Source: a virus | Length of the DNA stretch: 61,955 nucleotides | IMG/VR virus record: IMGVR_UViG_3300032288_000863 | Location: 1-61,955 of that record | Reading direction: 5' to 3' (one strand) | Shown: positions 1-61,955 of the stretch, in pieces | Position numbering within the stretch: position 1 is the first letter of the stretch | Layout of the letters: each line of letters opens with the position of its first letter | Position numbers and translations under genes: made by a program | Notes under the pieces: generated by a model | The model's database searches: none | What the model was told of the DNA's origin: nothing | The model's input: the letters and a program-made list of their open reading frames with translations, nothing else

Positions 1-1095
1 GGCTTCAGATAGCTTAACGCCTAATAAACGCTGGATATTAAGCGCACTCATAGGCGGATCAGGTGCATCTGGAGCGGGCTTGGCTTCGTCAATCTTCTCC
101 GCAAGTTTTTGCCGAGCGTTGTCCAGCGCAAGGTTGCGCTCATCTACCCGTGCCCGTGCTACACCACGCTCTTTGACCCCGCCGTATGCCCCTATAGGAG
201 ATACCAATCCTGCCATGTACAGAGCATGACCATACTCACTAATAGCTTCGGGGCTCAGCAAATCCTGTCCGGCTTGCAAGCGAGTAAGCATGACTTGGGC
301 GGGCTGAATCGTACCCTGAACTGCAAGGTTCTCTCCTATGCCTCCGGCAACGCGCCGTGTGAGTGTTTGAGCAGCGACCTTTTCAAAATCAGCCGTAGTT
401 TTTCTAGCCAATGCTTTTTCAAATCGTGGGCCGAGAATTTTGGCTACCGCTGTACGGCCAAGAACGGGGATAGTGTTAGCGGCAACGTCCAACACTGCCT
501 GTGGAACCGCTGTGCCAAGAGCAGCGGCGCGATTGATTTCAACTGGCTTGCCTTCAGCTTGGTCTGCGGCAGCTTGCGCTTCGACGTTACCACCGTAGCG
601 CGTCAGGAGAGAGGGCGCGGCTGCACCAAGAAGCCCCCCAATTACAGTGCCGGGACCGGGGGCAACTGCTGTACCTGCCATCGCACCCAGTTTAGCTCCC
701 GCCAATGTAGCTCCCATAAACGGAGCCATCTCAGCAATGGCAGAGGGAACCTGACTTACAGCTTCTTTTGCAGCCGATAGAGGGCCTTCTTTCTCGTACT
801 TTTCCGACACCCTACCGAAGTCAGCACCGGGCGCGTTTTCAGTACTGATCTGCTCTTGGCGCTTGCCGCCGGCTATTCCCGCTTCTTCGGGAGAACCTGT
901 CAGTGACTCAAGCGCGGTCTGCCCACTGGAGATAAAGCGTTTGGTGTTGCCTACCAGAGAAGAAACAATTCCTCTTTCCGCGAAGTCTTCGGGTTTGGCC
1001 GCGCCTAATTGGATAGCCCGCTGTTTTATCTCTTCTCTAGTAGCAGTTTTTGGAACACCACGAATGATGATACCGTTAGGGAGTTCTACGTTCAC
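1..1095 (-). CDS. Giant polyvalent virion protein, N-terminal 365 codons (continues at 61955..56475)
   Basis: A GTG start at 1095 follows an AGGGAG ribosome site by about 6 bases, 11 bases after the upstream gene stops. The frame stays open to base 1 and resumes in register at the other end of the window, so this is the N-terminus of one protein of about 2,188 residues. Residues 122-165 form a long Gly/Ala-rich hydrophobic stretch that could insert in membrane. The rest is Ala-rich and helical. Position after two other large Gln/Gly-rich virion candidates suggests a protein carried in the capsid and ejected with the DNA. That role is inferred from family context and not shown by a specific motif in this part. 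Confidence 0.8.
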   Translation of the reverse strand, partial: MNVELPNGIIIRGVPKTATREEIKQRAIQLGAAKPEDFAERGIVSSLVGNTKRFISSGQTALESLTGSPEEAGIAGGKRQEQISTENAPGADFGRVSEKYEKEGPLSAAKEAVSQVPSAIAEMAPFMGATLAGAKLGAMAGTAVAPGPGTVIGGLLGAAAPSLLTRYGGNVEAQAAADQAEGKPVEINRAAALGTAVPQAVLDVAANTIPVLGRTAVAKILGPRFEKALARKTTADFEKVAAQTLTRRVAGGIGENLAVQGTIQPAQVMLTRLQAGQDLLSPEAISEYGHALYMAGLVSPIGAYGGVKERGVARARVDERNLALDNARQKLAEKIDEAKPAPDAPDPPMSALNIQRLLGVKLSEA

Positions 1096-1106
1096 GGTGA
1101 TCTCCC

Positions 1107-2699
1107 TTACCAATCAAAGTATTTAACAGTACCCTCGTTACCGTCGCTACTTGCGCCACCACCTACTCCAGAAAGCCCACTAGCTCGCTTTTTGAATTCA
1201 TCGTAGCTCATCAAGTCAGCATAGCTAGCGTATATCCGTTTGAGGGAGGCTTCAGATCCCGTTGCAAGAGCGGCGCTAATATCGCTTCGATCTTTATTTA
1301 ACATTTCTCTAACAGTCTGTCTGCGTTTTTCATCAGCAGAATTAAGTGTATCAGCAAGCTCTCTTAGCTTCCCTCTCCATTTTTTAGCCGCAGAAATATC
1401 TCCGCGGCCTTCTGCTTCAATCGCTTGTATTTCATAATACGCTTTAAGTTTATCCGTGGGCGGTAGCCCCGCTCCTTTAGCCCCTGCCTCGAAATTTGCA
1501 ACATCATATCTGGCTTTAAGCTCCCGATCTCCCTGACCCAACTGAGCAGCCACACCCTCCATATTGATGCGCTGCGCGGCCATCGATGCCTGAAGTTCAC
1601 GGAATTTATCAAGATCCCCACGCTTCTCGGCACGGCGGGCTTCTTTCACGGTCTGCATGTAATCACGCTGCTTGTCTTTGAGGGCCGCAAGTTTCTCGCG
1701 GCCAGACACTAACGCGTTTATTCCTGAAGTACCCGCCTTCGCCAAAGCAGGACCGAATTTATCAGAAGACTGCATAAGAGCCAGACCAGCATTGATCCAA
1801 GGCATACCTTTCTGGAACCGCTCCTCATCTGCATATCGCTGAGTTAGTTCTCTGTCTCGATCCTCGGCATCAGCATAGGCCTCGCCTAAAGCGCTACGCT
1901 TGGTCTCGTATTCTTTATCCCGGGCTTCCAAACCCGTCAGAACTTTCTCCAGCCGTGCACGATAATCGCCTGCGGAGTCTATACCGCGAGAATCAAGCCG
2001 GGGGCGCCCATCGCCTTCGCCCAGACCTTGGTAGCCTCTGTCCAACACGTCTTCAGACTCGTCAGGGGCATTGTAATCGAGGTAACGTGGGTCAAGCGCG
2101 TCAAGCGCGTTACCGTCCTCGTAGTAATCCGTACCCAAAGGAATATAACTATCTTCACCCCCAGCGTAGCCGGGGATATCTCCACCATATGCAAATGACA
2201 CAATCCCACCACCCGCCATACCCTGCATATTAGGCGCAGGAAGTTGGCCGATACCGGATTGTTCGGGCAGGCCTTGGGGCGGTGGGGGGCCGCCTTGCGG
2301 ACCCATTGCCATTTCCGGAGGCATACCCGGAGGCATACCCGGAGGCATACCCGGAGGCATACCCGGTGGCATACCTTGTGGACCACCCATGCCCGGGGGC
2401 ATACCCGGCGGCATACCTTGTGGCCCGCCCATACCCGGTGGCATACCTTGTGGGGGAGCGGGCATCTGCGCTTGTTTAGCTTCTTGAATAAGTTGATCGG
2501 CTACCTTCTGCTTCGGCCCACCAGCCATCTTTGCTTGTGCAGCGTCCCGTATTTCTTTACGACGCTGCACTTCGTTAAACACGACAGAGAACGCCACGGC
2601 ATCACCCGAGGCTTTGTATTTCTCCATCATGGAGGCGAGTTGCGGATCAGGAGCAAGTGTAACTTGACTGGTCAGCTTGTATGGGTTGTTCTGCAGCAT
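1107..2699 (-). CDS. Putative internal virion protein with Pro-Gly-Met repeat
   Basis: The protein has 530 residues from ATG 2699, which lies 7 bases after an AGGA ribosome site. A GTG two codons earlier (2705) is too close to that site. Residues about 90-130 are a low-complexity run of PPGM units, encoded by repeated 15-base DNA units at about 2315-2450. A Gly-rich turn segment ([20 protein letters not shown]) follows, then a highly charged coiled coil of about 200 residues. The gene sits between a coiled-coil gene and the giant polyvalent gene, each separated by only a few bases. This makes an ejection or internal core role likely. I recognise no enzymatic domain. Confidence 0.65.
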
Positions 2700-2711
2700 G
2701 ATCACGTCCTA

Positions 2712-4763
2712 TCAAGATTTTGCTTTGTGAACCGCCAAGTCCATAAGCCCTGCGGAAATCATCCCCCCAGCGGCATTCCCGCCCCCAGTATTTATTGAAT
2801 AAGAAAACCCGGGTTGCTGCTGCTGATTCATACCATACAGCGCCACTCCCGCACCTACCGCTTGGTTAAGCATGGACGGCGGCTGCGAATACATACCTTG
2901 TATTGCAGTGGGGTTCGCATAGCCCCGATACATGGAATTCAGCCACTCTTGTTGTTGGTATGGATAGCGTTGCTGGTCCAAGAAATTTTGATATTCGATG
3001 TCGTAGGCCCGCTGCATACCCGCCTGCTGCGCGTCGCCAACACCTTTTACAAGATTAAGATTATTGATGCTTTGTCCATAAATATTTTGTCCCTGAGAAC
3101 CAAGCTGCCCCGCACCTTGTATGCCGCCCATCAACGACCTGTAGTCGTAGTCCGCTCCAAATTGACGAGACTGCTCCTCCATACGAGCAGCCTCCATAAG
3201 CAGGTTCTTATTAAACTGCTGTGCGGTAAGATCTTGGCTTGAACGAAGCTGCTGTATACCAAGGTTAGCTTCAAGATTAGCTTGTTCACGGGCAAACCTA
3301 TCTTGGAATTTGGCAAGGGCGTACTGAGACGCCTGTTGTTTCGTCATCCCCAAGGCTTCAAATTCTTGCGTTGCTTCAAGTATCCGCGCTTGTTGCTCGT
3401 TACTTAAATTCTGCATATTTATCTGTTGGCGATACTGCGACTCAAGTTCTTGAGTCCCCATCTTAGACTGAAGGTTAGCTTGTTCACGAGCAAACCTATC
3501 TGCAAATTCTGTTTTAGCAGCATCAAAAGCCTGCTGTTTTGTCATCCCTTGTGCTTCAAAACGATTAGCTGCGTTCGCTAATTCAGTTTGCTGCCTATTG
3601 GTTAAATTCTGCATAGCCATCTGTTGGCGATACTGCGACTCAAGCGCCTGAACACCCAACCTGCCTTGCTGATTACTTTGTTCACGCTGTAGCTCTGTTT
3701 GCTGGTTAGCCAGAGCCGCACGGAGAGCTTGCTCTGCAGACATCCCCCGCATCTGGAGATCTGCAGCCATATTTTGCACTGCGGCTTGCTGCCGGTTACT
3801 TAGGTTAGAAAGAGTTGTTTGAAGCCTTGCTTGCTGATTAGCTTGCTGCGCGGTTAGTTGCGCTTGCTGTTCTTGATTAAACTGCGCCTGAGCTTGCGTA
3901 TAGGATTCTTGCAGCCCCTTTGCCTGAATATCACCTTTTTGCTGAGCGAGGTTACGTGCAGCTTCAGCTTCCATAATAGCTTGGCGGGAGCCTCCAAATG
4001 CCCCTGCTTGAACCGCTTCAGCACCACGCGACTGTGCTGCAATATCCGCCTGCCGCTGCGCTTCTCGCTGTTGAATATCAACCACGTTTTGCATGTATGG
4101 CGACATATATTTGTCAGCCATGCCACGAGTGGTGAAACTGCGGGTTTTTATATTTGCATCAAAATCTTCTTGTGCGGCTTTCATCCGCTTATAATTATTT
4201 AGCAAATCTTCGCGGGCTTTTACGTCTTCGATTGGCCCGATATTAAAATTACGAAGATTTCCGCTGTATTTGCCTTGTGCTGCTTTGGCCTGTGCAGCGG
4301 ATCGAGACCAATCTTTAGGTTCGCCAATACCACGCTGCTTTGCCATCAGGAAAGTTTCAAGATCCTGATTGTACCTGCCTCGCGCTGCGTCAATAGAATC
4401 TATTTCGTCTCGCCAATCTTGGGGCGCGTTCAACCCACGCTGCGCTCCCATTTGATAATTTTCAAGTTCAGCCGGATTTATACGCCGGCCAAAATTAAAG
4501 TCAGTAGGTTCGTATGCTTGGTTGTAAAGTCTGTATATACCTTCCTGAGTTAAATCTGCTGCGCTTAAAGAACGGGGATCAACCCCCATTGCAAGAGCTT
4601 GTTCAAAGTATTGTTTTTGGGCCTCAGTAAACGGCGCAAACCGTTCGCCTTCATAGCGCTGATAAGGGTCATTAGCAACTAGTGTTTCAGCCCGAGAAAG
4701 AAGCCCTTCAATCCTTGGCTCCATTCTAGCCGAGTAACTAGCATAATAAGTATCTTCTGCCAT
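2712..4763 (-). CDS. Gln-rich coiled-coil virion protein (likely ejection protein)
   Basis: The protein has 683 residues, with a GGAGT ribosome site before ATG 4763. The middle (about residues 230-540) is almost entirely helical and rich in Gln, Ala, Asn and Arg. It contains three consecutive 66-residue repeats in perfect register, each beginning like LSNRQQ and ending like ESQYRQQxxMQN. The C-terminus is Gly/Tyr/Gln-rich with a hydrophobic patch. Size, composition and position just upstream of two other large internal proteins resemble the internal core or ejection proteins of podoviruses. It could instead be a tail-associated rod. No catalytic motif is visible. Confidence 0.6.
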   Translation of the reverse strand: MAEDTYYASYSARMEPRIEGLLSRAETLVANDPYQRYEGERFAPFTEAQKQYFEQALAMGVDPRSLSAADLTQEGIYRLYNQAYEPTDFNFGRRINPAELENYQMGAQRGLNAPQDWRDEIDSIDAARGRYNQDLETFLMAKQRGIGEPKDWSRSAAQAKAAQGKYSGNLRNFNIGPIEDVKAREDLLNNYKRMKAAQEDFDANIKTRSFTTRGMADKYMSPYMQNVVDIQQREAQRQADIAAQSRGAEAVQAGAFGGSRQAIMEAEAARNLAQQKGDIQAKGLQESYTQAQAQFNQEQQAQLTAQQANQQARLQTTLSNLSNRQQAAVQNMAADLQMRGMSAEQALRAALANQQTELQREQSNQQGRLGVQALESQYRQQMAMQNLTNRQQTELANAANRFEAQGMTKQQAFDAAKTEFADRFAREQANLQSKMGTQELESQYRQQINMQNLSNEQQARILEATQEFEALGMTKQQASQYALAKFQDRFAREQANLEANLGIQQLRSSQDLTAQQFNKNLLMEAARMEEQSRQFGADYDYRSLMGGIQGAGQLGSQGQNIYGQSINNLNLVKGVGDAQQAGMQRAYDIEYQNFLDQQRYPYQQQEWLNSMYRGYANPTAIQGMYSQPPSMLNQAVGAGVALYGMNQQQQPGFSYSINTGGGNAAGGMISAGLMDLAVHKAKS
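3210..3803 (-). repeat. Three tandem 66-codon repeats
   Basis: Three units of 198 bases encode 66-residue helical repeats. Anchors recur at fixed offsets: L(S/T)N(R/E)QQ at position 1, (R/A)GM or LGMTKQQ near 20, and LESQYRQQ near 54 in the first two units. The third unit keeps the first 50 positions and then diverges. Sixty-six is six times eleven, which suits a right-handed hendecad coiled coil. Confidence 0.8.
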
Positions 4764-4781
4764 GATCTTTACTCCGCGTTA

Positions 4782-6461
4782 TTACGCAATGAGTTCGTTG
4801 CGTGCGCCAGAATCTTTGCCGCGCTTAGACTGCTTCATACGCCGTTCTATACGATCCATCATGGCGTACAATTCTCTTGCCCCGGCATCAGAAGAACCAT
4901 TGCCGATTTCAGCTACAACACGAGCAGGGAAAACAAATTCTCCTGCAGCGAGTTTTGCAGGCCGCTTACCTCGCGGGGTGCTTATGACCGCCGGGATGCT
5001 GTCTGATACACCATCACCCGGACCTTTCATGTAGCGCCCACGCTTTACAGCGCCACCTTTAGCATGAAAAACGCCGTCGTTTTCATCGCCAATTCCGCCG
5101 CCTCCGCCGCCTATGTCAATAACCCCAGTACCGCCGCCGACGTTAGTCCCCCCACCAGTATTGGTTCCTTTTTTAAGTGCTTGTATCTGGTTATAGAGGG
5201 AAAGTTGATCGGCGTTAAGTGACGCAAAAAAATCTTTATTGCCCATTTCTCCGCCGCGAAGAGCACGCTGTTCTGGTGTCCACGAATTAATAAACTGCTG
5301 ATTTAAATCTGTCCACGACGCGTCTTCATTATCTCGTCTGTTCCCGGGGGTACCGATTTGACCGGTGTTTCCAGTCCCGGTTCCAGTCCCGGTTCCAGTC
5401 CCGGCTCCAGTTCCTGTTGTGGAGGTAGGCCCAAAATCGACTCCGTATCGTGGAGAAGACGCCCTATTCCCCATCAAATAATCAAATGTCATTTGCGCCT
5501 GTGTAGGGGCTGCACTCCCTCCAACCCCGGCGGAACCCCCCTCTGCATATCGCGCTTCGCCGGTAAAGCCGTCGATATCGGTATCTCCAGCGCCACCACG
5601 AGACAACGAAGCCAAGTAGTTATTTTGCGCGGTAATGTCATTGATAGCCCCACCCGCTGCGGCGGCGTAAGGGTTGTTCCATTCTTCTGTCTCACCCAAA
5701 TAGGTAAACTTCTGCGTATTGGGGTCGTAGTCGTATTTTTGGAACATTGGCATCGGAGTTTTAAGCGGCTCCGGCTGCTGTAGGGCGGAAGCCGACATAA
5801 GAGAAGCAATTCCCGCCTTGCCCAACGTCGGGTTGTTTATTGTGCTTTGAACACCCGGGGACATTTTACCTACAAGATTATTAGCAGCCGTATTAATTTT
5901 GCCCAGCATACCTGTAGGGCCAGCACCTGCTCCGCCAACCGTGCCTGCTCCCCCGGCCACACCCGGAGCCCCCAAAGAAGACATCGTCGTAGCGCCGGGC
6001 ACATTAGATAGTACGTCTGTTGAAGTAGCTTTAGCTAAGTTAACTGCTCCAGATTCACTAGCACCAACACCCGCGCCAGCAGTACCAGCAACAAGTCCCT
6101 GATAAAGGCCCGCACCGCCCCAGCCGCCCAGTGCTCCCATAGCGAAGCCTTGGAGAAGGTTACCTTTAGATGTAGCTGCGCCCGTCGCACCGCCAACAAG
6201 AGCCGCGCCTGCTGGACCCATGCCCATTGCACTAGTAACAGCACCAGCAATAGTTGGAAGAAACGGCTTCACTTTCTTAAATATCTTTTTAAGACTGAAC
6301 GCTTCTGGCATTCCAGTATAAGGGTTAATAGTCAAGCTGCCGCCCTGTGCCATCGCAAGAGCTTGGAGCCCCTGAACCTCATCGCGGTTCATATGAACAA
6401 GTGTATCGTCCCCACCTCGCCCAAGAGCGGCAAGTCCATAAGCGGTGTCACGGTAAGGCAT
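4782..6461 (-). CDS. Gly-rich structural protein with conserved C-terminal GEFVFPARVV motif
   Basis: The ATG at 6461 is preferred: it follows a GGGG site by 9 bases and gives 559 residues. A TTG at 6476 would add five. The N-terminal 80 residues are compact, followed by a long Gly/Ala-rich hydrophobic region (about 80-180) and a Gly-Thr repeat near residue 350. The C-terminus has HAKGGAVKRGRYMKGPGDG and then a GEFVFPARVVAEIGNGSSDAGA stretch. I have seen this type of ending in other uncultured podovirus virion proteins, but it has no established function that I know of. The first part of the ending resembles the KGG tag on small proteins at 25-26 kb. Confidence 0.6.
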   Translation of the reverse strand: MPYRDTAYGLAALGRGGDDTLVHMNRDEVQGLQALAMAQGGSLTINPYTGMPEAFSLKKIFKKVKPFLPTIAGAVTSAMGMGPAGAALVGGATGAATSKGNLLQGFAMGALGGWGGAGLYQGLVAGTAGAGVGASESGAVNLAKATSTDVLSNVPGATTMSSLGAPGVAGGAGTVGGAGAGPTGMLGKINTAANNLVGKMSPGVQSTINNPTLGKAGIASLMSASALQQPEPLKTPMPMFQKYDYDPNTQKFTYLGETEEWNNPYAAAAGGAINDITAQNNYLASLSRGGAGDTDIDGFTGEARYAEGGSAGVGGSAAPTQAQMTFDYLMGNRASSPRYGVDFGPTSTTGTGAGTGTGTGTGTGNTGQIGTPGNRRDNEDASWTDLNQQFINSWTPEQRALRGGEMGNKDFFASLNADQLSLYNQIQALKKGTNTGGGTNVGGGTGVIDIGGGGGGIGDENDGVFHAKGGAVKRGRYMKGPGDGVSDSIPAVISTPRGKRPAKLAAGEFVFPARVVAEIGNGSSDAGARELYAMMDRIERRMKQSKRGKDSGARNELIA

Positions 6462-6495
6462 AATGGTTATCCCCAATGAGGAATAGTAGTCAGTA

Positions 6496-7755
6496 TCATA
6501 CGGTTAAATTGTAGACGATCAAAGACCCCAAACAGGTATTTGACGCGCCTGCTATGGCCCTTGCGGCAAGAGTGAATGTGTCGCTAACACCCGCCAAAGA
6601 AACGCCGAATTGAAGATCCAAGTTATACCCAACAGGAGACGCCAAAGAAGTCTGGGCTTGGTTGGACGCTGTGGTGTACACCGTTTGTACAATGCTGTCT
6701 GCGGTAGGGGTTACTGCCGTACCAGATGCACCAGTATCGACATCCATTTGCCCACCGGCAAGGGTGGAACCCCACGTAGCCCCGGTCAGCGTTGCGTTTT
6801 TAATGATAACAACTTCGTAGTTCGCGGAGCCAATAGGTAGGAAAGTCATGCCGGATAGCATGGCTACCGCACCCAAATAACTAGAATTTAAACGTATCGA
6901 CACGATAGGGTAAAAAGTAGCCGCCGCAGTTAACGTAACAGGATTGGCGTTACGAGCTATATATGGCTGCGATACGTGTTCGTAGCCGCCTTCTGAAATG
7001 ACGGTTGAGCAAATTTGCTGAAGCGTAGCTGCAGAACTAGTAGCGGCTGTGGTAAAGATCTCGTAGCGCAGAGGCAGGATAGCCGTCTGCATATACACCA
7101 CGGTGCCTACGTTGGCGTTATAGAACTCATGGGCGGTGTAGAACACCCCAGCAATAACAAAGCCACACTTGACGATACCCACGCCAAGCCATTCCAGATT
7201 GATGAACAGAATCTGAGTTTTGGTCAGATCAAGTGTAATTCCGCTTGGCCCGGTCCCGTTGAATGGGTCTACGTTCCAGCTTGTCTGTGCCACGCTGCGG
7301 CTGTTACTGACTGAGCCTCCTGTATAGGTACGAATAACGAACGAAACCGTAGAACCCGCTTGCTCCAGATACACGCCGTTATTGGTATTGAACAGACCAA
7401 CGCGCTGCGTCAGGTTTGTCTGCGCCGCAGCCATCGTAAACGTCTGCATCGTGAGGAAACTTTTCCCCGGCTGATAGGCAAACGACCTGAAAGTTTGTGT
7501 CCGCGCAGTCGATCCAGAAGACGTTGTAACCGCAAGTGCCAAGGCACTTTGGTTAGTGACAAAGGTTACCGTACCGCCTGTTGCCGTCTCGGTGTCATAG
7601 GCCACGTCTTTTGCGTAGCGATTTTGACTGTCAAACAACGTAAACGGTTGACTGACACGCAGCCGCCCAAACGCGTCAGCGGTGTTACCACCAAACGCAG
7701 TATAAGAAGGTGCGCTGCTGGAATCACCACGAGCGGGGTAAAGCGTGATGCTCAC
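6496..7755 (-). CDS. Beta-rich structural protein, possible fibre or head decoration
   Basis: The protein has 419 residues and is rich in Thr, Ser, Ala and Val, with the alternating pattern of beta-sandwich virion proteins. The N-terminus contains the FGRLRVSQPFTLFDSQ motif, which recurs in many phage structural proteins of unknown function. It overlaps the upstream 112-residue gene by 4 bases (ATGA), so the two are probably translationally coupled. The lack of a signal peptide or enzyme motif and the flanking structural genes argue for a virion surface protein. The exact location is not determinable. Confidence 0.5.
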   Translation of the reverse strand: MSITLYPARGDSSSAPSYTAFGGNTADAFGRLRVSQPFTLFDSQNRYAKDVAYDTETATGGTVTFVTNQSALALAVTTSSGSTARTQTFRSFAYQPGKSFLTMQTFTMAAAQTNLTQRVGLFNTNNGVYLEQAGSTVSFVIRTYTGGSVSNSRSVAQTSWNVDPFNGTGPSGITLDLTKTQILFINLEWLGVGIVKCGFVIAGVFYTAHEFYNANVGTVVYMQTAILPLRYEIFTTAATSSAATLQQICSTVISEGGYEHVSQPYIARNANPVTLTAAATFYPIVSIRLNSSYLGAVAMLSGMTFLPIGSANYEVVIIKNATLTGATWGSTLAGGQMDVDTGASGTAVTPTADSIVQTVYTTASNQAQTSLASPVGYNLDLQFGVSLAGVSDTFTLAARAIAGASNTCLGSLIVYNLTV

Positions 7756-8090
7756 TGTGCTTCTCCGCCAGTAATCGTGATGGTGCAGCCTGCGGCTGAA
7801 GCCTTGGCTTGAACGGTACCCGCAGCGTTAATTACCTGTGCCCCGCACCACTGCAACGTACTATATGCTGGGATACTCGCGTTATACAAAATAGCGTTAG
7901 ATGTGCCAGCAGTGCCGCCACTGGGCACAAATGAGACGTAGACATTGATCGTCCCTGCCGTGGTGTTGCAGATGTCAAACTGTTTGACGTAGGTGCGGTA
8001 GTCAACGGGGACCGTATAGAGTGTGGCATAAGACGTGGTAAGCGCCCCCTGCCCAAGCTGCCACCCTATGATGTTCTGGAAATTAGCCAT
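7752..8090 (-). CDS. Small beta-rich structural protein
   Basis: This 112-residue protein has a predicted all-beta pattern and many small and aromatic residues, consistent with a compact jelly-roll or head-fibre-base fold. It overlaps the next gene by 4 bases and the previous one by 1 base. The coupled trio 8281-6496 therefore probably works together in the virion. I do not recognise a named family. Confidence 0.5.
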   Translation of the reverse strand: MANFQNIIGWQLGQGALTTSYATLYTVPVDYRTYVKQFDICNTTAGTINVYVSFVPSGGTAGTSNAILYNASIPAYSTLQWCGAQVINAAGTVQAKASAAGCTITITGGEAQ

Positions 8091-8281
8091 CAGCAGCCAT
8101 CTCCCAGCCCGAGCCAGCTACGCACATTAAGGTTGCCTACTTCTTGAATCAGTTGGTAGATGTCGTTATCTACTTGAGCAAAGTAGAGTCTAAGTTGACT
8201 GTTTAGCTGCTGCTGCTGCCGGGGATCATACTCGACCGTGGGGAGGATAAGACTAGGTGCTTTGCTAGGTAGGATGTTCAT
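8090..8281 (-). CDS. Small hypothetical virion-operon protein
   Basis: This is a 63-residue protein with a Gln-rich amphipathic helix (DPRQQQQLNSQLRLYFAQVD) and an ending in WLGLGDGC. It lies 3 bases from its upstream neighbour and overlaps the downstream start by one base. The tight packing supports it as a real coding sequence. The function is unknown. Confidence 0.5.
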   Translation of the reverse strand: MNILPSKAPSLILPTVEYDPRQQQQLNSQLRLYFAQVDNDIYQLIQEVGNLNVRSWLGLGDGC

Positions 8282-8284
8282 GGA

Positions 8285-10231
8285 TTACCCTCGGCGACCA
8301 TCAGGCCGCACATCAAAATGCGGAACTCCCAACTGCCATTGAGTACCTACTGTATTGGACGATATCCCAAATCGAACATGTCGCCCACGAAGTCGCGGGT
8401 AAACCTGTTCAGTAAACTTTTGAACAAGATAATTCCGCTGAGAAGTGTAGTTGTTGTCACTAACAACGTCTTCAGCATGATCTGTACCGTAGTCAGCGCC
8501 CGGAAATCTACGAGGGGTAAGCGTTACAGTAACCTCTGGAGCAGCGCTCTCAGACCCATCGAACGTAACGTCTGGGATCATTCGCCACACGAACCCGTAG
8601 TTATACCCCTCACTGACCGACATATCCGCGGACTTAATGTAAGCCTCAATTGCCGTTGCCGGAGTCGTAGTCCCATCGTCTACCCCGTTCTCGTGGTAGA
8701 TAATCATCCCGTCATAACCAGCCGCAGTCGGATAGTGCCTGAGCCCGCTATCTAACCATGCAGTGCGAGCCATAGTCCCGTAGTACCAGATACGCTCAAG
8801 GTAGTTATAGATTACATACCGGTCGATAGTTTCTGCGCCAGCGGAACAATAGAACCACCAAATTTCGTTGAACCCTTCGTTCGTGCTTGCAAAAAACTGT
8901 GCGGATTGATCAAGGTTAATGTCGCCAAAAATGTATTGGCGCAACGTGCAGGGCAGAGTTTCTATCCGCCCTGAGTAAGTATAAAACTTATCCTGTCCCA
9001 TCCAATAGACCACGTTGTTTGCCGTAGCAACCACATTAGGGCCAAAAATGGACAGGTTGTCGCCCATAATATTAAAGCCCCACGTATACGGGGGGCCAAG
9101 GTATTGCATGGAGTACAGGGCTTGATCCGTCCAAATCAGGATTTCCTGTCTGGTTTGCAGGGCAGCGATAATTTCAGAACCGTGGCTGAGTCGGTAGCTT
9201 CCCGCCTGATTGGTTATCTGAGGATACCACGTAGCGTAGGATTCTTGATCAGACCATCGCACCAGAAGCGGGTCTATGTCCGTTTCGCCGTAGTCATTAC
9301 AACCTAAAGCGATCACGATACGCGAAGAATCAGACACCAAAATAATGTTACATATAGAAGGACAGGACGTGTCAGTGGTATACGGTGCGGGACTTGTAGA
9401 GGATAGTAAGACCGCTCTATCTACCGGAACGATAGCAGGCTGAGGGATATACATATAGATAGGACCACCACGGCGGTTCATCAGCAAGTAATCGCCGTAG
9501 TTATAGAAGCTCCAGAGTCCTATTTTATCTACCCCCGCAGATGCTCCCCACCCAGTGGTTGAGCCCCCAGAAGTAACACCACCCCATCCCCCTGCACCCC
9601 ATCCAGCAGTGGGAACGTCAATCTCTGCAGCGCAATGTATTTGATACGCGGCAATAACGGCCGCACCGCCATTACCGGTGTCACTTGCATTAGCTGTGGC
9701 GGTAGCAGTGATGGTATAGGTATTAGCGTTAACGATTGTGGCAATCCGGTACTCTTTGTTCAGTACCGCGGCAGTGATGTTACCACCAAGGCTGGTGGCA
9801 CCAGAGAAGGTAACGAAGTCGCCCGCGTAAGCACCGTGTGCAGTGTCCGTAACAGTAAGAGTAGTAGACCCATTGGACGCAGCAAACGTCACTGCTCCGG
9901 CAGCAGTGGTCTCTCTCAAAGGAGTAATATCGTAATACGCACCGTTTGGGCTGTTTTGGAGCGTTACTTTAAGATTGGAGCCGATACCTAATAGGTTATA
10001 CCCGGTGGTAGTAACCCATACCCACAGTGCTCTGGCGACGCCCCAAAAAGCGCCTGAAGGTGGCGCGAGATTCCCTGTATATGTACCTTCGTCCCGTACC
10101 CAGCCGCCCAATTTTTCGGGAAAACCTGAACGAAAACGAACTTTTTCGCTTTCATACCACCCACCTTCATTAGCAAAAGTGGTGGACTCTCGGTTTACTC
10201 CCGGACGAAGCTGAAGTTTTTGAAGTGCCAC
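8285..10231 (-). CDS. Putative tail hub/DNA-stabilisation protein (beta-propeller-like)
   Basis: The protein has 648 residues and begins at GTG 10231, after the AAGAAG that encodes the last codons of the upstream holin-like gene. The N-terminus (LRPGVNRESTTFANEGGWYE, then KVRFRSGFPEKLGGW) is a pattern I associate with podoviral tail proteins functionally compared with P22 gp10. The body has repeated beta-strand blocks with Trp/Tyr, consistent with a propeller. One Ala/Thr-rich insert (about 110-180) resembles an Ig-like surface domain. Its place after the lysis cassette and before the ejection proteins fits a tail role. The assignment to a specific P22 counterpart is tentative. Confidence 0.5.
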   Translation of the reverse strand: MALQKLQLRPGVNRESTTFANEGGWYESEKVRFRSGFPEKLGGWVRDEGTYTGNLAPPSGAFWGVARALWVWVTTTGYNLLGIGSNLKVTLQNSPNGAYYDITPLRETTAAGAVTFAASNGSTTLTVTDTAHGAYAGDFVTFSGATSLGGNITAAVLNKEYRIATIVNANTYTITATATANASDTGNGGAAVIAAYQIHCAAEIDVPTAGWGAGGWGGVTSGGSTTGWGASAGVDKIGLWSFYNYGDYLLMNRRGGPIYMYIPQPAIVPVDRAVLLSSTSPAPYTTDTSCPSICNIILVSDSSRIVIALGCNDYGETDIDPLLVRWSDQESYATWYPQITNQAGSYRLSHGSEIIAALQTRQEILIWTDQALYSMQYLGPPYTWGFNIMGDNLSIFGPNVVATANNVVYWMGQDKFYTYSGRIETLPCTLRQYIFGDINLDQSAQFFASTNEGFNEIWWFYCSAGAETIDRYVIYNYLERIWYYGTMARTAWLDSGLRHYPTAAGYDGMIIYHENGVDDGTTTPATAIEAYIKSADMSVSEGYNYGFVWRMIPDVTFDGSESAAPEVTVTLTPRRFPGADYGTDHAEDVVSDNNYTSQRNYLVQKFTEQVYPRLRGRHVRFGISSNTVGTQWQLGVPHFDVRPDGRRG

Positions 10232-10235
10232 GGCA

Positions 10236-10430
10236 TCACTTCTTCCAGAAGTTATTTATCGCCAGATTTAGTACCCCACCAATTAAGCCAACTTTGGCTG
10301 CAAGGACGGGATCAACCGCACCGGACGCCCCACCAGAAGCAATAATCGTCAGCGTGCCGCTAATGAATGACACAATTTTGTTGCGCTGCGAACGCTTAGT
10401 GGACTTAACTTGCTTTTCTTGCTCGTTCAT
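10236..10430 (-). CDS. Small membrane protein, candidate holin
   Basis: This 64-residue protein has a basic N-terminus, then a hydrophobic Gly/Ala-rich span of about 40 residues (from IVSFISGTLTIIASGG) that could form one or two membrane helices, and a short FWKK tail. It overlaps the M15 peptidase gene by 4 bases. Size, topology and neighbour argue for a holin that opens the inner membrane to the endolysin. The 82-residue membrane protein on the other side of the peptidase is the rival candidate. Confidence 0.55.
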   Translation of the reverse strand: MNEQEKQVKSTKRSQRNKIVSFISGTLTIIASGGASGAVDPVLAAKVGLIGGVLNLAINNFWKK

Positions 10431-10768
10431 TTGTGCCCCTCATGTTCCAATGAGTAGTGATTACCGTCGCGGAATCGTCCGCCCCATGTACCGCCCAACG
10501 ACTCCCAGTACTCACCAAGAGGTAGGTGGTCTTCAGTCGTCTGAAGGTATTTGTCGTTCTTGAACAAATTGAAGTCTACAGCAAGCCGGATTTTGTGGTT
10601 GGAATAAGGATAACCATAACCCTTGGGTTCTCCCATGATACCGTGCAGGCGGGGGTCACGGTATGCGTCCCCAAACGTCAGCTCATAACCATTATCGTAT
10701 GCCCAGATAATAAGATCCGCGATCATACGGGTAAATCGACGCTGCTTATCCCCCAAAGACTCAGCCAT
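10427..10768 (-). CDS. Endolysin, peptidase M15 type
   Basis: The 113-residue protein carries the zinc ligands of the M15 (VanY/L-alanyl-D-glutamate peptidase) family. H58 and D65 lie in SNHKIRLAVDF, and H104 lies in DGNHYS. A conserved acidic residue should precede H104 in a helix; E87 or E89 are candidates. It would cleave the peptide stem of peptidoglycan at lysis. There is no signal peptide, so release would need a holin, and two candidate membrane proteins flank it with 4- and 1-base overlaps. The usual Gly in the SxHxxG motif is Arg here. Confidence 0.85.
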   Translation of the reverse strand: MAESLGDKQRRFTRMIADLIIWAYDNGYELTFGDAYRDPRLHGIMGEPKGYGYPYSNHKIRLAVDFNLFKNDKYLQTTEDHLPLGEYWESLGGTWGGRFRDGNHYSLEHEGHK

Positions 10769-11016
10769 CAGTGCCCCTTGTCTGCTTTACCGTCCAACTT
10801 GTCTTCGATCCGGTCCAGCTTGCGAAAGATTGCGTCGGACAGATCCCTGAAGTCTGATTTATGTACCCGGTCGTTAGCGATCTCTTCGCGTAAGTTAGAC
10901 AAGTCTTTTTTAAGAGACCCAACCGCATCCCACAGTTGCCGCGCTAACCATCCAAATACAGAAGAAATGACGGCAAACCCCGTATTTATAAGCCATTGAA
11001 GGCTGCTATCGTCCAT
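10768..11016 (-). CDS. Lysis-cassette membrane protein with coiled coil
   Basis: This is an 82-residue protein. An N-terminal hydrophobic helix (INTGFAVISSVFGWLARQLW) is followed by a charged coiled coil and a KLDRIEDKLDGKADKGH ending. The layout matches small phage membrane proteins placed beside endolysins and could serve as a holin, antiholin or inner-membrane spanin. No lipobox partner is visible nearby. It overlaps the endolysin start by one base. Confidence 0.5.
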   Translation of the reverse strand: MDDSSLQWLINTGFAVISSVFGWLARQLWDAVGSLKKDLSNLREEIANDRVHKSDFRDLSDAIFRKLDRIEDKLDGKADKGH

Positions 11017-11020
11017 AATA

Positions 11021-11350
11021 TTACGTCCAAGGTATGTCGCGGATAACTACTTTGGGTGCAGCACGGCGTTGAATTTCGTCCGCGATTGCATCTTCATAAT
11101 CTTTTACAGCGGTTTGCCCAAGAGTATCTTTTACCCACTGCACCACCACATCTTTGGTAAGTGAAGCATAAGGAATAAAATTTTCTTCGGTGCTAGTCTG
11201 ATTGAGGCCCGTAGCCCCCGCCAATTCGCAACGGACGTTACCATCAACGCCAGACAGTTTCCAATGGACCGTGCAAAGCGCGTCTACTTTACCACCTAAT
11301 GACGGGTAGGTTTCCAATTGCACAATGTCCCAAGTGTATGTGGTAGCCAT
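11021..11350 (-). CDS. Small conserved hypothetical protein
   Basis: The start chosen is ATG 11350, because an AAGGAAAAA ribosome site lies just before it. This gives 109 residues beginning MATTYTWDIVQLETYP. It looks like a mixed alpha/beta protein with an antiparallel sheet in the first half and a helix near the end (VVVQWVKDTLG). It sits between the second fibre gene and the lysis cassette with short gaps. I have seen relatives in many aquatic phages but know no function. Confidence 0.6.
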   Translation of the reverse strand: MATTYTWDIVQLETYPSLGGKVDALCTVHWKLSGVDGNVRCELAGATGLNQTSTEENFIPYASLTKDVVVQWVKDTLGQTAVKDYEDAIADEIQRRAAPKVVIRDIPWT

Positions 11351-11360
11351 AAGTTTTTCC

Positions 11361-13097
11361 TTAGGCAGCGACAGCTTTGATGACCGCAAAATTAAACACG
11401 GGCTGTTCAGTAGTAGTGCCGCCAGTAGTGGCAAAGGTAATCTGAAAAGATCCGGCAGCGACGTTAGTCACCAGTATAATGTATTTATCTGTACCGCTTT
11501 TCTGGTTGACGATGACAACATCAGTAGCTGCAACAGCGGAGTTTGTGACGGTGAATGATTTATAAGTAGTAGATCCTGCGGCTGAAACAAGCGTGATAGC
11601 TCCAGTAGTTTTATTCAGCGTTACACCGTTAGTACGGGGGTCAGCGCCTCCCGTAGCCTGCGTAACTGCGCCGCCTGCGCCCGTGGTATAGCCGACACCT
11701 GAAGTCGCCCCGGAAGAAAGAATGCTGGTTGTTGCTGCAACACTGCCCGTGACATCTACCGTAGCAACAGGAGCAGTTAGACCACCAAATCGGGTATTCC
11801 CACGGAAAGCGTTATTTGCAGTGCCATCAGCATAAAAGTTCCAGTTGCCGGTACCGGAAGCTAGTTCAGAGAAAAAGCCATAGTTATTTGTGGCTACGCT
11901 ACCTAAATTTAAGCTAGCCAGAAAACCATAGTGGTCTGTTACAGCACTGCCCGCGCCAATGTTCAGGTCGTTTGCTATAAAGTGACAAGCAGTAGATAGA
12001 GTAAATGAAGCAGCTTGAGTAGATATTACACTCTGAAACGATTTAGCTACTGAAGTAACATCTGATTGAACGGTATACGCCGCAGCTATTTCCGCACTTG
12101 AAACCGCGCCTGTAAGTGCTTTACTAACCCTAAGTCCATAACCTGTAAGAGTAGTGGTCCCTATTCCTAGCGAACCCGCCAAATAGTTATTAGCAGTTCC
12201 ACTAGAATATAGGTTCCAGTTATTATTAGAACCAGTATTTATAGTAAAATTGGTAGCATAATTATTTGACGCTACATCAGATATTGCAGAACTTGCTACA
12301 AAAGCAGCCTGCGTTGTCACAGTACTACCTGCACCAAGCGCCATTAGTGCAGCATTAAAATGCGAAAGAAAAGCAAGAGTAAATGGGCTAGCAACAGTAG
12401 TAATATCAGACCTGTATGACGCGCCAGACCCAGTTACATCCGCTGCAACGGTCCAGTTATTGTAAACAGATACGCCCGTAGTATTCCCAGTTACAGTGCG
12501 ACTAATGTAAAGATTATTAGCCCCCGTTATACTTGTTGCACCAATACCCACTTTTCCGGCTGCGTCTATTACAAACGGTGAGGTATCAGGGTTAGCCGAG
12601 TCCTCAACAAGCAAAGCATTGCCCGCTCCAATCTGTGTAATACGCAAAGCATCGGAAGCAGAATTTGCATTTATCGTGACCGGGGCGCTGAAATTGTCAT
12701 GCGCCACAACGACATCCGTACCGTTGTTATAGACGAGCATGGTCTTGCCGTTGGGGATATCCACCCCCGTCATGCCAGTTACTTTAACAGTAACGGTGTA
12801 CCCGCCAGTCGTGGCGTTCTTGATGATGTAGGCTTTCTGGATCGCAGGAACTTCAAGCGTCGCGGCACCGCCGGGGCTACCTGTCAGGTTAAGATAGAGT
12901 GCGCGAGCATCTTGTGCAGCGTTACTATTAGAAAGCGTTAGCGTATTGGTCGTGGTGGTGAAATTTACTGTTACGTAGCCGCCAATAGCTTGTTCAATCG
13001 CCGTTCCCAAATTAGTGTTGGTCGTCGTCCCCCACGTACCAGCTTGTTCGCCAGTACCAATAAGCTCAAATTTGTAGCTGGAGTATGTGCTGGACAT
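11361..13097 (-). CDS. Tail fibre protein
   Basis: This is a 578-residue beta-rich protein. The N-terminal 60 residues (SSYKFELIGTGEQAGTWGTT, then NLGTAIEQAIGGY) match a conserved virion-attachment domain common in phage fibre proteins. Thr/Ala/Gly-rich repeats follow, including two similar blocks around NNYxxxFxxxxGSxNWNxYxxGTANN, and a compact C-terminus. It probably attaches at the tail and contributes to host recognition. The order fibre, small Trp protein, methyltransferase, glycosyltransferase on one strand suggests one surface-structure operon. Confidence 0.75.
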   Translation of the reverse strand: MSSTYSSYKFELIGTGEQAGTWGTTTNTNLGTAIEQAIGGYVTVNFTTTTNTLTLSNSNAAQDARALYLNLTGSPGGAATLEVPAIQKAYIIKNATTGGYTVTVKVTGMTGVDIPNGKTMLVYNNGTDVVVAHDNFSAPVTINANSASDALRITQIGAGNALLVEDSANPDTSPFVIDAAGKVGIGATSITGANNLYISRTVTGNTTGVSVYNNWTVAADVTGSGASYRSDITTVASPFTLAFLSHFNAALMALGAGSTVTTQAAFVASSAISDVASNNYATNFTINTGSNNNWNLYSSGTANNYLAGSLGIGTTTLTGYGLRVSKALTGAVSSAEIAAAYTVQSDVTSVAKSFQSVISTQAASFTLSTACHFIANDLNIGAGSAVTDHYGFLASLNLGSVATNNYGFFSELASGTGNWNFYADGTANNAFRGNTRFGGLTAPVATVDVTGSVAATTSILSSGATSGVGYTTGAGGAVTQATGGADPRTNGVTLNKTTGAITLVSAAGSTTYKSFTVTNSAVAATDVVIVNQKSGTDKYIILVTNVAAGSFQITFATTGGTTTEQPVFNFAVIKAVAA

Positions 13098-13107
13098 AAG
13101 GCTGTAC

Positions 13108-13356
13108 CTATATCAAAGTCCACGTTACCGCGGGGGGAGTTACTATCACGGTCCACCCGCTAGTCTGGCTGTTAGTTATGTTACCCCAACCAGCAGCCTG
13201 TGTGTCATCTATCATAGCCCACGAACTGTCGTAGGATATCTGAAACGCGTCAAACTGGAAGGCATCCGCCTGAAACGCTGTGGTGCCGCTGGTCGTACTG
13301 TTAGTAATAATACTCCAGTTAGGTGACTGTGCATCATTTATAACAGTCCAGACCAC
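13108..13356 (-). CDS. Small Trp-rich repeat protein
   Basis: This 82-residue protein has two similar halves, each containing a Trp-x-x-I/M-x-D-A/T-Q-x-x-x-W pattern (VWTVINDAQSPNW and SWAMIDDTQAAGW). The regular Trp/Ile spacing implies short beta hairpins. It lies 2 bases downstream of the methyltransferase gene and 10 bases before the fibre gene. Its location suggests a fibre accessory or chaperone. No named family is recognised. Confidence 0.5.
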   Translation of the reverse strand: MVWTVINDAQSPNWSIITNSTTSGTTAFQADAFQFDAFQISYDSSWAMIDDTQAAGWGNITNSQTSGWTVIVTPPAVTWTLI

Positions 13357-13357
13357 G

Positions 13358-13900
13358 CTACTTCTCCGGTTTAGTCAGCGTTGCATGAATATCTTGTATA
13401 GCTTCTTTAAACCACGACATAGCAAATTGCTGGAAATCAGTACTACGCTGAACAATAGCAGGGTGCATACCGTTGCCCCACACTGCGACAAAATTGCAGT
13501 CATATCCATGTGGGTTCACCTCTTTATCTGCGTGGGGGGCGTTGCCCATACGCCACTCTTTGGATAGATAATAGAAGCCCATCTCCGAAAACGGTTCTTT
13601 GTGCGTGGGGTCACCGTAGTACCGGGTAGATGCCCAGTGCGGGATAATAATAGTACACTTAGCCCCCGGCTTGAGGACGCGGTAAAGCTCGTTGAAGAAA
13701 TGAGTACGTTGCCACTTACCCTCAAAATTGGTTAGGTGCTCCAGAAAGTGACTGGAGTGCGCCTCTTCAACAGAGTTATCCTCCCACGGCCATGGGTCAG
13801 TTCCGATATCCAAAACGACATCTACACCCTCCATCGGATACTGATCGACACCGATAAAGCCTTCTTTCTTGTTTTTGCCGCAACCCAGATCAATTTTCAT
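13358..13900 (-). CDS. Class I SAM-dependent methyltransferase
   Basis: This 180-residue enzyme has the SAM-binding loop near the N-terminus (IDLGCGKNKK, residues 3-12), an acidic GVDQY strand end, and an SSHFLEHL segment typical of small-molecule and glycan methyltransferases. There is no DNA-methylase catalytic motif (no NPPY/DPPY or PC motif). It lies directly after a glycosyltransferase gene inside the fibre block. Modification of a sugar or of a fibre protein is therefore a better guess than DNA methylation. The substrate is unknown. Confidence 0.75.
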   Translation of the reverse strand: MKIDLGCGKNKKEGFIGVDQYPMEGVDVVLDIGTDPWPWEDNSVEEAHSSHFLEHLTNFEGKWQRTHFFNELYRVLKPGAKCTIIIPHWASTRYYGDPTHKEPFSEMGFYYLSKEWRMGNAPHADKEVNPHGYDCNFVAVWGNGMHPAIVQRSTDFQQFAMSWFKEAIQDIHATLTKPEK

Positions 13901-13909
13901 AACTATCCT

Positions 13910-14641
13910 TTACCAAGTAAAATCCTCAATGCCCATAGCGCCGGTTAGATCGTAGTGGCCCACCTTCACTGAGCAATCAATCGCGCAACGATAGCCGTAT
14001 TTCCGAGCATCGGACCAGAAGTACAGATCTTGTGTCCCAACACCTTCCGCGCCCGCAACCGTTTTGAACCACGGACGCCGCAAGCGCTCGTCTTTAAACA
14101 TAGACAGCCGCCAGAGGTTAAAGCCCATCCCGGTCCCGCAGCACTCAACAAGCCCCCCGTCAGGATCAGGCGGTTGTGGACGGAAGTTAAGCACAGGATC
14201 TTTAGGATCACCCCAAATCTGCGGCTGACCCCCGGGCCCTTTTGTCCAGTAAAGCCCTCCGATACAAGATAACTCAGGGTGCTCTTCCATCCGCTTAATC
14301 AGTTTCACCAGCCCATCTGAAGGAGGAATATTGTCGTGCTCAATGGTCAGGAGATATTCCCACTGACCCAAATCGGGGTGCGCGATGATTTCCGCAATAG
14401 AATTAGAGAACGCCTCGCCTACCTCCATCCCGATAGCCGCCATGCGGTGAGCCGCTTGGTTAGGTGGGAAGATCAGCCCGCAATGAGATAGGTAGACTTT
14501 CGTGGGTATCTGCGCTCCGGCGGGAATCAGCATGATAACCCGCTGTTTCTTCCAACTGCCCCCTTGAACAACACGCTGGGTAGCAGCGGGGAGATCTTCG
14601 TTATGTGCGCCGGAACCGAGAGAAACTATCTGCGGCTTCAA
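13910..14641 (-). CDS. Putative GT-A type glycosyltransferase
   Basis: I place the start at TTG 14641. It overlaps the upstream stop (TTGA) and lies 7 bases after a strong GGAGG site, giving 243 residues. The alternative is ATG 14533 (MLIPAGAQIPTKVY), with a weaker site. The fold signs are a Rossmann-like start, a TIEHDNIPP acidic motif comparable to the DxD of GT-A enzymes, LSCIGGLYW, and GTGMGFNLWRL. Phages often carry such enzymes beside fibre genes. The acceptor could be the Ser/Thr/Asn-rich fibre encoded just upstream, or host surface glycans. Confidence 0.65.
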   Translation of the reverse strand: MKPQIVSLGSGAHNEDLPAATQRVVQGGSWKKQRVIMLIPAGAQIPTKVYLSHCGLIFPPNQAAHRMAAIGMEVGEAFSNSIAEIIAHPDLGQWEYLLTIEHDNIPPSDGLVKLIKRMEEHPELSCIGGLYWTKGPGGQPQIWGDPKDPVLNFRPQPPDPDGGLVECCGTGMGFNLWRLSMFKDERLRRPWFKTVAGAEGVGTQDLYFWSDARKYGYRCAIDCSVKVGHYDLTGAMGIEDFTW

Positions 14642-14802
14642 GCAGGAGCCTCCATCAAGACTACAGGTACAAAGTCTCCTCCCCCCTCTATATCTGCGAC
14701 TCGGCAACACAGAGCTTTTTGTACGGGGAGTTCGACAAGCACTATATACTCATCATTGTCCAACTCAAACTTAGTATACGAGGAAAAATCTGAAATTTGC
14801 AT
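14638..14802 (-). CDS. Short hypothetical protein between fibre and glycosyltransferase
   Basis: This 54-residue frame starts at ATG 14802, three bases after the fibre gene stop, and ends by overlapping the next gene start. The product is acidic with a beta-like middle (DNDEYIVLVELPVQKALCC). The coupling on both sides supports translation. The ribosome site is weak, so it may be read by reinitiation after the fibre gene. The function is unknown. Confidence 0.5.
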   Translation of the reverse strand: MQISDFSSYTKFELDNDEYIVLVELPVQKALCCRVADIEGGGDFVPVVLMEAPA

Positions 14803-14804
14803 AG

Positions 14805-17800
14805 TTATACCGTATTGAACCCAAATTGTACGATGGGGAAACGCTGGGCAAGAGAGTTAGTCCCCTGTATCTCACTAAACGCTATTGCATTTGGCAGCGC
14901 TGTCGTAGACGCACTATAAAAGCCTTGCCCCAGCGTGAATTGCGCCGTTGCGTTTGAAGCTACACCAAAGCCCCCAGAGAAGTTGGTGTTGATCTGTGAG
15001 GCAAGATACTGCGAGAACGAACAGTTGGCACCGCCTGTCGTTGTCCTGACAACCTGTGCTATCCAGTACCGCCCGCCAGAAATCGACGTACTCCAGTTGT
15101 AGGTGAGGTTACGCCACCCGTGGTAAGACGCGCTGTTTGCCGTACCAGAGAAAGTTATACCTACACTGTTTGAAGTCGAATGTGCCAGAGATAGAGAACT
15201 TACGTTCCGTGAGTAAAGTCCTACCCAGTTAGATATGGTGAACGAGCCCGTCGAGTTAGCCGCGGCGGAGAAGTTGATCGGGACCGCGATGACGTTAACA
15301 GTCAGGTCCGGGAAGATATCCGGGTCCAGCGCTAGCGTGCCTTGACCAACCGCTCCCACCACAAGCGGGTAGTCCCCGTGCGGGGAATACCCTGAAGCTA
15401 TATATGGCCCGGCAACACTCGCTGTGATCTGGTTACTACCTGACATTCCAAACGTAACGCCGTTTGAGTTAGCGAACGAAACGGTGCCAGATGTGGCCGT
15501 CTGAGTCCCGGCTATAAGCGCTACTGCTTGTGCAGACAGCCCAATCGTACTGCCGTTAGAACTTAGGCTGATGTTGTTGCCAGCAGACAGGCTGGATGTA
15601 GCCGGTGCCGAGATAGCAATCTGAGACCCGTTGGTCCCTGAGAGCGTGATGTTCACACCGGAGAAGTTAAGTGTGTTACCAGATGCAGTTGTGTTCCCCG
15701 ATGTAGCACCAGACAAGTTGGCATACATCGCCCCGCCGACACCGCCGGCTGTCTGGTTGATGGAGATTGTCGCCCCGTTTGAATCGGTAGATTGGCTAAG
15801 TGAGATGTTGTTCGTCCCAACGAAGACAATCCGAGAACCGCTTACTCCTGTAGAACCCGCCGTGTTACCGAGGTTAGACACGCCAGCGGAGTAGTTTGCG
15901 CCTATGACAGAAATTGTGCTGCCTGTCGTAGAAATCGTGATGTTGCTGCCTGCCGCCAGACTGGATACAGGCGGGGCAGAGATAGCGATCTGAGACCCGT
16001 TGGTCCCCGAGAGGGTGACGTTGATACCCGAGAAGTTAAGGGTGCTGCCAGACGCCGTGGTATTACCCGACGTATTTCCTGACAGGTTGGCGTACATAAC
16101 TCCACCGCCACCGGGAGCGGCGACAGAGATAGCGAGACCGGCGGAGTTAAGCGTGACAGAAGCGTTGGTAGCGGATGTACCTGTACCTGCATAGCCTGCA
16201 GCATTAAGGCTGAGACCTGAACTATTAACCGTCCACGTGACATTAGTTTGGGCCGTATTGAGCCCAACGGCATCATTAGACGCTCTGGCAGTGGTGAGAT
16301 ATGCCCCCGCCGACTGAAGCGCCGTGGTGATGTTCGACGCCAGACCAAACGTAATAGAAGAGCCGTTAGTGGAGGAGGACAGACTCGACCCCACGTTAAG
16401 ACTGATAGCGCCGGAGCTACCGTTAACGGAAGAGACATACGCCGTCGGCACCGTAGGCACGGTGTAAGACGCAATGACAGAACCGCCCGAGTTAGAGAAC
16501 GTAACGCCGTTAGAGTTGGCGAAGTTCAGCGTCTGGAACGTACTAGAACCACCAGACGCGGAGAACGCTTGGTTAGATTGAGATGTTAAATAGTTAGCGT
16601 TCGCGGACTGAAGCGCTGTAGTGATGTTCGACGCCAGACCAAACGTAATAGAAGAGCCGTTGGTAGAAGAAGACAGGCTTGATCCTACGTTTAGGCTGAT
16701 CTGGCCCGAAGACCCGTTGACGTTGGAGACGTAAGAAGTTGGAACAGTCGGGACTGTGTAACTTGCTGTGATCTGGCTGCTACCCGACATCCCAAACGTA
16801 ATACCGTTTGAGTTGGCAAAGTTAACCGTCCCGGAAGTCGCCGTCTGCGTACCCGCAGCGGCAGCGATACCCCCGCCACCAGCAGCGGCAGTCAGATAAG
16901 CAGGTACGCCAAGGCTAAGGCCCGCCGTATTCAAAGTTCCTACAACTGCCGTACCCGCAGTAGTCGTGCTGGTAAAGCCTGTACCCGCGATGTTTCCTGA
17001 CGCTTGAGTCTGGACAGACTGAGAGAAGCTAGCTGTGATCTGGTTACTACCAGACATTCCGAACGTGACGTTATTGGAATTGGCAAAGTTAACCGTTCCG
17101 GAAGTGGCGGTCTGAGTCCCGCCTGCGAGGGCTACAGCTTGTGCAGATAACCCGATGGTGCTGCCGTTAGAACTAAGGCTAATATTGTTTCCAGCAGAAA
17201 GGCTAGATGTGGCTGGAGCAGAAATAGCAATCTGCGAGCCATTAGTACCCGACAACGTAATGTTTACGCCAGAGAAGTTGAGCGTGCTTCCCGAAGCGGT
17301 TGTATTGCCAGATGTAGCGCCGGACAAGTTAGCGTACATAGCAGCGGCTGCGGCCACCGACGCAGTAATCTGGTTACTACCAGACATTCCAAACGTAACA
17401 CCGTTGGAATTGACAAAGTTTACCGTACCGCTAGTGGCTGTCTGCGTGCCTGCGCCAAGTGCAGCGGCTTGGGCCGAGATACCAATAGTTGAGCCGGTGC
17501 TGGAAATAGCGATGTTGTTGCCATTGGATAGGCCAGATTGCGGCGGAACAGAGATAGCAATCTGCGAGCCATTAGTACCCGAAAGAGTGACGTTAATACC
17601 CGACAGGTTAAGTGTGCTGCCTGACGCCGTGGTGTTCCCGGTCGTAGCGCCGGAGAGGTTTGCATAAACAGGAAGTGCCGTGGGAACAGTGTAGCTAGCC
17701 GTGATCTGGCTGCTATTAGACATCCCAAACGTGATGCCATTTGAATTAGCAAAGTTAATTGTTCCGCTGGTTCCTGTTTGCGTACCTGCGGCAGCGGCGA

Positions 17801-18893
17801 TACCGCCGGCAGCGCCTCCAATAACAGAGATTGTGCTACCAGAAGTCGAAATCGTAATGTTCGCGCCAGCCGCAAGGCTCGATACAGGCGGCGCAGAGAT
17901 CGCAATCTGAGATCCATTGGTTCCCGACAGGGTGACGTTGATACCCGACAGGTTGAGTGTACTTCCCGATGCTGTGGTATTGCCGGAGGTATTCCCCGAC
18001 AAGTTAGCGTACATGGCAGCGGCGGCAGCGACAGATGCGGTGATCTGGTTGCTACCCGACATTCCGAACGTCACGCCGTTGGAATTGACGAAGTTTACAG
18101 TGCCGCTGGTCGCCGTCTGAGAACCCGCACCCAGTGCTACAGCCTGAGCAGAGATACCAATAGTCGAGCCGGTATTAGAGATGGCGATGTTGTTGCCGTT
18201 AGAGATTCCAGACGTAGCAGGGCCAGAAATCGCAATCTGAGACCCATTGGTCCCCGAAAGTGTGACGTTGATACCGGAAAAGTTAAGAGTACTACCTGAC
18301 GCCGTAGTGTTACCTGACGTATTGCCCGACAGGTTAGCGTACATAACCCCGCCGCCACCGGTAGCAGCAGTCGTCAAGTAAGCAGGGATACCAAGACTCA
18401 AACCCGCTGTGTTCAGCGTCCCTACAACAGCGGTCCCCGCCGTGGTCGTACTGGTAAATCCCGTACCGGCTATGTTTCCCGAAGCCTGAGTCTGAACGGT
18501 TTGGGTTGTGAGATAGTTGCTGTTAGCTGACTGAAGCGCCGTGGTGATGTTCGACGCCAGACCAAACGTAATAGAAGAGCCGTTAGTGGAGGAGGACAGA
18601 CTCGACCCCACGTTAAGACTGATCTGACCTGACGATCCGTTGACGTTGGATACGTATGAGGTCGGAACTACAGCGTTCGACCCGCTGATAACAATCGTCC
18701 CACCGGTTCCTGACAGGCTGACGTTGCCCGCCGCTTGAAGTATGACGTTGGTCCCGCTGACGGTGCTGGCACCGAGCGTGTTGCCTGACAGGGTGTAGTA
18801 CTGATTATGGGCCGAGTTCCAGTCACTAGGACGAACAATATTGGTGTTCGTCCCGTCAGGGATTGGGTTGGTGAAAACGTGTGATATAGCCAT
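14805..18893 (-). CDS. Giant repetitive tail fibre/adhesin (1,362 residues)
   Basis: The N-terminus (AISHVFTNPIPDGTNTNIVR, then PSDWNSAHNQYYTL) is a virion-anchoring segment I recognise from other phage fibres. Residues about 60-1,120 are almost only Ser, Gly, Thr, Asn, Ala, Ile and Val, in imperfect repeats of about 90-110 residues. YANLSG blocks occur six times, GTQTATSGTVNFANSNG blocks six times and NGSSGQISLNVGSSL blocks three times. The last 200 residues are non-repetitive with Trp, Tyr and Phe and likely form the receptor-binding tip. There is no protease or pectate-lyase motif. This is the largest fibre of the genome and is followed by modifying-enzyme genes. Confidence 0.75.
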   Translation of the reverse strand: MAISHVFTNPIPDGTNTNIVRPSDWNSAHNQYYTLSGNTLGASTVSGTNVILQAAGNVSLSGTGGTIVISGSNAVVPTSYVSNVNGSSGQISLNVGSSLSSSTNGSSITFGLASNITTALQSANSNYLTTQTVQTQASGNIAGTGFTSTTTAGTAVVGTLNTAGLSLGIPAYLTTAATGGGGVMYANLSGNTSGNTTASGSTLNFSGINVTLSGTNGSQIAISGPATSGISNGNNIAISNTGSTIGISAQAVALGAGSQTATSGTVNFVNSNGVTFGMSGSNQITASVAAAAAMYANLSGNTSGNTTASGSTLNLSGINVTLSGTNGSQIAISAPPVSSLAAGANITISTSGSTISVIGGAAGGIAAAAGTQTGTSGTINFANSNGITFGMSNSSQITASYTVPTALPVYANLSGATTGNTTASGSTLNLSGINVTLSGTNGSQIAISVPPQSGLSNGNNIAISSTGSTIGISAQAAALGAGTQTATSGTVNFVNSNGVTFGMSGSNQITASVAAAAAMYANLSGATSGNTTASGSTLNFSGVNITLSGTNGSQIAISAPATSSLSAGNNISLSSNGSTIGLSAQAVALAGGTQTATSGTVNFANSNNVTFGMSGSNQITASFSQSVQTQASGNIAGTGFTSTTTAGTAVVGTLNTAGLSLGVPAYLTAAAGGGGIAAAAGTQTATSGTVNFANSNGITFGMSGSSQITASYTVPTVPTSYVSNVNGSSGQISLNVGSSLSSSTNGSSITFGLASNITTALQSANANYLTSQSNQAFSASGGSSTFQTLNFANSNGVTFSNSGGSVIASYTVPTVPTAYVSSVNGSSGAISLNVGSSLSSSTNGSSITFGLASNITTALQSAGAYLTTARASNDAVGLNTAQTNVTWTVNSSGLSLNAAGYAGTGTSATNASVTLNSAGLAISVAAPGGGGVMYANLSGNTSGNTTASGSTLNFSGINVTLSGTNGSQIAISAPPVSSLAAGSNITISTTGSTISVIGANYSAGVSNLGNTAGSTGVSGSRIVFVGTNNISLSQSTDSNGATISINQTAGGVGGAMYANLSGATSGNTTASGNTLNFSGVNITLSGTNGSQIAISAPATSSLSAGNNISLSSNGSTIGLSAQAVALIAGTQTATSGTVSFANSNGVTFGMSGSNQITASVAGPYIASGYSPHGDYPLVVGAVGQGTLALDPDIFPDLTVNVIAVPINFSAAANSTGSFTISNWVGLYSRNVSSLSLAHSTSNSVGITFSGTANSASYHGWRNLTYNWSTSISGGRYWIAQVVRTTTGGANCSFSQYLASQINTNFSGGFGVASNATAQFTLGQGFYSASTTALPNAIAFSEIQGTNSLAQRFPIVQFGFNTV
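15430..18660 (-). repeat. Mosaic repeats within the giant fibre gene
   Basis: About 3.2 kb of the fibre gene consists of a few module types in shuffled order rather than a simple tandem array. The modules are YANLSG/TLNFSGINVTLSGTNGSQ, a GNNI or ANI linker, TATSGTVNF/NGVTFGMSGSNQ, and GSSGQISLN/FGLASNITTALQSA. Copies differ mainly at synonymous sites, but stretches of 25-40 bases are identical, enough for homologous recombination. Confidence 0.75.
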
Positions 18894-18899
18894 AGGACA

Positions 18900-19550
18900 T
18901 TATAACCTAAGCCATGAAAGAGTCACGGTGGAGGTGGAGGAAGCAGGTAGATACGCTAACGCACCAGCACCCCAAAATGCTGATGTTTGCGTCCATGTAA
19001 GTGATTCTGACGTACCTGTGGCGGTTTTATAGCCAATTTGCATATATTCACCGCCACCAAGTGAATCATCAATCAATGACGATTGCGCTCCGTCAGGTGT
19101 AGCGGTATTGACTGTACTTGCTGCGCCAAATACAAGATCCCCGGAGGTAGCCGTGATCGTTACTGATACTGTTCCTGAATTGCCTTGTGCGGTTGCCGGT
19201 GTTCCTCGCGGAGTTCCCCCCACATCGACACCAGATAAAGTAATGATACAGACGTTGTAGGTTCGGTTCCCTGACCGCTTTACTGTCAAACTGTAAGCAC
19301 CAATCGCAGGGCTATCCAGATCGTAAATGTATACGCCTCCAAGGTTAGTATCACTACGAGATACACGCTGTGTTAAAAGAGTTCCATTCCAATCTACCGT
19401 GTCTGGGACATCTTGAGTTCCGGTAAGAACAGCAATGAGGACATTATCCCCGGTTGTGGTAGTTGCCGACCACGATGCCGCAAAAGTAGTTCCGTTAAAC
19501 GTCATCGCTTGCGCGGAAGGCGTAGTGTTGCTGGTGATTGATACCGGCAT
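18900..19550 (-). CDS. Beta-sandwich surface protein, second copy of a duplicated pair
   Basis: This 216-residue protein is rich in Thr, Ser, Gly and Val. Its strand pattern (TGDNVLIAVLTG, VYIYDLDSPAIGAYSLTVK, NVCIITLSGVDVGG) matches, block for block, the 226-residue protein at 20321-21001. Both end in a short C-terminal tail with Trp followed by Arg. The two are likely paralogues. Each follows a lectin-like gene on the same strand. A surface-exposed adhesion or decoration role is inferred. Confidence 0.55.
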   Translation of the reverse strand: MPVSITSNTTPSAQAMTFNGTTFAASWSATTTTGDNVLIAVLTGTQDVPDTVDWNGTLLTQRVSRSDTNLGGVYIYDLDSPAIGAYSLTVKRSGNRTYNVCIITLSGVDVGGTPRGTPATAQGNSGTVSVTITATSGDLVFGAASTVNTATPDGAQSSLIDDSLGGGEYMQIGYKTATGTSESLTWTQTSAFWGAGALAYLPASSTSTVTLSWLRL

Positions 19551-20320
19551 TACACAAATCCTCCCATCGAAATCTTAAAGTCGTCGTACCAAATCTCAAA
19601 GTTACTAGGAGGGTTTCCCTGCGTATAATTCCAAAAACCAATACTAGCAATTGGTGGATTACTGTAATGTCGATTAAATAATCCACTCGCATTTAAATAA
19701 ACATTACCGTCAATCTCGACGTAAAACGCGCCATCGGGAACTTCGTTTGCAGCGGTAGTTCCACTGTTGAATTTAACCCGCAATTTAAATGTGTGCCAGC
19801 TAGTTCCCCAATCCGTTGAAGCAAAATCCTTGTTCATCGGACGTATAATTGTTGGGGACGGTGCGCGACCCGGCGTTGAAGTACGAGCGCTATCAAAAAA
19901 AATCTCGCACGTATTATCGTTTGTTGTAGACGTGCCGTCACCATAACCAACACCGAGCATTCCGCCGTTGTCGATTCCAGTAAAATTTAAACCAAAAGTG
20001 CAGTTTGCATATCCGCTGGTTGTCTGCCCAAAAACTTTACAAAATTTAATACCATGTTTACTAGCGGGCATTTTGGCCTGAAACTGAATATAAATATCTG
20101 AAAGATTATATAAACTAATATTTTCAGTTGCATATACGGTTGTATCATTTACACCCGCTGCCATCACGCCTTTCCAAGCATTATCTACAACTGCTAAAGT
20201 TCCACCATTCTGAGCGCCGTAACTTGTCCATCCGGCGGAGGGAGATCCGCTTGCAAAATCATCACTGAAAATCAGTGTGCCACTCGCCACTGTACTCCAC
20301 GGGAACGGTATGTACGTCAT
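19550..20320 (-). CDS. Concanavalin-A-like lectin/LamG-type surface protein
   Basis: This 256-residue protein has the layout of a jelly-roll carbohydrate-binding domain. A start like LIFSDDFASGSPSAGW is followed by alternating strands, a central W-H-x-F-K-L-R-V-K-F strand, DGAFYVEIDGN, and an ending in FEIWYDDFKI. No glucanase ExDxxE catalytic pair is evident, so binding rather than cleavage is likely. Its closest match in the window is the protein at 21001-21792. Neighbouring genes abut or overlap by one base. Confidence 0.55.
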   Translation of the reverse strand: MTYIPFPWSTVASGTLIFSDDFASGSPSAGWTSYGAQNGGTLAVVDNAWKGVMAAGVNDTTVYATENISLYNLSDIYIQFQAKMPASKHGIKFCKVFGQTTSGYANCTFGLNFTGIDNGGMLGVGYGDGTSTTNDNTCEIFFDSARTSTPGRAPSPTIIRPMNKDFASTDWGTSWHTFKLRVKFNSGTTAANEVPDGAFYVEIDGNVYLNASGLFNRHYSNPPIASIGFWNYTQGNPPSNFEIWYDDFKISMGGFV

Positions 20321-21001
20321 TTAGGCGCGTATCCAAGGGAAGGCGGTGAGGGTGGAAGACCCTGCGGCAGCGATTGATGTAACTAGAAGATTTTTATTCC
20401 CAGATACGACAGTGGCAGTGGCCGTAACGGTAGATGTCCCGGCGGAGACGCCCGTAGCGTCTGCACAGGCGCTGGTGTAGTTGATTTCATCGGACTCCGT
20501 TCGTTCAGTAACGGTAGCGTTCCACGTAAATGTTGGAGTAGCAGACCCACACCCTACAATCGCCAGTATTGCCGCCCCAGCAGATGAAGTGACTCCTGTA
20601 TTTGAGATAGTCGTAACGGTGTTATCAGCAGTGGTCGTACCGCTATATTCGACTGCGCCTGTAGCGGCTCCAGATAGCTGCCATGCATACCATGTGACGT
20701 TTGCTATGCTATTGGGGGACGTTGACACATCTATAGTTTTTGAACCAGATGCAGCGCCGCCCGCTACATCGTAGTAATACGCATATGTTTTTTGTGCCGG
20801 GTCACTAGGGTTAGATACAGACGTAATCAGCGTCATGGCGTTACCGTCAAAAGTAACGCCTGTTACGCCGGGTGTCGATTCAATATGTGCTAATACTATT
20901 ATTTTTCTGCTAGTTCCAGCGCTAAGGGTTACCGGACCAGAATGCGAAGTTCCAGATACTGTTTCGACAAACGTAGCGGTATTAACAATCGCAATAGCCA
21001 T
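20321..21001 (-). CDS. Beta-sandwich surface protein, first copy of a duplicated pair
   Basis: This 226-residue protein has many Thr/Ser/Ala residues and Ig-like strand spacing (SRKIIVLAHIES, VTGVTFDGNAMTLI, YAYYYDVAGG, TWYAWQLSGA, GAAILAIVGCG). The same order of features recurs in the gene at 18900-19550. It overlaps the upstream lectin-like gene by one base. It probably forms part of the tail or capsid surface. No catalytic residues are seen. Confidence 0.55.
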   Translation of the reverse strand: MAIAIVNTATFVETVSGTSHSGPVTLSAGTSRKIIVLAHIESTPGVTGVTFDGNAMTLITSVSNPSDPAQKTYAYYYDVAGGAASGSKTIDVSTSPNSIANVTWYAWQLSGAATGAVEYSGTTTADNTVTTISNTGVTSSAGAAILAIVGCGSATPTFTWNATVTERTESDEINYTSACADATGVSAGTSTVTATATVVSGNKNLLVTSIAAAGSSTLTAFPWIRA

Positions 21002-21792
21002 CAGATCCCCGCAGGACGCGTGTAGCCAATTTTGAAATTTCGGTAATCCTCAATCACACCTGCTGCATTAGCGTATTCAAAAAGCCCTACTTGTCCGCGA
21101 TCTTGATACAAATATAAGTCCGCTGACGAAACCCCCGGGTTTGTACCGTCACTGTTTGTGGTAGCACAGTTCCAAACATTTATTGCGTGAAGTACAAGAA
21201 CGTCGTCCTTCCAAACAGCAAACTCTCCATCTGCGGTGTTGTCGCTGTTGGGTTTCCACCATACTTTATATTTCTCCCAAACAGTTCCGCTAATGTTATT
21301 AGTCACTTGGCTAGCTTGATATACAAGAAATGTTGGGGCTGATCTATTTGGGACTGATCCGCCACTTAAAACTGCATTACAATAATATCCAACATCGTTA
21401 TCGCCGCCATTACTGTCATCAGAATAAATAATTCCAACATTTATATTATTATATCCACCAATTGCCGTACCAAAAGTAAAATTTGAATATTTGGTATAAG
21501 GCGAAACAAAAACGCCTTGTGAAAGCGCTTTAAGCTGTTTAGAGCAGGCGCTCATTTGTCGCCGTATTTCATACTCAACCAGAATTGATGGGTTTCCCGC
21601 AGGGACCACGTATCGAAGTGCTGTAACCCCAGCGACGTTAGAGGTGACGCGGGCAAAGCCGCCCGCATCCCACACAATCGACCCTTTGTCGGTAATTGTA
21701 TCGAATCCAGCCAACCCCGTACTTAATCCCTCAAACGCCCATGTATAACTAGGTGTTACGAGTCCCCATCCCGGCGTAGAGATAAATGTCAT
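21001..21792 (-). CDS. Lectin-like surface protein, paralogue of 19550-20320
   Basis: This 263-residue jelly-roll candidate contains an ILVEYEIRRQMSACSKQLKA strand pair, a YSNFTFGTAIGGYNNINVGI block, a WEKYKVWWKPNS strand, DGEFAVWKDDVLVL and a closing YRNFKIGY. These line up in order with the lectin-like gene downstream. Together with its neighbour it forms the first of two tandem lectin plus beta-sandwich pairs. Carbohydrate or host-surface binding is inferred from the fold pattern only. Confidence 0.55.
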   Translation of the reverse strand: MTFISTPGWGLVTPSYTWAFEGLSTGLAGFDTITDKGSIVWDAGGFARVTSNVAGVTALRYVVPAGNPSILVEYEIRRQMSACSKQLKALSQGVFVSPYTKYSNFTFGTAIGGYNNINVGIIYSDDSNGGDNDVGYYCNAVLSGGSVPNRSAPTFLVYQASQVTNNISGTVWEKYKVWWKPNSDNTADGEFAVWKDDVLVLHAINVWNCATTNSDGTNPGVSSADLYLYQDRGQVGLFEYANAAGVIEDYRNFKIGYTRPAGI

Positions 21793-21808
21793 TATCTATC
21801 TCCTTTAA

Positions 21809-22213
21809 CTAACCTCGTACTATACGAAGAATAGCTGTAGTGGAAGTAGCCGCAGGGAACTGCACCGTGAATGTGTTTGTCGCAGTTTTATCCGCGCCGA
21901 AGTCCAGCACGGCAACTGCTTGATTACTTTGCGCCGTGTTGTAGATCAGACCGCCGCGAGCGGTAAAAGACGCAGGGGACCATACAGCATTATCAAACGA
22001 AATATATGTAATGCCATCTGCCGTAGTGGGGCTTACTGATAGCGTAAGACTGACCCCGCCTGCCGTGTATCCCCCACCGGATACTTCATCAGAAGTAGTG
22101 TACGCAGTGGTGGAGCTATCCAGCGTTGCTGCGCTTGTATACAGAGCGAGTTTAAAAGTGCCTGTCAAAGCCTGTTCTTGAAACGCGTCCGTAGTGGTTT
22201 GAGTGATTGCCAT
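21809..22213 (-). CDS. Small conserved structural protein
   Basis: This 134-residue protein is Thr/Ala-rich with beta character. The first half carries LTGTFKLALYTSAATL and the middle GGYTAGGVSLTLSVSP. Similar proteins sit beside adaptor and fibre genes in other phages, but I know no assigned role. It lies two bases downstream of the adaptor gene and 17 bases before the first lectin-like gene. Confidence 0.6.
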   Translation of the reverse strand: MAITQTTTDAFQEQALTGTFKLALYTSAATLDSSTTAYTTSDEVSGGGYTAGGVSLTLSVSPTTADGITYISFDNAVWSPASFTARGGLIYNTAQSNQAVAVLDFGADKTATNTFTVQFPAATSTTAILRIVRG

Positions 22214-22214
22214 A

Positions 22215-22877
22215 TCAATTTACCGGCTGTCGGAATTGGCCCGACCGATAAGCGTCCTGACGCTCCATACCATCACCAAGACGCTTCGCCATAGCAAGAG
22301 CTTCTTTGTACTTCCCATCATAAAGCTGCAGGAGATCAGGCTCGCCTTTCAGATAGGTATACGCTTCAACAAGAGAGCCATACAGGAGAACAGGATCAAA
22401 GTTGTCACCCAGCCATGTCTGTCCAGACGCCGCTGTCGTAATCGACTCTGGATAAAAGAAATAATGAAGTTCTACCGTGTAGCCTGATCCCGGAGTCGGA
22501 CCAAGAATAAATGACAGTTCTGTCGGCGCAGCCGACTGTGGTCCGAACAGTGCGTAATAGCGGGGAAGCCCCGTGGTCGCAGCGGATGTATAGGCTTCAC
22601 GAATAAAGTTAACGTCCTTGTTCAGAAGATACGAATACACTCCGGTACCGTCGATCACCGCGAGGGAATACACCGCAAGGAAATCATCTGGGCAGCTAAG
22701 ATATGCGTTGCCGGAAGTAACCGTGCCAGTCACGTTTTTCCGAAGCGACGGAAACTGCACCGAATTAAAGATGCGGGTTTCCGCCTGACGAATGAACGTC
22801 GGGATTTGCGCTGCAAACGTCGTATCAGGATTCTCGACGTACCCAGCAATCGCGGCTTGCAGTTGGGTGTAGTTCAT
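22215..22877 (-). CDS. Putative head-tail adaptor (neck) protein
   Basis: This 220-residue protein begins MNYTQLQAAIAGYVENPDTT, followed by PTFIRQAETRIFNSVQFPSL and a beta region, then a helical C-terminus with EAYTYLKGEPDLLQLYDGKY. This arrangement is that of gp11-like adaptors, which join the portal to the short tail. The helical N- and C-terminal segments bracket a beta domain as expected. A second, different adaptor-like gene lies at 23578-24261. The exact ring order cannot be told from sequence. Confidence 0.6.
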   Translation of the reverse strand: MNYTQLQAAIAGYVENPDTTFAAQIPTFIRQAETRIFNSVQFPSLRKNVTGTVTSGNAYLSCPDDFLAVYSLAVIDGTGVYSYLLNKDVNFIREAYTSAATTGLPRYYALFGPQSAAPTELSFILGPTPGSGYTVELHYFFYPESITTAASGQTWLGDNFDPVLLYGSLVEAYTYLKGEPDLLQLYDGKYKEALAMAKRLGDGMERQDAYRSGQFRQPVN

Positions 22878-22883
22878 ATCGAC

Positions 22884-23036
22884 TCACGCCATAGGTCCGC
22901 GAGCCGTAACCCCTTTAGTGGCTGCGCCATTACCGCGAGTCTTGACCCCGGTGGTCTTCACGCCTTTTTGAGGATACCCGTTTTGACCCAACGAATTCTT
23001 GTTAGGCTTAGGCTGGTTGTACTTGGTAGTAGCCAT
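22884..23036 (-). CDS. Small basic Lys/Gly-rich protein
   Basis: This 50-residue protein (MATTKYNQPKPNKNSLGQNG start) is rich in Lys, Gly, Thr and Asn and lacks hydrophobic core residues, so it is probably unstructured and nucleic-acid or capsid binding. It starts one base after the upstream stop (TGAT ATG) and ends 6 bases before the adaptor start. It has a KGVKTTGVKTRGNGAATKGV pseudo-repeat. Confidence 0.6.
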   Translation of the reverse strand: MATTKYNQPKPNKNSLGQNGYPQKGVKTTGVKTRGNGAATKGVTARGPMA

Positions 23037-23037
23037 A

Positions 23038-23175
23038 TCAGCCTCCCCGGCGACCAGTTTTCTTCTGGTTGGCTACTTTAGCAAGGCCACGGCCCAGCTT
23101 GAGCATTTGCATGTTGGTCTTGCCACCAGCAGCGTAACCTTTGCTCATTTTGCCGCCACACGCTTTACCTTTCAT
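23038..23175 (-). CDS. Small basic KGG-type protein
   Basis: This 45-residue protein has the start MKGKACGGKMSKGYAAGGKT and a GGAG ribosome site 6 bases before ATG 23175. The AAGGKT segment resembles the KGG tag of the genes at 25.0-26.5 kb. High Lys/Arg/Gly content and almost no acidic residues suggest binding to DNA or to an acidic virion partner. Confidence 0.6.
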   Translation of the reverse strand: MKGKACGGKMSKGYAAGGKTNMQMLKLGRGLAKVANQKKTGRRGG

Positions 23176-23184
23176 GGTTTTCTC

Positions 23185-23574
23185 CTATGTCACAGCTACA
23201 GTAACTGACCCTACATAAAGGGTCATACGAAGGCTATTGGGGGTAAGAAGCTGATCCGGGTTAGTACTACCACCCACAGGATTCCAGCCCCACTCAATGA
23301 CCCTGCTGCCTTCTCCCAAGTTTCCGTTAGCAAGTGTACCAGAGACTCGGTAAGTTGTATCTCGACGTGGGTTACGTAGGGCTTGTGGATCATTGACCGG
23401 GTACATACCCAGTTGAAGTTGTGGGTGGTCGGGCTCCCAGCAGGATGGACAGACCAGAATGTTGACGTTCTTGGTCTTGATAGTCAGAGTTTTGAGTTGC
23501 TTCAGCTTGTAGCGAAACCCACAGCGGTCGCACTGCGCTATCGCTTTTTTGCCTATGGCAAATTGGTTTGCCAC
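23185..23574 (-). CDS. Zinc-ribbon structural-operon protein
   Basis: This 129-residue protein has two CxxC pairs (CDRCG at about 15-19 and CPSCW at about 42-46) separated by a Lys-rich hairpin, which should form a zinc ribbon. The C-terminal half is Asn/Gly/Thr-rich and beta-like. It lies between two adaptor-like genes and is probably a small neck or completion protein. No enzymatic role is evident. Confidence 0.6.
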   Translation of the reverse strand: MANQFAIGKKAIAQCDRCGFRYKLKQLKTLTIKTKNVNILVCPSCWEPDHPQLQLGMYPVNDPQALRNPRRDTTYRVSGTLANGNLGEGSRVIEWGWNPVGGSTNPDQLLTPNSLRMTLYVGSVTVAVT

Positions 23575-23577
23575 GGT

Positions 23578-24261
23578 TTATCTACCGAACATATAGCGCG
23601 GCACGAACCGCACAGGAGCCTTTTCACGATCCTCTTCGGCAGCGTTAGCCCACGCCTCGTCGTACTGGGCTTTCAAGACTTCCATCCGTACCATCGCGTC
23701 AGGTACTTTCATAGACAAATAGTAAGCCAGACCACAGACAAGCGCGGGAAGGAACCTAAACGGTACGTCCATCGTGTTAGTACCGGACCCGGCATCCTGA
23801 ACCCGCCGCAGCCGCCAGTACACAAATGTATATGTCTGAGAAGAGTCCGGCGTGGGCCACACCGTAATCTCAGGAGATTCAAGCCGTTTAACCCAGACTT
23901 GGATGGGCCGCCCTGTAGCAGTTTTCGTTGGAATACTGGCGTAGGTAGAAGAACTGATACGCGAGATTGTTATATCAGACTGCGTCGTGCCGCTGCCTGT
24001 GCGGATAACATGATCCAGAAGATCGACCGTATCTACTGGGAGGGGGTAGGTGGCCGTGCCCGGTGTAAGAGCTACCGTGCCCTGCTCCAGCGTCCACAGG
24101 TTTACACCCCGGTTAGCCCAGTCTTGGAACAATAAGTTCAAAGACCGTCGTGCAGTGCGAAAATCGTAACCAGACCGCAACTCGGCACCGCAGCGCTCAA
24201 ACGCCTCTTCGATTATCTCGGAGAGATCAAGATTAAACGATGTAGTGCCAGAAGTGGTCAT
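23578..24261 (-). CDS. Putative tail tubular/head-tail connector protein
   Basis: This 227-residue protein has the N-terminal helix pair typical of tubular A-type connectors (SEIIEEAFERCGAELRSGYD, then RRSLNLLFQDWANRG), followed by LWTLEQGTVALTPGTATYPL, a beta domain, and a C-terminal helical part with AYYLSMKVPDAMVRMEVLKA. It probably forms the ring below the portal. It is separate from the adaptor at 22215-22877. Both are expected in a podoviral neck. Confidence 0.6.
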   Translation of the reverse strand: MTTSGTTSFNLDLSEIIEEAFERCGAELRSGYDFRTARRSLNLLFQDWANRGVNLWTLEQGTVALTPGTATYPLPVDTVDLLDHVIRTGSGTTQSDITISRISSSTYASIPTKTATGRPIQVWVKRLESPEITVWPTPDSSQTYTFVYWRLRRVQDAGSGTNTMDVPFRFLPALVCGLAYYLSMKVPDAMVRMEVLKAQYDEAWANAAEEDREKAPVRFVPRYMFGR

Positions 24262-24264
24262 GGT

Positions 24265-25023
24265 TTAGGCCATATAGCGCCGAAAATCAGCAAACCTGCT
24301 CCCAAGATCTCCAAGCCCACCGAACCCACCAAAATAATTAGGTGCTTGGCTTTGCATATTTTGACGCCCGAAACCGTACCCGGGCACGCCGTATTGGCCG
24401 AAGTCGCGGTACCGAGCCGCGGATTGCATAGCTTGTTGAGCCATTTGCTGACTAGGAAAAGTGGCCGGTTGAGTTTGTGCGACCTGACTCCCAAGTCTAT
24501 TTGGAGCAAGGCTCCGATTTTGCTGTTGAGATCCCGGAGGCGTACTAAAACCTCGCAGTTGCTGTACGTCTGGAGCATTTTGCGGGGCTTGTTGGGCTCT
24601 CTGCTGAAGCCCAGTAGAAACCGTGGGCGGCTGAGTTTGTGTGGTCTGACTTCCAAGTCTATTTGGAGCAAGGCTACGATTTTGCTGTTGGAGTCCCGGG
24701 GGCGTACTAAAACCCCGCATACTTTCGTAGCCACTCATTACACTTGGACTAAGAGTCCGCGGATACTGGGGCGGGTAAGGAGTTTGTTGGTAACCCCGCA
24801 TCTGCTGCTGATAACCCAACATCCCACCATAATCACCTACGCCGCCGCCGTAGCCGCCGTAACCATCTGTGTAATACGGGGTGCGGGGCTGCATCATGCC
24901 CATATACCCACCCATTTGACGGGGCTGCATCATGGCAGCGTACCCGCCCATACCACCATAGCCACCGCCGTAGTTTTGCGGCACGCCATAACCGCCAAAG
25001 TCACCATCGTAATATGGGACCAT
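24265..25023 (-). CDS. Gly/Tyr/Gln/Pro low-complexity protein
   Basis: I use ATG 25023, which is 8 bases from a GAGG site, giving 252 residues. GTG 25032, overlapping the upstream stop, is the alternative. The N-terminal 90 residues are Gly/Tyr/Met-rich like prion-type domains. A segment of about 35 residues occurs twice (GFSTPPG(L/S)QQQNRSLAP, followed by NRLGSQ). The C-terminus is Gly/Phe-rich. No fold is predicted. Placement between small basic proteins and connector genes suggests a virion component. Confidence 0.55.
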   Translation of the reverse strand: MVPYYDGDFGGYGVPQNYGGGYGGMGGYAAMMQPRQMGGYMGMMQPRTPYYTDGYGGYGGGVGDYGGMLGYQQQMRGYQQTPYPPQYPRTLSPSVMSGYESMRGFSTPPGLQQQNRSLAPNRLGSQTTQTQPPTVSTGLQQRAQQAPQNAPDVQQLRGFSTPPGSQQQNRSLAPNRLGSQVAQTQPATFPSQQMAQQAMQSAARYRDFGQYGVPGYGFGRQNMQSQAPNYFGGFGGLGDLGSRFADFRRYMA

Positions 25024-25028
25024 ATCAC

Positions 25029-25166
25029 TCACCTCTTTTTACGGGGGCGGCAAACTCCGCCCTTAGAATAAATATCTATTATCTGAGGAGAATCTTTCCG
25101 ACCCAAACGGGTCTTACGCGGTTTTTTCTCGGGGGCTATGGTTCCCATACCACGTGATGGACGCAT
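25029..25166 (-). CDS. Small basic protein with KGG ending
   Basis: This 45-residue protein starts at ATG 25166, overlapping the upstream stop (TGATG). It is Arg/Lys-rich (APEKKPRKTRLGRKDS) and ends in SKGGVCRPRKKR, a shortened form of the tag on the next three genes upstream. It is likely unstructured and nucleic-acid or capsid binding. Confidence 0.6.
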   Translation of the reverse strand: MRPSRGMGTIAPEKKPRKTRLGRKDSPQIIDIYSKGGVCRPRKKR

Positions 25167-25432
25167 CAACAGATCCTGCCCTTCGTTTTGCCTTTGCGAG
25201 CAACGCCATCGGCTTTAACTGCACCGCCTTTAGCATAGCCCATTTCTTTGTGCTCTTTCGCTTCGTACTTACGAAGGCTCTTGGGGGCACCTTTTAGTGC
25301 ACGCTCTTCCTGCTTCGCAATCTTGCGAGTATCTTTTTCCTTACCAGCAGCCTCACGCTTCTCGTGAGTGGCAAGTTTGGCCTTGCCTTTCTTGGCAAAG
25401 AACGCAGCCATTTTGCTAGACATTTTGTCCAT
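25166..25432 (-). CDS. Basic coiled-coil protein with C-terminal KGG tag
   Basis: The protein has 88 residues. The first 60 form a charged helix rich in Lys, Glu and Ala. The end is YAKGGAVKADGVARKGKTKG plus three residues. Start and stop both overlap neighbours (TAATG and TGATG), so the KGG genes are translated as a chain. The tag is shared at both protein and DNA level with the next gene. Function is unknown. Confidence 0.65.
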   Translation of the reverse strand: MDKMSSKMAAFFAKKGKAKLATHEKREAAGKEKDTRKIAKQEERALKGAPKSLRKYEAKEHKEMGYAKGGAVKADGVARKGKTKGRIC

Positions 25433-26205
25433 TAGATAAGTCTCCCACGAGTTTTGCCTTTACGAGCAACGCCATTGGCTTTTACGTGACCGCCTTTAGC
25501 ATAACCTTTTTCTTTCAGCCGCTTAAACACAGCGTTGTCTTCGCCAATATCCGCCATGAATTCTTTCATGCGGTCTACTTTAGGCGCAGCAGGCTTAGAT
25601 TTAACAGTAGGAATATCAGCTACCGGCATAGCGCGTTTTCTAGCCGCTACAGCTACACCCGGAAGTTCTTTGTCCTGAAACTTTTTAAGTGCTGAAGCAG
25701 ATACTTGCTTCATGTAATCAGATTGGCCCGCGTTTCGCTTGGCTCCCCCGCGCTTACGCGCGGCTTCAAGAGCGGCTTTTTCTGCCTGTTCTTGCTTGTA
25801 TTCAGTCCTGCGATTTAGAAAGCCAGCCACTTTATCCCGCGCCCACAGCGCAGGTTTGGTGTCTTTGAGTGCGTCGCCTACTTGGTACGCGGTAATCGCT
25901 GCACCGACAGGCCCTGCAAAACGTGCAGCGCCACGAAGAAATCCCTTACCAAGTGCAGATGTAGCGGAACGTGCAGCTTGCCGTTTTGCAGCTTCACGTG
26001 AAGCAGCTTGTGCTTCGCCTTCTACTGCGGAACTGAATGGTGCGGAAGATTTCGGAGTAGGTTTTGGTTTTGGAGGAGATTTAGGCTTAGGCTTTTTCTC
26101 TTCCAACCCAGTAGCATAATCTCCACCTCTAGGAGTGCCAGCCCGCATTTTTTCACGCGGCTTCCCCGGCTTTACCTCTTCCATCCCACTAAAATAGTCC
26201 CCCAT
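25432..26205 (-). CDS. Lys/Pro/Ala-rich protein with hydrophobic segment and KGG tag
   Basis: The protein has 257 residues. The N-terminal 60 residues are Lys/Pro-rich, a Gly/Ala hydrophobic helix lies near residues 95-115 (GFLRGAARFAGPVGAAITAY), and a charged helical region follows. The C-terminus is YAKGGHVKANGVARKGKTRG plus three residues. The hydrophobic helix raises the possibility of membrane or capsid-wall insertion. It overlaps both neighbours through TAATG junctions. Confidence 0.6.
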   Translation of the reverse strand: MGDYFSGMEEVKPGKPREKMRAGTPRGGDYATGLEEKKPKPKSPPKPKPTPKSSAPFSSAVEGEAQAASREAAKRQAARSATSALGKGFLRGAARFAGPVGAAITAYQVGDALKDTKPALWARDKVAGFLNRRTEYKQEQAEKAALEAARKRGGAKRNAGQSDYMKQVSASALKKFQDKELPGVAVAARKRAMPVADIPTVKSKPAAPKVDRMKEFMADIGEDNAVFKRLKEKGYAKGGHVKANGVARKGKTRGRLI

Positions 26206-26474
26206 TACACAAATCTCCCTTTTGTTTTGCCCTTGGTGCAGCAGCCGTCACCACGGGTGACCATGCCACCCTTAGCCATCTTTTTGTACGGCCTATCAGG
26301 GGACATTTTCTTGTACGGCCTGTCAGGGGGGGCTTTTGCTTTAGGCTTGGGCGGAGGCATATCAGCGAGCCCGAGATTGTATGCTTCAGAGGCTTCGTTA
26401 TAGCCGCCCTCTTCAGCCTCTCTGTCGGCTGCGTCTTTTTCTTCCGGGGTCATTTCGCTGTAGCTCTTAGGCAT
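26205..26474 (-). CDS. Acidic-to-basic small protein with KGG tag
   Basis: The protein has 89 residues. The N-terminal half is acidic and helical (YSEMTPEEKDAADREAEEGG). The second half is Pro/Lys-rich with two near-identical RPYKKM units (DRPYKKMSPDRPYKKMAKGG), and the end is the tag AKGGMVTRGDGCCTKGKTKG. The doubled unit is also visible in the DNA at 26290-26330. A GGAAAGG site precedes ATG 26474. Confidence 0.6.
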   Translation of the reverse strand: MPKSYSEMTPEEKDAADREAEEGGYNEASEAYNLGLADMPPPKPKAKAPPDRPYKKMSPDRPYKKMAKGGMVTRGDGCCTKGKTKGRFV

Positions 26475-26653
26475 TAGCCTTTCCTCATTTTTCCAAGAGT
26501 TTGCGCCAGACGCGCACGCTGGCCCAGTTTGCCGGGAGCTTTAGCTGCGGCGGCGAGTTTCTTGGGCGGAATGGTTTTGCCTTCTTTCACGCCCAAAGAC
26601 GTACGAAGAGCCCCGGGCTTCTTAATAGCTTTCTGAATCCATTTCTCAGCCAT
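26474..26653 (-). CDS. Small basic helical protein
   Basis: ATG 26653 follows an AGAGG site by about 6 bases and gives 59 residues (MAEKWIQKAIKKPGALRTSL start). The pattern KPGALR-LGV-IPxxKL-AAAK-PGKLGQRARLAQTLG recurs in many phage genomes as a small protein of unknown role. The Lys/Arg content suggests DNA or virion binding. Confidence 0.65.
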   Translation of the reverse strand: MAEKWIQKAIKKPGALRTSLGVKEGKTIPPKKLAAAAKAPGKLGQRARLAQTLGKMRKG

Positions 26654-26655
26654 GT

Positions 26656-26886
26656 TTACCTCTTGGGTTTCCCACTCGGCGTCACCGGCCAACTCTGTCT
26701 AGCTGGCCCCGTTTTCTTCGCCGCCATTACAGCTTTCTGCTTAGGCGACATTTTCGCTGCGGTGGCTTTAGGTCTGCAAGCGGGATACCCGCGTTTATCG
26801 CTAGCCCCTGATCTACCGCACTCTTTACCGGTCTTTACATCGACCCACTTCTCACCAAACCACTTACCAAGCCCAGCCTTAGCCAC
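26656..26886 (-). CDS. Small conserved protein, Cys/Lys-rich (DUF-type)
   Basis: This 76-residue protein from GTG 26886 overlaps the upstream gene by 8 bases. It contains LGKWFGEKWVDVKTGKECGR and then GYPACRPKATAAKMS, a pattern I have met in phage and giant-virus small proteins that carry only DUF names. Two cysteines are spaced as for metal or disulfide. The function is unknown. Confidence 0.65.
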   Translation of the reverse strand: MAKAGLGKWFGEKWVDVKTGKECGRSGASDKRGYPACRPKATAAKMSPKQKAVMAAKKTGPARQSWPVTPSGKPKR

Positions 26887-27052
26887 GCTTCTTCACCCGG
26901 TTGTCAGGGCCAGACCAATCTCCCCCGCGCTTCTTGTACTCCTTGGATGCCCAAGCATTGGAGTACGCGCTAGGATGAACGTCAAACTTTGACTTGGCTT
27001 GCGCCTGAACCTTTGACCAAAGCGAAGGATTCTTGGGTTTAGGCGAAGCCAT
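26879..27052 (-). CDS. Small conserved protein with WSKV...SKEYKKRGG motif
   Basis: This 57-residue protein starts at ATG 27052, one base after the upstream stop. The sequence NPSLWSKVQAQAKSKFDVHP followed by SNAWASKEYKKRGG is a recognisable short domain found in phages and giant viruses. The two halves (W...V helix, then A...Y helix) suggest a small helical bundle. No activity is known to me. Confidence 0.65.
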   Translation of the reverse strand: MASPKPKNPSLWSKVQAQAKSKFDVHPSAYSNAWASKEYKKRGGDWSGPDNRVKKRG

Positions 27053-27053
27053 G

Positions 27054-27308
27054 TCAGCAATTCCAAGCCCGCAGGCTTTTGTTGATCCGGGAATTCGGAT
27101 CATTTGCCGTCTTCTTGCTGGTGAGCTTCTTTTTCATGCCGCTCATCCGGGCACAAAAGGAATCGCGCCGGGGGCCACCTTCAGGCTGTGGGGCTTTCAG
27201 TCCCGGCTTACCGGGGTTAGCCTTGTTGTAGGAAGCCCTGCCTTTGGCGTTCAAGCCTCCAGCAGGGTTTTTCCCTTCCTTACGTGTCCACGCAGGGGTC
27301 TTAGGCAT
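27054..27308 (-). CDS. Small conserved protein with KEGKNPAGGLNAKGR motif
   Basis: The protein has 84 residues. The motif WTRKEGKNPAGGLNAKGRAS, then RRDSFCARMSGMKKKL and SLRAWNC at the end, is a well-conserved signature of a small family frequent in aquatic phage genomes. It is basic, with two Cys residues. It overlaps the upstream gene by 8 bases. The function is unknown. Confidence 0.7.
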   Translation of the reverse strand: MPKTPAWTRKEGKNPAGGLNAKGRASYNKANPGKPGLKAPQPEGGPRRDSFCARMSGMKKKLTSKKTANDPNSRINKSLRAWNC

Positions 27309-27591
27309 AGAATGCAGTCACCGTGCAGCCAGACAAGGTAGCGTGTACGTCTGTCTCAAACAGAATCCCGTTGTCGGGGATGTACACAGTGTTAGTAGCA
27401 CCCGTACCAGCAGCCGAAGCTGCTACGTCCATTTGAAACTCTACCGTCCCAGATGCCCCGCCATCTCGTAAAATGACGCTGCCAGCGGCAGCGCCAGACA
27501 CTACAACGAGGCTTCTAATACGCGTCCGATAGCTAACAAGTGTTCCAGTAGACCCTAGATAGACACTTTTAATATCAGTTTGCATACTCAT
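27301..27591 (-). CDS. Small beta-rich virion protein
   Basis: This 96-residue protein has an alternating hydrophobic pattern (SLVVVSGAAAGSVILRDGGA) and looks like a compact beta barrel, as in small head-decoration or neck proteins. It follows the 160-residue decoration-like gene by 22 bases and overlaps the next by 8. The role is inferred from neighbours. Confidence 0.55.
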   Translation of the reverse strand: MSMQTDIKSVYLGSTGTLVSYRTRIRSLVVVSGAAAGSVILRDGGASGTVEFQMDVAASAAGTGATNTVYIPDNGILFETDVHATLSGCTVTAFYA

Positions 27592-27613
27592 GGTTCTGCT
27601 CCCTGATTAACTA

Positions 27614-28096
27614 TCAGGCGCTAACGGGGTTCTGACCACCGTTATCTGCACGCTGAACATACTGGACGGTCAGGATATAGCGGCCCGCCGTCAGAGTGGC
27701 CGTACCTACGGCCAGACGTACATATACTGTCGTGTCTGCCGAAGTCGAAGTCTGCCACGCAAGCTGAGTAGCTGCCGTTGCCGTACCACGGAAACGCCCA
27801 CCAGCGGTGGTAGCAACCGCCGCCATAAGCTGGGCACCGCCACTAGCATTACCTACCGAAATGGTAGTGGTGCCTGCCGTGGCTGCAACAACTTGGTCAA
27901 CGACGATATCGGTGATCTGCGAACCTTTGGGGAGGTTAAAGATCAGCGTATCGACGTTTCCCGTGACCGTGCCGGTAAGGTCACCGGAGTCGTAAGATTG
28001 AGCAAGAACCGCCAGACCGCAGTTGCGACCTTGAGCAACAGTACCTTCACGTACCGTGCCGGAGCGGATAGGACCAGAAAATGTCGAAAAAGACAT
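27614..28096 (-). CDS. Putative head or neck structural protein
   Basis: This 160-residue protein is Thr/Ala/Val-rich with regular beta strands (GNVDTLIFNLPKGSQITDIV and TTTISVGNASGGAQLMAA). It is the first gene after the terminator and hairpin that follow the major capsid gene, so its mRNA may be made at a different level. A decoration or tail-shaft role is possible. I recognise no named family. Confidence 0.55.
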   Translation of the reverse strand: MSFSTFSGPIRSGTVREGTVAQGRNCGLAVLAQSYDSGDLTGTVTGNVDTLIFNLPKGSQITDIVVDQVVAATAGTTTISVGNASGGAQLMAAVATTAGGRFRGTATAATQLAWQTSTSADTTVYVRLAVGTATLTAGRYILTVQYVQRADNGGQNPVSA

Positions 28097-28118
28097 GATA
28101 ATTCCTCATATGCGAGTT

Positions 28119-28162
28119 CCCCATCCATCTGCATACAGTCTGCCGGGACAGTGCGGATGGGG
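28119..28162 (-). promoter_or_regulatory. Long-arm hairpin in the leader of the 28096 gene
   Basis: Arms CCCCATCC and GGATGGGG match perfectly across a 28-base loop. The hairpin lies between the capsid terminator and the next gene start, in a gap of about 200 bases that holds no gene. It could be a second terminator, an RNA-processing site or an mRNA stabiliser. No U-tract follows directly. Confidence 0.5.
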
Positions 28163-28223
28163 CTATTTCCCCGGAGTTTTATTTTTATAGCACGAAGAAC
28201 TAGATGACGCAACAACTGTAGAT

Positions 28224-28250
28224 AAAAAAACGCCCCCACGAGGGGGGCGT
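28224..28250 (-). terminator. Intrinsic terminator after the major capsid gene
   Basis: Read on the minus strand, an ACGCCCC...GGGGGCGT stem with a short loop is followed directly by a run of seven T. It lies about 50 bases past the capsid gene stop and is the clearest late terminator in the window. Confidence 0.9.
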
Positions 28251-28299
28251 GAAAGCCGGGAAGGGGAGGAGGACTACGCCCTCCCCGGAGGTTGACCTA

Positions 28300-29232
28300 T
28301 CAGGTCGAACCGGGCGAGCCCCAGATACCCAGCGGATCGCTCCAGCCGAAGCTGTAACGCTCACGGGCCTTATACCGGACGTTGCCGGTGTCGAAGTCAC
28401 CGTCCATCGAGGTGCTCATGGGAGCACGGACGAAGTGCTTCAGGCCGTTGGGTACGTCAGTGGTGAGGAACCACGCGTTGGTGTCGGTCAGGAAGTGGTT
28501 GACCGTGTAGCCTTCCGGGATCGCTCCCATCTGCTTCAGCGCATTGATGTCGTTGTCAGTGGTGCTGACACGAAGCTCCGTATCAAGCAGACGCTTGGCT
28601 ACGAACATCAGGGCCGGAGGGATGATGAGTTTACGCGGCTTGGCTGCGATCAGCAGACCACGCTCATCGGTCCACGCTGCGATCTGGATAACCGCTGCTT
28701 CCAGAGCCGTCTCGTTCAGGTCTACACCGGTCGAGGGGCTGTTGTAGTTAACAGCGCCGCTAACCAGCGGGTGACCAACACGGGTGCTGGAGGAGTTGTT
28801 ACCGAACAGGGTGGTGCCGTCACCGCCAAGGTAGCTGCCGTTAAATCCATTGTTCAGGATCGAAGCGGCTTTTACCTGCTTGGTGTAGGCCATAGCGCGA
28901 GCCAGAGCCTTGGTGTAGCGAGCCGACAGACTGTCGTAGAGGTTATCCTCAACAGCCTCTTCGGTGATCGCAAAGCCAAGAGCAATCGTCTCGTGCGTAT
29001 AGCGAGCGGTCCATGCTTCTTGCGCGTTGTCATACGCAATTGCGGAACCTTCCGTTTTCACCGGAGCAGCCGCGAAGCCGGAGAGTTTCGTCTCCTCTTC
29101 AAAGCTACGCTCAGAGGTCTCGGTGTCGTAAATTTCCTTGTGCTCCTCGCCGTAGCGGGAGTACTCCATGCCGAACAGTGCGTTCAGACCGGGCAGGAGT
29201 TCCTTGAGAAGCTGGGAACGTGAAATAGCCAT
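28300..29232 (-). CDS. Major capsid protein (HK97-fold, gpT-like)
   Basis: The protein has 310 residues. A short N-terminal helix (SQLLKELLPGLNALFGMEYS) is followed by the spine-helix region ALARAMAYTKQVKAASILNN, LFGNN, and a C-terminal P-domain segment (PPALMFVAKRLLDTEL). These resemble Mu gpT-type and podovirus HK97-fold capsid proteins. Its place downstream of scaffold and decoration genes and upstream of a terminator is as expected for the most abundant virion protein. There is no N-terminal delta domain of the HK97 type; the scaffold is a separate gene. Confidence 0.85.
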   Translation of the reverse strand: MAISRSQLLKELLPGLNALFGMEYSRYGEEHKEIYDTETSERSFEEETKLSGFAAAPVKTEGSAIAYDNAQEAWTARYTHETIALGFAITEEAVEDNLYDSLSARYTKALARAMAYTKQVKAASILNNGFNGSYLGGDGTTLFGNNSSSTRVGHPLVSGAVNYNSPSTGVDLNETALEAAVIQIAAWTDERGLLIAAKPRKLIIPPALMFVAKRLLDTELRVSTTDNDINALKQMGAIPEGYTVNHFLTDTNAWFLTTDVPNGLKHFVRAPMSTSMDGDFDTGNVRYKARERYSFGWSDPLGIWGSPGST

Positions 29233-29245
29233 GTCAAGTTACTCC

Positions 29246-29887
29246 TTATACGCCAAGCGGGTTGAGGTAGGAATGGACCCCGTGGTTGAACTTAACCAGA
29301 ACTTCCGGGTAAGAATCATCCGGGGTGATGATATCCACAATCCGCATAGCCAGCGTAGTGGTCGAAGCACAGGAGCCCCAGTTGGAGCCGGTATCCAGTG
29401 CCGTATTCGCCAGACCAGTCGTCGCGCTGCCGGAGAAGCCGGTCAGTGCAGCGTTCTGCCCAATCGCACCGCGAGCGCCGTTGGTCTTGGAACCAACAAT
29501 CGTTGCAGCTTGAATCGAGTAGAGTTGGTCCGGGTCATCGCAGACACGAATCCATACATCGGAATAGCCGCCAGTGATCGCGCCCGAGGGCAGATACTGA
29601 GCAAAAACCGTGTACTTCAGGTTCGGGTCTACATAACGGACACCAACCATAACGCCGAGAATACCTGCCGTACCATCAGCAGAGGTAGCGGTGTATTTCG
29701 GAGCTACAGGGGTAGCCGTAATTGCAGTAGGAACACCGTTGGTGTTCATATAGATGACAGAACCCGTGTAGTACGCCGCAGCTACGTTGCTGGGGAGTTT
29801 GTACTCACGGATCGCGCCACCATTAAAAGCCTGTCCACCGATCAAATTAACCGGCTTGAGGCCAAAAGGCGTGGCAGAAGCAGCCAT
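29246..29887 (-). CDS. Capsid decoration/stabilising-type protein
   Basis: The protein has 213 residues and begins MAASATPFGLKPVNLIGGQA. It contains GTAGILGVMVGVRYVDPNLK and VWIRVCDDPDQLYSIQAAT. This beta-rich layout is common immediately beside major capsid genes in uncultured phages and is usually thought to be a decoration or capsid-associated protein. It is 13 bases upstream of the capsid gene. The evidence is positional plus the family pattern. Confidence 0.6.
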   Translation of the reverse strand: MAASATPFGLKPVNLIGGQAFNGGAIREYKLPSNVAAAYYTGSVIYMNTNGVPTAITATPVAPKYTATSADGTAGILGVMVGVRYVDPNLKYTVFAQYLPSGAITGGYSDVWIRVCDDPDQLYSIQAATIVGSKTNGARGAIGQNAALTGFSGSATTGLANTALDTGSNWGSCASTTTLAMRIVDIITPDDSYPEVLVKFNHGVHSYLNPLGV

Positions 29888-29901
29888 TTTAAAGTCTCCA
29901 G

Positions 29902-30357
29902 TTAGGTTCCGTTACCAAACCCGCTACCGCGGCTCGTAGACGTTTTACGGTCTGCAAACAACGGCATACGCGGATCGTTGTTCCGCATGAAGTGGTTATC
30001 CACCGACTCCATTTGCCCGACAGCCTGAGCAGCATAATACTCATCGCGGGACTTTATCAGTTCAATCGGAGCCTTGCAGAGCATGAGGCCGCCGATCTCT
30101 ACGTTGCCGGTGGTAGCGTTACCAAAGAGCATAAGCTCTGGGTGATCCACTGCCTTGACCGGTTCCCAGCCCTCTCGCAGTTTGCGAGAAACATTCGACG
30201 GATCAGCCTGCCCAAGTACATGGGTGGCTATCCACCGATACCCGTACCCCGGTTGCGGAGTAGGGTCGGGAAGTGTGCTAGGTGGGGTGTACACCGCTCG
30301 CACGGGCCTTTTCTCGCGTGATTCTAGTTCACGTGCCATCCGGGATTGTTCAGCCAT
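29902..30357 (-). CDS. Hypothetical head-operon protein
   Basis: ATG 30357 follows GGAGAG by 5 bases and gives 151 residues; the longer reading from 30390 lacks such a site. It overlaps the scaffold gene by 8 bases. The N-terminus is charged and helical, then PPSTLPDPTPQPGYGYRWIA and a mixed segment (GNVEIGGLMLCKAPIELIKS). The C-terminus is Gly/Arg-rich. Position suggests a head assembly factor. The family is not recognised. Confidence 0.6.
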   Translation of the reverse strand: MAEQSRMARELESREKRPVRAVYTPPSTLPDPTPQPGYGYRWIATHVLGQADPSNVSRKLREGWEPVKAVDHPELMLFGNATTGNVEIGGLMLCKAPIELIKSRDEYYAAQAVGQMESVDNHFMRNNDPRMPLFADRKTSTSRGSGFGNGT

Positions 30358-31291
30358 TGCTTCTCTCCATTTTTGCCACTGCTTCAGCATATTGCTGCGG
30401 AGTCAAACCTAGACGTTTTGCCAGCGTTAACTGGGACGTATTTAGTCTGATCTTTTTAGCTCCCGTGGAACGCGTCCCCGGTGCCACTACCGTCGCGGGC
30501 TTTCTGGAGCCATCACCAGACGGTGACCTATTTCCAGACTCGCCAAAGAAGTCTCGGAAAGTCGATCTCAAGCGGGCGTTTATTTGCCCGAAATATTCAT
30601 CAGAGCGAGGGTCTACCCCCGAATTCACTAGCTTTTGGTGCAGCCCTAGTGCGTAGCTGGTCATTTCCTCGTAGCCCGGTGTACCGAACCACTGATTTTG
30701 AGCCTGCCACCTCAAAGTCTTTTCATCGACTTCAGGAGTTTTAGGCTCCTCATAATTCATATTTACAGGATAGTCATCCACCTGTAAAGAGATTGGATTG
30801 AAATTTTTTGTAGTCTTCGCCAAAAGTTGCGCGTCGGTAAGCATCTGTTGGGCTTCAAGAATCGCATCAGTATCCCCAAGCTCATATGCTTCCTTATACC
30901 TTTTCTTCGCCATTTCAAGCGAAGTTTGAGCCGCGGTACGTGCAGTCTCAGCAAACTGTTGGCTACCCGTATTAACAACTTCTTTAAGCTGTCGATTCTC
31001 CTGAATAAGCTGTTGAGCAAGTCGCTCAAGCTCCATTTTCTCTCGTAGCGTAGCTTCTTTAGCCCTGCGCTCATCATGTCGCGCATGGGTAAGCTCTTTA
31101 ATACGCTTTTTTACCCCGTCGGAGTAATTATCAAGCTCATCATCCGTCGGCTCTTCCACAGGACGAGCAAGGGGTTTTCTCCCTCTGTCCGCTTCCGGCG
31201 TGTCGTCGACAATTTCCAATTCGACATCTTCACTTGTAGCTTCAGGTGAAGCTACCAAGTCTTCGTCAGGGAACTTGTAATCATCAGCCAT
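30350..31291 (-). CDS. Putative scaffolding protein
   Basis: The protein has 313 residues. An acidic N-terminal 60 residues is followed by a long coiled coil (about 65-150), a linker, and a basic C-terminal helix pair (IRLNTSQLTLAKRLGLTPQQ). This acidic-coil-basic plan and the position between portal and capsid genes are the standard marks of a podoviral scaffold that templates procapsid assembly. There is no protease motif, so the scaffold may exit intact as in P22. No separate prohead protease gene was found. Confidence 0.75.
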   Translation of the reverse strand: MADDYKFPDEDLVASPEATSEDVELEIVDDTPEADRGRKPLARPVEEPTDDELDNYSDGVKKRIKELTHARHDERRAKEATLREKMELERLAQQLIQENRQLKEVVNTGSQQFAETARTAAQTSLEMAKKRYKEAYELGDTDAILEAQQMLTDAQLLAKTTKNFNPISLQVDDYPVNMNYEEPKTPEVDEKTLRWQAQNQWFGTPGYEEMTSYALGLHQKLVNSGVDPRSDEYFGQINARLRSTFRDFFGESGNRSPSGDGSRKPATVVAPGTRSTGAKKIRLNTSQLTLAKRLGLTPQQYAEAVAKMERSNG

Positions 31292-31325
31292 ACATTACTC
31301 CATGCGCCATCAGGCGAGTTGTTAA

Positions 31326-31760
31326 TCAGACAGCAACGCGGGTAATACCGCGAGGATCAAGCACTACAGCTTCAACCTGATCATCATTGATGACCCGGAA
31401 TTCTTTGCCATAGATTTTGAACCGCGTACCGGTGTAGTTACGCACCAACACGAAATCTCCTACTTTGCACCACGGTCCCGTGGGAAACTTGGTAGTATCT
31501 TTGTAAGCGTCAGCACCCATTTTGAGGACAAACAGTACCGACGTAGCATGTTCCTCTGCTTTCATCGCGGAGGTCGCTTTCAGCAGAGATGTACCGTCAA
31601 ATTTCTCAGAAACGTCGGGAATGACGCAAAGAAGTTTCCATCCAGTGGGATCAGGCAACATTGTCGCCCGTTGCTCGTCTGTCTCCGTTTCTTCAGGCTC
31701 GTCTCGCTGAATAATCGGTTTTGGCATGGTCACGCCATGAGGCAGAATAAAGTCAGTCAT
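31326..31760 (-). CDS. GroES-like co-chaperonin
   Basis: ATG 31760 lies 5 bases after GGAGAG and gives 144 residues. The second half has the Cpn10 barrel pattern: GWKLLCVIPDVSEKFDGTSL, a mobile-loop region, VGDFVLVRNYTGTRFKIYGK, then EFRVINDDQVEAVVLD. Phage homologues of GroES (functionally like T4 gp31) are known to help GroEL fold the capsid protein, and location in the head operon suits that. The N-terminal 30 residues are extra and acidic. The loop is too divergent to assign by eye. Confidence 0.7.
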   Translation of the reverse strand: MTDFILPHGVTMPKPIIQRDEPEETETDEQRATMLPDPTGWKLLCVIPDVSEKFDGTSLLKATSAMKAEEHATSVLFVLKMGADAYKDTTKFPTGPWCKVGDFVLVRNYTGTRFKIYGKEFRVINDDQVEAVVLDPRGITRVAV

Positions 31761-31947
31761 CATCGCTCTCCACTTTTTCTAGCAGGTCCATCAAGTGTCG
31801 CTCTGCAAGTGCTAGGCCCTGAATCACACCGCAGAGTTGTTTATACGCTTCAAAGGACTGACATTGGCCGGTAGCCGCGTCGTCCGCAAAGTTGTTCATG
31901 TCAGTGCGTATTTTGTCGCGCAATACGCGTGCGAAATCTTTTACCAC
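31753..31947 (-). CDS. Small helical hypothetical protein
   Basis: The 64-residue reading starts at GTG 31947, 6 bases after a strong AAGGAG site, and overlaps the next gene by 8 bases. It is entirely helical and ends acidic (LLEKVESDDD). An ATG at 31952 in another frame is not in a useful frame. It lies just after the portal gene. The function is unknown. Confidence 0.6.
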   Translation of the reverse strand: MVKDFARVLRDKIRTDMNNFADDAATGQCQSFEAYKQLCGVIQGLALAERHLMDLLEKVESDDD

Positions 31948-31950
31948 ACA

Positions 31951-34596
31951 TTACTCCTTTTTGTCAGAAGATTGTTTACTTTTTTGAGGTTTAACTTCTT
32001 CCTCTTCCTCTTCTTCCTCGTCCTCCTCTTCCTTCGGAGCTGACATCCCCAGCTTGATACCCTCGCGCATCTGGTTAGCTTCTTCCCGATCTTTCTCAAG
32101 CCCGAGACGCATCCCCTCACGCATCTGGGTAGCATCATCACGATCTTTGGCAAGCCCCAGTTTTAGTCCATCGCGCAGCGAATTAGCCTCAATCTGCTCA
32201 CGCTTGATCTCATAGTCGCGCTCCATCTGCTCCTGCTTCAACTGAAGCTCCCGGTCCATCTGCTCACGTTTGAACTCGTAGTCGCGCTCCATCTGCTCCT
32301 GCTTCAACTGAAGCTCCCGGTCCATCTGCTCGCGCCGGAACTCAAGCTCCTGCGTCACTCGCTGCATGTCAGACTGGGCTTTCTGCTGCTCGATCTGCAC
32401 TTGCTGCTGCTTGATCTGAAGCTCTTGCTGCTGCATCTGAATGACAGGATCTTGTGCCTGTTGTTGCGCCTGCATCTGCTGTACTTGCTGCTGTGACTGC
32501 TGCAACTGTTGTTGACCAGCCTGCGCCATCATCGCAGAAAGCGTGCTCTCTACCTCAGCAGGCAGTTCCTCATCTGACGGAGGCAGCGTGAGACCAAGCT
32601 GAGACTCGATCTGCTGACGGTATTCAAACGCCACATGCTCCGTGATGTGGTCCTGTAGCGCCGCCATGATCTGCTGCGCCCGGGGGTTTTGCCCGATTTT
32701 CTGCTGGATCATGGGGTCTTGCATCATGGCGTTGTGTACCGCGATATGCGCGGTATGGTCTTGGTGCAGGAACGCTTTCACAGGCTCGCCCGTCAGGGCG
32801 CGTGCGTTTTCTGTCACGGGGTCCATCGGCTTGATATCGTCCTTCATCGGGACAAGTTTTGCCGCATTCTTGATACCCAACACATTCAACATGCCGCGAT
32901 GAAGCTCGGGCAAGTCGTAAATATCGGGGGCCATCTGTGCCATCTGGATGACGGCTTGATACTGCACGATCCGCTGCGCCATTGTGGCCGCGTTGGGGTC
33001 GGACACCGGCAAAATGTCGATGTGCTCGTAGTCCGTCTTCTTCGCTTTCGGTGTCGCCGTCTCCGGCTCGTACCCGTAGGAGTCCTCCGAGTAGTCCCGG
33101 ATAATCTCCGCAAGGAGCCTAAGCTCCTGCTTCATCGTGTAGTGGATCCGCGCCTGAACCGCAGAGAGTGGTTTTAGCTGCCGCTCCAATATCGCCAGTG
33201 TCGTGCCGACAGGCGCTTGGGAACTCATGTCACTGATCTTGACATCTGCCGTCGCGGCAAATCGGCGACCGTCCTCAATGATGCTGCCCAGCAACTGGAG
33301 CAGAGTCTGGCTAGGCTCCTTATAGGGAAGGGGCAGGATGCTATCCCGAATGGTCCCCGAGCCTACGTCTACGTCCCGGAATTCACCGGGGGAGATCGGT
33401 GTGTCATCCCCTTTGATCCTGAGACTCCGCGACTTGAGCCCTCCCGGCAGGTTAGACAGCGTACCGGCGTCTACAAGTTGACGGGTCAACGACGTAGCGG
33501 ACTTAGCGAAATTCCCGATCAGGTGGAACAGACCGAAGCCATATGAGCCAAAGCCGGGAATGTACTGATAGTGCACGAAGTGCTGACGCTTCAGTCGGAG
33601 ATCATCATCCTCCCGCCAGTTGCGCCGTATCGCCAGCACATCATTAGACCCTTTTATCAAGGTCACGACATACGGCAGGGCGATGCCCTCTTCATCTTCT
33701 GGGTCAAGGCTAAGATCCGCGTGCGCCTCGTACAGGGTGTAGCGCTCATCATGGATGTCGCTGAACCCCGTCTCGCTATCTTTTGCCTTCTTTATATCAC
33801 TGCGAGTCTTGTCGGGGTCAGGCAGGTCGATGTCCCGATAGAACCCTGCCTGCTGCAACTTCTTGATTTCATTCTTGGTTTTACGCATCACGTGGGTGAC
33901 GCGGTGGCACATATAGATATCAGACACGCCGTAGGGCAGCACGACGTCTTCGGCGGGAATAAACACCGCGATCTGTCGCCCAAGGCTTGGGTCATAATAG
34001 ACTTTCTTGAACGCAGAGCCTGTCGCGGGCAGGTTCCACAGCATCTTCTCATGCTCCGGGCGGTACTCAATCATCCGCTCCGTAAGCTGATAGTTCATAT
34101 CCTCCTTGACTCGCTCCGCCGCCTCCAGCTTCTCCGGCGTCTCCTTGCCAATAATCTTTGTCGCTACAGGCCCCCCAGACGGGAATGTCTCCATCACCGT
34201 CTCGGCTTGGAACCGGACCACTGCCTCGGTAATCATGGGATGGACCACGCCACACGCCCCACTCCACGGCTCCATCCGCTCCTCATACTTGAGGCCCATC
34301 AACTTCAGGCCCTCGACGTATGTCTCCTCCCAGTCTTTGCGACTGGCAAGGTCATTCTCAATATCTCCAGCCAACTCCTCGGCCATCGACATGAGTGCCG
34401 ACTCATCCATCGTCTCGGCCAAGTTGTCGCTGAAATCCCCTATCTCTTTTCCGGGCGCTATCTCAATCTCCATACCTCCGGCTTTTATACTCACCGCCTC
34501 CGGGTCTTCAATCTCAATCTCCAGCGCGGGAGCCTCATCCGCCAGCAGATCAGCCAGTCCAGACGGGGCACGGTTTAACGCTTTGTCGATGCTCAT
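31951..34596 (-). CDS. Portal protein
   Basis: The protein has 881 residues. The N-terminal region (DWEETYVEGLKLMGLKYEER, EPWSGACGVVHPMITEAVV) and FIPAEDVVLPYGVSDIYMCH match the large portal proteins of many uncultured podoviruses; a wing/stem region follows. The C-terminal 200 residues are an exceptional Gln/Glu/Arg coiled coil with five REQMDRELQLKQEQMERDYE-type units, ending in an Asp/Glu/Lys-rich tail. The portal forms the ring through which DNA enters and leaves the head. The long C-terminal coil could be a barrel reaching into the capsid, as in P22 gp1. Confidence 0.85.
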   Translation of the reverse strand: MSIDKALNRAPSGLADLLADEAPALEIEIEDPEAVSIKAGGMEIEIAPGKEIGDFSDNLAETMDESALMSMAEELAGDIENDLASRKDWEETYVEGLKLMGLKYEERMEPWSGACGVVHPMITEAVVRFQAETVMETFPSGGPVATKIIGKETPEKLEAAERVKEDMNYQLTERMIEYRPEHEKMLWNLPATGSAFKKVYYDPSLGRQIAVFIPAEDVVLPYGVSDIYMCHRVTHVMRKTKNEIKKLQQAGFYRDIDLPDPDKTRSDIKKAKDSETGFSDIHDERYTLYEAHADLSLDPEDEEGIALPYVVTLIKGSNDVLAIRRNWREDDDLRLKRQHFVHYQYIPGFGSYGFGLFHLIGNFAKSATSLTRQLVDAGTLSNLPGGLKSRSLRIKGDDTPISPGEFRDVDVGSGTIRDSILPLPYKEPSQTLLQLLGSIIEDGRRFAATADVKISDMSSQAPVGTTLAILERQLKPLSAVQARIHYTMKQELRLLAEIIRDYSEDSYGYEPETATPKAKKTDYEHIDILPVSDPNAATMAQRIVQYQAVIQMAQMAPDIYDLPELHRGMLNVLGIKNAAKLVPMKDDIKPMDPVTENARALTGEPVKAFLHQDHTAHIAVHNAMMQDPMIQQKIGQNPRAQQIMAALQDHITEHVAFEYRQQIESQLGLTLPPSDEELPAEVESTLSAMMAQAGQQQLQQSQQQVQQMQAQQQAQDPVIQMQQQELQIKQQQVQIEQQKAQSDMQRVTQELEFRREQMDRELQLKQEQMERDYEFKREQMDRELQLKQEQMERDYEIKREQIEANSLRDGLKLGLAKDRDDATQMREGMRLGLEKDREEANQMREGIKLGMSAPKEEEDEEEEEEEEVKPQKSKQSSDKKE

Positions 34597-34607
34597 TGTC
34601 TTTTCCT

Positions 34608-37055
34608 CTAGTAATACGCCGCCTTTCTAGGCGCGTACTGGTAAGGCAAGTCTACCTCATCGGACGGAAGAGTAATAAACCCTCCCTGACGGAATCTCAT
34701 TAATGCAAGTGTGGTGGCATCCACCAAGTCGTCATTTCTCCCGGCCGGAAAGTCGTTGCACTCCTCTATGACCTCCCGCGCCCAGCGCCTGTCGGGCGCC
34801 CACACGATCCCGGCAGAGAAGAGATCAGACACAGCGTTCACCCGGCTTATCTTGTCCTGCCCCCTGCCCGGGGTGAACTCCCCGAGCGGTATGCCCATCC
34901 GCCTCATCTCTTGATACAGCGCCGCACCGTTGGACTTCTTCTCTACGATGAATGCGTCTGGTTGCCACTCCTTATACTGCTCCAGCACCATCTGCTTCAA
35001 CTCCGGGAACTCCAGACGTTTCTTGATGGCGTTCAGCAGGATGATGTTGTGGTTGTTTGTCTCTTCATTAAAGAAGATCCCCCACGTCAGGAGCGCATTG
35101 TAGTCTGCCCGGTTAGACGTTTCTTGGGCAGCGTCTAGGGCCATAATAATGAAGTCACACTTGGGTGGGTCGTCTTTGTCCCATATCTGCCACCATTCCC
35201 TCTTTATTAGCGCCCCTTCCTCTGCCGTGGGCTGCTGCATGTACTGCGCCTGCCAGTACCGGGGGTCCATTCCGGCCTTCTTCGCCATCAACTCCTCCAT
35301 CGGCCAGAAGTCAGGCCACAGAGGCTTTTCATTTAATATGGCAGGGAACTCGACGACCTCCCACTCGTCAGCGTCATCATTTCTCGTCATGTGGTCGATA
35401 ATCTGCCCGGTCAGGTCCAGCTTGGACCACCGCGTATTGTGGGATACCACACCGTTAGCAATAAAGTTTTCCGTGCGCTCTACTTGAAGATCAAAAACTT
35501 CTGCTTCGCCGTCAGGAAGGATCGTCGTTATCTCGTCTAACGTGACGCTGTAAGTATTCAGCAGCGAGTCGCAAGACCTCGGGGGTTTTGCCATATCCGA
35601 CTGCAAGGTTACAGTCGTTGCAAAGCAGCCCTCGGACCTGTCCGGTATCGTGGCAGTGGTCGATACAGAGTTTTCCCCCCCAATGAGTACGGGTGTTGAT
35701 TTTAGAAGGTACTTGACCACAGACATCGCAACGGTTGCCTCTCTCTGCAACCATACTGTTGTACTGCTCAAGCGTGATGCCATACCGGCTTTTGACTCTA
35801 GCCGCACGCCGGTTCTCCGGACTGTAGCTTCTTCCTCTATACCCTTCTGCCCAACGCTGTTTGTTGTAATGCGTGCGACAAAGCCCTTTACTTTTAGCAG
35901 GCTCTGTACAACCTTCTTGAATGCAGATCTTACCTTTCCATTTACCGTGGTGTCCGACCGGATGTTTGACAGCATCGGGATTTTTTTGCCGGTACCACTC
36001 CCTTGCTCTGCACGCTCCACACAATTGCTGTTTTTTTCTTGCTTGTACGCGGTTGTTGCATCCTTCAATGCTACAAGCGACATACCCGGTTTCAGGTCTT
36101 TCAGTCTGATCCATTGCTGTTCTCCGTCAGTGTCTACAAGAAACGGATGTCTCTCGTTTGCCCGGAGAATTCTACCAGATCGTGTTTGTACTTGGTAGAT
36201 CGTATCAATACCATTTGACTTGTGGTTAAGTACCCGTGATGTGGTTATGCGTCCATCTTCGTATGTCGCTATTTCATCACCGGGGCGCAGGTCTTTAAGC
36301 GGAGTCTCGCTTCCATCAGGGCGTAACACCCCTGTATCCCCCGTCATGCACATCACCACGATGATCGCGCCTCCCGGCATCAGTCGCTGGATGGGGCCTG
36401 ACTGGAACCACTCCCATGCGGGGGCGAAGACATCGGGCCTTCCTTGCTTGGCCTCCTGCTCTGAGTGAGGATCATCAATAATAAATAGATCAGCACCGCG
36501 CCCAGCGAGAGCACCGCCCACACCAATAGCAAAATACTCTCCGTTAAAATTAGTGCCCCACCGAGAAGCGGACTTACTGTCTGCTTGAAGCTCCACTTGC
36601 GGGAAAATATCATTGTACAGATCGCTCCCGACAAGGTTCCGCACCCGTCTACCGAAGTTCACTGCCAGATCGGCAGTGTGCGAGGCCATGATGATCTTCT
36701 TCTGGGGGAACTTCCCCAGAAACCACGCTGGAGCAAGGTAGGAAATCATCTCTGACTTGCCGTGACGGGGGGCAATGTTGACGATCACCCGCTTTTTCCT
36801 GCCCGCCGCAATTTCTTCAAAGATTTTGGCAAGTTTTCGGTGATGGGGCCCCACGATATAGCCGGGGTACACGTGGTTAATGAAGTCTAAAAAGGACTCA
36901 CGTCCCTTTACTTGCGTGATTTGCGACTGATACTGCTTTAAAAGCTCCGCTACGCGACGTTTTTCCTTGTCCGGGAGGTTGGGCAGGGCGTTTTTTAGCC
37001 TTTGTATGTCAGCAAGTGACAGTTTTGGGCCAGCCGGGGGGTTTTGCGGCGTCAT
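34608..37055 (-). CDS. terL: Terminase large subunit, interrupted by an in-frame intein
   Basis: The 815-codon frame encodes a 510-residue terminase (residues 1-235 joined to 541-815) plus a 305-residue intein. ATPase motifs are IAPRHGKS (Walker A, about 94-101) and LFIIDDPH (Walker B, about 190-197). After the intein comes TRWSKLDLTG, the conserved coupling motif. The nuclease domain has acidic sites in MALDAAQ, VEKKSNG and GRNDDLVDA. It would cut and package phage DNA at the portal. The start overlaps the small-terminase stop by 4 bases (ATGA). Splicing must occur for function, because the intein splits the TRW motif from Walker B. Confidence 0.9.
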   Translation of the reverse strand: MTPQNPPAGPKLSLADIQRLKNALPNLPDKEKRRVAELLKQYQSQITQVKGRESFLDFINHVYPGYIVGPHHRKLAKIFEEIAAGRKKRVIVNIAPRHGKSEMISYLAPAWFLGKFPQKKIIMASHTADLAVNFGRRVRNLVGSDLYNDIFPQVELQADSKSASRWGTNFNGEYFAIGVGGALAGRGADLFIIDDPHSEQEAKQGRPDVFAPAWEWFQSGPIQRLMPGGAIIVVMCMTGDTGVLRPDGSETPLKDLRPGDEIATYEDGRITTSRVLNHKSNGIDTIYQVQTRSGRILRANERHPFLVDTDGEQQWIRLKDLKPGMSLVALKDATTAYKQEKNSNCVERAEQGSGTGKKIPMLSNIRSDTTVNGKVRSAFKKVVQSLLKVKGFVARITTNSVGQKGIEEEATVRRTGVRLESKAGMASRLSSTTVWLQREATVAMSVVKYLLKSTPVLIGGENSVSTTATIPDRSEGCFATTVTLQSDMAKPPRSCDSLLNTYSVTLDEITTILPDGEAEVFDLQVERTENFIANGVVSHNTRWSKLDLTGQIIDHMTRNDDADEWEVVEFPAILNEKPLWPDFWPMEELMAKKAGMDPRYWQAQYMQQPTAEEGALIKREWWQIWDKDDPPKCDFIIMALDAAQETSNRADYNALLTWGIFFNEETNNHNIILLNAIKKRLEFPELKQMVLEQYKEWQPDAFIVEKKSNGAALYQEMRRMGIPLGEFTPGRGQDKISRVNAVSDLFSAGIVWAPDRRWAREVIEECNDFPAGRNDDLVDATTLALMRFRQGGFITLPSDEVDLPYQYAPRKAAYY
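35436..36350 (-). other. Intein in terL (305 residues)
   Basis: The first residue is Cys (TGC at 36350), with block A as CMTGDTGVLRPDG and block B as RANERHPFLV containing the splicing His. The end is VFDLQVERTENFIANGVVSHN followed by Thr as the +1 nucleophile. All canonical residues for protein splicing (Cys1, block-B His, His-Asn, +1 Thr) are present. The insertion lies exactly before the conserved TRW motif of the terminase. About 130 residues form the splicing domain. The 170 or so residues between look like low-complexity shadow translation, because the DNA there encodes a nuclease in another frame. Confidence 0.88.
35512..36114 (-). CDS. HNH/endonuclease VII-type homing nuclease, overlapping the intein in another frame
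   Basis: This 200-residue protein is read in a different frame of the same strand and lies wholly within the intein DNA. GGAG sits 7 bases before ATG 36114, so it can be translated on its own. It has two N-terminal Cys clusters (CSIEGCNN...CGAC and CIQEGCTEPAKSKGLCRTH), then CDVCG, CIDHCHDTGQVRGLLCNDCN and a C-terminal helix. DHxHxTGxxRGxLCxxCN is the active-site and zinc signature of the endonuclease VII family. As a homing endonuclease it would cut intein-less terL genes. The overlap with a frame that must stay open for splicing is very unusual. Confidence 0.85.
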   Translation of the reverse strand: MDQTERPETGYVACSIEGCNNRVQARKKQQLCGACRAREWYRQKNPDAVKHPVGHHGKWKGKICIQEGCTEPAKSKGLCRTHYNKQRWAEGYRGRSYSPENRRAARVKSRYGITLEQYNSMVAERGNRCDVCGQVPSKINTRTHWGGKLCIDHCHDTGQVRGLLCNDCNLAVGYGKTPEVLRLAAEYLQRHVRRDNDDPS

Positions 37056-37594
37056 TTGGGGTCAGTTTCAGGCTCTACGGCGTATTCGATGTTCTCAAGC
37101 ACGGATAAAAGCTCCTTTTCGACCTCTTCGATGGGCTTTATCTGTATGGTCATCTCACTTCGCCGCTTGAATGCGTCTACACCATCAATTTCCCCGAGCT
37201 TCGTCAGGGCTGCGATGCGGTCTTTGGGCATCTGGGCATGTTCGATTTCATACACCAGCTTATTAATGACGTACATCTTCAACTCAGATAGCTCATCGAC
37301 CAACATACATTTGGTCTGAGCCACCATGCCTGCCAAGTACGCCATCGTTTCGTTGGGGTAGCGGTTGTACTCGGGGCGCAACTTGGGGTTCTGCATCATC
37401 TGCTGCGCCAAATCATGCGCTTCTATCTTATGTTGTGCCGTTGGCACGACCGGTTCGCCCGTCAGATCAGATAACAGCTTGATTGTGCGTACCCGCATTT
37501 CCAATTCTTCATTGGGTAGCAAGTCTGGAAATGCTTCTGAAGCCCTGCTGGGGAGCGGAATGTCATCTTCGATGTCGGGAATTAACATATCCAT
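37052..37594 (-). CDS. Candidate terminase small subunit
   Basis: ATG 37594 gives 180 residues; the frame is open further upstream but that part reads as non-coding. The protein is acidic and helical with ELSELKMYVINKLVYEIEHA and a C-terminal helix, and it overlaps terL by 4 bases. Position and coupling suggest the DNA-recognition subunit of the terminase. I see no clear helix-turn-helix. There is no good ribosome site, but a TATACT box sits 6 bases before the ATG, so the message could be leaderless. Confidence 0.6.
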   Translation of the reverse strand: MDMLIPDIEDDIPLPSRASEAFPDLLPNEELEMRVRTIKLLSDLTGEPVVPTAQHKIEAHDLAQQMMQNPKLRPEYNRYPNETMAYLAGMVAQTKCMLVDELSELKMYVINKLVYEIEHAQMPKDRIAALTKLGEIDGVDAFKRRSEMTIQIKPIEEVEKELLSVLENIEYAVEPETDPK

Positions 37595-37809
37595 AGCCGA
37601 AGTATACAGAAATTTTTGTAGTAGTAAAAATAAATCAGGGACTCCAAAACAGTAAAGGGGGGGATGTTCCAAAAATACGGAGTTGTTTGTGTGGATTAAA
37701 GCGTAGCGGTGCGAGCGGGACTCCGATTTCCACAATGTGGGGTGGGGGGTGGGTGGGGTTAGCTAAGGAAAGGTTGACGGATGCGGCGAGTCCGCCCATA
37801 CTGTGCTCA

Positions 37810-37832
37810 TCGGCTAGCACATCGCTAGCCGA
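37810..37832. repeat. Inverted repeat TCGGCTAGC/GCTAGCCGA
   Basis: Perfect 9-bp arms flank a 5-base loop, 10 bases before the first copy of the 19-bp palindrome. It could be an operator or a separate hairpin in the early mRNA leader. Confidence 0.7.
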
Positions 37833-37841
37833 CAACCCGCA

Positions 37842-37860
37842 TCCTATCGCGGCGATAGGA
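37842..37860. repeat. 19-bp palindrome, copy 1
   Basis: TCCTATCGCGGCGATAGGA is a perfect 9-bp inverted repeat around one base. It is one of six such sites in 37.8-41.2 kb and lies 21 bases before the first early gene. Confidence 0.9.
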
Positions 37861-37881
37861 CACTTAGTGGAGCATAGTTAA

Positions 37882-38430
37882 ATGAAAGCAATACAGTCCG
37901 TACGTGAAGCAGTAACCGTAGCCTTAAACGTCGAAGCAAAGTATGCCGAAGTGGTGCGATACTTTGGCGATCCCGGATGCTTCGATGCCGAACCGAACGA
38001 GGCCGCGAAGAAGCTCAAGGCGGAAGCGAAAGAGGAGCTGTACCAGCAACTCAGTAAGCGAGAAGGTGGCGACGCAGCGAAAGCCGCCAAGCTAACAAAG
38101 GACGCGTGGAAGGATCTGACGGGCACCGAGAAGAAGCGGCTACAGGCCGCGCGCAACCGCGTCAAGATGCTGGTCGATAACCGATGGGCTCGCATGAAGC
38201 TCACGTGGAAGCAGGCGGGCGAGGAGATGGCCACCGCTGAGGCCGCAGAGTCTGGCGAGCCTATGCCAGCGAAGGCTAAGAAAACCGTATTGGATCGGTG
38301 GGCTGCCTTCGAGGTTGAATCGACCAAGGCTGTTAAGAAGAGCCTAGAGCTAGATCCGCAACGGTATGCGGAATGGGTCGCACATTGCCGGGCAGAGTTA
38401 CAGAAGATGCTCGACGCGCGGAAACTCTGA
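37882..38430 (+). CDS. Early helical protein of unknown function
   Basis: This 182-residue, highly charged, mostly helical protein is rich in Ala, Lys and Glu. It is the first early gene, reads away from the late operon, and is followed directly by a strong terminator, so it forms a single-gene unit. The palindrome upstream may control it. Such a position suits an early regulator or host-takeover protein. I recognise no family. Confidence 0.7.
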   Translation: MKAIQSVREAVTVALNVEAKYAEVVRYFGDPGCFDAEPNEAAKKLKAEAKEELYQQLSKREGGDAAKAAKLTKDAWKDLTGTEKKRLQAARNRVKMLVDNRWARMKLTWKQAGEEMATAEAAESGEPMPAKAKKTVLDRWAAFEVESTKAVKKSLELDPQRYAEWVAHCRAELQKMLDARKL

Positions 38431-38446
38431 TCTACCTCGCCACACA

Positions 38447-38477
38447 GGGAGGAGCCTTTCGGCTCCTCCCTTTTTTT
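38447..38477 (+). terminator. Intrinsic terminator after the first early gene
   Basis: A perfect 10-bp stem (GGGAGGAGCC/GGCTCCTCCC) with a TTTC loop is followed by seven T. Confidence 0.95.
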
Positions 38478-38544
38478 GTGCCCAGCACTGGCATCGGCAC
38501 TGGTCTCGTGCGCGTGCGCGTGTCTGGCGAGCGCGTGCGTGCGT

Positions 38545-38614
38545 GTTTGTAAAGTAAAACTACTTATCATTTTGCTAAGTTTGTAAAGTAATCCTATATA
38601 GCAAATTGCTAAGT
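38545..38614. repeat. Pair of interleaved 34-bp repeats
   Basis: GTTTGTAAAGTAA occurs at 38545-38557 and 38579-38591, and TTGCTAAGT at 38572-38580 and 38606-38614. Both are offset by exactly 34 bases, about three helical turns. A conserved spacing suggests a protein-binding array. Confidence 0.75.
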
Positions 38615-38648
38615 AGGCGCGTGCGTGAGTATTTTTTTTATTTTCTGA

Positions 38649-38667
38649 TCCTATCACGACGATAGGA
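38649..38667. repeat. 19-bp palindrome, copy 2 (divergent centre)
   Basis: TCCTATCACGACGATAGGA has intact 7-bp outer arms, but the inner G of the left arm is A. It is the least perfect of the six copies. Confidence 0.8.
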
Positions 38668-38682
38668 TGGTTCAGTTACACC

Positions 38683-38707
38683 ATCATTTACTGAGTGAGT
38701 AAATGAT
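38683..38707. repeat. Inverted repeat ATCATTTACT/AGTAAATGAT
   Basis: Perfect 10-bp arms surround GAGTG. No T-tract follows, so this is more likely a binding site than a terminator. Confidence 0.75.
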
Positions 38708-38729
38708 AAACGCGAATTAGTAAAGGGCC

Positions 38730-39207
38730 GTTCCATTAGTAAAGCGTTGTTCCAGCGTTGTTCCAATTTGTAACTTAGCTAATGGAACGGGATTTCGCTC
38801 TAACTTTATGTATCGACTTTTTGGGGGTCTCGTAAGCCATTGAAAAGTTATTTCCGTGGGCTTGTTCCTTTACTTATCGAAAATGAAACTTTACGTCCGT
38901 TCCAATGTTCCAGCGATTTTCGGGGGGTGAGGGGGGGACCGCGAAAATTTGAGAGGGAGAGGGCAGGGGCGCGAGCCCACACCCATTAGTAAACCGAATT
39001 CTCCCAACAGACCGTCCTCTCTCTAAAACTACTGGAACAATGGAACATTTACCCCCCAATATATATACTTCATAATAATAATATATATACTTACTACTAC
39101 TACTACTACTAAAAACAATAACTTACAAACGCCCCAAAACCCGTATTAGTAAAGTGGCCGTAGCGTAAGCTAAGAAAAAAACTGGAACGGCGCTGGAACA
39201 ATGGAAC
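38730..39207. repeat. Iteron-like array of 11 TGGAAC/GTTCCA sites
   Basis: GTTCCA starts at 38730, 38749, 38760, 38899 and 38907. TGGAAC starts at 38783, 39033, 39041, 39183, 39194 and 39202. Within clusters the offsets are 8 or 11 bases (19 once, equal to 8 plus 11). CTGGAACAATGGAACA is repeated exactly at 39032-39047 and 39193-39208. The orientation switches from GTTCCA to TGGAAC across the middle. Confidence 0.85.
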
Positions 39208-39308
39208 AACCCTTTACAAATCCCCCAAATCTGCCCAAAACGCGCCAAAACCTACCCCGAACCCACCTCAACCCCCAAAAAACACTTCATCTTCTAAGAA
39301 AATATTAG

Positions 39309-39337
39309 TTGACTCAGAAGTAAAGTAGTGCTATACT
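39309..39337 (+). promoter_or_regulatory. Sigma70-type promoter P1
   Basis: TTGACT (39309-39314) and TATACT (39332-39337) are separated by exactly 17 bases and lead toward the small gene at 39435. The surrounding sequence is nearly the same as that of P2 at 40034. Confidence 0.85.
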
Positions 39338-39384
39338 ATTCCCAACAGTGAGAGATCGACCAAAACAACCAAACCCTAACCCCA

Positions 39385-39403
39385 TCCTATCGCCACGATA
39401 GGA
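39385..39403. repeat. 19-bp palindrome, copy 3
   Basis: TCCTATCGCCACGATAGGA has perfect 8-bp arms with centre CCA. It lies in the 5' leader between promoter P1 and the gene at 39435. Confidence 0.9.
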
Positions 39404-39434
39404 CGCACGACCAAGCCCAAAGGAGGGCACAACA

Positions 39435-39629
39435 ATGAGCAGATACAAAGCAGGGACCAAAGCCGCCGCTACGCGCCTCCGCAAGCACACAGAGGCACAA
39501 GACAAGCTCAAGGCACTCGCTGCCGAGAGACAGGCCACAGAAGCCCGCCTGCATGCACAGGAGGAGGCACGACTCGCTGCCCAAGCCGCACTACGAGCAG
39601 CGGCCAGAAACATCCTATCGTGGCGATAG
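39435..39629 (+). CDS. Small Ala/Arg/Lys-rich helical protein
   Basis: This 64-residue protein has AGGAGG 8 bases before ATG 39435. It is one long basic helix (LHAQEEARLAAQAALRAAAR), probably a DNA-binding or oligomerising peptide. The fourth copy of the palindrome overlaps the last codons and the TAG stop. Promoter P1 lies about 100 bases upstream. The family is not recognised. Confidence 0.6.
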   Translation: MSRYKAGTKAAATRLRKHTEAQDKLKALAAERQATEARLHAQEEARLAAQAALRAAARNILSWR

Positions 39630-39631
39630 GA
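39613..39631. repeat. 19-bp palindrome, copy 4 (overlaps a gene end)
   Basis: TCCTATCGTGGCGATAGGA has perfect 8-bp arms. The right arm supplies the TAG stop of the 64-residue protein, so the site also constrains the C-terminal ILSWR. Confidence 0.9.
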
Positions 39632-39695
39632 CGAGTGAGAGTGAGAGTAAGTGTGAATGTGTGAGTTTTAAAATTTATATATGAGGGATAGTGTG

Positions 39696-40016
39696 ATGAG
39701 CAGAAGCAACGAGACTTACAACGGCTGGACCAATTACGCCACGTGGCGCGTTCACTTGGAGATGTTCGACGGCATGGAGTTGGGTACGCCCGTGTCTGCC
39801 CACGACTTGCAGGACATGGCCGAGGACGCAGTAGAGATGACTTCATCAGAGGGCTTCGCCCGGGACTACGCGATGGCATTCCTGTCAGACGTGAACTGGC
39901 ACGAGATCGCCGAGCATGTGACCGCCTGCAACGAGGACGAGAAAGAATACGAGGACTATGACCTAGACCCAGACCCCCATGCGGGGAGCGAGTGGACAGG
40001 CGCAGGAGGGAGGTGA
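39696..40016 (+). CDS. Conserved small phage protein (NETYNGWTNYATW family)
   Basis: ATG 39696 is 7 bases after GAGGGA and gives 106 residues; the ATG at 39681 has no such site. NETYNGWTNYATWRVHLEMF at the N-terminus is a strongly conserved motif of a small phage and plasmid family with only a DUF name. The rest is acidic, ending in a Glu/Asp-rich tail. Similar proteins are sometimes near replication or anti-restriction genes, but the function is not established. Confidence 0.7.
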   Translation: MSRSNETYNGWTNYATWRVHLEMFDGMELGTPVSAHDLQDMAEDAVEMTSSEGFARDYAMAFLSDVNWHEIAEHVTACNEDEKEYEDYDLDPDPHAGSEWTGAGGR

Positions 40017-40033
40017 GCCAAAATAAAAACCCC

Positions 40034-40062
40034 TTGACTCTAAAGTAAAGTTATGCTAGACT
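40034..40062 (+). promoter_or_regulatory. Sigma70-type promoter P2
   Basis: TTGACT (40034-40039), 17-base spacer and TAGACT (40057-40062). The spacer and flanks match P1 at most positions (common core AAGTAAAGT, TGCTA, ACTATT). It drives toward the DUF3150-like/MoxR cassette. Confidence 0.8.
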
Positions 40063-40086
40063 ATTATCTGTTTGAGTGAGAGTGTA

Positions 40087-40130
40087 GTTGTTTGTTGAGT
40101 TGTTTGTTGAGTTGTTTGTTGAGTTGTTTA
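40087..40130. repeat. 12-bp tandem repeat, 3.6 copies
   Basis: GTTGTTTGTTGA occurs three times end to end from 40087, then a partial copy. It lies in the transcribed leader downstream of P2. Confidence 0.85.
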
Positions 40131-40146
40131 GTTAAACCCCGGCTGA

Positions 40147-40165
40147 CCCTATCGTGACGATAGGA
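40147..40165. repeat. 19-bp palindrome, copy 5
   Basis: CCCTATCGTGACGATAGGA has one terminal mismatch (C for T) and otherwise perfect arms. It sits between P2 and the gene at 40217. Confidence 0.85.
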
Positions 40166-40216
40166 CGCGATAAGCGGCGCGGTATTCCGCGTAGCCACAG
40201 TAACGAGGAAAGAGAA

Positions 40217-41146
40217 ATGAACATGATTACCTATACCCCTGACAACATCCCGGCCAGCATCGCTGCCCCGTCGCACATCACCAGCCTGCAAACAGCAGGC
40301 ATTCTCGTAGGGGTGCGTGTCCGCACCACCACGGGCAGTGTGAAAGACCACGAAGCGAGCGAGGAGATCACGGCGCAGAAGAACGCGACGCACGGCGCAG
40401 CCAGCGTGACCAAGCACCTGCTCGACGGGCCGGAGTTCAAGGCGCTAAAGAGTATGTCGAGCGCAGTACGTAACGGCATGGTGCGGTTTTGTTTCCGGTG
40501 GTCCGACGACTGGTGGTACGTGCCGATGGCCCGCTATGACGCCTACTGCACGTGGGAGGCGGAGATCATCAAGCAGTTTGACGAGCGACTAGAGGCCTTC
40601 TTGCACGCATACGTGGCGCTCCGTGCTGACGCTGCGTTCCGGTTGGGCGACATGTTCAACGCGTCCGAGTACCCCACGGTAGAGGAGTTGCGTCGCAGGT
40701 TCGGCATCACGCCCCTGCGTGCCGACGTGCCAAGCGGGGACTTTCGCGTACAGATAGCCCAAGACTTGGCCGATGATCTACGCAAGCACTACGTGAACCA
40801 GACAGCCGAGGTGGTCTCCGGCATGGTCGCAGCGCAGCGCGAGCAGTTGATCGAGGTGATGAAGTCCCTCGCCCACACGTGCGGGACCGAGGTCAAGCAG
40901 AACAAGAAGGGCGAGACGGTCGTCGCACGGCGCAAGCTCCACGAGTCGACGCTGACAAAAGCACTGGAGATGATCGACACATTCCGGCGGTTTAATCCTG
41001 CCGGGGATCAGGTGCTGGAGGACATCCGCACGAGCCTTGAGCAGGCGCTGTCTGGCGTGACTATCGAGACCCTGCGCGAGTCCGACACGGTGCGCTCCCA
41101 TGTGGAGCAGGAGGTGACCAGCATATTGGACAAGTTCCGTCTGTGA
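40217..41146 (+). CDS. DUF3150-like protein, partner of the MoxR ATPase
   Basis: ATG 40217 follows GAGGAAAG and gives 309 residues. The protein is mostly helical with Trp/Tyr-rich FCFRWSDDWWYVPMARYDAY near residue 90 and a long C-terminal helical region (SLEQALSGVTIETLRESDTV). Proteins of this type occur with MoxR-like ATPases and CobT/VWA proteins in phages; I assign the family from memory. The gene begins a GC-rich cassette: 63% GC in bases 40861-40920. Palindromes flank it on both sides. Confidence 0.6.
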   Translation: MNMITYTPDNIPASIAAPSHITSLQTAGILVGVRVRTTTGSVKDHEASEEITAQKNATHGAASVTKHLLDGPEFKALKSMSSAVRNGMVRFCFRWSDDWWYVPMARYDAYCTWEAEIIKQFDERLEAFLHAYVALRADAAFRLGDMFNASEYPTVEELRRRFGITPLRADVPSGDFRVQIAQDLADDLRKHYVNQTAEVVSGMVAAQREQLIEVMKSLAHTCGTEVKQNKKGETVVARRKLHESTLTKALEMIDTFRRFNPAGDQVLEDIRTSLEQALSGVTIETLRESDTVRSHVEQEVTSILDKFRL

Positions 41147-41162
41147 GAGAGGGAGTGCGCGG

Positions 41163-41181
41163 TCCTATCGTCACGATAGGA
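41163..41181. repeat. 19-bp palindrome, copy 6
   Basis: TCCTATCGTCACGATAGGA has perfect 8-bp arms. It lies in the 154-base gap between the DUF3150-like gene and the ATPase gene. The remainder of this gap is AT-rich with AGTTACACAC twice in a row (41269 onward) before AAGGAG. Confidence 0.9.
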
Positions 41182-41300
41182 TGGTGCGAAAGTGAAGGTG
41201 AGAGTACGGAGTTGATTTAGATATTTTAGTTTGTTTCATTTTGGTTTAGTACTTTCTTAGTTAATACAGTTACACACAGTTACACACAAGGAGAGCCATC

Positions 41301-42401
41301 ATGGCTATCAATGCTGCTTCGTTTCAGTCTTTCGTTTCCATCAACGACTGCGCCCGCCTGATCCGCACGGTGGGTGACACGATCACGGTGATCGTCGAGT
41401 CCGAGCCCGGGTGTGGCAAGTCCAGCATCCTGCGCCTGCTGCGCGAGCAGATGGGCGACGAGCATGAGTATGTGTATCTCGACTGCCCGACACTGGGCGA
41501 TGGTGATCTGGGCATGAACATCCCGGATCGGGAGAGCAAGACGCTGGAGTTCTACGTGTCGGCCCTGCTCAAGTTAGACAGCGACAAGCCCGTGGTCATC
41601 ATGCTCGACGAGTATCTGAAGTGCGACAAGCTCCTCAAGAAGATGTTCACCCGCCTCATGCTGGAGCGGGAGATCGGGGACCGTGCCCTGCCCGAGGGGT
41701 CCATCGTGTTCGCCACATCTAACAATGCGTCAGACGGTGTGAACGACACCATCGAGGCGCACGTGGGCAACAGGGTGATGCGCGTGCAGATGGCCAAGCC
41801 GAACCACATCTCGTGGAACGTGTACGCGACCAACAAGGGACTCGACCCCCTGCTCCGTGCATGGGTGGCGTTCAGGCCCAAGGCGTTGCATTCCTACAAG
41901 GAGATCACGCCCGACGAGTTGCGCGACAACGAGTACATCTTCAACCCGACCAAGCCCACTCAGGTGTCGTTCGTGTCGCCACGTTCGCTTGAGAAGTGCG
42001 ACGTGGTGATCCGCAACCGCACGATGCTGGGCGAGGATCTGACCCGGGCGGCGCTGGCGGGTACGGTGGGCGTGCCTGCGGCAGACAGCATGATGACGTT
42101 CTTCATGCTGGAGAAAGACCTGATCCCGGTCCCGGTCATCTTGAAAGATCCCGAGGCGGCGGCGATACCCACATCAGCAGGCGCGACCATGCTCACGCTG
42201 TTCAACGCGGTCGATACCATCGAGACGCAGGACCAACTGAGCCGCATGATGCGCTACGCCAAGCGCCTGCCGAGCGAGGAGTATCGCGCAGTCTTTTTCT
42301 CCATGTTGTGTGAGAGCAAGCGCACCGTGCGGCTCGCCCTTCAGAACGCAGACCTGAAGGATTGGTACAAGGATGCTAACAACCGTGACCTCGTGCACTG
42401 A
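41301..42401 (+). CDS. MoxR-type AAA+ ATPase
   Basis: The protein has 366 residues. Walker A is EPGCGKSS (35-42), Walker B is VVIMLDE (98-104) and sensor 1 is FATSNN (137-142). A helical lid follows. The order and spacing fit the MoxR/CobS group, whose ATPases remodel targets together with von Willebrand A proteins. AAGGAG precedes ATG 41301. The next gene encodes just such a partner. It could be called CobS-like as in cyanophages, but no cobalamin pathway gene is present here, so a chaperone-like role is preferred. Confidence 0.85.
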   Translation: MAINAASFQSFVSINDCARLIRTVGDTITVIVESEPGCGKSSILRLLREQMGDEHEYVYLDCPTLGDGDLGMNIPDRESKTLEFYVSALLKLDSDKPVVIMLDEYLKCDKLLKKMFTRLMLEREIGDRALPEGSIVFATSNNASDGVNDTIEAHVGNRVMRVQMAKPNHISWNVYATNKGLDPLLRAWVAFRPKALHSYKEITPDELRDNEYIFNPTKPTQVSFVSPRSLEKCDVVIRNRTMLGEDLTRAALAGTVGVPAADSMMTFFMLEKDLIPVPVILKDPEAAAIPTSAGATMLTLFNAVDTIETQDQLSRMMRYAKRLPSEEYRAVFFSMLCESKRTVRLALQNADLKDWYKDANNRDLVH

Positions 42402-42510
42402 GATTCGCTAGTTTAACTGGACAAAAGACGTTGAGCCATGAGAGTATCAAGACGATCCGACAGTTGGGTTATGCAGTCGTTGTAGTTCCACACAGTGAAG
42501 GAGATTTGAT

Positions 42511-43812
42511 ATGAGTAACGTAGCCATTGATAACATCGCGCTTGCCGAGCAAGTGCTGAAGAAAGCCCACGTGCGCCTGCTGCGCCATCGCAAGACCTAT
42601 CTCTACAGTGGCGTGCTGCTGCTGGGGGACAGCATGGTGGACGACAGCAAGGGGCCGACTGCGTGCACCGACGGACTGAACAAGTACTACAACAGCAACT
42701 TCCTCGCATCACTGGGCGCGATCAGTAAGGTGTCAGGCCTTGTGCTGCACGAAGCGTTGCACGTGTTCCTCAAGCAGTTGCAGCGGCACAAGGACTTGTG
42801 GGACGAGGACCGCAAGCTCGCTAACGCAGCCGCTGACTATGTGGTCAATGCCATCATCAAGGACATCGAGAACGAGGACCGCGCGGCGCTGGCGGCAGCT
42901 AACAACAAGGCAGACCCCGTGGTGATACTGCCCGACGGTGCGCTGTACGATGCCAAGTTCATCAACTGGTCAATGCGTCAGGTGTACGACTTCCTTAAAC
43001 AAGCCAAGCAAGCTAACAAGCCGCAGCCACAGGACGACGAGGGCAAGGGCGACAAGGACAAGGACGAGGACGGGTGCGACACGGTCTCGGTCGATGGCAA
43101 GGAGTACAAGCTCGACACGATGGACGAGCACGACACGTCAGGCGTCGAGGTGCTGACTGACGAGGAGGTCAAGGAGATGACCGCCAAGATCGACGCAGCC
43201 ATACAGGAGGCGGGGTTGCTCGCCGGGTTGTCCAGCCAGAAGCTGCCGCGTGCCGTGCAGGAGTTGTTCGAGCCAGAGGTGCGCTGGGAGGACGTGATGC
43301 AGGAGTTTTTCGTGAGCCATGCCCGGGGCAACAGCGAGTACACATTCTCCAAGTTCAACCGTCGCCGCATTGTTGACGAGATTTACAGACCACACACATA
43401 CAACGAGAAGCTGGGCCGCGTGGTGCTGGGCATCGACACGTCATGCTCCATCTCACAAGAGCAGATCAGCCGCGTGATTAACCATACAGTGTCACTGTGT
43501 GAGCAGTGCAGCCCGAACGAGTTGCTCGTGTTGTGGTGGGATACGTCAGTGCACGGTGAGCAGCGGTTCAGCGAGGAGAGTTTCGGTAACCTGCGCCATG
43601 CACTCAAGCCGGTGGGGTTCGGTGGCACGCGTGCAGGATGCGTCAGTGAGTATCTGACAACTAACAATATCCACGCTGACTGCATCGTGATTTTCACCGA
43701 CGGGTACGTAGAAGACAACGTCAAGTGGGAAGTATCTGCGCCGACGTTGTGGGTGGTGAAAGGCAACGAGCGGTTTGTTCCGCCCGCTGGCAAGATCGTG
43801 AAGTTCAAGTAA
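42511..43812 (+). CDS. Metallopeptidase-like plus VWA domain protein (DUF2201/CobT-like)
   Basis: The protein has 433 residues with GAAGGAG before ATG 42511. An N-terminal helical domain carries HEALH (80-84), with NAAADYVVN about 20 residues later, as in putative zinc-peptidase domains joined to VWA. A very acidic Lys/Asp linker (about 170-220) separates it from a C-terminal VWA-like domain whose metal site is DTSCS (309-313), with GGT (371-373) and FTDG (395-398). The pair of MoxR ATPase and VWA protein is a recurring module for ATP-driven assembly or unfolding. The substrate in this phage is unknown. Confidence 0.8.
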   Translation: MSNVAIDNIALAEQVLKKAHVRLLRHRKTYLYSGVLLLGDSMVDDSKGPTACTDGLNKYYNSNFLASLGAISKVSGLVLHEALHVFLKQLQRHKDLWDEDRKLANAAADYVVNAIIKDIENEDRAALAAANNKADPVVILPDGALYDAKFINWSMRQVYDFLKQAKQANKPQPQDDEGKGDKDKDEDGCDTVSVDGKEYKLDTMDEHDTSGVEVLTDEEVKEMTAKIDAAIQEAGLLAGLSSQKLPRAVQELFEPEVRWEDVMQEFFVSHARGNSEYTFSKFNRRRIVDEIYRPHTYNEKLGRVVLGIDTSCSISQEQISRVINHTVSLCEQCSPNELLVLWWDTSVHGEQRFSEESFGNLRHALKPVGFGGTRAGCVSEYLTTNNIHADCIVIFTDGYVEDNVKWEVSAPTLWVVKGNERFVPPAGKIVKFK

Positions 43813-43837
43813 GTTAATTAAGTAAGGAGCAAGTGCT

Positions 43838-44878
43838 ATGCAAGACCAGATATTTTATCCCGGCATCTTCAACGACGAGGAGAAGCGGGCTATCGCCACC
43901 GGACCACTTAAGTTTCTCATTCAGAACTTTCACTACAAGTTGAACTCGGTGCCCAAGTTGGTGGGGTATCTAGATGTAAACGGGACTCACATGGCGGCTT
44001 TCTGTACACAAGAAGGCGCGTACTTAGGCGCGGTACGACAGTACAACGATGACTACATGCTGATGTCTTCTGACGGTGACTTTGCGGGATACAACGGAGG
44101 AAATTCCACTGATTATGCTGTATCAAAGAATCAACGCTATCTTGTTAGCGCGATAACAAAACCTCGTGCGTCACGCACAGAGTTCTTTGTCAAGGTTAAA
44201 CGTGCTACAGAATTGGCTTCTGAAGGTGGTGTTTCTGCTCCGTTTGCATCGTTGCTCAGTGACTGTGCAGATGGACTGAGGTCGCTGACACTCAAACCGC
44301 CGAGTGACCCGCCGATGATCACGGCGGCAGAGTTAAGCAGCGGAATACTCCCGGTGGTGTTTGAGGGACAGCCTGTACTGTCAATACCACAGGCACTGCG
44401 TGACAAGATAGAGAGAATCTACAATCACAACAAAAAGCTGAGCAGTGCATACGACACTTTTAATAAAATAGTGGACGATATGTTTGCCACAAATAAATGG
44501 GTGGTCATTCCTATCCAGAGTTACAGACCGAACACGGCGGCCGCACGCACGATGTTTGTTGTGGGTGCAGTGAGATTCAGCGAGACTGCTAAGAATGTTA
44601 TGAAAGATGTATCGGGTTACATGTATAGGGTGCAGCCATACATTCAATTGGTCACACCGTTCAAAGTGTACAGAGATGTCGATGCGCTGCCCGAGGATCT
44701 GGTAACTAACATGACCATGAACAGTATGTTTATGCGTAGCAACGGCACGCAGTTTGTACGCGACACCAATGAGCTTGTGCCCCTACCGACATCACATAGA
44801 CACGTGTTCAGCGAAGCAACGAACTCGATTACGACAAGAGTGAGCCCGCAAACCGCTGTTTATATTCTGGACAAGTGA
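43838..44878 (+). CDS. Unknown protein downstream of the MoxR-VWA pair
   Basis: This 346-residue protein has AAGGAG before ATG 43838. It is mixed alpha/beta with HMAAFCTQEGAYLGAVRQYN and WVVIPIQSYRPNTAAARTMF blocks and no motif I can name. Only 25 bases separate it from the VWA gene, so it is probably co-transcribed and may be substrate or adaptor. Its base composition is much lower in GC (37% in 44461-44520) than the three genes before it. Confidence 0.6.
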   Translation: MQDQIFYPGIFNDEEKRAIATGPLKFLIQNFHYKLNSVPKLVGYLDVNGTHMAAFCTQEGAYLGAVRQYNDDYMLMSSDGDFAGYNGGNSTDYAVSKNQRYLVSAITKPRASRTEFFVKVKRATELASEGGVSAPFASLLSDCADGLRSLTLKPPSDPPMITAAELSSGILPVVFEGQPVLSIPQALRDKIERIYNHNKKLSSAYDTFNKIVDDMFATNKWVVIPIQSYRPNTAAARTMFVVGAVRFSETAKNVMKDVSGYMYRVQPYIQLVTPFKVYRDVDALPEDLVTNMTMNSMFMRSNGTQFVRDTNELVPLPTSHRHVFSEATNSITTRVSPQTAVYILDK

Positions 44879-44886
44879 GGTAACAC

Positions 44887-45189
44887 ATGACCCCTGAAGC
44901 AAAAGTAAAAAAGAAAGTACGCGCTATACTTGAAGAGCGCGGCGCGTACTACGCCATGCCTGTCACCGGAGGGTATGGCGCTTCAGGGGTTCCTGATTTT
45001 CTAATCTGTCATTACGGGAGGTTCATCGGAGTAGAGTGCAAAGCAAACGGCAACAAACCTACGGCACTACAGTTGAGTGCCATGAAGAAGATCGAACTGG
45101 CGGGGGGAACTACGCTGGTGATTGATGAGACAAACTTGAATCAACTAAACACACTGTTGAAAGGAATTAGTTATGAAGAAGCAAAGTAA
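44887..45189 (+). CDS. VRR-NUC domain nuclease
   Basis: This 100-residue protein is a minimal PD-(D/E)XK fold. The elements are KKKVRAILEERGAYYAMPVT, G-x-P-D-F in GASGVPDFLI (Asp and Phe), then GVECKANGNKPTALQ with catalytic E-x-K and the following Gln. This is the VRR-NUC signature found in many phages and thought to cut branched or replication DNA. GAGG lies before ATG 44887. It overlaps the next gene by 17 bases. Confidence 0.85.
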   Translation: MTPEAKVKKKVRAILEERGAYYAMPVTGGYGASGVPDFLICHYGRFIGVECKANGNKPTALQLSAMKKIELAGGTTLVIDETNLNQLNTLLKGISYEEAK

Positions 45190-45613
45190 AACGGCACAGA
45201 TTCGCAAGTTGCTGGAGCAAGGTAAGACGGTGGCAGAGATTGCTAAGAAGCTGAAAGTCACGCCTGCTGCGGCCTACCAAGTGCGCTGGCGTATGCACAA
45301 TGCGAAGATGAGCAAGCCGGTTGATAGAGAGATTGAAATAAAGGAAGCCGTGAAGAAAGAGCCGGTTGATATTCATACCCTCGCCCCTGTACCAGTAGCG
45401 CCGGTCGATCTTGTGAACGAACCGCCGCACTACAAGGCTGGCAAGATTGAAACTATCGACTACATTGAAGCGTGGAACTTCAGCTATCACCTTGCCAACG
45501 TGATCAAATACGTAAGCCGTGCGCCATACAAGGGCAACTATTTGCAAGATCTGAAAAAGGCAGAGTGGTATCTCAAGCGTGCTATCAGGAACTTTGAGGA
45601 GAGTGTGCAATGA
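45173..45613 (+). CDS. HTH plus DUF3310 protein
   Basis: The protein has 146 residues. Residues about 5-45 read as a helix-turn-helix (IRKLLEQGKTVAEIAKKLKV, then TPAAAYQVRWR). The second half has PPHYKAGKIETIDYIEAWNF and IKYVSRAPYKGNYLQDLKKA, the DUF3310 signature seen in many phage proteins (T7 gp1.7 nucleotide kinase carries a related segment). The fusion of a DNA-binding head to this domain is common. Activity here is unproven. Confidence 0.75.
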   Translation: MKKQSKTAQIRKLLEQGKTVAEIAKKLKVTPAAAYQVRWRMHNAKMSKPVDREIEIKEAVKKEPVDIHTLAPVPVAPVDLVNEPPHYKAGKIETIDYIEAWNFSYHLANVIKYVSRAPYKGNYLQDLKKAEWYLKRAIRNFEESVQ

Positions 45614-45783
45614 CCGGAAAAACTATTAAAGAACAAATAGAAGAAGAACTGGAGCGTTTGGCGGGGCTGAACGAAACATTCGATGATGTCTTCAACCGTA
45701 TCTTCTGTGATGCGAGAGGGCCGACTGACTTGGATAAACTTTTTGAGGAGGACGACGATGAGCAAGAGAACCATGAAGAGTGA
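45610..45783 (+). CDS. Short acidic protein
   Basis: This 57-residue acidic helical peptide (MTGKTIKEQIEEELERLAGL start) overlaps the upstream stop by ATGA. The last 26 bases overlap the next gene in another frame. The Asp/Glu-rich C-terminus (EEDDDEQENHEE) is notable. Function is unknown. Confidence 0.55.
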   Translation: MTGKTIKEQIEEELERLAGLNETFDDVFNRIFCDARGPTDLDKLFEEDDDEQENHEE

Positions 45784-45916
45784 CGTGCTATCCATGATGT
45801 TCTTTGCTATGGCAGGGCTGTTCCTCGGAGTGGTTCTGTTTGGCTGGATCACGGGATGCGGCGAACACTACATCGATGCCGCAGGAAACGCCCACGTATA
45901 CGAGTGCTACAAATGA
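45758..45916 (+). CDS. Small membrane protein
   Basis: ATG 45758 follows GAGGAGG by 6 bases and gives 52 residues. A basic start (MSKRTMKSD) leads to a hydrophobic helix (VLSMMFFAMAGLFLGVVLFG) and then WITGCGEHYIDAAG. The Cys just after the helix is reminiscent of a lipobox, but the -3 to -1 residues (I-T-G) fit only loosely. It could be a membrane-tethered early protein. Confidence 0.6.
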   Translation: MSKRTMKSDVLSMMFFAMAGLFLGVVLFGWITGCGEHYIDAAGNAHVYECYK

Positions 45917-46116
45917 ATAAGTATGAGCAAAACGAGATGCGTCATTGGCGCAAAGAATGCTACCGCAGCCTGCGCGATGCAGAGCAAGTGATCGGGCAAT
46001 ACTGGAACAGTGGCAAGTGGGAGCGTGACGCTGATATGGTCGGGCGTGAGTCCGCAGCTATTGCCATGCTTGCTTTCTCTGCGATGGCGCTTGGACTTTA
46101 CTGTTTAGGAATCTGA
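45913..46116 (+). CDS. Small helical protein with C-terminal membrane span
   Basis: ATG 45913 overlaps the upstream stop (ATGA), giving 67 residues. A charged helix (MRHWRKECYRSLRDAEQVIG) is followed by a hydrophobic end (AIAMLAFSAMALGLYCLGI) that could anchor in membrane. The function is unknown. Confidence 0.55.
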   Translation: MNKYEQNEMRHWRKECYRSLRDAEQVIGQYWNSGKWERDADMVGRESAAIAMLAFSAMALGLYCLGI

Positions 46117-46119
46117 TAG

Positions 46120-46317
46120 ATGAAAGATGACCGCAGGGTAGAGACTCCTCCGATCACCCCGAAGGAGAAGAAGAAAGAACAGCACGACGAGATCACTCGA
46201 CAGATAGCCTACTATCTGCACAAGGGTGGCACGATCCAAAAACTTAACGTAAACGAGAGGAAGGAAAATGCAAAAGACACTGGACCCGAACAGGATCATC
46301 ACAAACGTCGTTTTTAG
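46120..46317 (+). CDS. Small basic hypothetical protein
   Basis: This 65-residue frame starts three bases after the upstream stop. KEKKKEQHDEITRQIAYYLH followed by KGG looks like a real helical motif I have seen in other phages. It overlaps the next gene by 50 bases, and the C-terminal 16 residues may simply run into that frame. Moderate support. Confidence 0.45.
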   Translation: MKDDRRVETPPITPKEKKKEQHDEITRQIAYYLHKGGTIQKLNVNERKENAKDTGPEQDHHKRRF

Positions 46318-46510
46318 TTACGAGCGTATGGAACAGGAATACCTCGCCATGCGTGAGCAAGTGGAGTTCTATCGTCGAGAGTTGGAGAATGTGGAGGCAC
46401 AGACTCGCCGCGTGGCTCTGCGGTGCATAGAGGTGCTAGAAGATTGCGGGTACGATCACGCCGCTGACATCGTGTGTAAGAACTTTGGCGTCGAATTGGA
46501 GGATGAGTGA
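46268..46510 (+). CDS. Small coiled-coil protein
   Basis: This 80-residue protein has GAGAGGAAGG before ATG 46268. A central coiled coil (ERMEQEYLAMREQVEFYRRE) is followed by VALRCIEVLEDCGYDHAADI. The end overlaps the next start (TGATG). The function is unknown; it belongs to the chain of short genes 45.6-47.4 kb. Confidence 0.55.
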   Translation: MQKTLDPNRIITNVVFSYERMEQEYLAMREQVEFYRRELENVEAQTRRVALRCIEVLEDCGYDHAADIVCKNFGVELEDE

Positions 46511-46674
46511 TGGGCGGCAGCAAAATCAGCAAGGCAGCAAAGGAAGGTTATTACAACGCCACGCGCACAGTGATCTGCCAGTACTGCTCCAAGATACGTA
46601 GCACTGAGAATCTTCACCAGATCAAGCCGCGCATCAAGTGCAAGGACTGTCACGAGAATAGGAAGTACAGGTGA
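46510..46674 (+). CDS. Small zinc-ribbon protein
   Basis: This 54-residue protein has CQYC and CKDC pairs, separated by 22 residues (VICQYCSKIRSTENLHQIKP, then RIKCKDC), and should bind one zinc. The basic flanks suggest nucleic-acid binding. Start and stop each overlap a neighbour by one base. Confidence 0.65.
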   Translation: MGGSKISKAAKEGYYNATRTVICQYCSKIRSTENLHQIKPRIKCKDCHENRKYR

Positions 46675-47036
46675 TGGACAGAGAAGACATCATCCGCATG
46701 GCGCAGAAAGTTGGTTTAATGTATTTAGATGGTGTTTATGAGGATGCACTAGTGGAGTTCGCGTCTCTTGTCGCTGCCGCCGAAGCCGCAAAGTATGAAA
46801 AGCAAAGTGTGTTGCTGCGCGGATTTGCAGAAGAAGAGGGGATAAAAGATAAAGAATTGATTAAATTAATTGAAAGCAGCGGAGCGACATTGCACGGTGA
46901 CATTGAGTTCTTTGCTTATCTGATAGCAGAACGTGAGCGAGAAGCGTGTGCCGCCACGGTTGAACGTGGGATGGGAGATTGGCGACTTGGGAAGAAGGCC
47001 GCCGAAGCTATCCGCGCAAGGGGTAAAGATGCTTGA
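46674..47036 (+). CDS. Conserved hypothetical early protein
   Basis: ATG 46674 gives 120 residues; the GTG one codon earlier overlaps the upstream stop. It is helical and acidic with an EREREACAATVERG motif and an AAEAIRARG ending, both of which recur in short phage early proteins. No function is known to me. Confidence 0.6.
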   Translation: MDREDIIRMAQKVGLMYLDGVYEDALVEFASLVAAAEAAKYEKQSVLLRGFAEEEGIKDKELIKLIESSGATLHGDIEFFAYLIAEREREACAATVERGMGDWRLGKKAAEAIRARGKDA

Positions 47037-47133
47037 CCTTGTTGACTCATGGTATGACTTTGCGTTCCCCGCGCTGTTCATCTGGTTATGGACAGCGTGG
47101 GTTTTTGAAATCGAGGCGGTAGTAATCGAATGA
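47029..47133 (+). CDS. Tiny membrane peptide
   Basis: This 34-residue peptide starts at ATG 47029, after AAGGGG, and overlaps both neighbours. It is hydrophobic in the middle (FAFPALFIWLWTAWVFEIEA). It is the shortest gene I support and resembles small early membrane peptides. Function is unknown. Confidence 0.5.
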   Translation: MLDLVDSWYDFAFPALFIWLWTAWVFEIEAVVIE

Positions 47134-47375
47134 TTTGCCCAAGATGTCAGGATAGATTCTTTAGTCGTAACTATTCTACCCGTGCGCTGCACAAAACAGT
47201 CACGTGTCCGCAGTGTAAGTGGAGATTCCCTGCGCCTTTGCGAGCGGATACACGTAGGATAATAAAAGAGATGTTGCCCGATGATTTGTTTGAGGGCACA
47301 TGGCGCACTCTGGATGTACCCGGACGAGTTGAATGGTTAGTTAATAAAGTGAAAGAGCTAGTTAAGAAGGAATGA
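47130..47375 (+). CDS. Small zinc-finger protein
   Basis: The protein has 81 residues. The N-terminus has CPRC and CPQC pairs 22 residues apart (MICPRCQDRFFSRNYSTRAL, then TVTCPQCKWRF), a zinc ribbon. The remainder is helical. The stop lies 3 bases before the DNA polymerase start, so it may be coupled to it. Confidence 0.65.
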   Translation: MICPRCQDRFFSRNYSTRALHKTVTCPQCKWRFPAPLRADTRRIIKEMLPDDLFEGTWRTLDVPGRVEWLVNKVKELVKKE

Positions 47376-47378
47376 GTG

Positions 47379-49226
47379 ATGTTCATCACGATTGATTTCG
47401 AGACGTACTACGGTACGGGCGTCAGTCTGACCAACCTGACAACAGAGGAGTACATAAACCACCCCGAGTTCCACGAGATCGGCATGGGCATCAAGATCGA
47501 TGACTGGCCGACTGAGTGGATTACGGGACACGATGCTATCGCTGCGCGGCTGAAGAAAATCAATTGGAGTGAGGCAGCATTGCTCTGCCATAACACATTG
47601 TTTGACGGTGCGATACTGGCATGGCGTTTTGGCGCGGTGCCTAGATTCTATTACGACACGCTCTGCATGGCGCGGGCGATACACGGAGTAGAAGCAGGAG
47701 GCTCGCTGGCAGCACTGGTATCGCGGTATGGGCTGGGTGCAAAAGGCACAGAGGTCATCAATGCCAAAGGCAAGCGCCTGATTGACTTCACCGAGCATGA
47801 ACTGGCTCGGTATGGCGAGTACTGCATCAATGACGTTGAGCTAACCGTAGCGTTGTTCTCCAAGCTATGTAAGAACTTTCCGCCAAGCGAGTTTGACCTG
47901 ATCGACATGACGATCAGGATGTTCACATGTCCTACGTTGTTTGTAGACGACGCACTGTTAGTTGAGCGCCTTGAGAATGTGCGCGAGGAGAAGCGCGAGC
48001 TATTGGCGGGGCTGATGGCGGAGCTTGACTGCTCGGACGAGGAGTCGGTACGCAAGAAACTGTCAAGTAACCCGCAGTTTGCCGAGCTATTGGAGAAACG
48101 TGGTGTAGTAGTCCCTCTCAAGATAAGCCCGACGACAGGCAAAGAGACGTTCGCACTGGCCAAGAATGACGAGGGGTTCATCGCTCTACAGGATCACGAA
48201 GACCCCGTGGTTCAGCAACTGTGCGCGGTGCGTCTGGGTACGAAGTCTACGCTGGAAGAGTCGCGGATCGAGCGGTTCATCGGCATCGGGGCGCGAAACA
48301 AAGGCAAGCTACCTATCCCACTCAAGTACTACGGGGCACACACCGGGCGCTGGTCAGGCAGTGACTCCGTGAACTTTCAAAATCTTCCGAGTCGGGACAA
48401 GAAAAAGAAGTCCCTCAAGAACTCCATCATAGCGCCGCCCGGACACGTCATCATTGACTGTGACTCCTCACAGATCGAGGCGCGGGTGCTGGCGTGGTGG
48501 GCAGGGCAGCTTGACGTAGTGCAGGCGTTCGCCCGGAAGGAAGACATCTACTGCCAAGACGCGAGCAAAGTTTACGGACGTGCTATCACTAAGGCTGATC
48601 CGGTCGAACGCTTTGTCGGCAAGACTATGCGACTGGGCCTCGGGTATGGTACTGGCGCAGCAAAGTTACAGCACACACTGAAGACAACGCCGCCCGGAGC
48701 TAATCCTTCGCTGGAAGAATGCAAGCAGTGGGTCAATACGTGGCGCGTGGCGAACTCCAGCATCACATATCTCTGGCGTGAGTGCGATCAAGCACTGAAC
48801 TACATGATGGGTGGCGCGGCTAAGTCGATCTCCGTGGGTATGCACGACATCGTGACGGTTAGCAGTGCGGGGATACGTTTGCCAAACGGTTTGTATATCC
48901 GATACGACAACCTTAGACGGGACGGAGAGAAAGTCATTTATACCAGCCGCAAAGGCCCGGTGAATATCTGGGGCGGCGCGATGGTAGAGAACATCGTGCA
49001 GGCGCTGGCGAGGATCATCGTGGCGCAACAGATGCTCTGGATACAGCGGGAATATCGGGTTGTTCTCACCGTGCACGACGCTGCGATGTGTGTAGTGCCA
49101 GAAGAAGACTTGACTAATGCGCTGGAGTACGTAACCTTGTGTATGTCTACCACCCCACCGTGGGCACGGGGCTTGCCAATTGCGTGCGAAGCCAAGCACG
49201 GTACTTCCTACGGAAACTGTAAATGA
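47379..49226 (+). CDS. DNA polymerase, family A, with 3'-5' exonuclease
   Basis: This 615-residue enzyme starts at ATG 47379, 7 bases after AAGGA. Exonuclease motif I is TIDFET (about 4-9). Polymerase motif A is IIDCDSSQIEARVLAW (about 355-370). Motif B is R411-x3-K415-x7-YG, and motif C is VHDAAM (565-570). The residue equivalent to E. coli Pol I F762 is L419, not Phe or Tyr. It is expected to replicate the phage genome with the SNF2 helicase and primase-helicase downstream. The enzyme is short compared with Pol I and lacks a 5'-nuclease domain, as in other phage Pol A enzymes. Confidence 0.92.
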   Translation: MFITIDFETYYGTGVSLTNLTTEEYINHPEFHEIGMGIKIDDWPTEWITGHDAIAARLKKINWSEAALLCHNTLFDGAILAWRFGAVPRFYYDTLCMARAIHGVEAGGSLAALVSRYGLGAKGTEVINAKGKRLIDFTEHELARYGEYCINDVELTVALFSKLCKNFPPSEFDLIDMTIRMFTCPTLFVDDALLVERLENVREEKRELLAGLMAELDCSDEESVRKKLSSNPQFAELLEKRGVVVPLKISPTTGKETFALAKNDEGFIALQDHEDPVVQQLCAVRLGTKSTLEESRIERFIGIGARNKGKLPIPLKYYGAHTGRWSGSDSVNFQNLPSRDKKKKSLKNSIIAPPGHVIIDCDSSQIEARVLAWWAGQLDVVQAFARKEDIYCQDASKVYGRAITKADPVERFVGKTMRLGLGYGTGAAKLQHTLKTTPPGANPSLEECKQWVNTWRVANSSITYLWRECDQALNYMMGGAAKSISVGMHDIVTVSSAGIRLPNGLYIRYDNLRRDGEKVIYTSRKGPVNIWGGAMVENIVQALARIIVAQQMLWIQREYRVVLTVHDAAMCVVPEEDLTNALEYVTLCMSTTPPWARGLPIACEAKHGTSYGNCK

Positions 49227-49873
49227 TTAAGTGGTCTTTCAGCGGCTTGAAAGATTTCGTGAACTGCCCGAAGCAGTACAACGAGGTCAAGGTTCTTCGG
49301 AACTACACCAAAGCTGTCAGCCAACAGATGCTGTACGGTACGGAAGTGCACAAGGCGCTGGAGGACTACACGCGAGATGGGACAGAACTTCCCGCCTTCT
49401 ATAAAAAGTATCAGCCGATGCTGGACGCACTGATGGAGATCCCCGGGACGCGCTACCCTGAGCATAAGATGGCACTGACTGAAGCCAAAGAGCCGTGCGC
49501 CTTTGATGCAGACGAGTACTGGGTGCGTGGGATAGCAGACTTGCTGATCGTAGACGGAGATAAAGCTTTCGTCATTGACTATAAAACGGGCAGTGCTAAG
49601 TACCCCGACACCAAGCAGCTAAAACTTATGGCGCTGATGGTGTTTGAGCATTTCCCGGAAGTTCAGGAAGTCAAGGGCGGGCTGTTGTTTGTAGCCCACA
49701 ATAGTTTTGTAGGCGAAACGTATACACGAGATCACGTGAACTCTATGTGGAACATTTTCGCATGGGATTTGTTAAGACTCCGGGCGGCGGTGGACAACAA
49801 CGCGTGGCCCGCTAACCCCACCCCCCTATGCAAGTGGTGCCCTGTCACCTCCTGCGAACATCATAAGGAGTAG
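49223..49873 (+). CDS. Cas4/RecB-like PD-(D/E)XK nuclease with Fe-S cysteines
   Basis: The protein has 216 residues. Active-site residues are D106 in GIADLLIV and D119-Y-K121 in VIDYKTG, with a following Gln (132). One cysteine near the N-terminus (C15) and three near the end (C203, C206, C211) have the spacing of the Fe-S cluster in Cas4 and AddB-type exonucleases. There is no CRISPR array here. A replication or recombination exonuclease role is likely, since it is coupled to the polymerase by a 4-base overlap and followed by helicase genes. Confidence 0.8.
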   Translation: MIKWSFSGLKDFVNCPKQYNEVKVLRNYTKAVSQQMLYGTEVHKALEDYTRDGTELPAFYKKYQPMLDALMEIPGTRYPEHKMALTEAKEPCAFDADEYWVRGIADLLIVDGDKAFVIDYKTGSAKYPDTKQLKLMALMVFEHFPEVQEVKGGLLFVAHNSFVGETYTRDHVNSMWNIFAWDLLRLRAAVDNNAWPANPTPLCKWCPVTSCEHHKE

Positions 49874-49875
49874 CC

Positions 49876-50130
49876 ATGTCATACCCTCCTTCCAAGCGCC
49901 CGTACAAGCATGAATACGAGATGCAGAAAAAGCGGGGCGAACACGAAGACCGTATGGAGCGCCAACGTGCACGGCGCAAGCTGGACGCAAAAGGCATAAA
50001 CCGTAAAGGCAAGGATGTTGCCCATGTGAAAGCCCTATCCAAGGGCGGCAGCAACAAGGACGGGATACGGCTGGAGTCCCCCAGCAAGAACCGTTCGTTC
50101 CCGAGGAACAAAGATAGTTCGATGAAGTAG
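49876..50130 (+). CDS. Small basic protein with HNH-like SKGGSN motif
   Basis: The protein has 84 residues. It is Lys/Arg-rich, with VAHVKALSKGGSNKDGIRLE and SPSKNRSFPRNKDSS at the end. The pattern resembles the minimal HNH-like segment VDHxxALSKGGSN...R, but the first His pair is AHV, so catalysis is doubtful. It may be a DNA-binding remnant or a packaging/replication accessory. Confidence 0.6.
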   Translation: MSYPPSKRPYKHEYEMQKKRGEHEDRMERQRARRKLDAKGINRKGKDVAHVKALSKGGSNKDGIRLESPSKNRSFPRNKDSSMK

Positions 50131-50173
50131 TTGTTTTTATTTAAGTTCAAAAAGTCTTAGTTTAAGGTGGTTT

Positions 50174-51757
50174 ATGAAAGTTATAGATGATACAGCTATT
50201 GAGCTGTCTTTACCTAATCACGTCGCAGAAACAGTCCTACAACGAGTTGAGAAAGCTGAGAAGTTAGACGAGTTCGGTACGAAAACGAACATGGTCGTCT
50301 ACTGGGGGCACAGGGAAACCATGGAGGTCGCACGCCTCTTTGACTCTCTGCCCCCCATGTCGCTCCCGCAACTGCCCTCGCCCATGTTCCGGGATTACAA
50401 ATGGCCCGGGCTATATACCCCATTTAAGCACCAGATGGACACAGCAGCGTACTTGTCGCTGCGCCCTCGGGCGTTCTGCTTTAACGAGGCAGGCACGGGT
50501 AAGACCTCCGCCGCTATTTGGGCGGCGGATTATCTAATGAACCTTGGCGTCATCAAACGGGTGCTGGTGATCTGTCCCCTGTCGATCATGTTCTCCGCAT
50601 GGCAAGCAGACATTTTCAAGACCACGATGCACCGCACGGCGGCGGTGGCGCACGGCGACAAGAGCAAGCGGGCTAAAATCATCCAAAGCGGGTATGATTT
50701 TGTCATCATTAACTTTGACGGTGTTGGGGTTGTCCGAGAAGAGATAGCAGCGGCTAAGTTTGACCTCATCATTGTCGATGAAGCCAACGCGTACAAAACT
50801 GTTAGTACAGTTAGGTGGAAGACGCTTGCCAAACTGATTACCCCTCAGACTTGGCTCTGGATGATGACCGGCACCCCAGCGTCTCAGTCTCCGGTGGACG
50901 CCTACGGCCTTGCTAAAATGATCTCCCCGGAGCGCGTTCCGAAGTTCGTCACGGCATGGCGCGACAAGGTGATGATTCAAGCCACACGGTTTAAGTGGAC
51001 CCCGAAGTCCACGGCCAAGGACGATGTGTTCAGCGCCCTTCAACCTGCTATCAGATTCAGCAAAGCGGAGTGCTTAGACCTACCAGACGTAACGTATCAG
51101 ACCCGAGAGATTCCGTTAACACCTCAAGTAGTAAAGTATTACAAAGCATTGAAGACACAGTTGTTAATCGAAGCAGCGGGCGAGCAAGTGTCGGCAGTCA
51201 ATGCGGCTACAGCCATGAGCAAGCTCCTGCAGATATCAGGGGGTGCGGTCTATACCGACACCAAAGATATTGTGGAATTTGACATATCCCCGAGGCTCAA
51301 AGCCCTGCAAGAAGTGCTGGACGAGACCCTGCACAAGGTTATAGTATTTGTCCCGTTTATCCATACTATTGAAGTTGTAACGAAGTTTTTAGATAAGGAA
51401 GGAGTAACTAATGAAGTGATCAGTGGTTCAGTAAGTGCGAAGAACCGAGCAGACATTATCAGTAGATTTCAGTCAAGCGAAGATCCCCGCGTGCTGGTTA
51501 TTCAGCCGCAATCTGCCTCCCACGGGGTAACCCTGACGGCAGCAGATACCATAGTATTTTGGAGCCCGGTGCTTTCAGTTGAGACGTACATGCAGTGCAT
51601 AGGTCGTATTGACCGAGTTGGGCAGCAAAACAAGATGACGGTTGTGCATCTACAGGGATCAGATGCCGAGCGGAAGGTCTACCAGATGCTGCAAGGTAAG
51701 ATCGACAGTCACCTCAAATTAGTCGATTTGTATAAACAGGAGTTGAACAATGAGTAA
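50174..51757 (+). CDS. SNF2-family helicase
   Basis: The protein has 527 residues. Walker A is FNEAGTGKT (103-111), the DEAx box is VDEANAYK (201-208), motif III is MMTGTPASQ, and the C-terminal lobe has SGSVSAKNRADIISRFQS and QCIGRIDRVGQ as motif VI. This is a SF2 SNF2-type ATP-dependent DNA translocase, as in many phage replication modules. It overlaps the following gene by 8 bases. The exact role (fork remodelling or displacement) is unknown. Confidence 0.9.
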   Translation: MKVIDDTAIELSLPNHVAETVLQRVEKAEKLDEFGTKTNMVVYWGHRETMEVARLFDSLPPMSLPQLPSPMFRDYKWPGLYTPFKHQMDTAAYLSLRPRAFCFNEAGTGKTSAAIWAADYLMNLGVIKRVLVICPLSIMFSAWQADIFKTTMHRTAAVAHGDKSKRAKIIQSGYDFVIINFDGVGVVREEIAAAKFDLIIVDEANAYKTVSTVRWKTLAKLITPQTWLWMMTGTPASQSPVDAYGLAKMISPERVPKFVTAWRDKVMIQATRFKWTPKSTAKDDVFSALQPAIRFSKAECLDLPDVTYQTREIPLTPQVVKYYKALKTQLLIEAAGEQVSAVNAATAMSKLLQISGGAVYTDTKDIVEFDISPRLKALQEVLDETLHKVIVFVPFIHTIEVVTKFLDKEGVTNEVISGSVSAKNRADIISRFQSSEDPRVLVIQPQSASHGVTLTAADTIVFWSPVLSVETYMQCIGRIDRVGQQNKMTVVHLQGSDAERKVYQMLQGKIDSHLKLVDLYKQELNNE

Positions 51758-52154
51758 CACAAATGTAGAAGAGCTAGTCAGTATTTATCTTACGATCCGG
51801 GGCGAGCGGGAACGCATCCTCCGAGAGTACGAAGCGCAGGACTCCGCGCTCAAGGCAGACATGGCGGAAGTTGAAGCCATGATGCTGGCGGTCTGCAACG
51901 ACGTTAATGCGGATAGCATCAAGACGCAGTACGGCACGGTGATGCGGAAGTTAAACGAGCGGTTCTTCTGCAATGACTGGGACGGGTTCCGTAAGTTTGT
52001 CTTGGAACATGAGGCGGTGGAACTGCTGGAGAAGCGGATTCATCAAAGCAACTTCAAACAGTTTCTCTCTGAGCATGAAGGAGATGGACTGCCACCCGGT
52101 GTGAATGTCATGCGTGAGTACGGTATTTCCGTTCGTAAGTCTTCCAACCAGTAA
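51750..52154 (+). CDS. Conserved helical replication-operon protein
   Basis: This 134-residue protein has a coiled-coil N-terminus and FFCNDWDGFRKFVLEHEAVE followed by LLEKRIHQSNFKQFL. It always appears, in my memory, beside the ssDNA-binding-like gene in related phages, but no function is established. It is coupled to the SNF2 gene by an 8-base overlap, as if a partner. Confidence 0.6.
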   Translation: MSNTNVEELVSIYLTIRGERERILREYEAQDSALKADMAEVEAMMLAVCNDVNADSIKTQYGTVMRKLNERFFCNDWDGFRKFVLEHEAVELLEKRIHQSNFKQFLSEHEGDGLPPGVNVMREYGISVRKSSNQ

Positions 52155-52164
52155 GGTAACAACC

Positions 52165-53049
52165 ATGAGCAACGATCTAATCAAGTCAATCCAGACCAAC
52201 CTTGCCACGATCCAGACGGGCCTCGATGAGGATACCGCAGCGGTTGCGGGTGGCGGCGGATATATCAAGCGTATCTCCATCAAGGGCGGCGTGTTCCGCA
52301 AGATGGCGGGCGGTAAGGAAGTCGGTAAGAACGAAGACCGACACATGAACATCATCTTCGTGAAGATGGCACACGATCCTTCTCGCACGTACTACTCGCA
52401 GAGCTATCGTGAAGGAGAGAAGATTTCTCCCACGTGCTGGTCAAGCAACAGCAAGACGCCCGACGCGGAAGTGAAGAACCCGCAGGCTGCTAGCTGCGAC
52501 AAGTGCCCCCACTCGGTCAAAGGTTCTGGGCAGGGCGGTACAGGTTCTGCCTGCCGCATGTCGTGGCGCACGGCTGTGGTCCTGCCCAACGATGTGGGCG
52601 GTGATGTGATGCAGCTTGTCCTACCTGCTACTTCCTGTTTTGGCAAGGAAGATGGCGGTCGGTGGCCGTTCCGCCCGTATATCCAGATGTTGGCGAGCAA
52701 CAACATTAGCGCGGGTCGTGTGGTAACGAAGATGCAGTTCGATACTTCGTCGCCTGTACCCAAGGTGATGTTCTCTCCGGTAGCAGCGGTAGACCCGGAT
52801 GAGGTGGCGGATATCCAGCGGCAGGCGAAGTCTGTTTCGGCGGAAGCCTGCGTGAAGATGAACGTCTATCAGGCTGATGAAGCGGGCTCTACGCCTGCTA
52901 AAGCTGCCGAGCCGGAAGCGCCCCCCGTGTATAGCGAGGTAGTAGAAGAGCCCGTGCAGGAACCCGTTCTGCGCGAATCGAAGAAGTCAGAACCTACCGC
53001 TGGCGGTGATGTCCCCGACATCATCAAGAAGTGGTCTAAGAAAAGTTAA
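52165..53049 (+). CDS. Putative ssDNA-binding protein with Cys cluster
   Basis: ATG 52165 follows AAGGTAACAACC and gives 294 residues. It has a Gly-rich start, an aromatic RTYYSQSYREGEKISPTCWS region and clustered cysteines (CWSSNSK...CDKCPHSV...CRMSW) that could bind zinc. The C-terminal 80 residues are Pro/Glu-rich and end in DIIKKWSKK. The place between SNF2 and primase genes suggests a ssDNA-binding or replication accessory role, which is inferred. No OB-fold can be proven by eye. Confidence 0.5.
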   Translation: MSNDLIKSIQTNLATIQTGLDEDTAAVAGGGGYIKRISIKGGVFRKMAGGKEVGKNEDRHMNIIFVKMAHDPSRTYYSQSYREGEKISPTCWSSNSKTPDAEVKNPQAASCDKCPHSVKGSGQGGTGSACRMSWRTAVVLPNDVGGDVMQLVLPATSCFGKEDGGRWPFRPYIQMLASNNISAGRVVTKMQFDTSSPVPKVMFSPVAAVDPDEVADIQRQAKSVSAEACVKMNVYQADEAGSTPAKAAEPEAPPVYSEVVEEPVQEPVLRESKKSEPTAGGDVPDIIKKWSKKS

Positions 53050-53061
53050 GGAGAAGCGGCT

Positions 53062-53376
53062 ATGCCACGTCCATACAGCGATAAGTTTCTTCTGGCTTTG
53101 CAACAGGAGCCCGAGGAGCCCAGTCTTGGGATTGAGCTTGGACGGTTGTGCGTAGCCGCTAAACTCCCGGCTACCTATGTTGCAGTAGCACTGGAAACGT
53201 CCCGCATGACGGTCTACAGTTGGTTTCGCGGACAAGAGATCCGCAAAGCACGGCGCAAGAACGTCAGGGTATTCATGGATTTGCTTCGGGGGGACTTGGA
53301 AAGAGGAGTTCTGCCGGTTAGTTCAAACCAAGAAGCCAAGGTTTATGTAGAGAACCTTGCAGGAGTACGTATCTAG
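53062..53376 (+). CDS. Helix-turn-helix protein
   Basis: This 104-residue protein has a helix-turn-helix in the middle: LGRLCVAAKLPATYVAVALE then TSRMTVYSWFRGQEIRKA, where TVYSWFRG reads as the recognition helix. It probably binds DNA and is the only HTH regulator besides the DUF3310 fusion. A strong terminator follows 20 bases after its stop. It is a candidate binder of the palindrome family. Confidence 0.65.
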   Translation: MPRPYSDKFLLALQQEPEEPSLGIELGRLCVAAKLPATYVAVALETSRMTVYSWFRGQEIRKARRKNVRVFMDLLRGDLERGVLPVSSNQEAKVYVENLAGVRI

Positions 53377-53396
53377 TTATTGCGGTAAATCAATCC

Positions 53397-53428
53397 AGCG
53401 GAGTAGGTTTTGCCACTCCGCTTTTTTT
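53397..53428 (+). terminator. Intrinsic terminator or attenuator before the primase gene
   Basis: An 8-bp stem AGCGGAGT/ACTCCGCT with a 10-base loop is followed by seven T. Only 13 bases lie between the T-tract and the primase ATG, leaving no room for a promoter or ribosome site. Confidence 0.85.
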
Positions 53429-53441
53429 ATCTCTGCGGGCC

Positions 53442-56276
53442 ATGAGAAAACAATTTTACGAGAAAGTATTGCCGACGCAGGGTGTCTATTGTGCAAGCGG
53501 TATCATAGACGGAAAGACCAGAAACCGCTTCGCAGAGACACTCACCGAATTACTGACGATAGTAGAAGAGCTAGAGGAGGAGCAGTTAAATGTATTCGTA
53601 GCTTTCAGTACGTTCCAGAATCACAGCCGCAAGGCGGATAATGCGCTGTTCACGCGCTGCTTTTGTCTTGATCTGGACGTGGGCGAAGGCTCCAAGAAGT
53701 ACGCGGACAAGAACGAAGCGATCATTGATCTCTTTAATTTTGTAGAAGGTCATGGGCTACCACCACCGATTCTGGTGAACTCTGGTTCAGGCATACACGC
53801 GTACTGGCCGTTTGACGACAACGTGCCATCAGACGAATGGTTACCCTATGCCATACGGTTCAAGTCGTTTTGCCTGAAGCACATTAAGATTGACCCGGCT
53901 GTGACAGCAGACAGGGCACGCATCATGCGCTGCCCCGGGTCACTTAACTACAAGACCGATCCTCCCATGCAGTCGGGGTTACTTACCGATGAGATGTGGG
54001 AGTACAGTTTTGATTTGTTTAAAGAATTCTTGAATGAAGTAGAACCAGACAACTCACTGACCAGTGTACTTGCGTCGGCTCAAAAAGGGTTGGATGACGA
54101 CACCGGCAGCATCGCCAAGATCGACCCTAACTTTGAGACCGTCTTTGAAGTACTGGCTCAAAAGAGTTTGGACGACGAGGGCGGCTGTGCTCAGATTAAG
54201 TATGTGTTGGAGAACGCAGCGACATTGAGCGAGCCCTTGTGGCGGGCAGGGTTGTCCCTTGCCCGTGCATGTGTGGATTGGGAGGAAGCGATCCACATCA
54301 TGTCCTCCCCGTATCCTAAATACTCCCCCGAAGAGACACTGAAAAAAGCCAATGGAACGATCAATAAAGACGGCAAGTTCATGCCGCATAGCTGCGTGGT
54401 GTTCGACAACGACAACCCCGGGGTCTGTGACAACTGCCCCCACAAAGGACACATCACAAACCCCCTCGCCCTTGCCAGAAGACTTAAAGCCCCGACGAGT
54501 GCCCCGGAGAACGCAATTCGGGAGGACGAGAATCCCGAAGAGATTCCAGTCTACATAACGTACCCAACGGAGTTGGAACCGTTCAAGCGAGGCATGAACG
54601 GGGGCATCTGGTACACCCCGCCACCCAAGAAAGATAAAGAAGGTAACTGGATGAACCAGAAGGAGGTCTGCCTGTGGCGGCACGATCTCTACCCAATCAA
54701 GCGTATGTATGGCCCTCACGAGGGTGAGGCACTGTTGATGCGGCACATCATGCCGCATGATGAGGCACGAGACTTTCTCCTGCCTATGTCGTTCTGTGGT
54801 TCTTCAGAGAAGTTCAAGGATTTGTTCATCAGACATGGCGTGTTCTTCAATCTGAACGACACATCAATAATGGTCGAATACATCCGCAAGTGGGGAGAGT
54901 TTATGTTGAATAAGCAAGGTGCTGAACAAACCAGAATGCAAATGGGGTGGACTGCTGATGGGCACGGGTTTGTTATCGGCAACATGGAGATTCAGCGTTC
55001 TGGGAAGGTTGCTAAGACTGCTGCGTCTCCGTTGGTGAACAGTATCGCCAAGTTGCTGAAGCCTGTAGGTAACTACGACTTGTGGAAAGAAGCAGCGCAG
55101 AAGTTGGATCGCCCTGCGTTTGAGATGCACGCGTTCGCTTTACTGTGCGGGTTCGGTTCTCCTCTTATGCCCTACACTTCTACCAAGGGCGTCAGCGTGT
55201 GCTACACAGGTGGGTCAGGTAACGCCAAGACCGGTGCGCTGTACGCTGCGCTAAGCCTCTTCGGAGACCCGGTGGACTTGAGTCTGGCAGGGGGCAAGGA
55301 GAGCGCAACGGATAACGCGCTGGTGCAGTGGTACATGGGCCTTAAAAACATAATGATGGGGCTGGACGAGGCGTCAAACCGCAAGCCGGAGGAGGTGTCT
55401 AATCTTGTCTACAAGGTATCTCAGGGTAAAAGCAAGCTGCGGATGCAGGCGTCAGTGAACGCAGTGCGCGAGATAGATTTAACCGCGGCACTCATAACTT
55501 TCCTTACATCGAACCAATCGCTAACTGACAAGTTAACGTCATTTAAAGCCGCTCCTGATGGGGAACTTGCTCGACTGATCGAATTCCAGATTGATCGTCC
55601 GCTGCCTCTTGTACAGAACCCGGCGCTGGGCAAAGAGATATTTGACGTGTTTCGTTTGAACTACGGGCACGCAGGGCCTGAGTTCATCAAGTATCTTTTC
55701 GCTGTGGGCGACGACTACATCCACGGGCTGGTAACTCAGTGGGCAGATAAGTTCGGGGAAAGTTTCGGTAAGGACACTACTTATCGGTTCTATGAGGCGT
55801 TGGTCTCGGTTGCCTTTGCTGCTGGGCAGTTGGCAGCGGAAGCGGGGATCATTAACTACGACCTCCAACGTATCTACGCGTCAGTCATTGCCCGGATCAT
55901 TTCGATACGAGACGGCACGGTCAGGATCAATAAGATAGATTACGAGTCGGTGCTGGGTGAATTTCAGAACCGGCACCAGTCTGGTGTGTTGGTGCTTAAC
56001 GATGACCGGGTGATGCGTGAGCCTCGCTCTGCGTTGGTGGGTAGGGTGGAGATAGATACCCGAATGTTTTATGTGTCGAAGCGTGAGCTAAAACTTTTCT
56101 TGTCAGACCAGCAACTTAGTGAACGCGAGTTTGTTACTTACATGAAGGAGAAGGGAGTCCTAACCTTTGAGGGTAAGCAACGTCTTACTAACGGGTGGCC
56201 GGGGATGAGCACCAACGCTCCGGTTGCAGTCTATGGGTTCAAGAACGCCATACCCGACGAGTTCTTCAATGGATGA
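53442..56276 (+). CDS. Primase-helicase fusion (AEP-type primase plus DUF927-like helicase)
   Basis: The protein has 944 residues. The N-terminal region has CFCLDLDV with an Asp-x-Asp pair (77 and 79) and SGSGIHAYWPF, which fit an archaeo-eukaryotic-type primase domain. A Cys cluster lies near residue 325 (CDNCPHKGH). The C-terminal half has Walker A GGSGNAKT (about 591-598) and a Walker B-like GLDEAS (about 640), matching DUF927-type helicases. It would prime and open DNA for the Pol A enzyme. The start codon has no visible ribosome site and lies 13 bases after a terminator. Confidence 0.8.
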   Translation: MRKQFYEKVLPTQGVYCASGIIDGKTRNRFAETLTELLTIVEELEEEQLNVFVAFSTFQNHSRKADNALFTRCFCLDLDVGEGSKKYADKNEAIIDLFNFVEGHGLPPPILVNSGSGIHAYWPFDDNVPSDEWLPYAIRFKSFCLKHIKIDPAVTADRARIMRCPGSLNYKTDPPMQSGLLTDEMWEYSFDLFKEFLNEVEPDNSLTSVLASAQKGLDDDTGSIAKIDPNFETVFEVLAQKSLDDEGGCAQIKYVLENAATLSEPLWRAGLSLARACVDWEEAIHIMSSPYPKYSPEETLKKANGTINKDGKFMPHSCVVFDNDNPGVCDNCPHKGHITNPLALARRLKAPTSAPENAIREDENPEEIPVYITYPTELEPFKRGMNGGIWYTPPPKKDKEGNWMNQKEVCLWRHDLYPIKRMYGPHEGEALLMRHIMPHDEARDFLLPMSFCGSSEKFKDLFIRHGVFFNLNDTSIMVEYIRKWGEFMLNKQGAEQTRMQMGWTADGHGFVIGNMEIQRSGKVAKTAASPLVNSIAKLLKPVGNYDLWKEAAQKLDRPAFEMHAFALLCGFGSPLMPYTSTKGVSVCYTGGSGNAKTGALYAALSLFGDPVDLSLAGGKESATDNALVQWYMGLKNIMMGLDEASNRKPEEVSNLVYKVSQGKSKLRMQASVNAVREIDLTAALITFLTSNQSLTDKLTSFKAAPDGELARLIEFQIDRPLPLVQNPALGKEIFDVFRLNYGHAGPEFIKYLFAVGDDYIHGLVTQWADKFGESFGKDTTYRFYEALVSVAFAAGQLAAEAGIINYDLQRIYASVIARIISIRDGTVRINKIDYESVLGEFQNRHQSGVLVLNDDRVMREPRSALVGRVEIDTRMFYVSKRELKLFLSDQQLSEREFVTYMKEKGVLTFEGKQRLTNGWPGMSTNAPVAVYGFKNAIPDEFFNG

Positions 56277-56478
56277 GAAGGAGTTGGTGGGGGAGCCTAT
56301 CTGGGGCTTCCCCTTTGAGTGGATGAGTATAGGGCAAAGTTTTTTTGTCCCTACGCTCAAACCCGCCACGATGATTTACGTTCTGGATACGCGGGCTAAG
56401 GACGCCAAGATAAAAATAAAAGCCTACACTTCTATGAAGGATGGCGTCCTTGGCGTCCGGGTCTGGCGCACGGGCTAG
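56269..56478 (+). CDS. Small hypothetical protein at the convergent junction
   Basis: This 69-residue protein starts at ATG 56269, overlapping the primase stop by 8 bases. The middle (SFFVPTLKPATMIYVLDTRA) looks like a small alpha/beta fold. Its TAG stop lies within CTAG, which on the other strand is also the stop of the giant virion gene, so the two operons abut tail to tail without a terminator. Family not recognised. Confidence 0.6.
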   Translation: MDEKELVGEPIWGFPFEWMSIGQSFFVPTLKPATMIYVLDTRAKDAKIKIKAYTSMKDGVLGVRVWRTG

Positions 56479-59400
56479 TTAATCCCTGCATCTGCTTGAG
56501 CCTTGAGTGCTTCTACACTTTGTACAAACTGACCCTGTATATATTCTTTCTGCGACTTGATCTCACGTAGCATCAATTGTTTTTCTTGCTCCCGCACACC
56601 TGAATAGACCCCTGCCCCAGCATTGATCGCTTTTTCCTGCGACTGAAGTTGTTTAAGTTGTCCGTTGATCGTGCTCTTGTAGAGTTCTACCATCAAATAA
56701 TCCTGCGGATGAGCACGGATGTATTCTTCAAACTGCGGGCGATCCTTGTAAGCACTTAGCAACTCCTGTTTCTTTTCCATCTCAGTGCGGAGATCCGAGA
56801 ACTTACGTGCGTCAACACTGGACCGCTTACCTACAAAGCTGCCTACAAGCGGTAACTCAGTTTTGATGTCGAAGTTTTTCTCCCCGCCAGCAATGTCCAT
56901 AGTGCCTTTTACAAATCCAGCAAACTTGCCTACGGCGTCAAGATAGTTACCAACAAAGAAAGCAGCCGTTTGTGGGTCTATTTTTAAAGGGGTATCCCAC
57001 CCTGCGGTTTCATCCATAAGCCAAGAACTAAAGTCCCGCGCCCACTTAGGCACGTGAAGCCCAGCCGAATACGCGTCGCCGTATTTGTTAACGCGGTCGT
57101 TGTAAATCTCCCTGCCTAAACCGTCTGAGTTGATTACAAACTCTACAATAGGCTTCACCGCCGTAAATGCCACGGTATCCAAGATAAACGCCCCCGGTTT
57201 ATCAAGAGGTGAAAAACGCGGCGCAGGAATAGGCAGGAACGAGTCAAGCGTGATCGGTACAAGGTTTTCGATCATCTCCTTGCCGCTTTGGTGCCCGTTC
57301 ATCCATGCGGCCATTTGCGCTCCAAACGCAGCAAATGCTCCGCCACCAAAACCCCACGGGATTTGTAAGAATTCGTTACCTTCTCCAGCAAACTTCATGG
57401 GAACTCGCAATGCACGAGTCCACATAGACATATCATCCGCTGCTACTTTGTTCCGCCCTTGCTGATCTTTATCTGATGTACTCAGAGCCATCTGATATGC
57501 AAGCATACCCGCTCCAGCAAGCAGGCCACCCATCAAATATGCGTTACGGCTTTCCCGCGCAAAATTAGCTTTGAACTCCGCCCGTGCAGCTTCAGCCCGA
57601 GCATATCTGGGGTCAGTCGGATCAGTTACCTTGAGCAGTGGTGATCCACGCTCCATAGCGCTTTCCACTGACTCAAACGCGGGGCGCATTACGTCCATTA
57701 CCCGGACAGCGGAAGTAAGCGATGGGCGCATAAACATATACAGCGAACCAAGTTCTCGCCCGTACTTACCCACTTGCTCGTAGTTAAACAAGTTTTTGGT
57801 AAATGCAGCAGCTTCTTCTTTGACGGCTTTCTGGAACACTGGATCGTTTATGTTCAGTCCACGAGACTTGCCTTGTGAGGCAAGTTCGCTCTTGATAACC
57901 CCGTAAGTAGATGCACGACTGACAAATTCAAACGCGTCAGCCCATGTAGTGAAAAGCTGATCTACCTGTTCTTTAGTGCGTACAAAGCGGCTTTTGCCAA
58001 CTGCGTCTTTTTCAAGCGTGCCTATATCAAATGACTTCTGAAATGAGCCTCGCCCACCTTCTTCCACAAGATACTCATACGCGTTTTTAGCAAATTGCCC
58101 ACGCATATTCTTGATGGCAGCAAAATCACCCTTGTTGTACAGCCACGATATCTTCATGGCACGGGTAAACGCCCCACTTTCCAATATGTTCCACGCCACC
58201 GATCCGATAATCTTAGGCGCTATGGTAGGGCCAAACATGCCCGCGGAGTTGTAGGCGTTAGTCAGGGTGTCACGAACAAAGTTAAACGGTGCAAACCCCA
58301 AGTTATAGAAGGTGTGCATCCTGCCCATCAGGTGGGTGACACTATTTATTTTGTTCAGTGCATAGTTGATGTCGGTGTTAAATCCATTCAACCCTTCAAT
58401 CAACCGTTTATCACGGAGCGCATAAACCTCCGTGCTACCATCAGGCATGTGATGGAAAAACACGTTCTGTTTACTTAAATCTTCGCGTTGCACCCCATTA
58501 AATTTATCGGCAAACGTAACTTTCTCTATTAGTTTACCATCGAGGTCTTTGTCTCTAATCTGGTTTTTGATGGACTCGGTAATACCGTCACTTGCGGAGC
58601 GTCCAGACGCACGATGTAGGTCTTGTACGATCTGGAGCATCGGGTTGTTGATGGCGGTGCTGCGGCCCATTGCTTTGTCTTCAAGCTGCCTGAACTGCGT
58701 ACCCGCACGTGAGCTACTGTCCAGATCAAACGAAATATCTGCTGTACCGCTGTCCATACCTTTAAACGGTACGTAGTACTTGTAGCCATAGAGTTCCTTC
58801 AGGTTATCTACCGGCTGCGTCCAGTACTTACCTTCTTTCTCCATCGAAATACGCGTAGCGTTTATGGCATCGATGGCATCAAATACTTCTTGTATCTCCG
58901 GTCCATACCTACGCATTTCACGCGCAAATGTCCTGCGCCATGCAGCAAGACTGGCGTTGTCATATCCAACAACTCTGTAGTGGTTAGAATTGATATCCAG
59001 CGCATCGGTCGCTTTTGATGACACCCGGTCGCCTCTGCTTTTACCCCCCAGTTTTGCGTAACGCTGAGCAAGGGTTTCAAGCTGCTGCCGGATGCGGCGG
59101 GCTTCACCGTTAGTTACAAGATCACGGTTCTGCGTCACATAATCAAATAATGCGTCACGGTAAGCCGCAGGGCTGATAGGCTGGTTATTCAACGTCAGAA
59201 CCGGGGCGTCATCAAGCGGCACTATCTCCAGATATTTGAAGGTGCGCTTTTCCAGTTCGTTCAGCGCCATGCGAAGCACGCCAAGATGCTCCAAGGCGTC
59301 CTCAGTAGACATCTTTACTTTGTTGGCGTAATTCTCAACTTTGTCACGCAGTGTGTTTACCAACGGTGTAACACGGCTTTTTTCATTAGCCTCTTGCTTG

Positions 59401-61955
59401 CCCATAGCAAGCGTCATTCTTTCGTTGGTGTTGTTGCCGTCGATCCCGCGCCGAAGCTGATTTGCCCTCCGCAGTGCTTCTTCCTGCGTCAGGAAATACC
59501 GACGATGGTTCTGAAGATTGAACGAAAGATCGTCAAAGCCTTTACTACTAAACGCATGTTTTATGTAGCTAATCAGGCCCGGGCGAGTGTTGGCAGTGGG
59601 GGATATAAACGTGCCTTTTGTACTACCCGGAGTCTGCATAGAAGGCGTGCGTATCTGCTGTACTGTAGGAGCACGACGGCGACGTGCAACGCGGCCCGGG
59701 CGGCGGGCAGCGAGAGGTTCAACTTCCACTCCGGCTTTGGGTATGGTGAGAATGTCACCGACAGATTCAATCGTGCGGAGTAGAGCGTTGTCCATCGTAT
59801 CGGCAGCTTCAACACGCTCCATCTCCTGTGCGCGGCGCAAACCTTTTCCCGGCTCCAACGTGCGCGTAGGTGAAGGCTCTTCCGTCGCTTTTGCCCGGGC
59901 AAACTTGTCCAGACCAACCATCTTGGCAACGGCAATCGTAAAGCTATCCCATGCGGAACGAAGTTTCTGACGCGCAGTTTTGGGTGCACTAAAGTTGAAC
60001 AGGGCGCGTTGGAACCCTTCGTTTGTCATCGCATAGGTAATGAACTCGTACTCGTTTTCATACGCGTTCTTAAACTTTTCTCTCAGCTTTGATTTAGTCT
60101 CGTTGTATATATCAACGATTTCTTTTGCGCCCTGCTTTTGTATCGAGGTGAGTTCATCTGCTTTTTTAGACAGAAACTTCTTCATCACCCCGACAGTAGC
60201 CGAGTGCACCATCTCATGTAGGATGACGCGATCCGTCAGACCGGCTTCTGTGAAGTAGAACGCGTTGGTCTTGGGGTTGTACTCTGCAAGTTTGCCTTCG
60301 CGCTTCAGGCGCTCAACAACAGCTTTGTCTTGACCTTTAAGATTGGCGTTACCTTCAACAAATACTTTGGCCCCGCCAAATGCTGTCTTCTTGAAAGGTG
60401 ATTCTCTTTTTGGAGTTTCAAGAACGTAGGGCAAGTACCGGTTTTCGGGTTTCGCTGGTTCTGGTGCAGGTTTGATAAACTCAATCCGCCCCGTCTCCCG
60501 GTTGTACGTCGCACGCCCTTTTGCGACAGGTGCCATGCGCCCAACTTGGGGCTTAAAGTCTTCTCTAAGCCTGCCTGCTTCTGTCAGCCTGCCTTCGGCA
60601 TCGGTGAAATCATATTTCGTTAAGTCGATATCGGACATGATTGCCCGTTCAACTTCTTTAGCAAGTTCAGCGTGTAAAGTAGGCGCTTCACGTTTATCTA
60701 TACCGCGCTCTCTAGCGATCCGCCTAACTTCAGCGTCAATCAGCGGCCTACGATCATCTCTAACTTCCACGACGTTCAGCAGTTTGTCAGCCAGCCAACT
60801 GAGCGGGCTCTTGCCGCTGGACTCTTCTCGCAGCCGATACAGAGCTTCGCCAAGATTGCCCGAACGCAGTGACTCCGCTACGGAATCGTATCTGGCAGAT
60901 GCACCTTCTTCAGGAGTTTCAACCGGCTCAATGTCCCGTGCCCGCTTCACTTCAACGCGCGGAGCGACAGGTTCTTGTACCCGCTCAACAGAGAGCTTTG
61001 CCTGCTCAGGCGTAGGAGCAAACACATCTGGCGAAGTCGGTTGTGCGCTACGAGGGACCGGCTCACCTACGGGTATGGTAGGTGGTTTTTCTACAACAGG
61101 GACTTCAGGGGGTTTAATTGCTTCTACTACAGGAACCTCAACAGGCTCCTCTACTTTCAGTGCAGGCTTGCCCTTTCTTTTTGGAGCAGCAGCCAAAATA
61201 GCAGGCTGTCCAACATTCTCCACTCGTCCTGCGATATCGACTTCAGGGACTCCGGCGGGGGGCTGTCCCCTTTGTACAGGTGGTTCCACGCTTCCTCTAA
61301 CTGGGACAGCGACAGGTTCTCTAGGCTCGATGTCAACTCTTCCAAGCTGATTGATATTACTTTCACTGCCTGTCTCCGTAGTGACGGGTTTGAACGGCGT
61401 GACATCCGGCGGTGCAATGTATGTACGGGCACGGTTTGCATCTGGCTTAGATAGTATGTCGTTCTTGGTCAGGGCACCGAGAAGATTGCCCACTTGCAGA
61501 GGGGGTAGATCACCAATAATGGGAGTGATCGCAGCACGGAAATTTTCTGGCGTAATTGGAGTACCAGCTTCGTACATATCTTTGACAAGCGAAGCTCCAG
61601 CCTGAAATACAGGACTCTCAGGCGACGTAATTCTTTCTGCCGCAGGTTTCTTTTCGCCGCGCTTGCGTACAACAGGAGGTGGCACTTCACCGGGGGGAAC
61701 AGCGGCTACTTCAGCAGCGGCTGGGGGTACGGGAGTTAGTTCTTCTGGGGGGCGCTCAACAAGTTCCCCCAGCAGTTGCTCCCCGGTGTAAGGAGTAGTT
61801 GTAGGCTCCGCTGCTTCTTCCGCAGGTTTGGCGATTTCTTCTGGCTTAACAAGATTTTCACGGTTGAGAAATAGTTTAACGGTCTTACCACCGCCCGTGC
61901 TTCCTACAAGATCCCCGCGCTCGTACAGGCCACGCCTAATATCACTGGCTTCAGA
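56475..61955 (-). CDS. Giant polyvalent virion protein, main part with zinc-protease motif and LPD38-like region
   Basis: This is 1,827 codons of a gene that starts at 1095 across the window ends. A Pro/Val/Glu-rich linker region (about residues 400-700 of the whole protein) leads to a domain with HEMVH near residue 942 (60204-60218), a possible zinc metallopeptidase. A long helical middle follows. A conserved block around residue 1555 (INYALNKINSVTHLMGRMHT, then LGFAPFNFVRDTLTNAYNSA) resembles the LPD38 domain of polyvalent proteins. A hydrophobic helix (YLMGGLLAGAGMLAYQMAL) lies near 1834. Such proteins are thought to be packaged and injected. A single protein with protease and membrane features suits delivery of an effector, but that is inference. 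Confidence 0.75.
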   Translation of the reverse strand, partial: SEASDIRRGLYERGDLVGSTGGGKTVKLFLNRENLVKPEEIAKPAEEAAEPTTTPYTGEQLLGELVERPPEELTPVPPAAAEVAAVPPGEVPPPVVRKRGEKKPAAERITSPESPVFQAGASLVKDMYEAGTPITPENFRAAITPIIGDLPPLQVGNLLGALTKNDILSKPDANRARTYIAPPDVTPFKPVTTETGSESNINQLGRVDIEPREPVAVPVRGSVEPPVQRGQPPAGVPEVDIAGRVENVGQPAILAAAPKRKGKPALKVEEPVEVPVVEAIKPPEVPVVEKPPTIPVGEPVPRSAQPTSPDVFAPTPEQAKLSVERVQEPVAPRVEVKRARDIEPVETPEEGASARYDSVAESLRSGNLGEALYRLREESSGKSPLSWLADKLLNVVEVRDDRRPLIDAEVRRIARERGIDKREAPTLHAELAKEVERAIMSDIDLTKYDFTDAEGRLTEAGRLREDFKPQVGRMAPVAKGRATYNRETGRIEFIKPAPEPAKPENRYLPYVLETPKRESPFKKTAFGGAKVFVEGNANLKGQDKAVVERLKREGKLAEYNPKTNAFYFTEAGLTDRVILHEMVHSATVGVMKKFLSKKADELTSIQKQGAKEIVDIYNETKSKLREKFKNAYENEYEFITYAMTNEGFQRALFNFSAPKTARQKLRSAWDSFTIAVAKMVGLDKFARAKATEEPSPTRTLEPGKGLRRAQEMERVEAADTMDNALLRTIESVGDILTIPKAGVEVEPLAARRPGRVARRRRAPTVQQIRTPSMQTPGSTKGTFISPTANTRPGLISYIKHAFSSKGFDDLSFNLQNHRRYFLTQEEALRRANQLRRGIDGNNTNERMTLAMGKQEANEKSRVTPLVNTLRDKVENYANKVKMSTEDALEHLGVLRMALNELEKRTFKYLEIVPLDDAPVLTLNNQPISPAAYRDALFDYVTQNRDLVTNGEARRIRQQLETLAQRYAKLGGKSRGDRVSSKATDALDINSNHYRVVGYDNASLAAWRRTFAREMRRYGPEIQEVFDAIDAINATRISMEKEGKYWTQPVDNLKELYGYKYYVPFKGMDSGTADISFDLDSSSRAGTQFRQLEDKAMGRSTAINNPMLQIVQDLHRASGRSASDGITESIKNQIRDKDLDGKLIEKVTFADKFNGVQREDLSKQNVFFHHMPDGSTEVYALRDKRLIEGLNGFNTDINYALNKINSVTHLMGRMHTFYNLGFAPFNFVRDTLTNAYNSAGMFGPTIAPKIIGSVAWNILESGAFTRAMKISWLYNKGDFAAIKNMRGQFAKNAYEYLVEEGGRGSFQKSFDIGTLEKDAVGKSRFVRTKEQVDQLFTTWADAFEFVSRASTYGVIKSELASQGKSRGLNINDPVFQKAVKEEAAAFTKNLFNYEQVGKYGRELGSLYMFMRPSLTSAVRVMDVMRPAFESVESAMERGSPLLKVTDPTDPRYARAEAARAEFKANFARESRNAYLMGGLLAGAGMLAYQMALSTSDKDQQGRNKVAADDMSMWTRALRVPMKFAGEGNEFLQIPWGFGGGAFAAFGAQMAAWMNGHQSGKEMIENLVPITLDSFLPIPAPRFSPLDKPGAFILDTVAFTAVKPIVEFVINSDGLGREIYNDRVNKYGDAYSAGLHVPKWARDFSSWLMDETAGWDTPLKIDPQTAAFFVGNYLDAVGKFAGFVKGTMDIAGGEKNFDIKTELPLVGSFVGKRSSVDARKFSDLRTEMEKKQELLSAYKDRPQFEEYIRAHPQDYLMVELYKSTINGQLKQLQSQEKAINAGAGVYSGVREQEKQLMLREIKSQKEYIQGQFVQSVEALKAQADAGIN

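Follow-up and report, generated by a model that had tools for sequence, protein, structure and literature searches.

An Endonuclease VII-Type Gene Read Out of Frame within the Intein of a Phage Large Terminase

The window analyzed here, that is, the whole stretch of DNA examined, comprises the 61,955 bases of an IMG/VR virus record. Its minus strand encodes a large terminase (TerL) that, as the original prediction held, is interrupted just before its TRW motif by an intein with intact splice residues; the coordinates proved exact (Table 1), and Pfam recognized Intein_splicing (E 8e-18) together with the terminase domains in the TerL frame. The flanks of the intein read ...GGAIIVVM / TRWSKLDL, the exteins total 510 amino acids, and among named TerLs without an intein the closest have 44-52% identity to that of the window.

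Table 1. Features of the terminase intein and of the overlapping nuclease gene
Feature	Position	Strand	Basis
TerL precursor ORF, 815 aa including intein	34608..37055	-	Terminase_6N/6C (Pfam); phrog_38 terminase, E 3.4e-92
N-extein, TerL residues 1-235, ATPase part, ending ...IIVVM	36351..37055	-	Aligns with intein-free TerL
Intein, 305 aa, Cys1 to HN, class 1-type residues, +1 Thr of TRW	35436..36350	-	Pfam; family invariants
Hint splicing domain, N-terminal part, intein residues 1-98	36057..36350	-	AlphaFold2 pLDDT ~95; Foldseek to Npu DnaB 4o1r, Mtu RecA 2in9
Intein-frame shadow linker, residues 99-261, apparent passive read-through of nuclease gene	35568..36056	-	pLDDT ~30; identity 0.32 vs 0.29 expected
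Hint splicing domain, C-terminal part, intein residues 262-305	35436..35567	-	pLDDT ~95; conservation exceeds nuclease constraint
C-extein, +1 Thr of TRW to TerL stop	34608..35435	-	Junction contiguous, insert-free in 72 relatives
Endonuclease VII-type HNH ORF, 200 codons + stop, out of frame with TerL	35512..36114	-	Pfam; homologues; AlphaFold2 mean pLDDT 81.5, 91-94 across most of HNH region
HNH core, nuclease residues 150-175, CIDHCHDTGQVRGLLCNDCNLAVGYG	35590..35667	-	Invariant D152, H153, R161, N166, Cys pairs
GGAG Shine-Dalgarno-like site, 7 nt upstream of nuclease ATG	36122..36125	-	Sequence; codon bias
TGA stop, nuclease frame, 15 nt upstream of ATG	36127..36129	-	Sequence
Invariant intein Trp80 codon TGG; preceding A + TG = nuclease ATG	36111..36113	-	Same start place in 48/48 clusters

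All of the class 1 intein residues are present in the window copy (C1, H68, H304-N305, and the +1 Thr), and C1, N65, H68, D287, H304, and N305 are invariant across 43 intein clusters. The Hint fold was found in both halves of the intein by AlphaFold2 and Foldseek, with best matches to the Ssp and Npu DnaB and Mtu RecA inteins (TMt 0.77-0.88). As in class 1 inteins, the insert lies in frame at a conserved site of an essential gene, here TRW, and 72 loci are intein-free there; the window intein is predicted to be splicing-competent. Its first codons, TGC ATG ACG, repeat the host ATG ACG (Met-Thr) at the insertion site (36342-36353, minus strand), and a CMTG start is frequent in the family; the repeat is possibly a trace of insertion or of co-conversion.

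Within the same bases, on the same strand and in another frame, the original prediction had placed a complete 200-codon endonuclease VII-type HNH ORF with a GGAG site and a DHxHxTGxxRG motif, all of which we confirmed: Pfam assigns the ORF to Endonuclease_7 (PF02945, E 1.4e-18), and the motif reads DHCHDTGQVRG. The TerL frame is the nuclease frame +1, so that the two ORFs are two bases out of phase. Active-site and zinc residues (D152, H153, N166, C129, C132, C165, and C168) are invariant in the nuclease family. By sequence profile the nuclease resembles Hpy99I and T4 endonuclease VII. Hpy99I and T4 endonuclease VII also ranked first when the predicted fold was compared (probability 0.95-0.99), although the match is weak (E 0.003-0.14, TM <0.35). 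Named-phage sequences were left out of the alignments supplied to AlphaFold2. The nuclease had been located in the DNA that encodes the intein linker, which is correct for its middle, whereas ~14 codons at its start and ~20 at its end run into conserved sequence of the splicing domain.

When viral contigs were scanned, with the nuclease and TerL as queries, 86 nuclease-bearing loci were obtained (some contigs were fetched twice). All lie within the same TerL intein and in one phase, with no intein-frame stops and with 8-22 stops in the third frame. Grouped below 90% DNA identity, the loci form 48 clusters, five of which are named actinophages. The layout is thus common to every intact relative examined, and hence is not unique to the window phage; in no intact copy examined does the nuclease domain share a polypeptide with the splicing domain, as it does in bifunctional in-frame inteins. 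In all 48 clusters the nuclease starts at an ATG or GTG whose TG comes from the invariant Trp codon and whose first letter ends the intein codon before it. At the Gly codon that provides the Shine-Dalgarno site, 33 of the 48 clusters use GGA, compared with 13% of extein Gly codons. Nearly all environmental copies combine a GGAG-type site with the Trp-codon start; the five actinophage copies have no clear GGAG site. Since the frames overlap on one strand, ribosomes might instead shift from the TerL frame into the nuclease frame and produce a fusion, with no internal initiation. Such a route is extremely unlikely, because in the window a TGA in the nuclease frame precedes the ATG by only 15 nt, with GGAG between them, which favors internal initiation over a long frameshift fusion, and because start codon and spacing are conserved.

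How far the open second frame could be due to chance was assessed by redrawing synonymous codons for the nuclease protein and counting stops in the intein frame. For the window copy, 4.4 stops are expected under TerL codon usage (P(none) = 0.003), and under the nuclease family's own codon usage P(none) rises to 0.12. The earlier figure of ~7e-5, which took all codons as equally likely, was therefore overstated for one copy, and with P between 0.003 and 0.12 depending on codon usage a single copy is insufficient as proof. The +1 phase is, moreover, naturally stop-poor (~3 stops expected, compared with 14 in the other out-of-frame phase), as a stop there needs certain Leu, Ile, Val, or Met codons before particular next bases. 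It would thus be the out-of-frame phase open to a nuclease after few changes, with the Trp codon supplying a start.

Comparison among relatives is decisive. Over the 48 clusters, which are related by descent and do not amount to 48 independent tests, no intein-frame stop was observed where 142 were expected, and the out-of-frame phase is the same in every one. Third-frame stops were close to expectation (13.0 per copy observed, 13.9 expected), indicating that the simulation is calibrated. As a control we took free-standing endonuclease VII genes, among which none of 44 clusters was stop-free in the equivalent phase (mean, 4.7 stops). These comparisons give strong support to the proposal that the same bases encode a splicing-competent intein and, separately, a nuclease.

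Both readings were then compared with homologues by codon position, as the original prediction had suggested, setting the identity observed in the intein frame against that forced by the nuclease alone. As relatedness does not enter the z-scores of this test, we rely on the magnitude of the differences alone. Intein-frame identity was 0.62 over nuclease codons 1-14 (0.28 expected), 0.32 over codons 15-180 (0.29 expected), and 0.48 over codons 181-200 (0.23 expected). In the middle zone, nucleotide diversity tracks the codons of the nuclease, being 0.07-0.41 at positions 1 and 2 and 0.54-0.63 at position 3. At the ends of the overlap both readings are constrained, whereas the middle is the nuclease's own. 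The same zones appear in the AlphaFold2 model, whose confidence is high for the two Hint parts and low for intein residues 99-261 (Table 1). As modeled, the intein frame consists of two folded, conserved Hint parts and a predicted disordered, unconserved middle dictated by the nuclease.

These results bear directly on the idea that the second frame is open merely by chance or base composition, the intein being a plain mini-intein with a long linker. The single-copy probabilities and the stop-poor phase lend it what plausibility it has. Against it are the Pfam match and confident fold of the nuclease, the middle-zone diversity that follows nuclease codon positions where the intein frame is unconserved, and the conservation of the nuclease in 48 of 48 clusters. 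Chance opening is refuted by that conservation together with the free-standing control, and we assign it practically no probability.

A scan with the splicing domain showed that 514 viral contigs encode relatives. In the best 80 loci of that scan, the nuclease motif lies out of frame in most inteins of ~300 amino acids and in frame in none of them; a minority have no match to the strict motif pattern, several of them on contigs already classed by alignment. Among genome contigs, 120 pattern matches for splicing-domain relatives were obtained, none of them confirmed. The more distant splicing relatives in CcrSC, Stickynote, ME3, and a fecal phage were set aside as a different kind, occupying other sites or genes; two of them are without a nuclease, and one has an in-frame LAGLIDADG-like stretch. 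The TerLs of some relatives have a second insertion that ends in HN before Thr or Ser, at Walker A (L015, L033, L069, and L086) or at Walker B (L061 and L005). These insertions are ~305-345 amino acids long, with in-frame LAGLIDADG-like motifs (GLMDTDG), except for a short one in L005, and in-frame and out-of-frame designs are thus found together in one TerL gene.

Presence of the element is patchy, and its transfer is independent of the host gene, as for homing endonucleases. The 72 relatives with empty sites are contiguous over the junction, the nearest having 87-89% DNA identity across the 800-base joined site. Between the Gordonia phages Affeca and Nordenberg, exteins are 99% identical, splicing domains 72%, and nucleases only 48%; between the window and Affeca the order is reversed, with exteins 24% and nucleases 58% identical. 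Such discordance fits repeated arrival at one site.

Decay of the element was also seen. Fourteen distinct mini-inteins of 133-189 amino acids occupy the same TRW-type site (THW in one), and 13 of them retain recognizable pieces of the nuclease, out of frame and in the same phase. In one (L174), residues 1-44 of the nuclease survive at 70% identity; in another (L214), residues 136-185 survive at 78% identity, with a stop in the nuclease frame. The deletions preserve an open intein frame, the pattern to be expected of an essential splicing function and a dispensable nuclease. In a splicing-domain tree, which has few columns and is poorly resolved, the well-supported branches require no fewer than three transitions between full and mini; by parsimony the number rises to as many as ten. 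An intein of 225 amino acids (L237) is between full and mini in size, with an out-of-frame DHCHDTGKVR still visible. Relatives with a broken nuclease frame and intact splicing residues had been named in advance as evidence against the overlap; such copies do occur, but only as mini-inteins from which most of the nuclease is deleted, the decay expected of a homing element. The converse, an intact nuclease in a broken intein frame, was not seen among the loci examined.

Most HEN-bearing inteins are in-frame fusions, and two compensating indels in one of these could yield the layout seen here, the nuclease reading then being a dead, frameshifted remnant. We reject this origin as very unlikely: the loci examined include no in-frame version of the nuclease at this intein; the gene is equipped with a start and a Shine-Dalgarno site of its own and has a stop close upstream; and it is intact and constrained in 48 clusters, whereas copies that are dead look different, being truncated. 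Standard in-frame HEN inteins (LAGLIDADG or HNH) resemble the window element in that the nuclease region splits the Hint domain and in their homing life cycle; they differ in that nuclease and intein are one polypeptide, whereas in the window the nuclease is a separate product of another frame. In split inteins with a free-standing nuclease ("fractured genes"), the nuclease lies between two separate genes for the intein halves. There too it is unfused to the intein, but in the window TerL stays one ORF, which the nuclease overlaps.

The reading that we prefer, with a probability of about 0.86, is that of a mobile TRW-site intein with an overlapping, internally initiated, free homing nuclease. 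In this scheme a mobile intein would occupy the TRW site of TerL (ATPase coupling, C-motif), and the TerL frame would yield a Hint domain of the standard type, its two halves connected through a long disordered stretch. The 510-residue terminase would be restored by splicing, as may be expected from the splicing reported for its relative Chandler gp6 in the available text of PMC5050341. Ribosomes would start internally, at the Shine-Dalgarno site and the start derived from the Trp codon, to make a free endonuclease VII-type HNH homing enzyme, which would cut intein-free terL alleles at TRW, and repair would copy the element in. Selection on TerL would keep the shadow frame free of stops, and selection on homing would keep the nuclease frame; where the latter lapsed, deletions preserving the intein frame would leave mini-inteins. 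The empty sites, the discordant identities, and the nuclease fossils in mini-inteins fit this homing cycle.

HNH and endonuclease VII enzymes may be resolvases or nicking enzymes, so that homing is not obligatory, and this counts against the preferred reading, as does the want of a clear GGAG site in five actinophage copies. During packaging, T4 endonuclease VII resolves DNA branches, and in some phages terminases are assisted by HNH proteins. With T4 endonuclease VII and Hpy99I as its profile matches, the nuclease could accordingly be made and active as a resolvase or packaging-associated HNH protein lodged in the intein. We consider such a role unlikely, given the patchy presence of the element, the empty site in 72 relatives, and the movement of intein and nuclease between distant TerLs. 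In addition, the nuclease decays while splicing persists, which indicates that the phage does not need it.

The window element has relatives in a known system. The TerL6-f inteins of cluster B3/B4 mycobacteriophages (Chandler gp6 and Phlyer gp6) share its insertion site in the C-motif, before TRW, and their splicing domain is 64% identical to that of the window. In the available text of Kelley et al. (2016; PMC5050341), the Chandler gp6 TerL6-f intein is located in the C-motif and splices in a reporter in E. coli, and HEN domains are given as identifiable in TerL1-b and TerL1-c, with none listed for TerL6-f. We find the same out-of-frame endonuclease VII in these TerL6-f inteins, and the Chandler gp6 intein, which carries it, is a family member; the actinophage TerL6-f copies differ from the window in the clear GGAG site that they lack. 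Public annotation of the terminases of Phlyer, Chandler, Affeca, Nordenberg, and phi1_186018 holds no gene for the overlapping endonuclease VII, and the GenBank record of Vincenzo alone notes a "homing endonuclease in intein."

The closest precedent is the ShiLan insertion, an HNH read out of frame in a phage methylase whose host frame is kept open (Arsenault, Gosselin, and Gogarten 2025; PMC11855218); like that of the window, it is mobile. Its phase is the same, as derived from the positions given (a GTG start at bases 18-20 and a stop within the closing TAAC; PMC11855218), and its host-frame reading is poorly ordered, as is the window linker. The ShiLan nuclease starts at GTG with no ribosome site detectable, and its insertion is devoid of a splicing domain, whereas the window insert is a complete intein with a complete splicing domain, from which the host protein is restorable, and has a GGAG-type site and a Trp-codon start. 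In the available text of that article, a 2025 preprint on noncanonical actinophage inteins is cited for overlapping reading frames (PMC11855218). The preprint may describe the same layout, its title limiting the scope to actinophages. A literature search for out-of-frame nucleases in inteins, with coverage that did not extend to this preprint, returned nothing beyond the ShiLan work and one genome note in which an out-of-frame HNH in a methylase is mentioned.

Elsewhere in the window, a second nuclease of 433 amino acids (42511-43812, plus strand) matches phrog_1314 "HNH endonuclease" (1.6e-76) at a position unrelated to the intein. Just downstream of TerL, an 881-amino-acid ORF (31951-34596, minus strand) ends in Gln/Glu-rich near-repeats (QMDRELQLKQEQMERDYEFKR...) and an acidic tail, and has no Pfam match better than 0.068. 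Two ORFs on the minus strand, of 1362 amino acids (14805-18893) and 1736 amino acids (56475-61685), have no PHROG match at 0.001.

Judged across the sequences compared, the overlap is real and widespread, and appears to be a stable way to build a selfish element and no accident. We lean slightly toward the view that these elements form a class of phage intein of their own, distinct and widespread, whose homing nuclease is in every case encoded by a separate gene that overprints the linker, always in the same phase, and starts at an invariant Trp; they would represent a third, stable architecture next to in-frame and split inteins, one not described except (possibly) in actinophages. Protein splicing and homing would be joined in it in a third way, by full gene overlap, neither fused nor split. 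With TerL essential and the nuclease dispensable, the element offers a clean natural test of how overlapping genes persist and vanish, for which many copies and a ladder of decayed mini-inteins are available. The nuclease, predicted to be free and internally initiated, would be easy to express and test, and other inteins without a recognized nuclease, as Chandler gp6 was, may hide one missed by frame-bound annotation.

Follow-up and report, generated by a model that had tools for sequence, protein, structure and literature searches.

A 480-base array of short TGGAAC repeats, found in one virus record 61,955 bases long (the window, meaning the whole stretch of DNA that was analysed), is very probably the replication origin of the phage genome, a conclusion strongly supported by sequence comparison. 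Taken as a whole, the reading of the array as a P4/SaPI-type origin, the kind served by self-sufficient initiator helicases such as P4 alpha and SaPI Rep, whose repeats would here be bound by the phage's own primase-helicase through a C-terminal winged helix, has in our estimate a probability of about 0.86. A first-pass annotation had already proposed a candidate origin here, and the proposal is strongly supported by conservation of the array, by a layout in common with the annotated origins of P4 and Sfi21, by the link between such arrays and replicative helicases in phages unrelated to this one, and by an AT-rich tract. What was computed here comprises the sites and their conservation, the layout in common with annotated origins, the tract of low stability, the family of the helicase and its winged-helix fold. 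For uncultured phages of a large group, the analysis places the origin and names the likely initiator, and the natural switching of repeats under a kept layout provides ready-made pairs for the study of helicase recognition and loading at origins.

The repeat array and its surroundings

Eleven exact copies of TGGAAC or its complement GTTCCA lie within positions 38730-39207. That this is far above chance, as first claimed, is borne out by 2000 dinucleotide shuffles of the surrounding intergenic region (38431-39434), which averaged 0.52 copies and gave 4 at most, while no 6-mer of any sort was present more than nine times in any of 300 shuffles of the same region. The signs of the sites run ---+ -- ++ +++, in agreement with the reported switch of orientation across the array, and the gaps in order are 19, 11, 23, 116, 8, 126, 8, 142, 11 and 8 bp. 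The proposed rule that offsets are 8, 11 or their sum therefore holds within clusters but not between them, where gaps of 23, 116, 126 and 142 occur. The exact repetition of a 16-base block, CTGGAACAATGGAACA, was recovered at 39032-39047 and 39193-39208, and no conserved ORF was found in the array region, as expected from the earlier statement that it holds no gene. The features of the array, its flanks and the genes referred to below are as follows.

38446-38471, plus strand: terminator-like hairpin with a T-run (from sequence), which ends the 37882 gene ahead of the array
38730-38788, minus strand: outer left cluster, GTTCCA at 38730, 38749 and 38760 with an inverted TGGAAC (plus) at 38783; ---+, gaps 19, 11, 23
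38899-38912, minus strand: inner left pair GTTCCA-GTTCCA (38899, 38907), 8-bp offset
38913-38945, minus strand: pyrimidine-plus-A-tract element ccccccgaaaatcgc, just 5' of the inner left pair when read in the repeat sense, by eye
39014-39032, plus strand: pyrimidine-plus-A-tract element cctctctctaaaactac, 5' of the inner right pair, by eye
39033-39046, plus strand: inner right pair TGGAAC-TGGAAC (39033, 39041), 8-bp offset
about 39056-39120, no strand: AT-rich tract, candidate DNA-unwinding element, from a stability calculation
39183-39207, plus strand: outer right cluster, three TGGAAC (39183, 39194, 39202), gaps 11, 8
39309-39337, plus strand: sigma-70-like promoter TTGACT-17-TATACT for the rightward early genes, a consensus match only (10 of 12 positions)
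40217-41146: conserved early protein, among the rightward early genes
41301, plus strand: AAA ATPase, rightward early/replication genes
42511, plus strand: DUF2201 VWA protein, rightward early/replication genes
47376-49226, plus strand: PolA, rightward early/replication genes
50174, plus strand: SNF2-like helicase, rightward early/replication genes
53442-56276, plus strand: primase-helicase with DUF927, proposed initiator, from profile and fold matches
55929-56273, plus strand: C-terminal winged-helix domain (about residues 830-944), proposed repeat reader, from predicted fold

The AT-rich tract and a promoter had both been placed to the right of the array. The promoter-like site does lie there, but the tract is inside the array, between the inner and outer right clusters, and one 60-bp stretch of it, at 39060, has the lowest stability in the window (-0.968 kcal/mol per step, the next being -1.075). 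Inner pairs at 8-10 bp are also found in P4, Sfi21 and the relatives, and in several relatives, including L251 and L249, which use other repeats, a stretch of pyrimidines and then an A-tract can be seen by eye ahead of the inner pairs. An inverted site that stands 23 bp before the outer right cluster in the relative L001 has no match in the window within one mismatch.

Candidate terminase and structural genes run leftward from 37735, and the rightward genes between 37882 and 56276 are early and replication genes. The GC-skew check suggested at first pass gives a cumulative minimum at about 37 kb, which counts in favour of an origin, although the divergent transcription that coincides with it would also explain it. 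The candidate large terminase gene (34608-37055, minus strand) has an apparent intein, seen by eye in the translation, with an HNH-like ORF (35512-36114, minus strand) nested inside it in another frame. On the early side, the promoter-like sites at 39309-39337 and 40034-40062 and those of L001 and L002 have GTAAAGT in common in the spacer, and ATTAGTAAAG is also present four times near the array, which may point to a site for a shared regulator. A palindrome, CCTATCGNNNCGATAGG, recurs near the early genes at 37843, 38650, 39386, 39614, 40148 and 41164 (one copy with a mismatch), and relatives have palindromes of their own, namely TCCTGACGNNNCGTCAGGA in L002, GCGTATTACCCAATACGC in L011, CCTATAGTCGACTATAGG in L014 and GTTCTGACA...TGTCAGAAC in L246; these early-gene palindromes are possibly phage-specific operators.

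Conservation of the layout and replacement of the repeat

Relatives in IMG/VR, found via the AAA protein, carry 11-12 sites in similar order upstream of the AAA gene, with the position of the array kept between leftward terminase and rightward early genes. A pattern scan for three tandem TGGAACA units returned at least 120 stretches, and at least 56 loci, the window included, passed a filter for six or more sites, both orientations and an AT-rich stretch; about 24-31 of these, among the matches listed, have terminase or early genes in common with the window. Many matches to the triple pattern were set aside as probable coding repeats, having a single orientation and gaps in multiples of 9, and L002 (79% in the AAA protein) was dropped as an array-less relative, its contig starting just past the array. 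In an alignment of sites made partly by eye, the 8- and 11-bp spacing, whose persistence in related phages was a check suggested at first pass, proves not to be strict (8-13 bp in relatives), while spacings of about 22 and 43-45 bp do recur.

Records chosen by their relatives of the primase-helicase reveal a further property of the arrays. TerS was found in 8 of 17 such records, and a mixed-orientation array lies nearby in all eight, built from TGGAAC in G001, G015, G019 and G023, from RGAACA in G004 and G021, from CGGCACA in G010 and from TGACACA in G014; two further records, G012 and G018, have CGCACA/GCACAA arrays. In the four of the eight that use another repeat, the cluster order and the AT tract are kept by eye, most clearly in G014. 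Such complete replacement of the repeat under a kept layout suggests that the array is probably read by a single sequence-specific phage protein. The primase-helicase records that lack an array are mostly fragments in which TerS was not found, which makes the absence uninformative.

Among cultured phages, a nucleotide search with the region gave no match, and a literature search for TGGAAC as a phage replication-origin repeat returned nothing evident among the matches listed. The cultured relative Pseudomonas phage Rollin has only a weak candidate array, near the start of the record (L368:260-679), with eight TATGCA in mixed orientation and a repeated AAAGGTAG palindrome; no array was found in the cultured relative RHph_TM3_14A, most of whose record was examined, and no convincing one in phiC31. 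TGGAAC arrays of the form ---+++ also adjoin tyrosine integrase genes (L022:10799-10914 and L118:9404-9884), and these are perhaps integrase arm sites, not origins.

Outside the clade, arrays of this kind are linked to a different type of helicase. A TGGAAC array occurs with a D5_N/DUF5906 gene in seven contigs among the matches listed (L020, L024, L029, L050, L054, L066 and L094), adjoining the gene in six and standing about 2.4 kb from it in L054. When loci were chosen by the D5 protein, 41 of 79 had a mixed-orientation array, compared with 2 of 79 in the control with shuffled blocks, and these arrays use many different repeats and lie mostly 0-200 bp downstream of the gene. Within a close set of D5 proteins the repeat is TGGAACA in L192 and L198, TGTCACA in L194, L195 and L200, and TGGTACA in L196. 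The columns with residues in both groups that separate TGGAACA from TGTCACA users number three in the winged helix and 0 of 394 in the core, a comparison of five proteins, one of which (L198) has its array about 2 kb from its gene; it is only suggestive.

The spacing itself recurs across these groups. Among 68 distinct arrays, mostly of TGGAAC, minus-to-plus gaps fall at 20-24 bp in 44 of 137 cases and plus-to-minus gaps at 42-46 bp in 29 of 97. In 29 D5-linked arrays with other repeats, opposed-site gaps of 21-24 and 42-46 bp and like-site gaps of 8-13 bp all exceed a jitter control, in which the observed counts were reached in 10, 6 and 0 of 2000 trials, respectively; in some arrays the script took overlapping 6-mers of one repeat, which may shift opposed-site gaps by 2 bp. 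It is conceivable, at slightly under an even chance, that this spacing (8-13 bp in clusters, about 22 and 43-45 bp between opposed sites) represents an ancient code by which opposed helicase rings are loaded, one that has outlasted replacement of the repeat and is common to the DUF927 and D5 groups. The common layout may reflect either convergence or very old descent, both being possible because the winged helices of the two groups have no homology detectable by HHalign.

The primase-helicase as probable reader, and the alternatives

The first-pass annotation had suggested the proteins at 37882, 39435 and 53062 as binders of the array; these were unsupported, and the primase-helicase at 53442-56276 is a better candidate. 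Its helicase profile (residues 434-944) matches two solved structures, the SCCmec protein Cch (PDB 5dgk, E 7e-14) and SaPIbov1 Rep (PDB 8tch, E 1e-10), the remaining weaker matches being short and to pentatricopeptide repeat proteins. The same two structures head a Foldseek search (E 1.9e-11 and 1.9e-8) with an AlphaFold2 model of mean pLDDT 75. The C-terminal 150 residues form a predicted winged helix most like the equivalent domains of Cch and Rep, with VIA Z scores for the model of 9.7 to Cch 439-556 and 9.3 to SaPIbov1 Rep 452-561, and of 8.6 to a DNA-binding protein in complex with oriT DNA. SaPI Rep itself recognises its iterons (PMC7581432), and we infer that the window primase-helicase is most likely the reader of the TGGAAC repeats. 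Residues that track the repeat among window-type helicases are equally frequent in the core (149 of 829) and in the winged helix (21 of 115), making that comparison uninformative.

An origin could also have its repeats read by another phage protein, such as that of 40217-41146, which would then recruit the helicase. In 24 array loci, among the matches listed, a gene for a 40217-like protein lies near the array, and the two helicase groups with repeat and layout in common have winged helices that are not detectably homologous, which also counts in favour of such a reader. Yet no protein of this kind was found in G010 and G014, which keep the layout (although these records may be incomplete), nor in the clusters of any of the seven D5-linked loci, and the recognition by SaPI Rep of its own iterons (PMC7581432) is a precedent for direct reading, all of which leaves a separate reader unlikely.

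Two further explanations would remove the array from replication altogether, and we consider each very improbable. The repeats might serve packaging initiation (pac or cos) as sites bound by the small terminase, given that the array adjoins candidate small and large terminase genes in the window and its clade and that a TerS-like gene stands next to the array of L107; however, the arrays of D5-linked phages adjoin the helicase gene instead, the annotated replication origins of P4 and Sfi21 have similar layouts, and TerS identity to the window does not track the repeat, being 66% in G021 with a different repeat and 49% in G015 with the same one. Operators for divergent early and late genes, which would make the array a transcriptional control region, fit its place at the divergence of transcription and the promoter-like site about 100 bp to its right, but not the position of arrays downstream of the helicase gene in D5-linked phages, nor an AT tract less stable than any other DNA in the window, and the different palindrome CCTATCGNNNCGATAGG at the early genes is better placed as an operator.

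At an origin read directly by the primase-helicase, the winged helix would bind the repeats, and the two opposed groups of sites (left ---+ --, right ++ (-)+++) would place helicase rings on either side. Melting would take place in the AT-rich tract that separates the inner right pair from the outer right cluster, allowing the helicases to load as opposed rings and then to unwind outward in a bidirectional start, with the primase domain making primers that the phage PolA (47376-49226) would extend.

Comparison with known origins

In P4, the annotation (NC_001609) gives type-1 repeats at the origin at 9310-, 9320-, 9331-, 9353+, 9396- and 9406-, that is, ---+-- with gaps of 10, 11, 22, 43 and 10. 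The left half of the window array agrees in all signs and in the gaps of 11 and 22-23, but has 19 for 10 and 116 for 43, whereas L034/L113, with ---+-- and gaps of 9, 10, 22, 43 and 9, are within 1 bp of P4 at all five. L034/L113 continue in their right part as ++ 55 - 13 - 22 ++, and in arrays of this sort, such as that of L034, the second half resembles the P4 crr, annotated as ++--+ with gaps of 9, 43, 18 and 14. P4 has its origin and crr at separate places, about 4.7 kb from each other, while the window has both kinds of half in one element; the P4 repeat also differs (TGTTCACC), and P4 alpha belongs to another helicase group than the DUF927 helicase of the window. A likeness of P4 GGTGAACA to GGAACA was dropped, as the layout match needs the opposite sense. 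The origin of Streptococcus phage Sfi21 (NC_000872 annotation) is, like the window's, a non-coding array in which copies of a 6-mer in either orientation surround an AT tract; its gaps are 23, 45, 8 and 83, several of them in common with window-type arrays, but it uses the repeat AGTAAC, adjoins the primase gene and has its outer sites arranged otherwise.

In phage-inducible chromosomal islands (PICIs), two iteron sets flank an AT-rich region (PMC6092414), and the likeness to SaPI/PICI extends to short iterons in two groups with AT-rich DNA between them and to an initiator helicase with a C-terminal DNA-binding domain (PMC6092414, PMC7581432). The window has copies of one short site, some in each orientation, on both sides of an AT-rich region and encodes a helicase of the Rep/Cch kind with a predicted C-terminal DNA-binding domain, its DUF927 helicase being a relative of SaPIbov1 Rep (PDB 8tch) in both sequence profile and predicted fold. 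It is not a SaPI/PICI replicon proper, in which rep lies directly upstream of the origin, as the array at 38.7-39.2 kb is not directly downstream of the helicase gene at 53.4-56.3 kb; the two are about 14 kb apart, whereas SaPI and most D5-linked arrays adjoin their gene. The window also differs from SaPI in having primase and helicase fused and in being a phage with its own PolA. The closest solved relative of the window helicase is the DUF927 helicase Cch of SCCmec (PDB 5dgk), which is a cassette-chromosome helicase without a fused primase. The kind of origin is already known, and the features in which the present one varies are the unlinked initiator gene, the presence of both P4-like halves in one element and the switching of the repeat under a kept layout.

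Follow-up and report, generated by a model that had tools for sequence, protein, structure and literature searches.

The locus studied here raises the question of whether four adjacent viral genes work as one unit and, if so, on what that unit acts. The window (the whole 61,955-nucleotide stretch analysed, virus record IMGVR_UViG_3300032288_000863) carries four open reading frames in a row on the plus strand (40217-44878), g1 to g4, as the original prediction of a phage MoxR-VWA module had it. The answer we favour, with confidence falling a little short of even, is that g1, g2 and g3 may together make up a three-part AAA+ machine that remodels proteins, has a proteolytic head and is active early in infection, and that g4 may be its virus-specific partner.

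The four genes and their setting

The first gene, g1 (40217..41146, plus strand, with a possible alternative upstream GTG start at 40154), encodes a protein of 309 aa that had been labelled DUF3150-like. This label is supported, if weakly, by its relatives and its predicted fold and not by the window protein itself, for which no Pfam match exceeded the cut-off and PF11348 (DUF3150) was absent at E<=1: four of the five members of the g1 alignment match PF11348 (best 8.6e-5), and the best fold match (Foldseek, BFVD) is labelled DUF3150 (E=3.6e-17, probability 1.00, TM 0.45/0.48). Because the PF11348 score stays under the Pfam cut-off (19.1 bits for the L008 copy against 24.9), the protein is called DUF3150-like and not a DUF3150 member. 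The g1 HMM matches the DUF3150 protein of cyanophage MinM2 (2.5e-24), and when the profile of the g1 family was compared directly with the DUF3150 protein of pCAR1, no significant match resulted; both this comparison and the score under the cut-off weigh against the machine model. The structural model predicts long helices with small alpha/beta parts (pLDDT 85.1, pTM 0.58). Its structural matches in the PDB, with Z up to 8.6, were generic helical bundles and were set aside, and PDB sequence searches with g1 to g4 returned nothing meaningful.

The second gene, g2 (41301..42401, plus strand), encodes a MoxR-like AAA+ ATPase of 366 aa with the P-loop SEPGCGKS and the Walker B motif LDE, in which P36-G37-C38-G39-K40 and D103-E104 are invariant in 6/6 aligned sequences. 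It matches PHROG 1297 'ATPase' (E=2.5e-45) and scores 16.8 bits against Pfam AAA, under the cut-off of 21.2; in an alignment with plasmid and phage homologues, AAA_5 was matched by 7/10 and AAA_3 by 3/10 (E<=0.01), window g2 being sub-threshold. The g2 HMM also matches the 'MoxR family ATPase' of MinM2 (1.1e-18), and bpMoxR was matched weakly by one of ten AAA proteins (0.004).

The third gene, g3 (42511..43812, plus strand, 433 aa), encodes a zincin-like metallopeptidase domain (DUF2201_N) fused to a VWA-like domain (DUF2201). Both assignments exceed the curated Pfam cut-offs (PF13203, E=3.2e-25, 89.7 bits against 23.2; PF09967, E=8.3e-13, 49.0 bits against 26.4) and recur in 42/42 viral relatives at E<=0.001. 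The reported combination of HEALH and a VWA metal site in one protein is present and conserved: H80, E81 and H84 of the HEALH motif (residues 80-84, 42748..42762, plus strand) are invariant in all 42 aligned viral relatives, as are the metal-site residues, formed by the DxSxS motif D309-x-S311-x-S313 (43435..43449, plus strand) and completed by T373 and D397. The same holds for D205, H207 and D109 (42835..42837, plus strand), the last being, by its invariance, a candidate third zinc ligand. Among diverse phage and plasmid homologues HExxH is kept in 30/31 and D109 and DxSxS in 31/31 each, the HExxH and metal-site residues being retained at 20-27% identity. The label 'HNH endonuclease' attached to the PHROG 1314 match of g3 was not supported.

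This conservation bears on a non-proteolytic reading, in which HExxH would be a structural metal site and the complex a chaperone that only remodels or assembles, for example, the replication machinery. Characterised MoxR-VWA pairs are described as remodelling or assembling complexes (PMC7159879, PMC9976466), the gene neighbourhood is replicative, and HExxH is lost from a Variovorax plasmid homologue and its match is missing in 8/63 bacterial VWA neighbours, so that catalysis may be dispensable in some, an observation that also weighs against the machine model. However, the invariance of H80, E81, H84 and D109 in 42/42 relatives and the HExxH with its glutamate in 30/31 homologues go beyond what a structural site needs, and we regard a purely chaperone role as rather unlikely.

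Metal or cofactor insertion, as by the CobS/CobT cobaltochelatase or other chelatases, is very improbable. It shares the AAA+ and VWA architecture, and cobS/cobT are mentioned in several phage papers, but g3 matches DUF2201, with CobT_C missing from the list of Pfam families of the 42 relatives, and CobN (PF02514) was found in 0/17 records including the window, some perhaps fragments, against 5/14 control genomes, in agreement with the earlier view that no cobalamin chelatase is present. In the NorQ/NorD, CbbQ/CbbO and RavA/ViaA systems, as here, a MoxR-type AAA+ ring is paired with a VWA protein that has a metal site; they activate enzymes or insert metal, and their substrates are known. None of the three is known to have the DUF2201 metallopeptidase domain.

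Downstream of g1-g4 the window continues with nuclease, DUF3310 and DNA polymerase A genes, within a replicative neighbourhood of PHROG 93 endonuclease, DUF3310, DNA polymerase A, PD-(D/E)XK nuclease and SNF2 helicase genes (Pfam, PHROGs), and the structural genes, as well as portal and terminase, are on the opposite strand of the window. An NCBIfam search of the module and a PADLOC search with seven proteins gave no match.

A three-gene core in viruses, plasmids and bacteria

The conserved core comprises three genes, encoding the AAA, DUF3150-like and metallopeptidase-VWA proteins. The order g1-AAA-VWA is kept in 64/72 non-redundant viral contig groups (derived from 207 loci), so the arrangement is not due to chance. 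The core also occurs in cyanophage MinM2, on plasmids (pRK1-1, pBMC401, Variovorax and Rhodovastum) and in 60 of the 74 bacterial DUF3150 loci. A conserved MoxR-like and VWA module with a zincin motif was correctly recognised (42/42 viral relatives), but its description as a phage module was too narrow, since the core also sits on plasmids and bacterial genomes. The gene order in bacteria, AAA-DUF3150-VWA, differs from that of the window's own virus group, g1-AAA-VWA, indicating that the association is not the mere inheritance of one block.

The plasmid clusters (pCAR1 and Burkholderiales plasmids) have the same three kinds of gene adjoining, and differ from the window in their order, AAA-DUF3150-VWA, and in having no g4. 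On pRK1-1, pBMC401 and the Variovorax and Rhodovastum plasmids, the gene between the other two corresponds to the DUF3150 protein of pRK1-1, and the plasmid VWA proteins have HExxH and DxSxS in most cases, that of Variovorax being without HExxH. The VWA protein of pCAR1, where HExxH is also present, belongs to a different, CobT/NorD-like subfamily unmatched by the viral profile. Several plasmids carry MoxR and VWA genes without an annotated DUF3150 gene, which, like the two N4-like loci described below, weighs against the machine model.

The pair of ATPase and metallopeptidase-VWA protein is already in print, and present results add the DUF3150-like protein as its usual third partner. PMC7824862 describes the pair in jumbo phages, where in group 2.2 (compared here by description) an AAA+ MoxR gene adjoins a vWA gene with an N-terminal metallopeptidase, as in the window; relative to these phages the window adds the DUF3150-like third and a fourth gene, a 62 kb record and a replication block. 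N4 gp24 (AAA+ ATPase) and gp25 (vWFA), reported as core in N4-like phages (PMC4193335, PMC7650795) and core in Schitoviridae, are the same pair and are homologous to that of the window (tblastn). The proteins of PhAPEC7, JWAlpha, CB2047-B, Horatius and nACB1 have HExxH, the third Asp and the metal site as in g3, and in the first three of these a dCTP deaminase gene follows soon after gp25. Horatius and nACB1, two Schitoviridae loci, have neither a DUF3150-like gene beside the pair nor g4 detectable by HMM search, unlike the window. Overall, a g3 homologue was present in 510/50,697 phage records (tblastn; GenBank and RefSeq duplicates included), and in the literature we found no tested function for the zincin-bearing MoxR-VWA pair that is so widespread in phages.

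A third gene is also typical of the MoxR-vWA ternary conflict systems described in PMC7159879, which combine MoxR, vWA and a third conserved protein, often with fused peptidases; the third protein is DUF3150-like in the window, and the components of those systems include VMAP, iSTAND, FtsH and beta-propeller proteins.

The distribution of the core also bears on virion assembly or processing, in which the MoxR ring and the metallopeptidase-VWA protein would fold or cleave virion proteins. Such a role was proposed for the group 2.2 jumbo-phage pair (PMC7824862) and has an analogy in Acidianus two-tailed virus. It is consistent with the S-TIM54 pair, which lies just one small gene from a virion structural gene, and with the N4-like RPP1, in which the genes of four virion proteins lie close to the gp24/gp25 homologues (PMC4193335), a proximity that weighs against the machine model. 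However, the same three genes occur in bacteria and on plasmids (one typed non-mobilizable), which make no virion, the window module lies in a replication block on the strand opposite portal and terminase, and N4 gp24/gp25 are described as middle transcripts (PMC4193335). We therefore consider a virion role unlikely, and the spread of the three-gene core makes it less likely as a sole role.

The variable fourth gene

The fourth gene, g4 (43838..44878, plus strand, 346 aa), encodes a fast-evolving protein specific to its own virus group. Direct searches gave no match in Pfam, PHROGs, phage tblastn or the viral-contig scan, and homologues were found solely through synteny and profiles. Within its virus group g4 is present in the interval between VWA and nuclease in 66/68 spanned contig groups, a figure that leaves out 4/72 groups not spanning VWA to nuclease and takes in loci that were retrieved by g4-family queries; counting only g1- or VWA-query loci, it is present in 62/64. 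The additional g4x profile derives from three ORFs that occupy the g4 slot, and no group rests on it alone. Beyond the virus group, g4 was found in 0/74 bacterial DUF3150 loci, and none was detected by HMM search in the MinM2, Tunturi_3, Horatius and nACB1 loci. Membership of the fourth gene thus stands for its own virus group and fails in these other loci, and the idea that all four genes make one general unit is not supported, as the other three occur without g4 outside the group, an outcome that the original prediction had named as its refutation.

The divergence of g4 is about three times that of its neighbours, under purifying selection: its dN exceeded that of g1, AAA and VWA in 17/17 independent pairs and its median dN/dS was 0.21 against 0.07-0.12 for those genes, with no positive selection seen (maximum dN/dS 0.27 in 15 pairs). 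Its model is confident (pLDDT 84.9, pTM 0.83) and has no fold match in the PDB or BFVD at E<=0.001. The Z values from VIA-align (best 6.7, to Mediator; 4.9 to the DNA-binding domain of T4 MotA) fall in the tool's 'common' range, and no fold is therefore claimed. A MIT-domain similarity from the PDB sequence search (0.044) was weak and judged to be chance.

Another family, famA, shares the VWA-nuclease interval with g4 in 42/68 groups, indicating that this interval accepts other genes; its homology with g4 was rejected (hhalign probability 0.1-0.5). It is a real, if somewhat doubtful, possibility that g4 is an independent early gene in a conserved slot, outside any machine, which would be compatible with any reading of the other three. 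The company of famA and the absence of g4 from all 74 bacterial loci point that way, whereas the hold of g4 on the interval, in nearly every group of its own virus group by either count, argues against it.

A putative remodelling machine

What we infer throughout is the biochemical activity of the module and its target; cleavage, assembly of replication complexes and the blocking of a defence, as suggested in the original prediction, are putative roles. In the favoured ternary machine, g2 would form a ring of the MoxR type, as is usual in its family, and the VWA domain of g3 would dock on this ring with its metal site holding a target protein, a docking mode for which NorQ/NorD provides the precedent (PMC9976466). 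The zincin-like N-terminal domain, with its invariant HExxH and D109, may then cut the presented target, and g1, judging from its conserved company, could be a helical third subunit or adaptor. The rapid yet purifying divergence of g4 and its fixed position suggest a group-specific partner, most likely a surface that selects or protects a host-variable target. Its position suggests that expression of the module coincides with that of the early replication block, and that it probably acts on a host or replication protein and not on the virion.

As the DUF3150-like protein is the usual partner across the virus group, cyanophage, plasmids and bacteria, there is now a concrete complex to reconstitute, and g4 is singled out as its variable part and as bait for the host target. 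A more speculative and improbable extension is that phages and conjugative elements share a dedicated ATP-driven protease, made of AAA+ ring, DUF3150-like adaptor and zincin-VWA head, disarming a common host protein on entry, with g4 in this virus group retargeting it to each host and a lineage-specific repeated sequence as operator. Promoter and terminator consensus matches near the module were no more numerous than in shuffles. The palindrome TCCTATCGnnnCGATAGGA, a dispersed repeat, has one copy upstream of g1 (40147..40169, with one end mismatch) and one between g1 and g2 (41163..41185). Palindromes were surveyed in 62 loci and in 45 contig groups, in each case where 2.5 kb or more of sequence precedes g1; a lineage-specific equivalent lies near g1 in 17 of the 20 contig groups that possess one.

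Layout and component genes of the module

In this complete 61,955-base virus record, the virion structure, portal and terminase genes occupy the minus strand, extending to about 37 kb, and a plus-strand block from 40 to 56 kb opens with the DUF3150-like gene g1 (40217-41146), the AAA+ ATPase g2 (41301-42401), the metallopeptidase-VWA gene g3 (42511-43812) and g4 (43838-44878), at exactly the positions of the original prediction. These are followed on the plus strand by a small endonuclease (PHROG 93), referred to here as VRR-NUC, and then by DUF3310, DNA polymerase A and PD-(D/E)XK nuclease genes (Pfam/PHROG matches); the same block encodes an SNF2-type helicase and a DUF927 primase/helicase-like protein.

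The g3 protein comprises DUF2201_N (putative metallopeptidase, N-terminal) and DUF2201 (VWA-like) domains, both exceeding Pfam cut-offs. Its best phage family, PHROG 1314, is filed under 'HNH endonuclease', a name without support in any result, although common in records; the g1 homologue of Tunturi_3 (L210:7839-8798) carries the same label. The g2 protein (PHROG 1297) has a homologue in cyanophage MinM2 that is annotated as a MoxR ATPase (1.1e-18). The g1 protein scored under the cut-off for Pfam DUF3150, but its family profile recovered the MinM2 DUF3150 protein (2.5e-24) and its structural model (pLDDT 85, pTM 0.58) matched the fold of a viral protein labelled DUF3150 (3.6e-17); it is named only DUF3150-like, because direct comparison of its family with the DUF3150 protein of plasmid pCAR1 gave no significant match.

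Elsewhere in the window, the large terminase gene (34611-37055, minus strand) contains an intein (Pfam Intein_splicing, 8e-18) and is overlapped on the same strand by an ORF (35512-36114) of HNH-type appearance, judged by eye. The DNA polymerase A ORF of the related contig L009 (L009:10144-12837) is 897 aa long, compared with 616 aa for the window's, and carries an insertion, possibly another intein. A 1736-aa protein (56478-61685, minus strand) with a large-polyvalent-protein-associated domain (LPD38, 1.3e-14) near its C-terminus is possibly an injected or virion protein.

A three-gene core shared with plasmids and bacteria

The pairing of AAA+ ATPase and metallopeptidase-VWA protein is already known: a MoxR-vWA pair was described in 2021 in group 2.2 jumbo phages, its vWA protein bearing an N-terminal metallopeptidase (PMC7824862), N4 gp24 and gp25 are listed among core genes (PMC4193335, PMC7650795), one Delftia phage gene is listed with DUF2201_N and vWFA (PMC5735904), and AAA-vWA pairs occur in haloarchaeal and Acidianus viruses (PMC7911831). 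Relative to these descriptions, the novel elements are the DUF3150-like third component and the rapidly evolving g4; a literature search limited to the domain names DUF3150 and DUF2201 found no earlier description of the three-part AAA/DUF3150/VWA association.

The module in the window is real and conserved, and its three-gene core is not confined to phages. MoxR, DUF3150 and VWA-like genes form a single run in MinM2; AAA, DUF3150 and VWA genes are adjacent on plasmids pRK1-1 and pBMC401 and on Variovorax and Rhodovastum plasmids, and DUF3150 and VWA genes adjoin in Simplicispira. On pBMC401 (L226, Burkholderia ambifaria) the three genes are flanked by a PRTRC-system ThiF gene on one side and a virB-type secretion cluster on the other. 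A survey of bacterial genomes based on the DUF3150 family from plasmids gave 74 loci; in 60 of these, AAA and VWA homologues both lie on the same strand no more than 4.5 kb away. AAA-DUF3150-VWA is the gene order in all 12 three-gene bacterial loci among those listed, which range from Burkholderiales to WWE3, Bryobacterales and an actinobacterium, whereas the window's virus group has g1 in front (g1-AAA-VWA).

On pCAR1, a parallel case, a full DUF3150 protein (307.6 bits) is encoded alongside an AAA protein (CbbQ_C) and a VWA protein of CobT/NorD-like type with HECSH and DKSGS motifs. ORF100-103 of pCAR1, with MoxR as ORF101 and VWA as ORF103, were reported in 2009 as conserved in R478, Rts1, SXT and R391 (PMC2642839), and the gene order would make ORF102 the DUF3150 gene. 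The MoxR-VWA pair has no adjoining annotated DUF3150 gene in Schitoviridae or on Synechocystis pSYSA, Rhodococcus pREL1 and Thermus pTHEOS01, and a Manganitrophus plasmid has DUF3150 and AAA genes with no adjoining VWA gene.

The fast-evolving fourth gene

Direct searches with g4 (Pfam, PHROGs, phage tblastn and a viral-contig scan) gave no match. In the nearest relatives, g4 identity is 37% in L009 (g1, g2 and g3: 85, 80 and 70%) and 26% in L010 (49, 65 and 55%), and the form in more distant contigs, g4b, has slight or non-significant pairwise similarity to g4; profile comparison united the two (hhalign probability 99.1%, E 1.5e-18) and a third form (100%). The 207 surveyed loci merged into 72 contig groups, 68 of which cover the VWA-to-nuclease interval; g4 is present in 66 of these and absent from two (62/64 counting only loci found with g1 or VWA queries, 40/40 with VWA queries only). 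Neither g4 nor famA, a second family of this interval, occurs in the 74 bacterial loci, so the four-gene arrangement recurs in the window's virus group but was not seen in these bacterial loci.

In all 17 independent close pairs, dN was higher for g4 than for g1, AAA and VWA (medians 0.24 versus 0.07, 0.07 and 0.10); median dN/dS was 0.21 versus 0.07, 0.10 and 0.12, with a g4 maximum of 0.27 in the 15 computable pairs. From these counts and rates, g4 is therefore a real, constrained and fast-evolving protein. Its AlphaFold2 model (75 sequences; pLDDT 84.9, pTM 0.83) has two alpha/beta parts connected via helices, and matched nothing in the PDB or a viral library at E<=0.001.

The famA family (for example L002:3163-4233 and L005:7470-8474) is unrelated to g4 and was found in 42 of the 68 groups, together with g4 in 40, and not in the window. 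Its members are fast-evolving and mostly 330-360 aa (median dN/dS 0.22).

Possible mode of action and putative operators

In 42 aligned viral relatives of g3, all matching both Pfam domains, H80, E81, H84, D109, D205 and H207 are invariant, as is the VWA metal site (D309, S311, S313, T373 and D397). In a diverse set of 31 (the window, 10 viral relatives, 12 other phages from N4-like to jumbo, and eight plasmid proteins), 30 have HExxH, the exception being the Variovorax plasmid protein, and all have DxSxS and the Asp at the D109 position. Among 63 bacterial VWA neighbours, DxSGS was matched in 59 and HExxH in 55, and the eight lacking HExxH argue against catalysis as a function of all members.

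The NorQ/NorD model places the VWA domain as a plug in the AAA+ ring, and the metal site of that domain is required for the target and dispensable for ring binding (PMC9976466). By transfer from that system, g2 would drive g3, whose VWA metal site would grip a target for the zincin domain to cut, with g1 as third subunit and g4 as a partner whose surface may differ from host to host. No module component matched PADLOC models. A role in cobalt chelation is unlikely because CobN was found in none of 17 records, compared with 5 of 14 control genomes, in line with the absence of cobalamin genes noted in the original prediction. Virion assembly with peptidolytic processing was proposed for the group 2.2 jumbo-phage pair (PMC7824862), and action on the virion gains from RPP1 virion proteins being encoded near gp24/gp25; an early intracellular target is nevertheless favoured, because of the replicative setting, the occurrence on plasmids and the middle expression of N4 gp24/25 (PMC4193335).

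A 19-nt palindrome, TCCTATCGnnnCGATAGGA, occurs six times in the control region, in the stretch from 37.8 to 41.2 kb (37842, 38649, 39385, 39613, 40147 and 41163; up to one or two mismatches), with one copy preceding g1 and another between g1 and g2; its core pattern has seven matches across the window, one at 6.9 kb, versus 0.1 expected. Relatives (L009, L010, L012, L027 and others) have their own, different repeated palindromes in this region, usually with one right before g1. A repeated palindrome with at least three exact copies was found in 20 of 45 contig groups tested and in no shuffled sequence, and in 17 of the 20 a copy falls between 250 nt before and 200 nt after the start of the g1 ORF, most often 35-53 nt ahead of it. 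These palindromes resemble a set of operators that has diverged in specificity and would take in the module. A tandem 12-nt repeat (AGTTGTTTGTTG, 40086-40129) also lies ahead of g1, in its leader.
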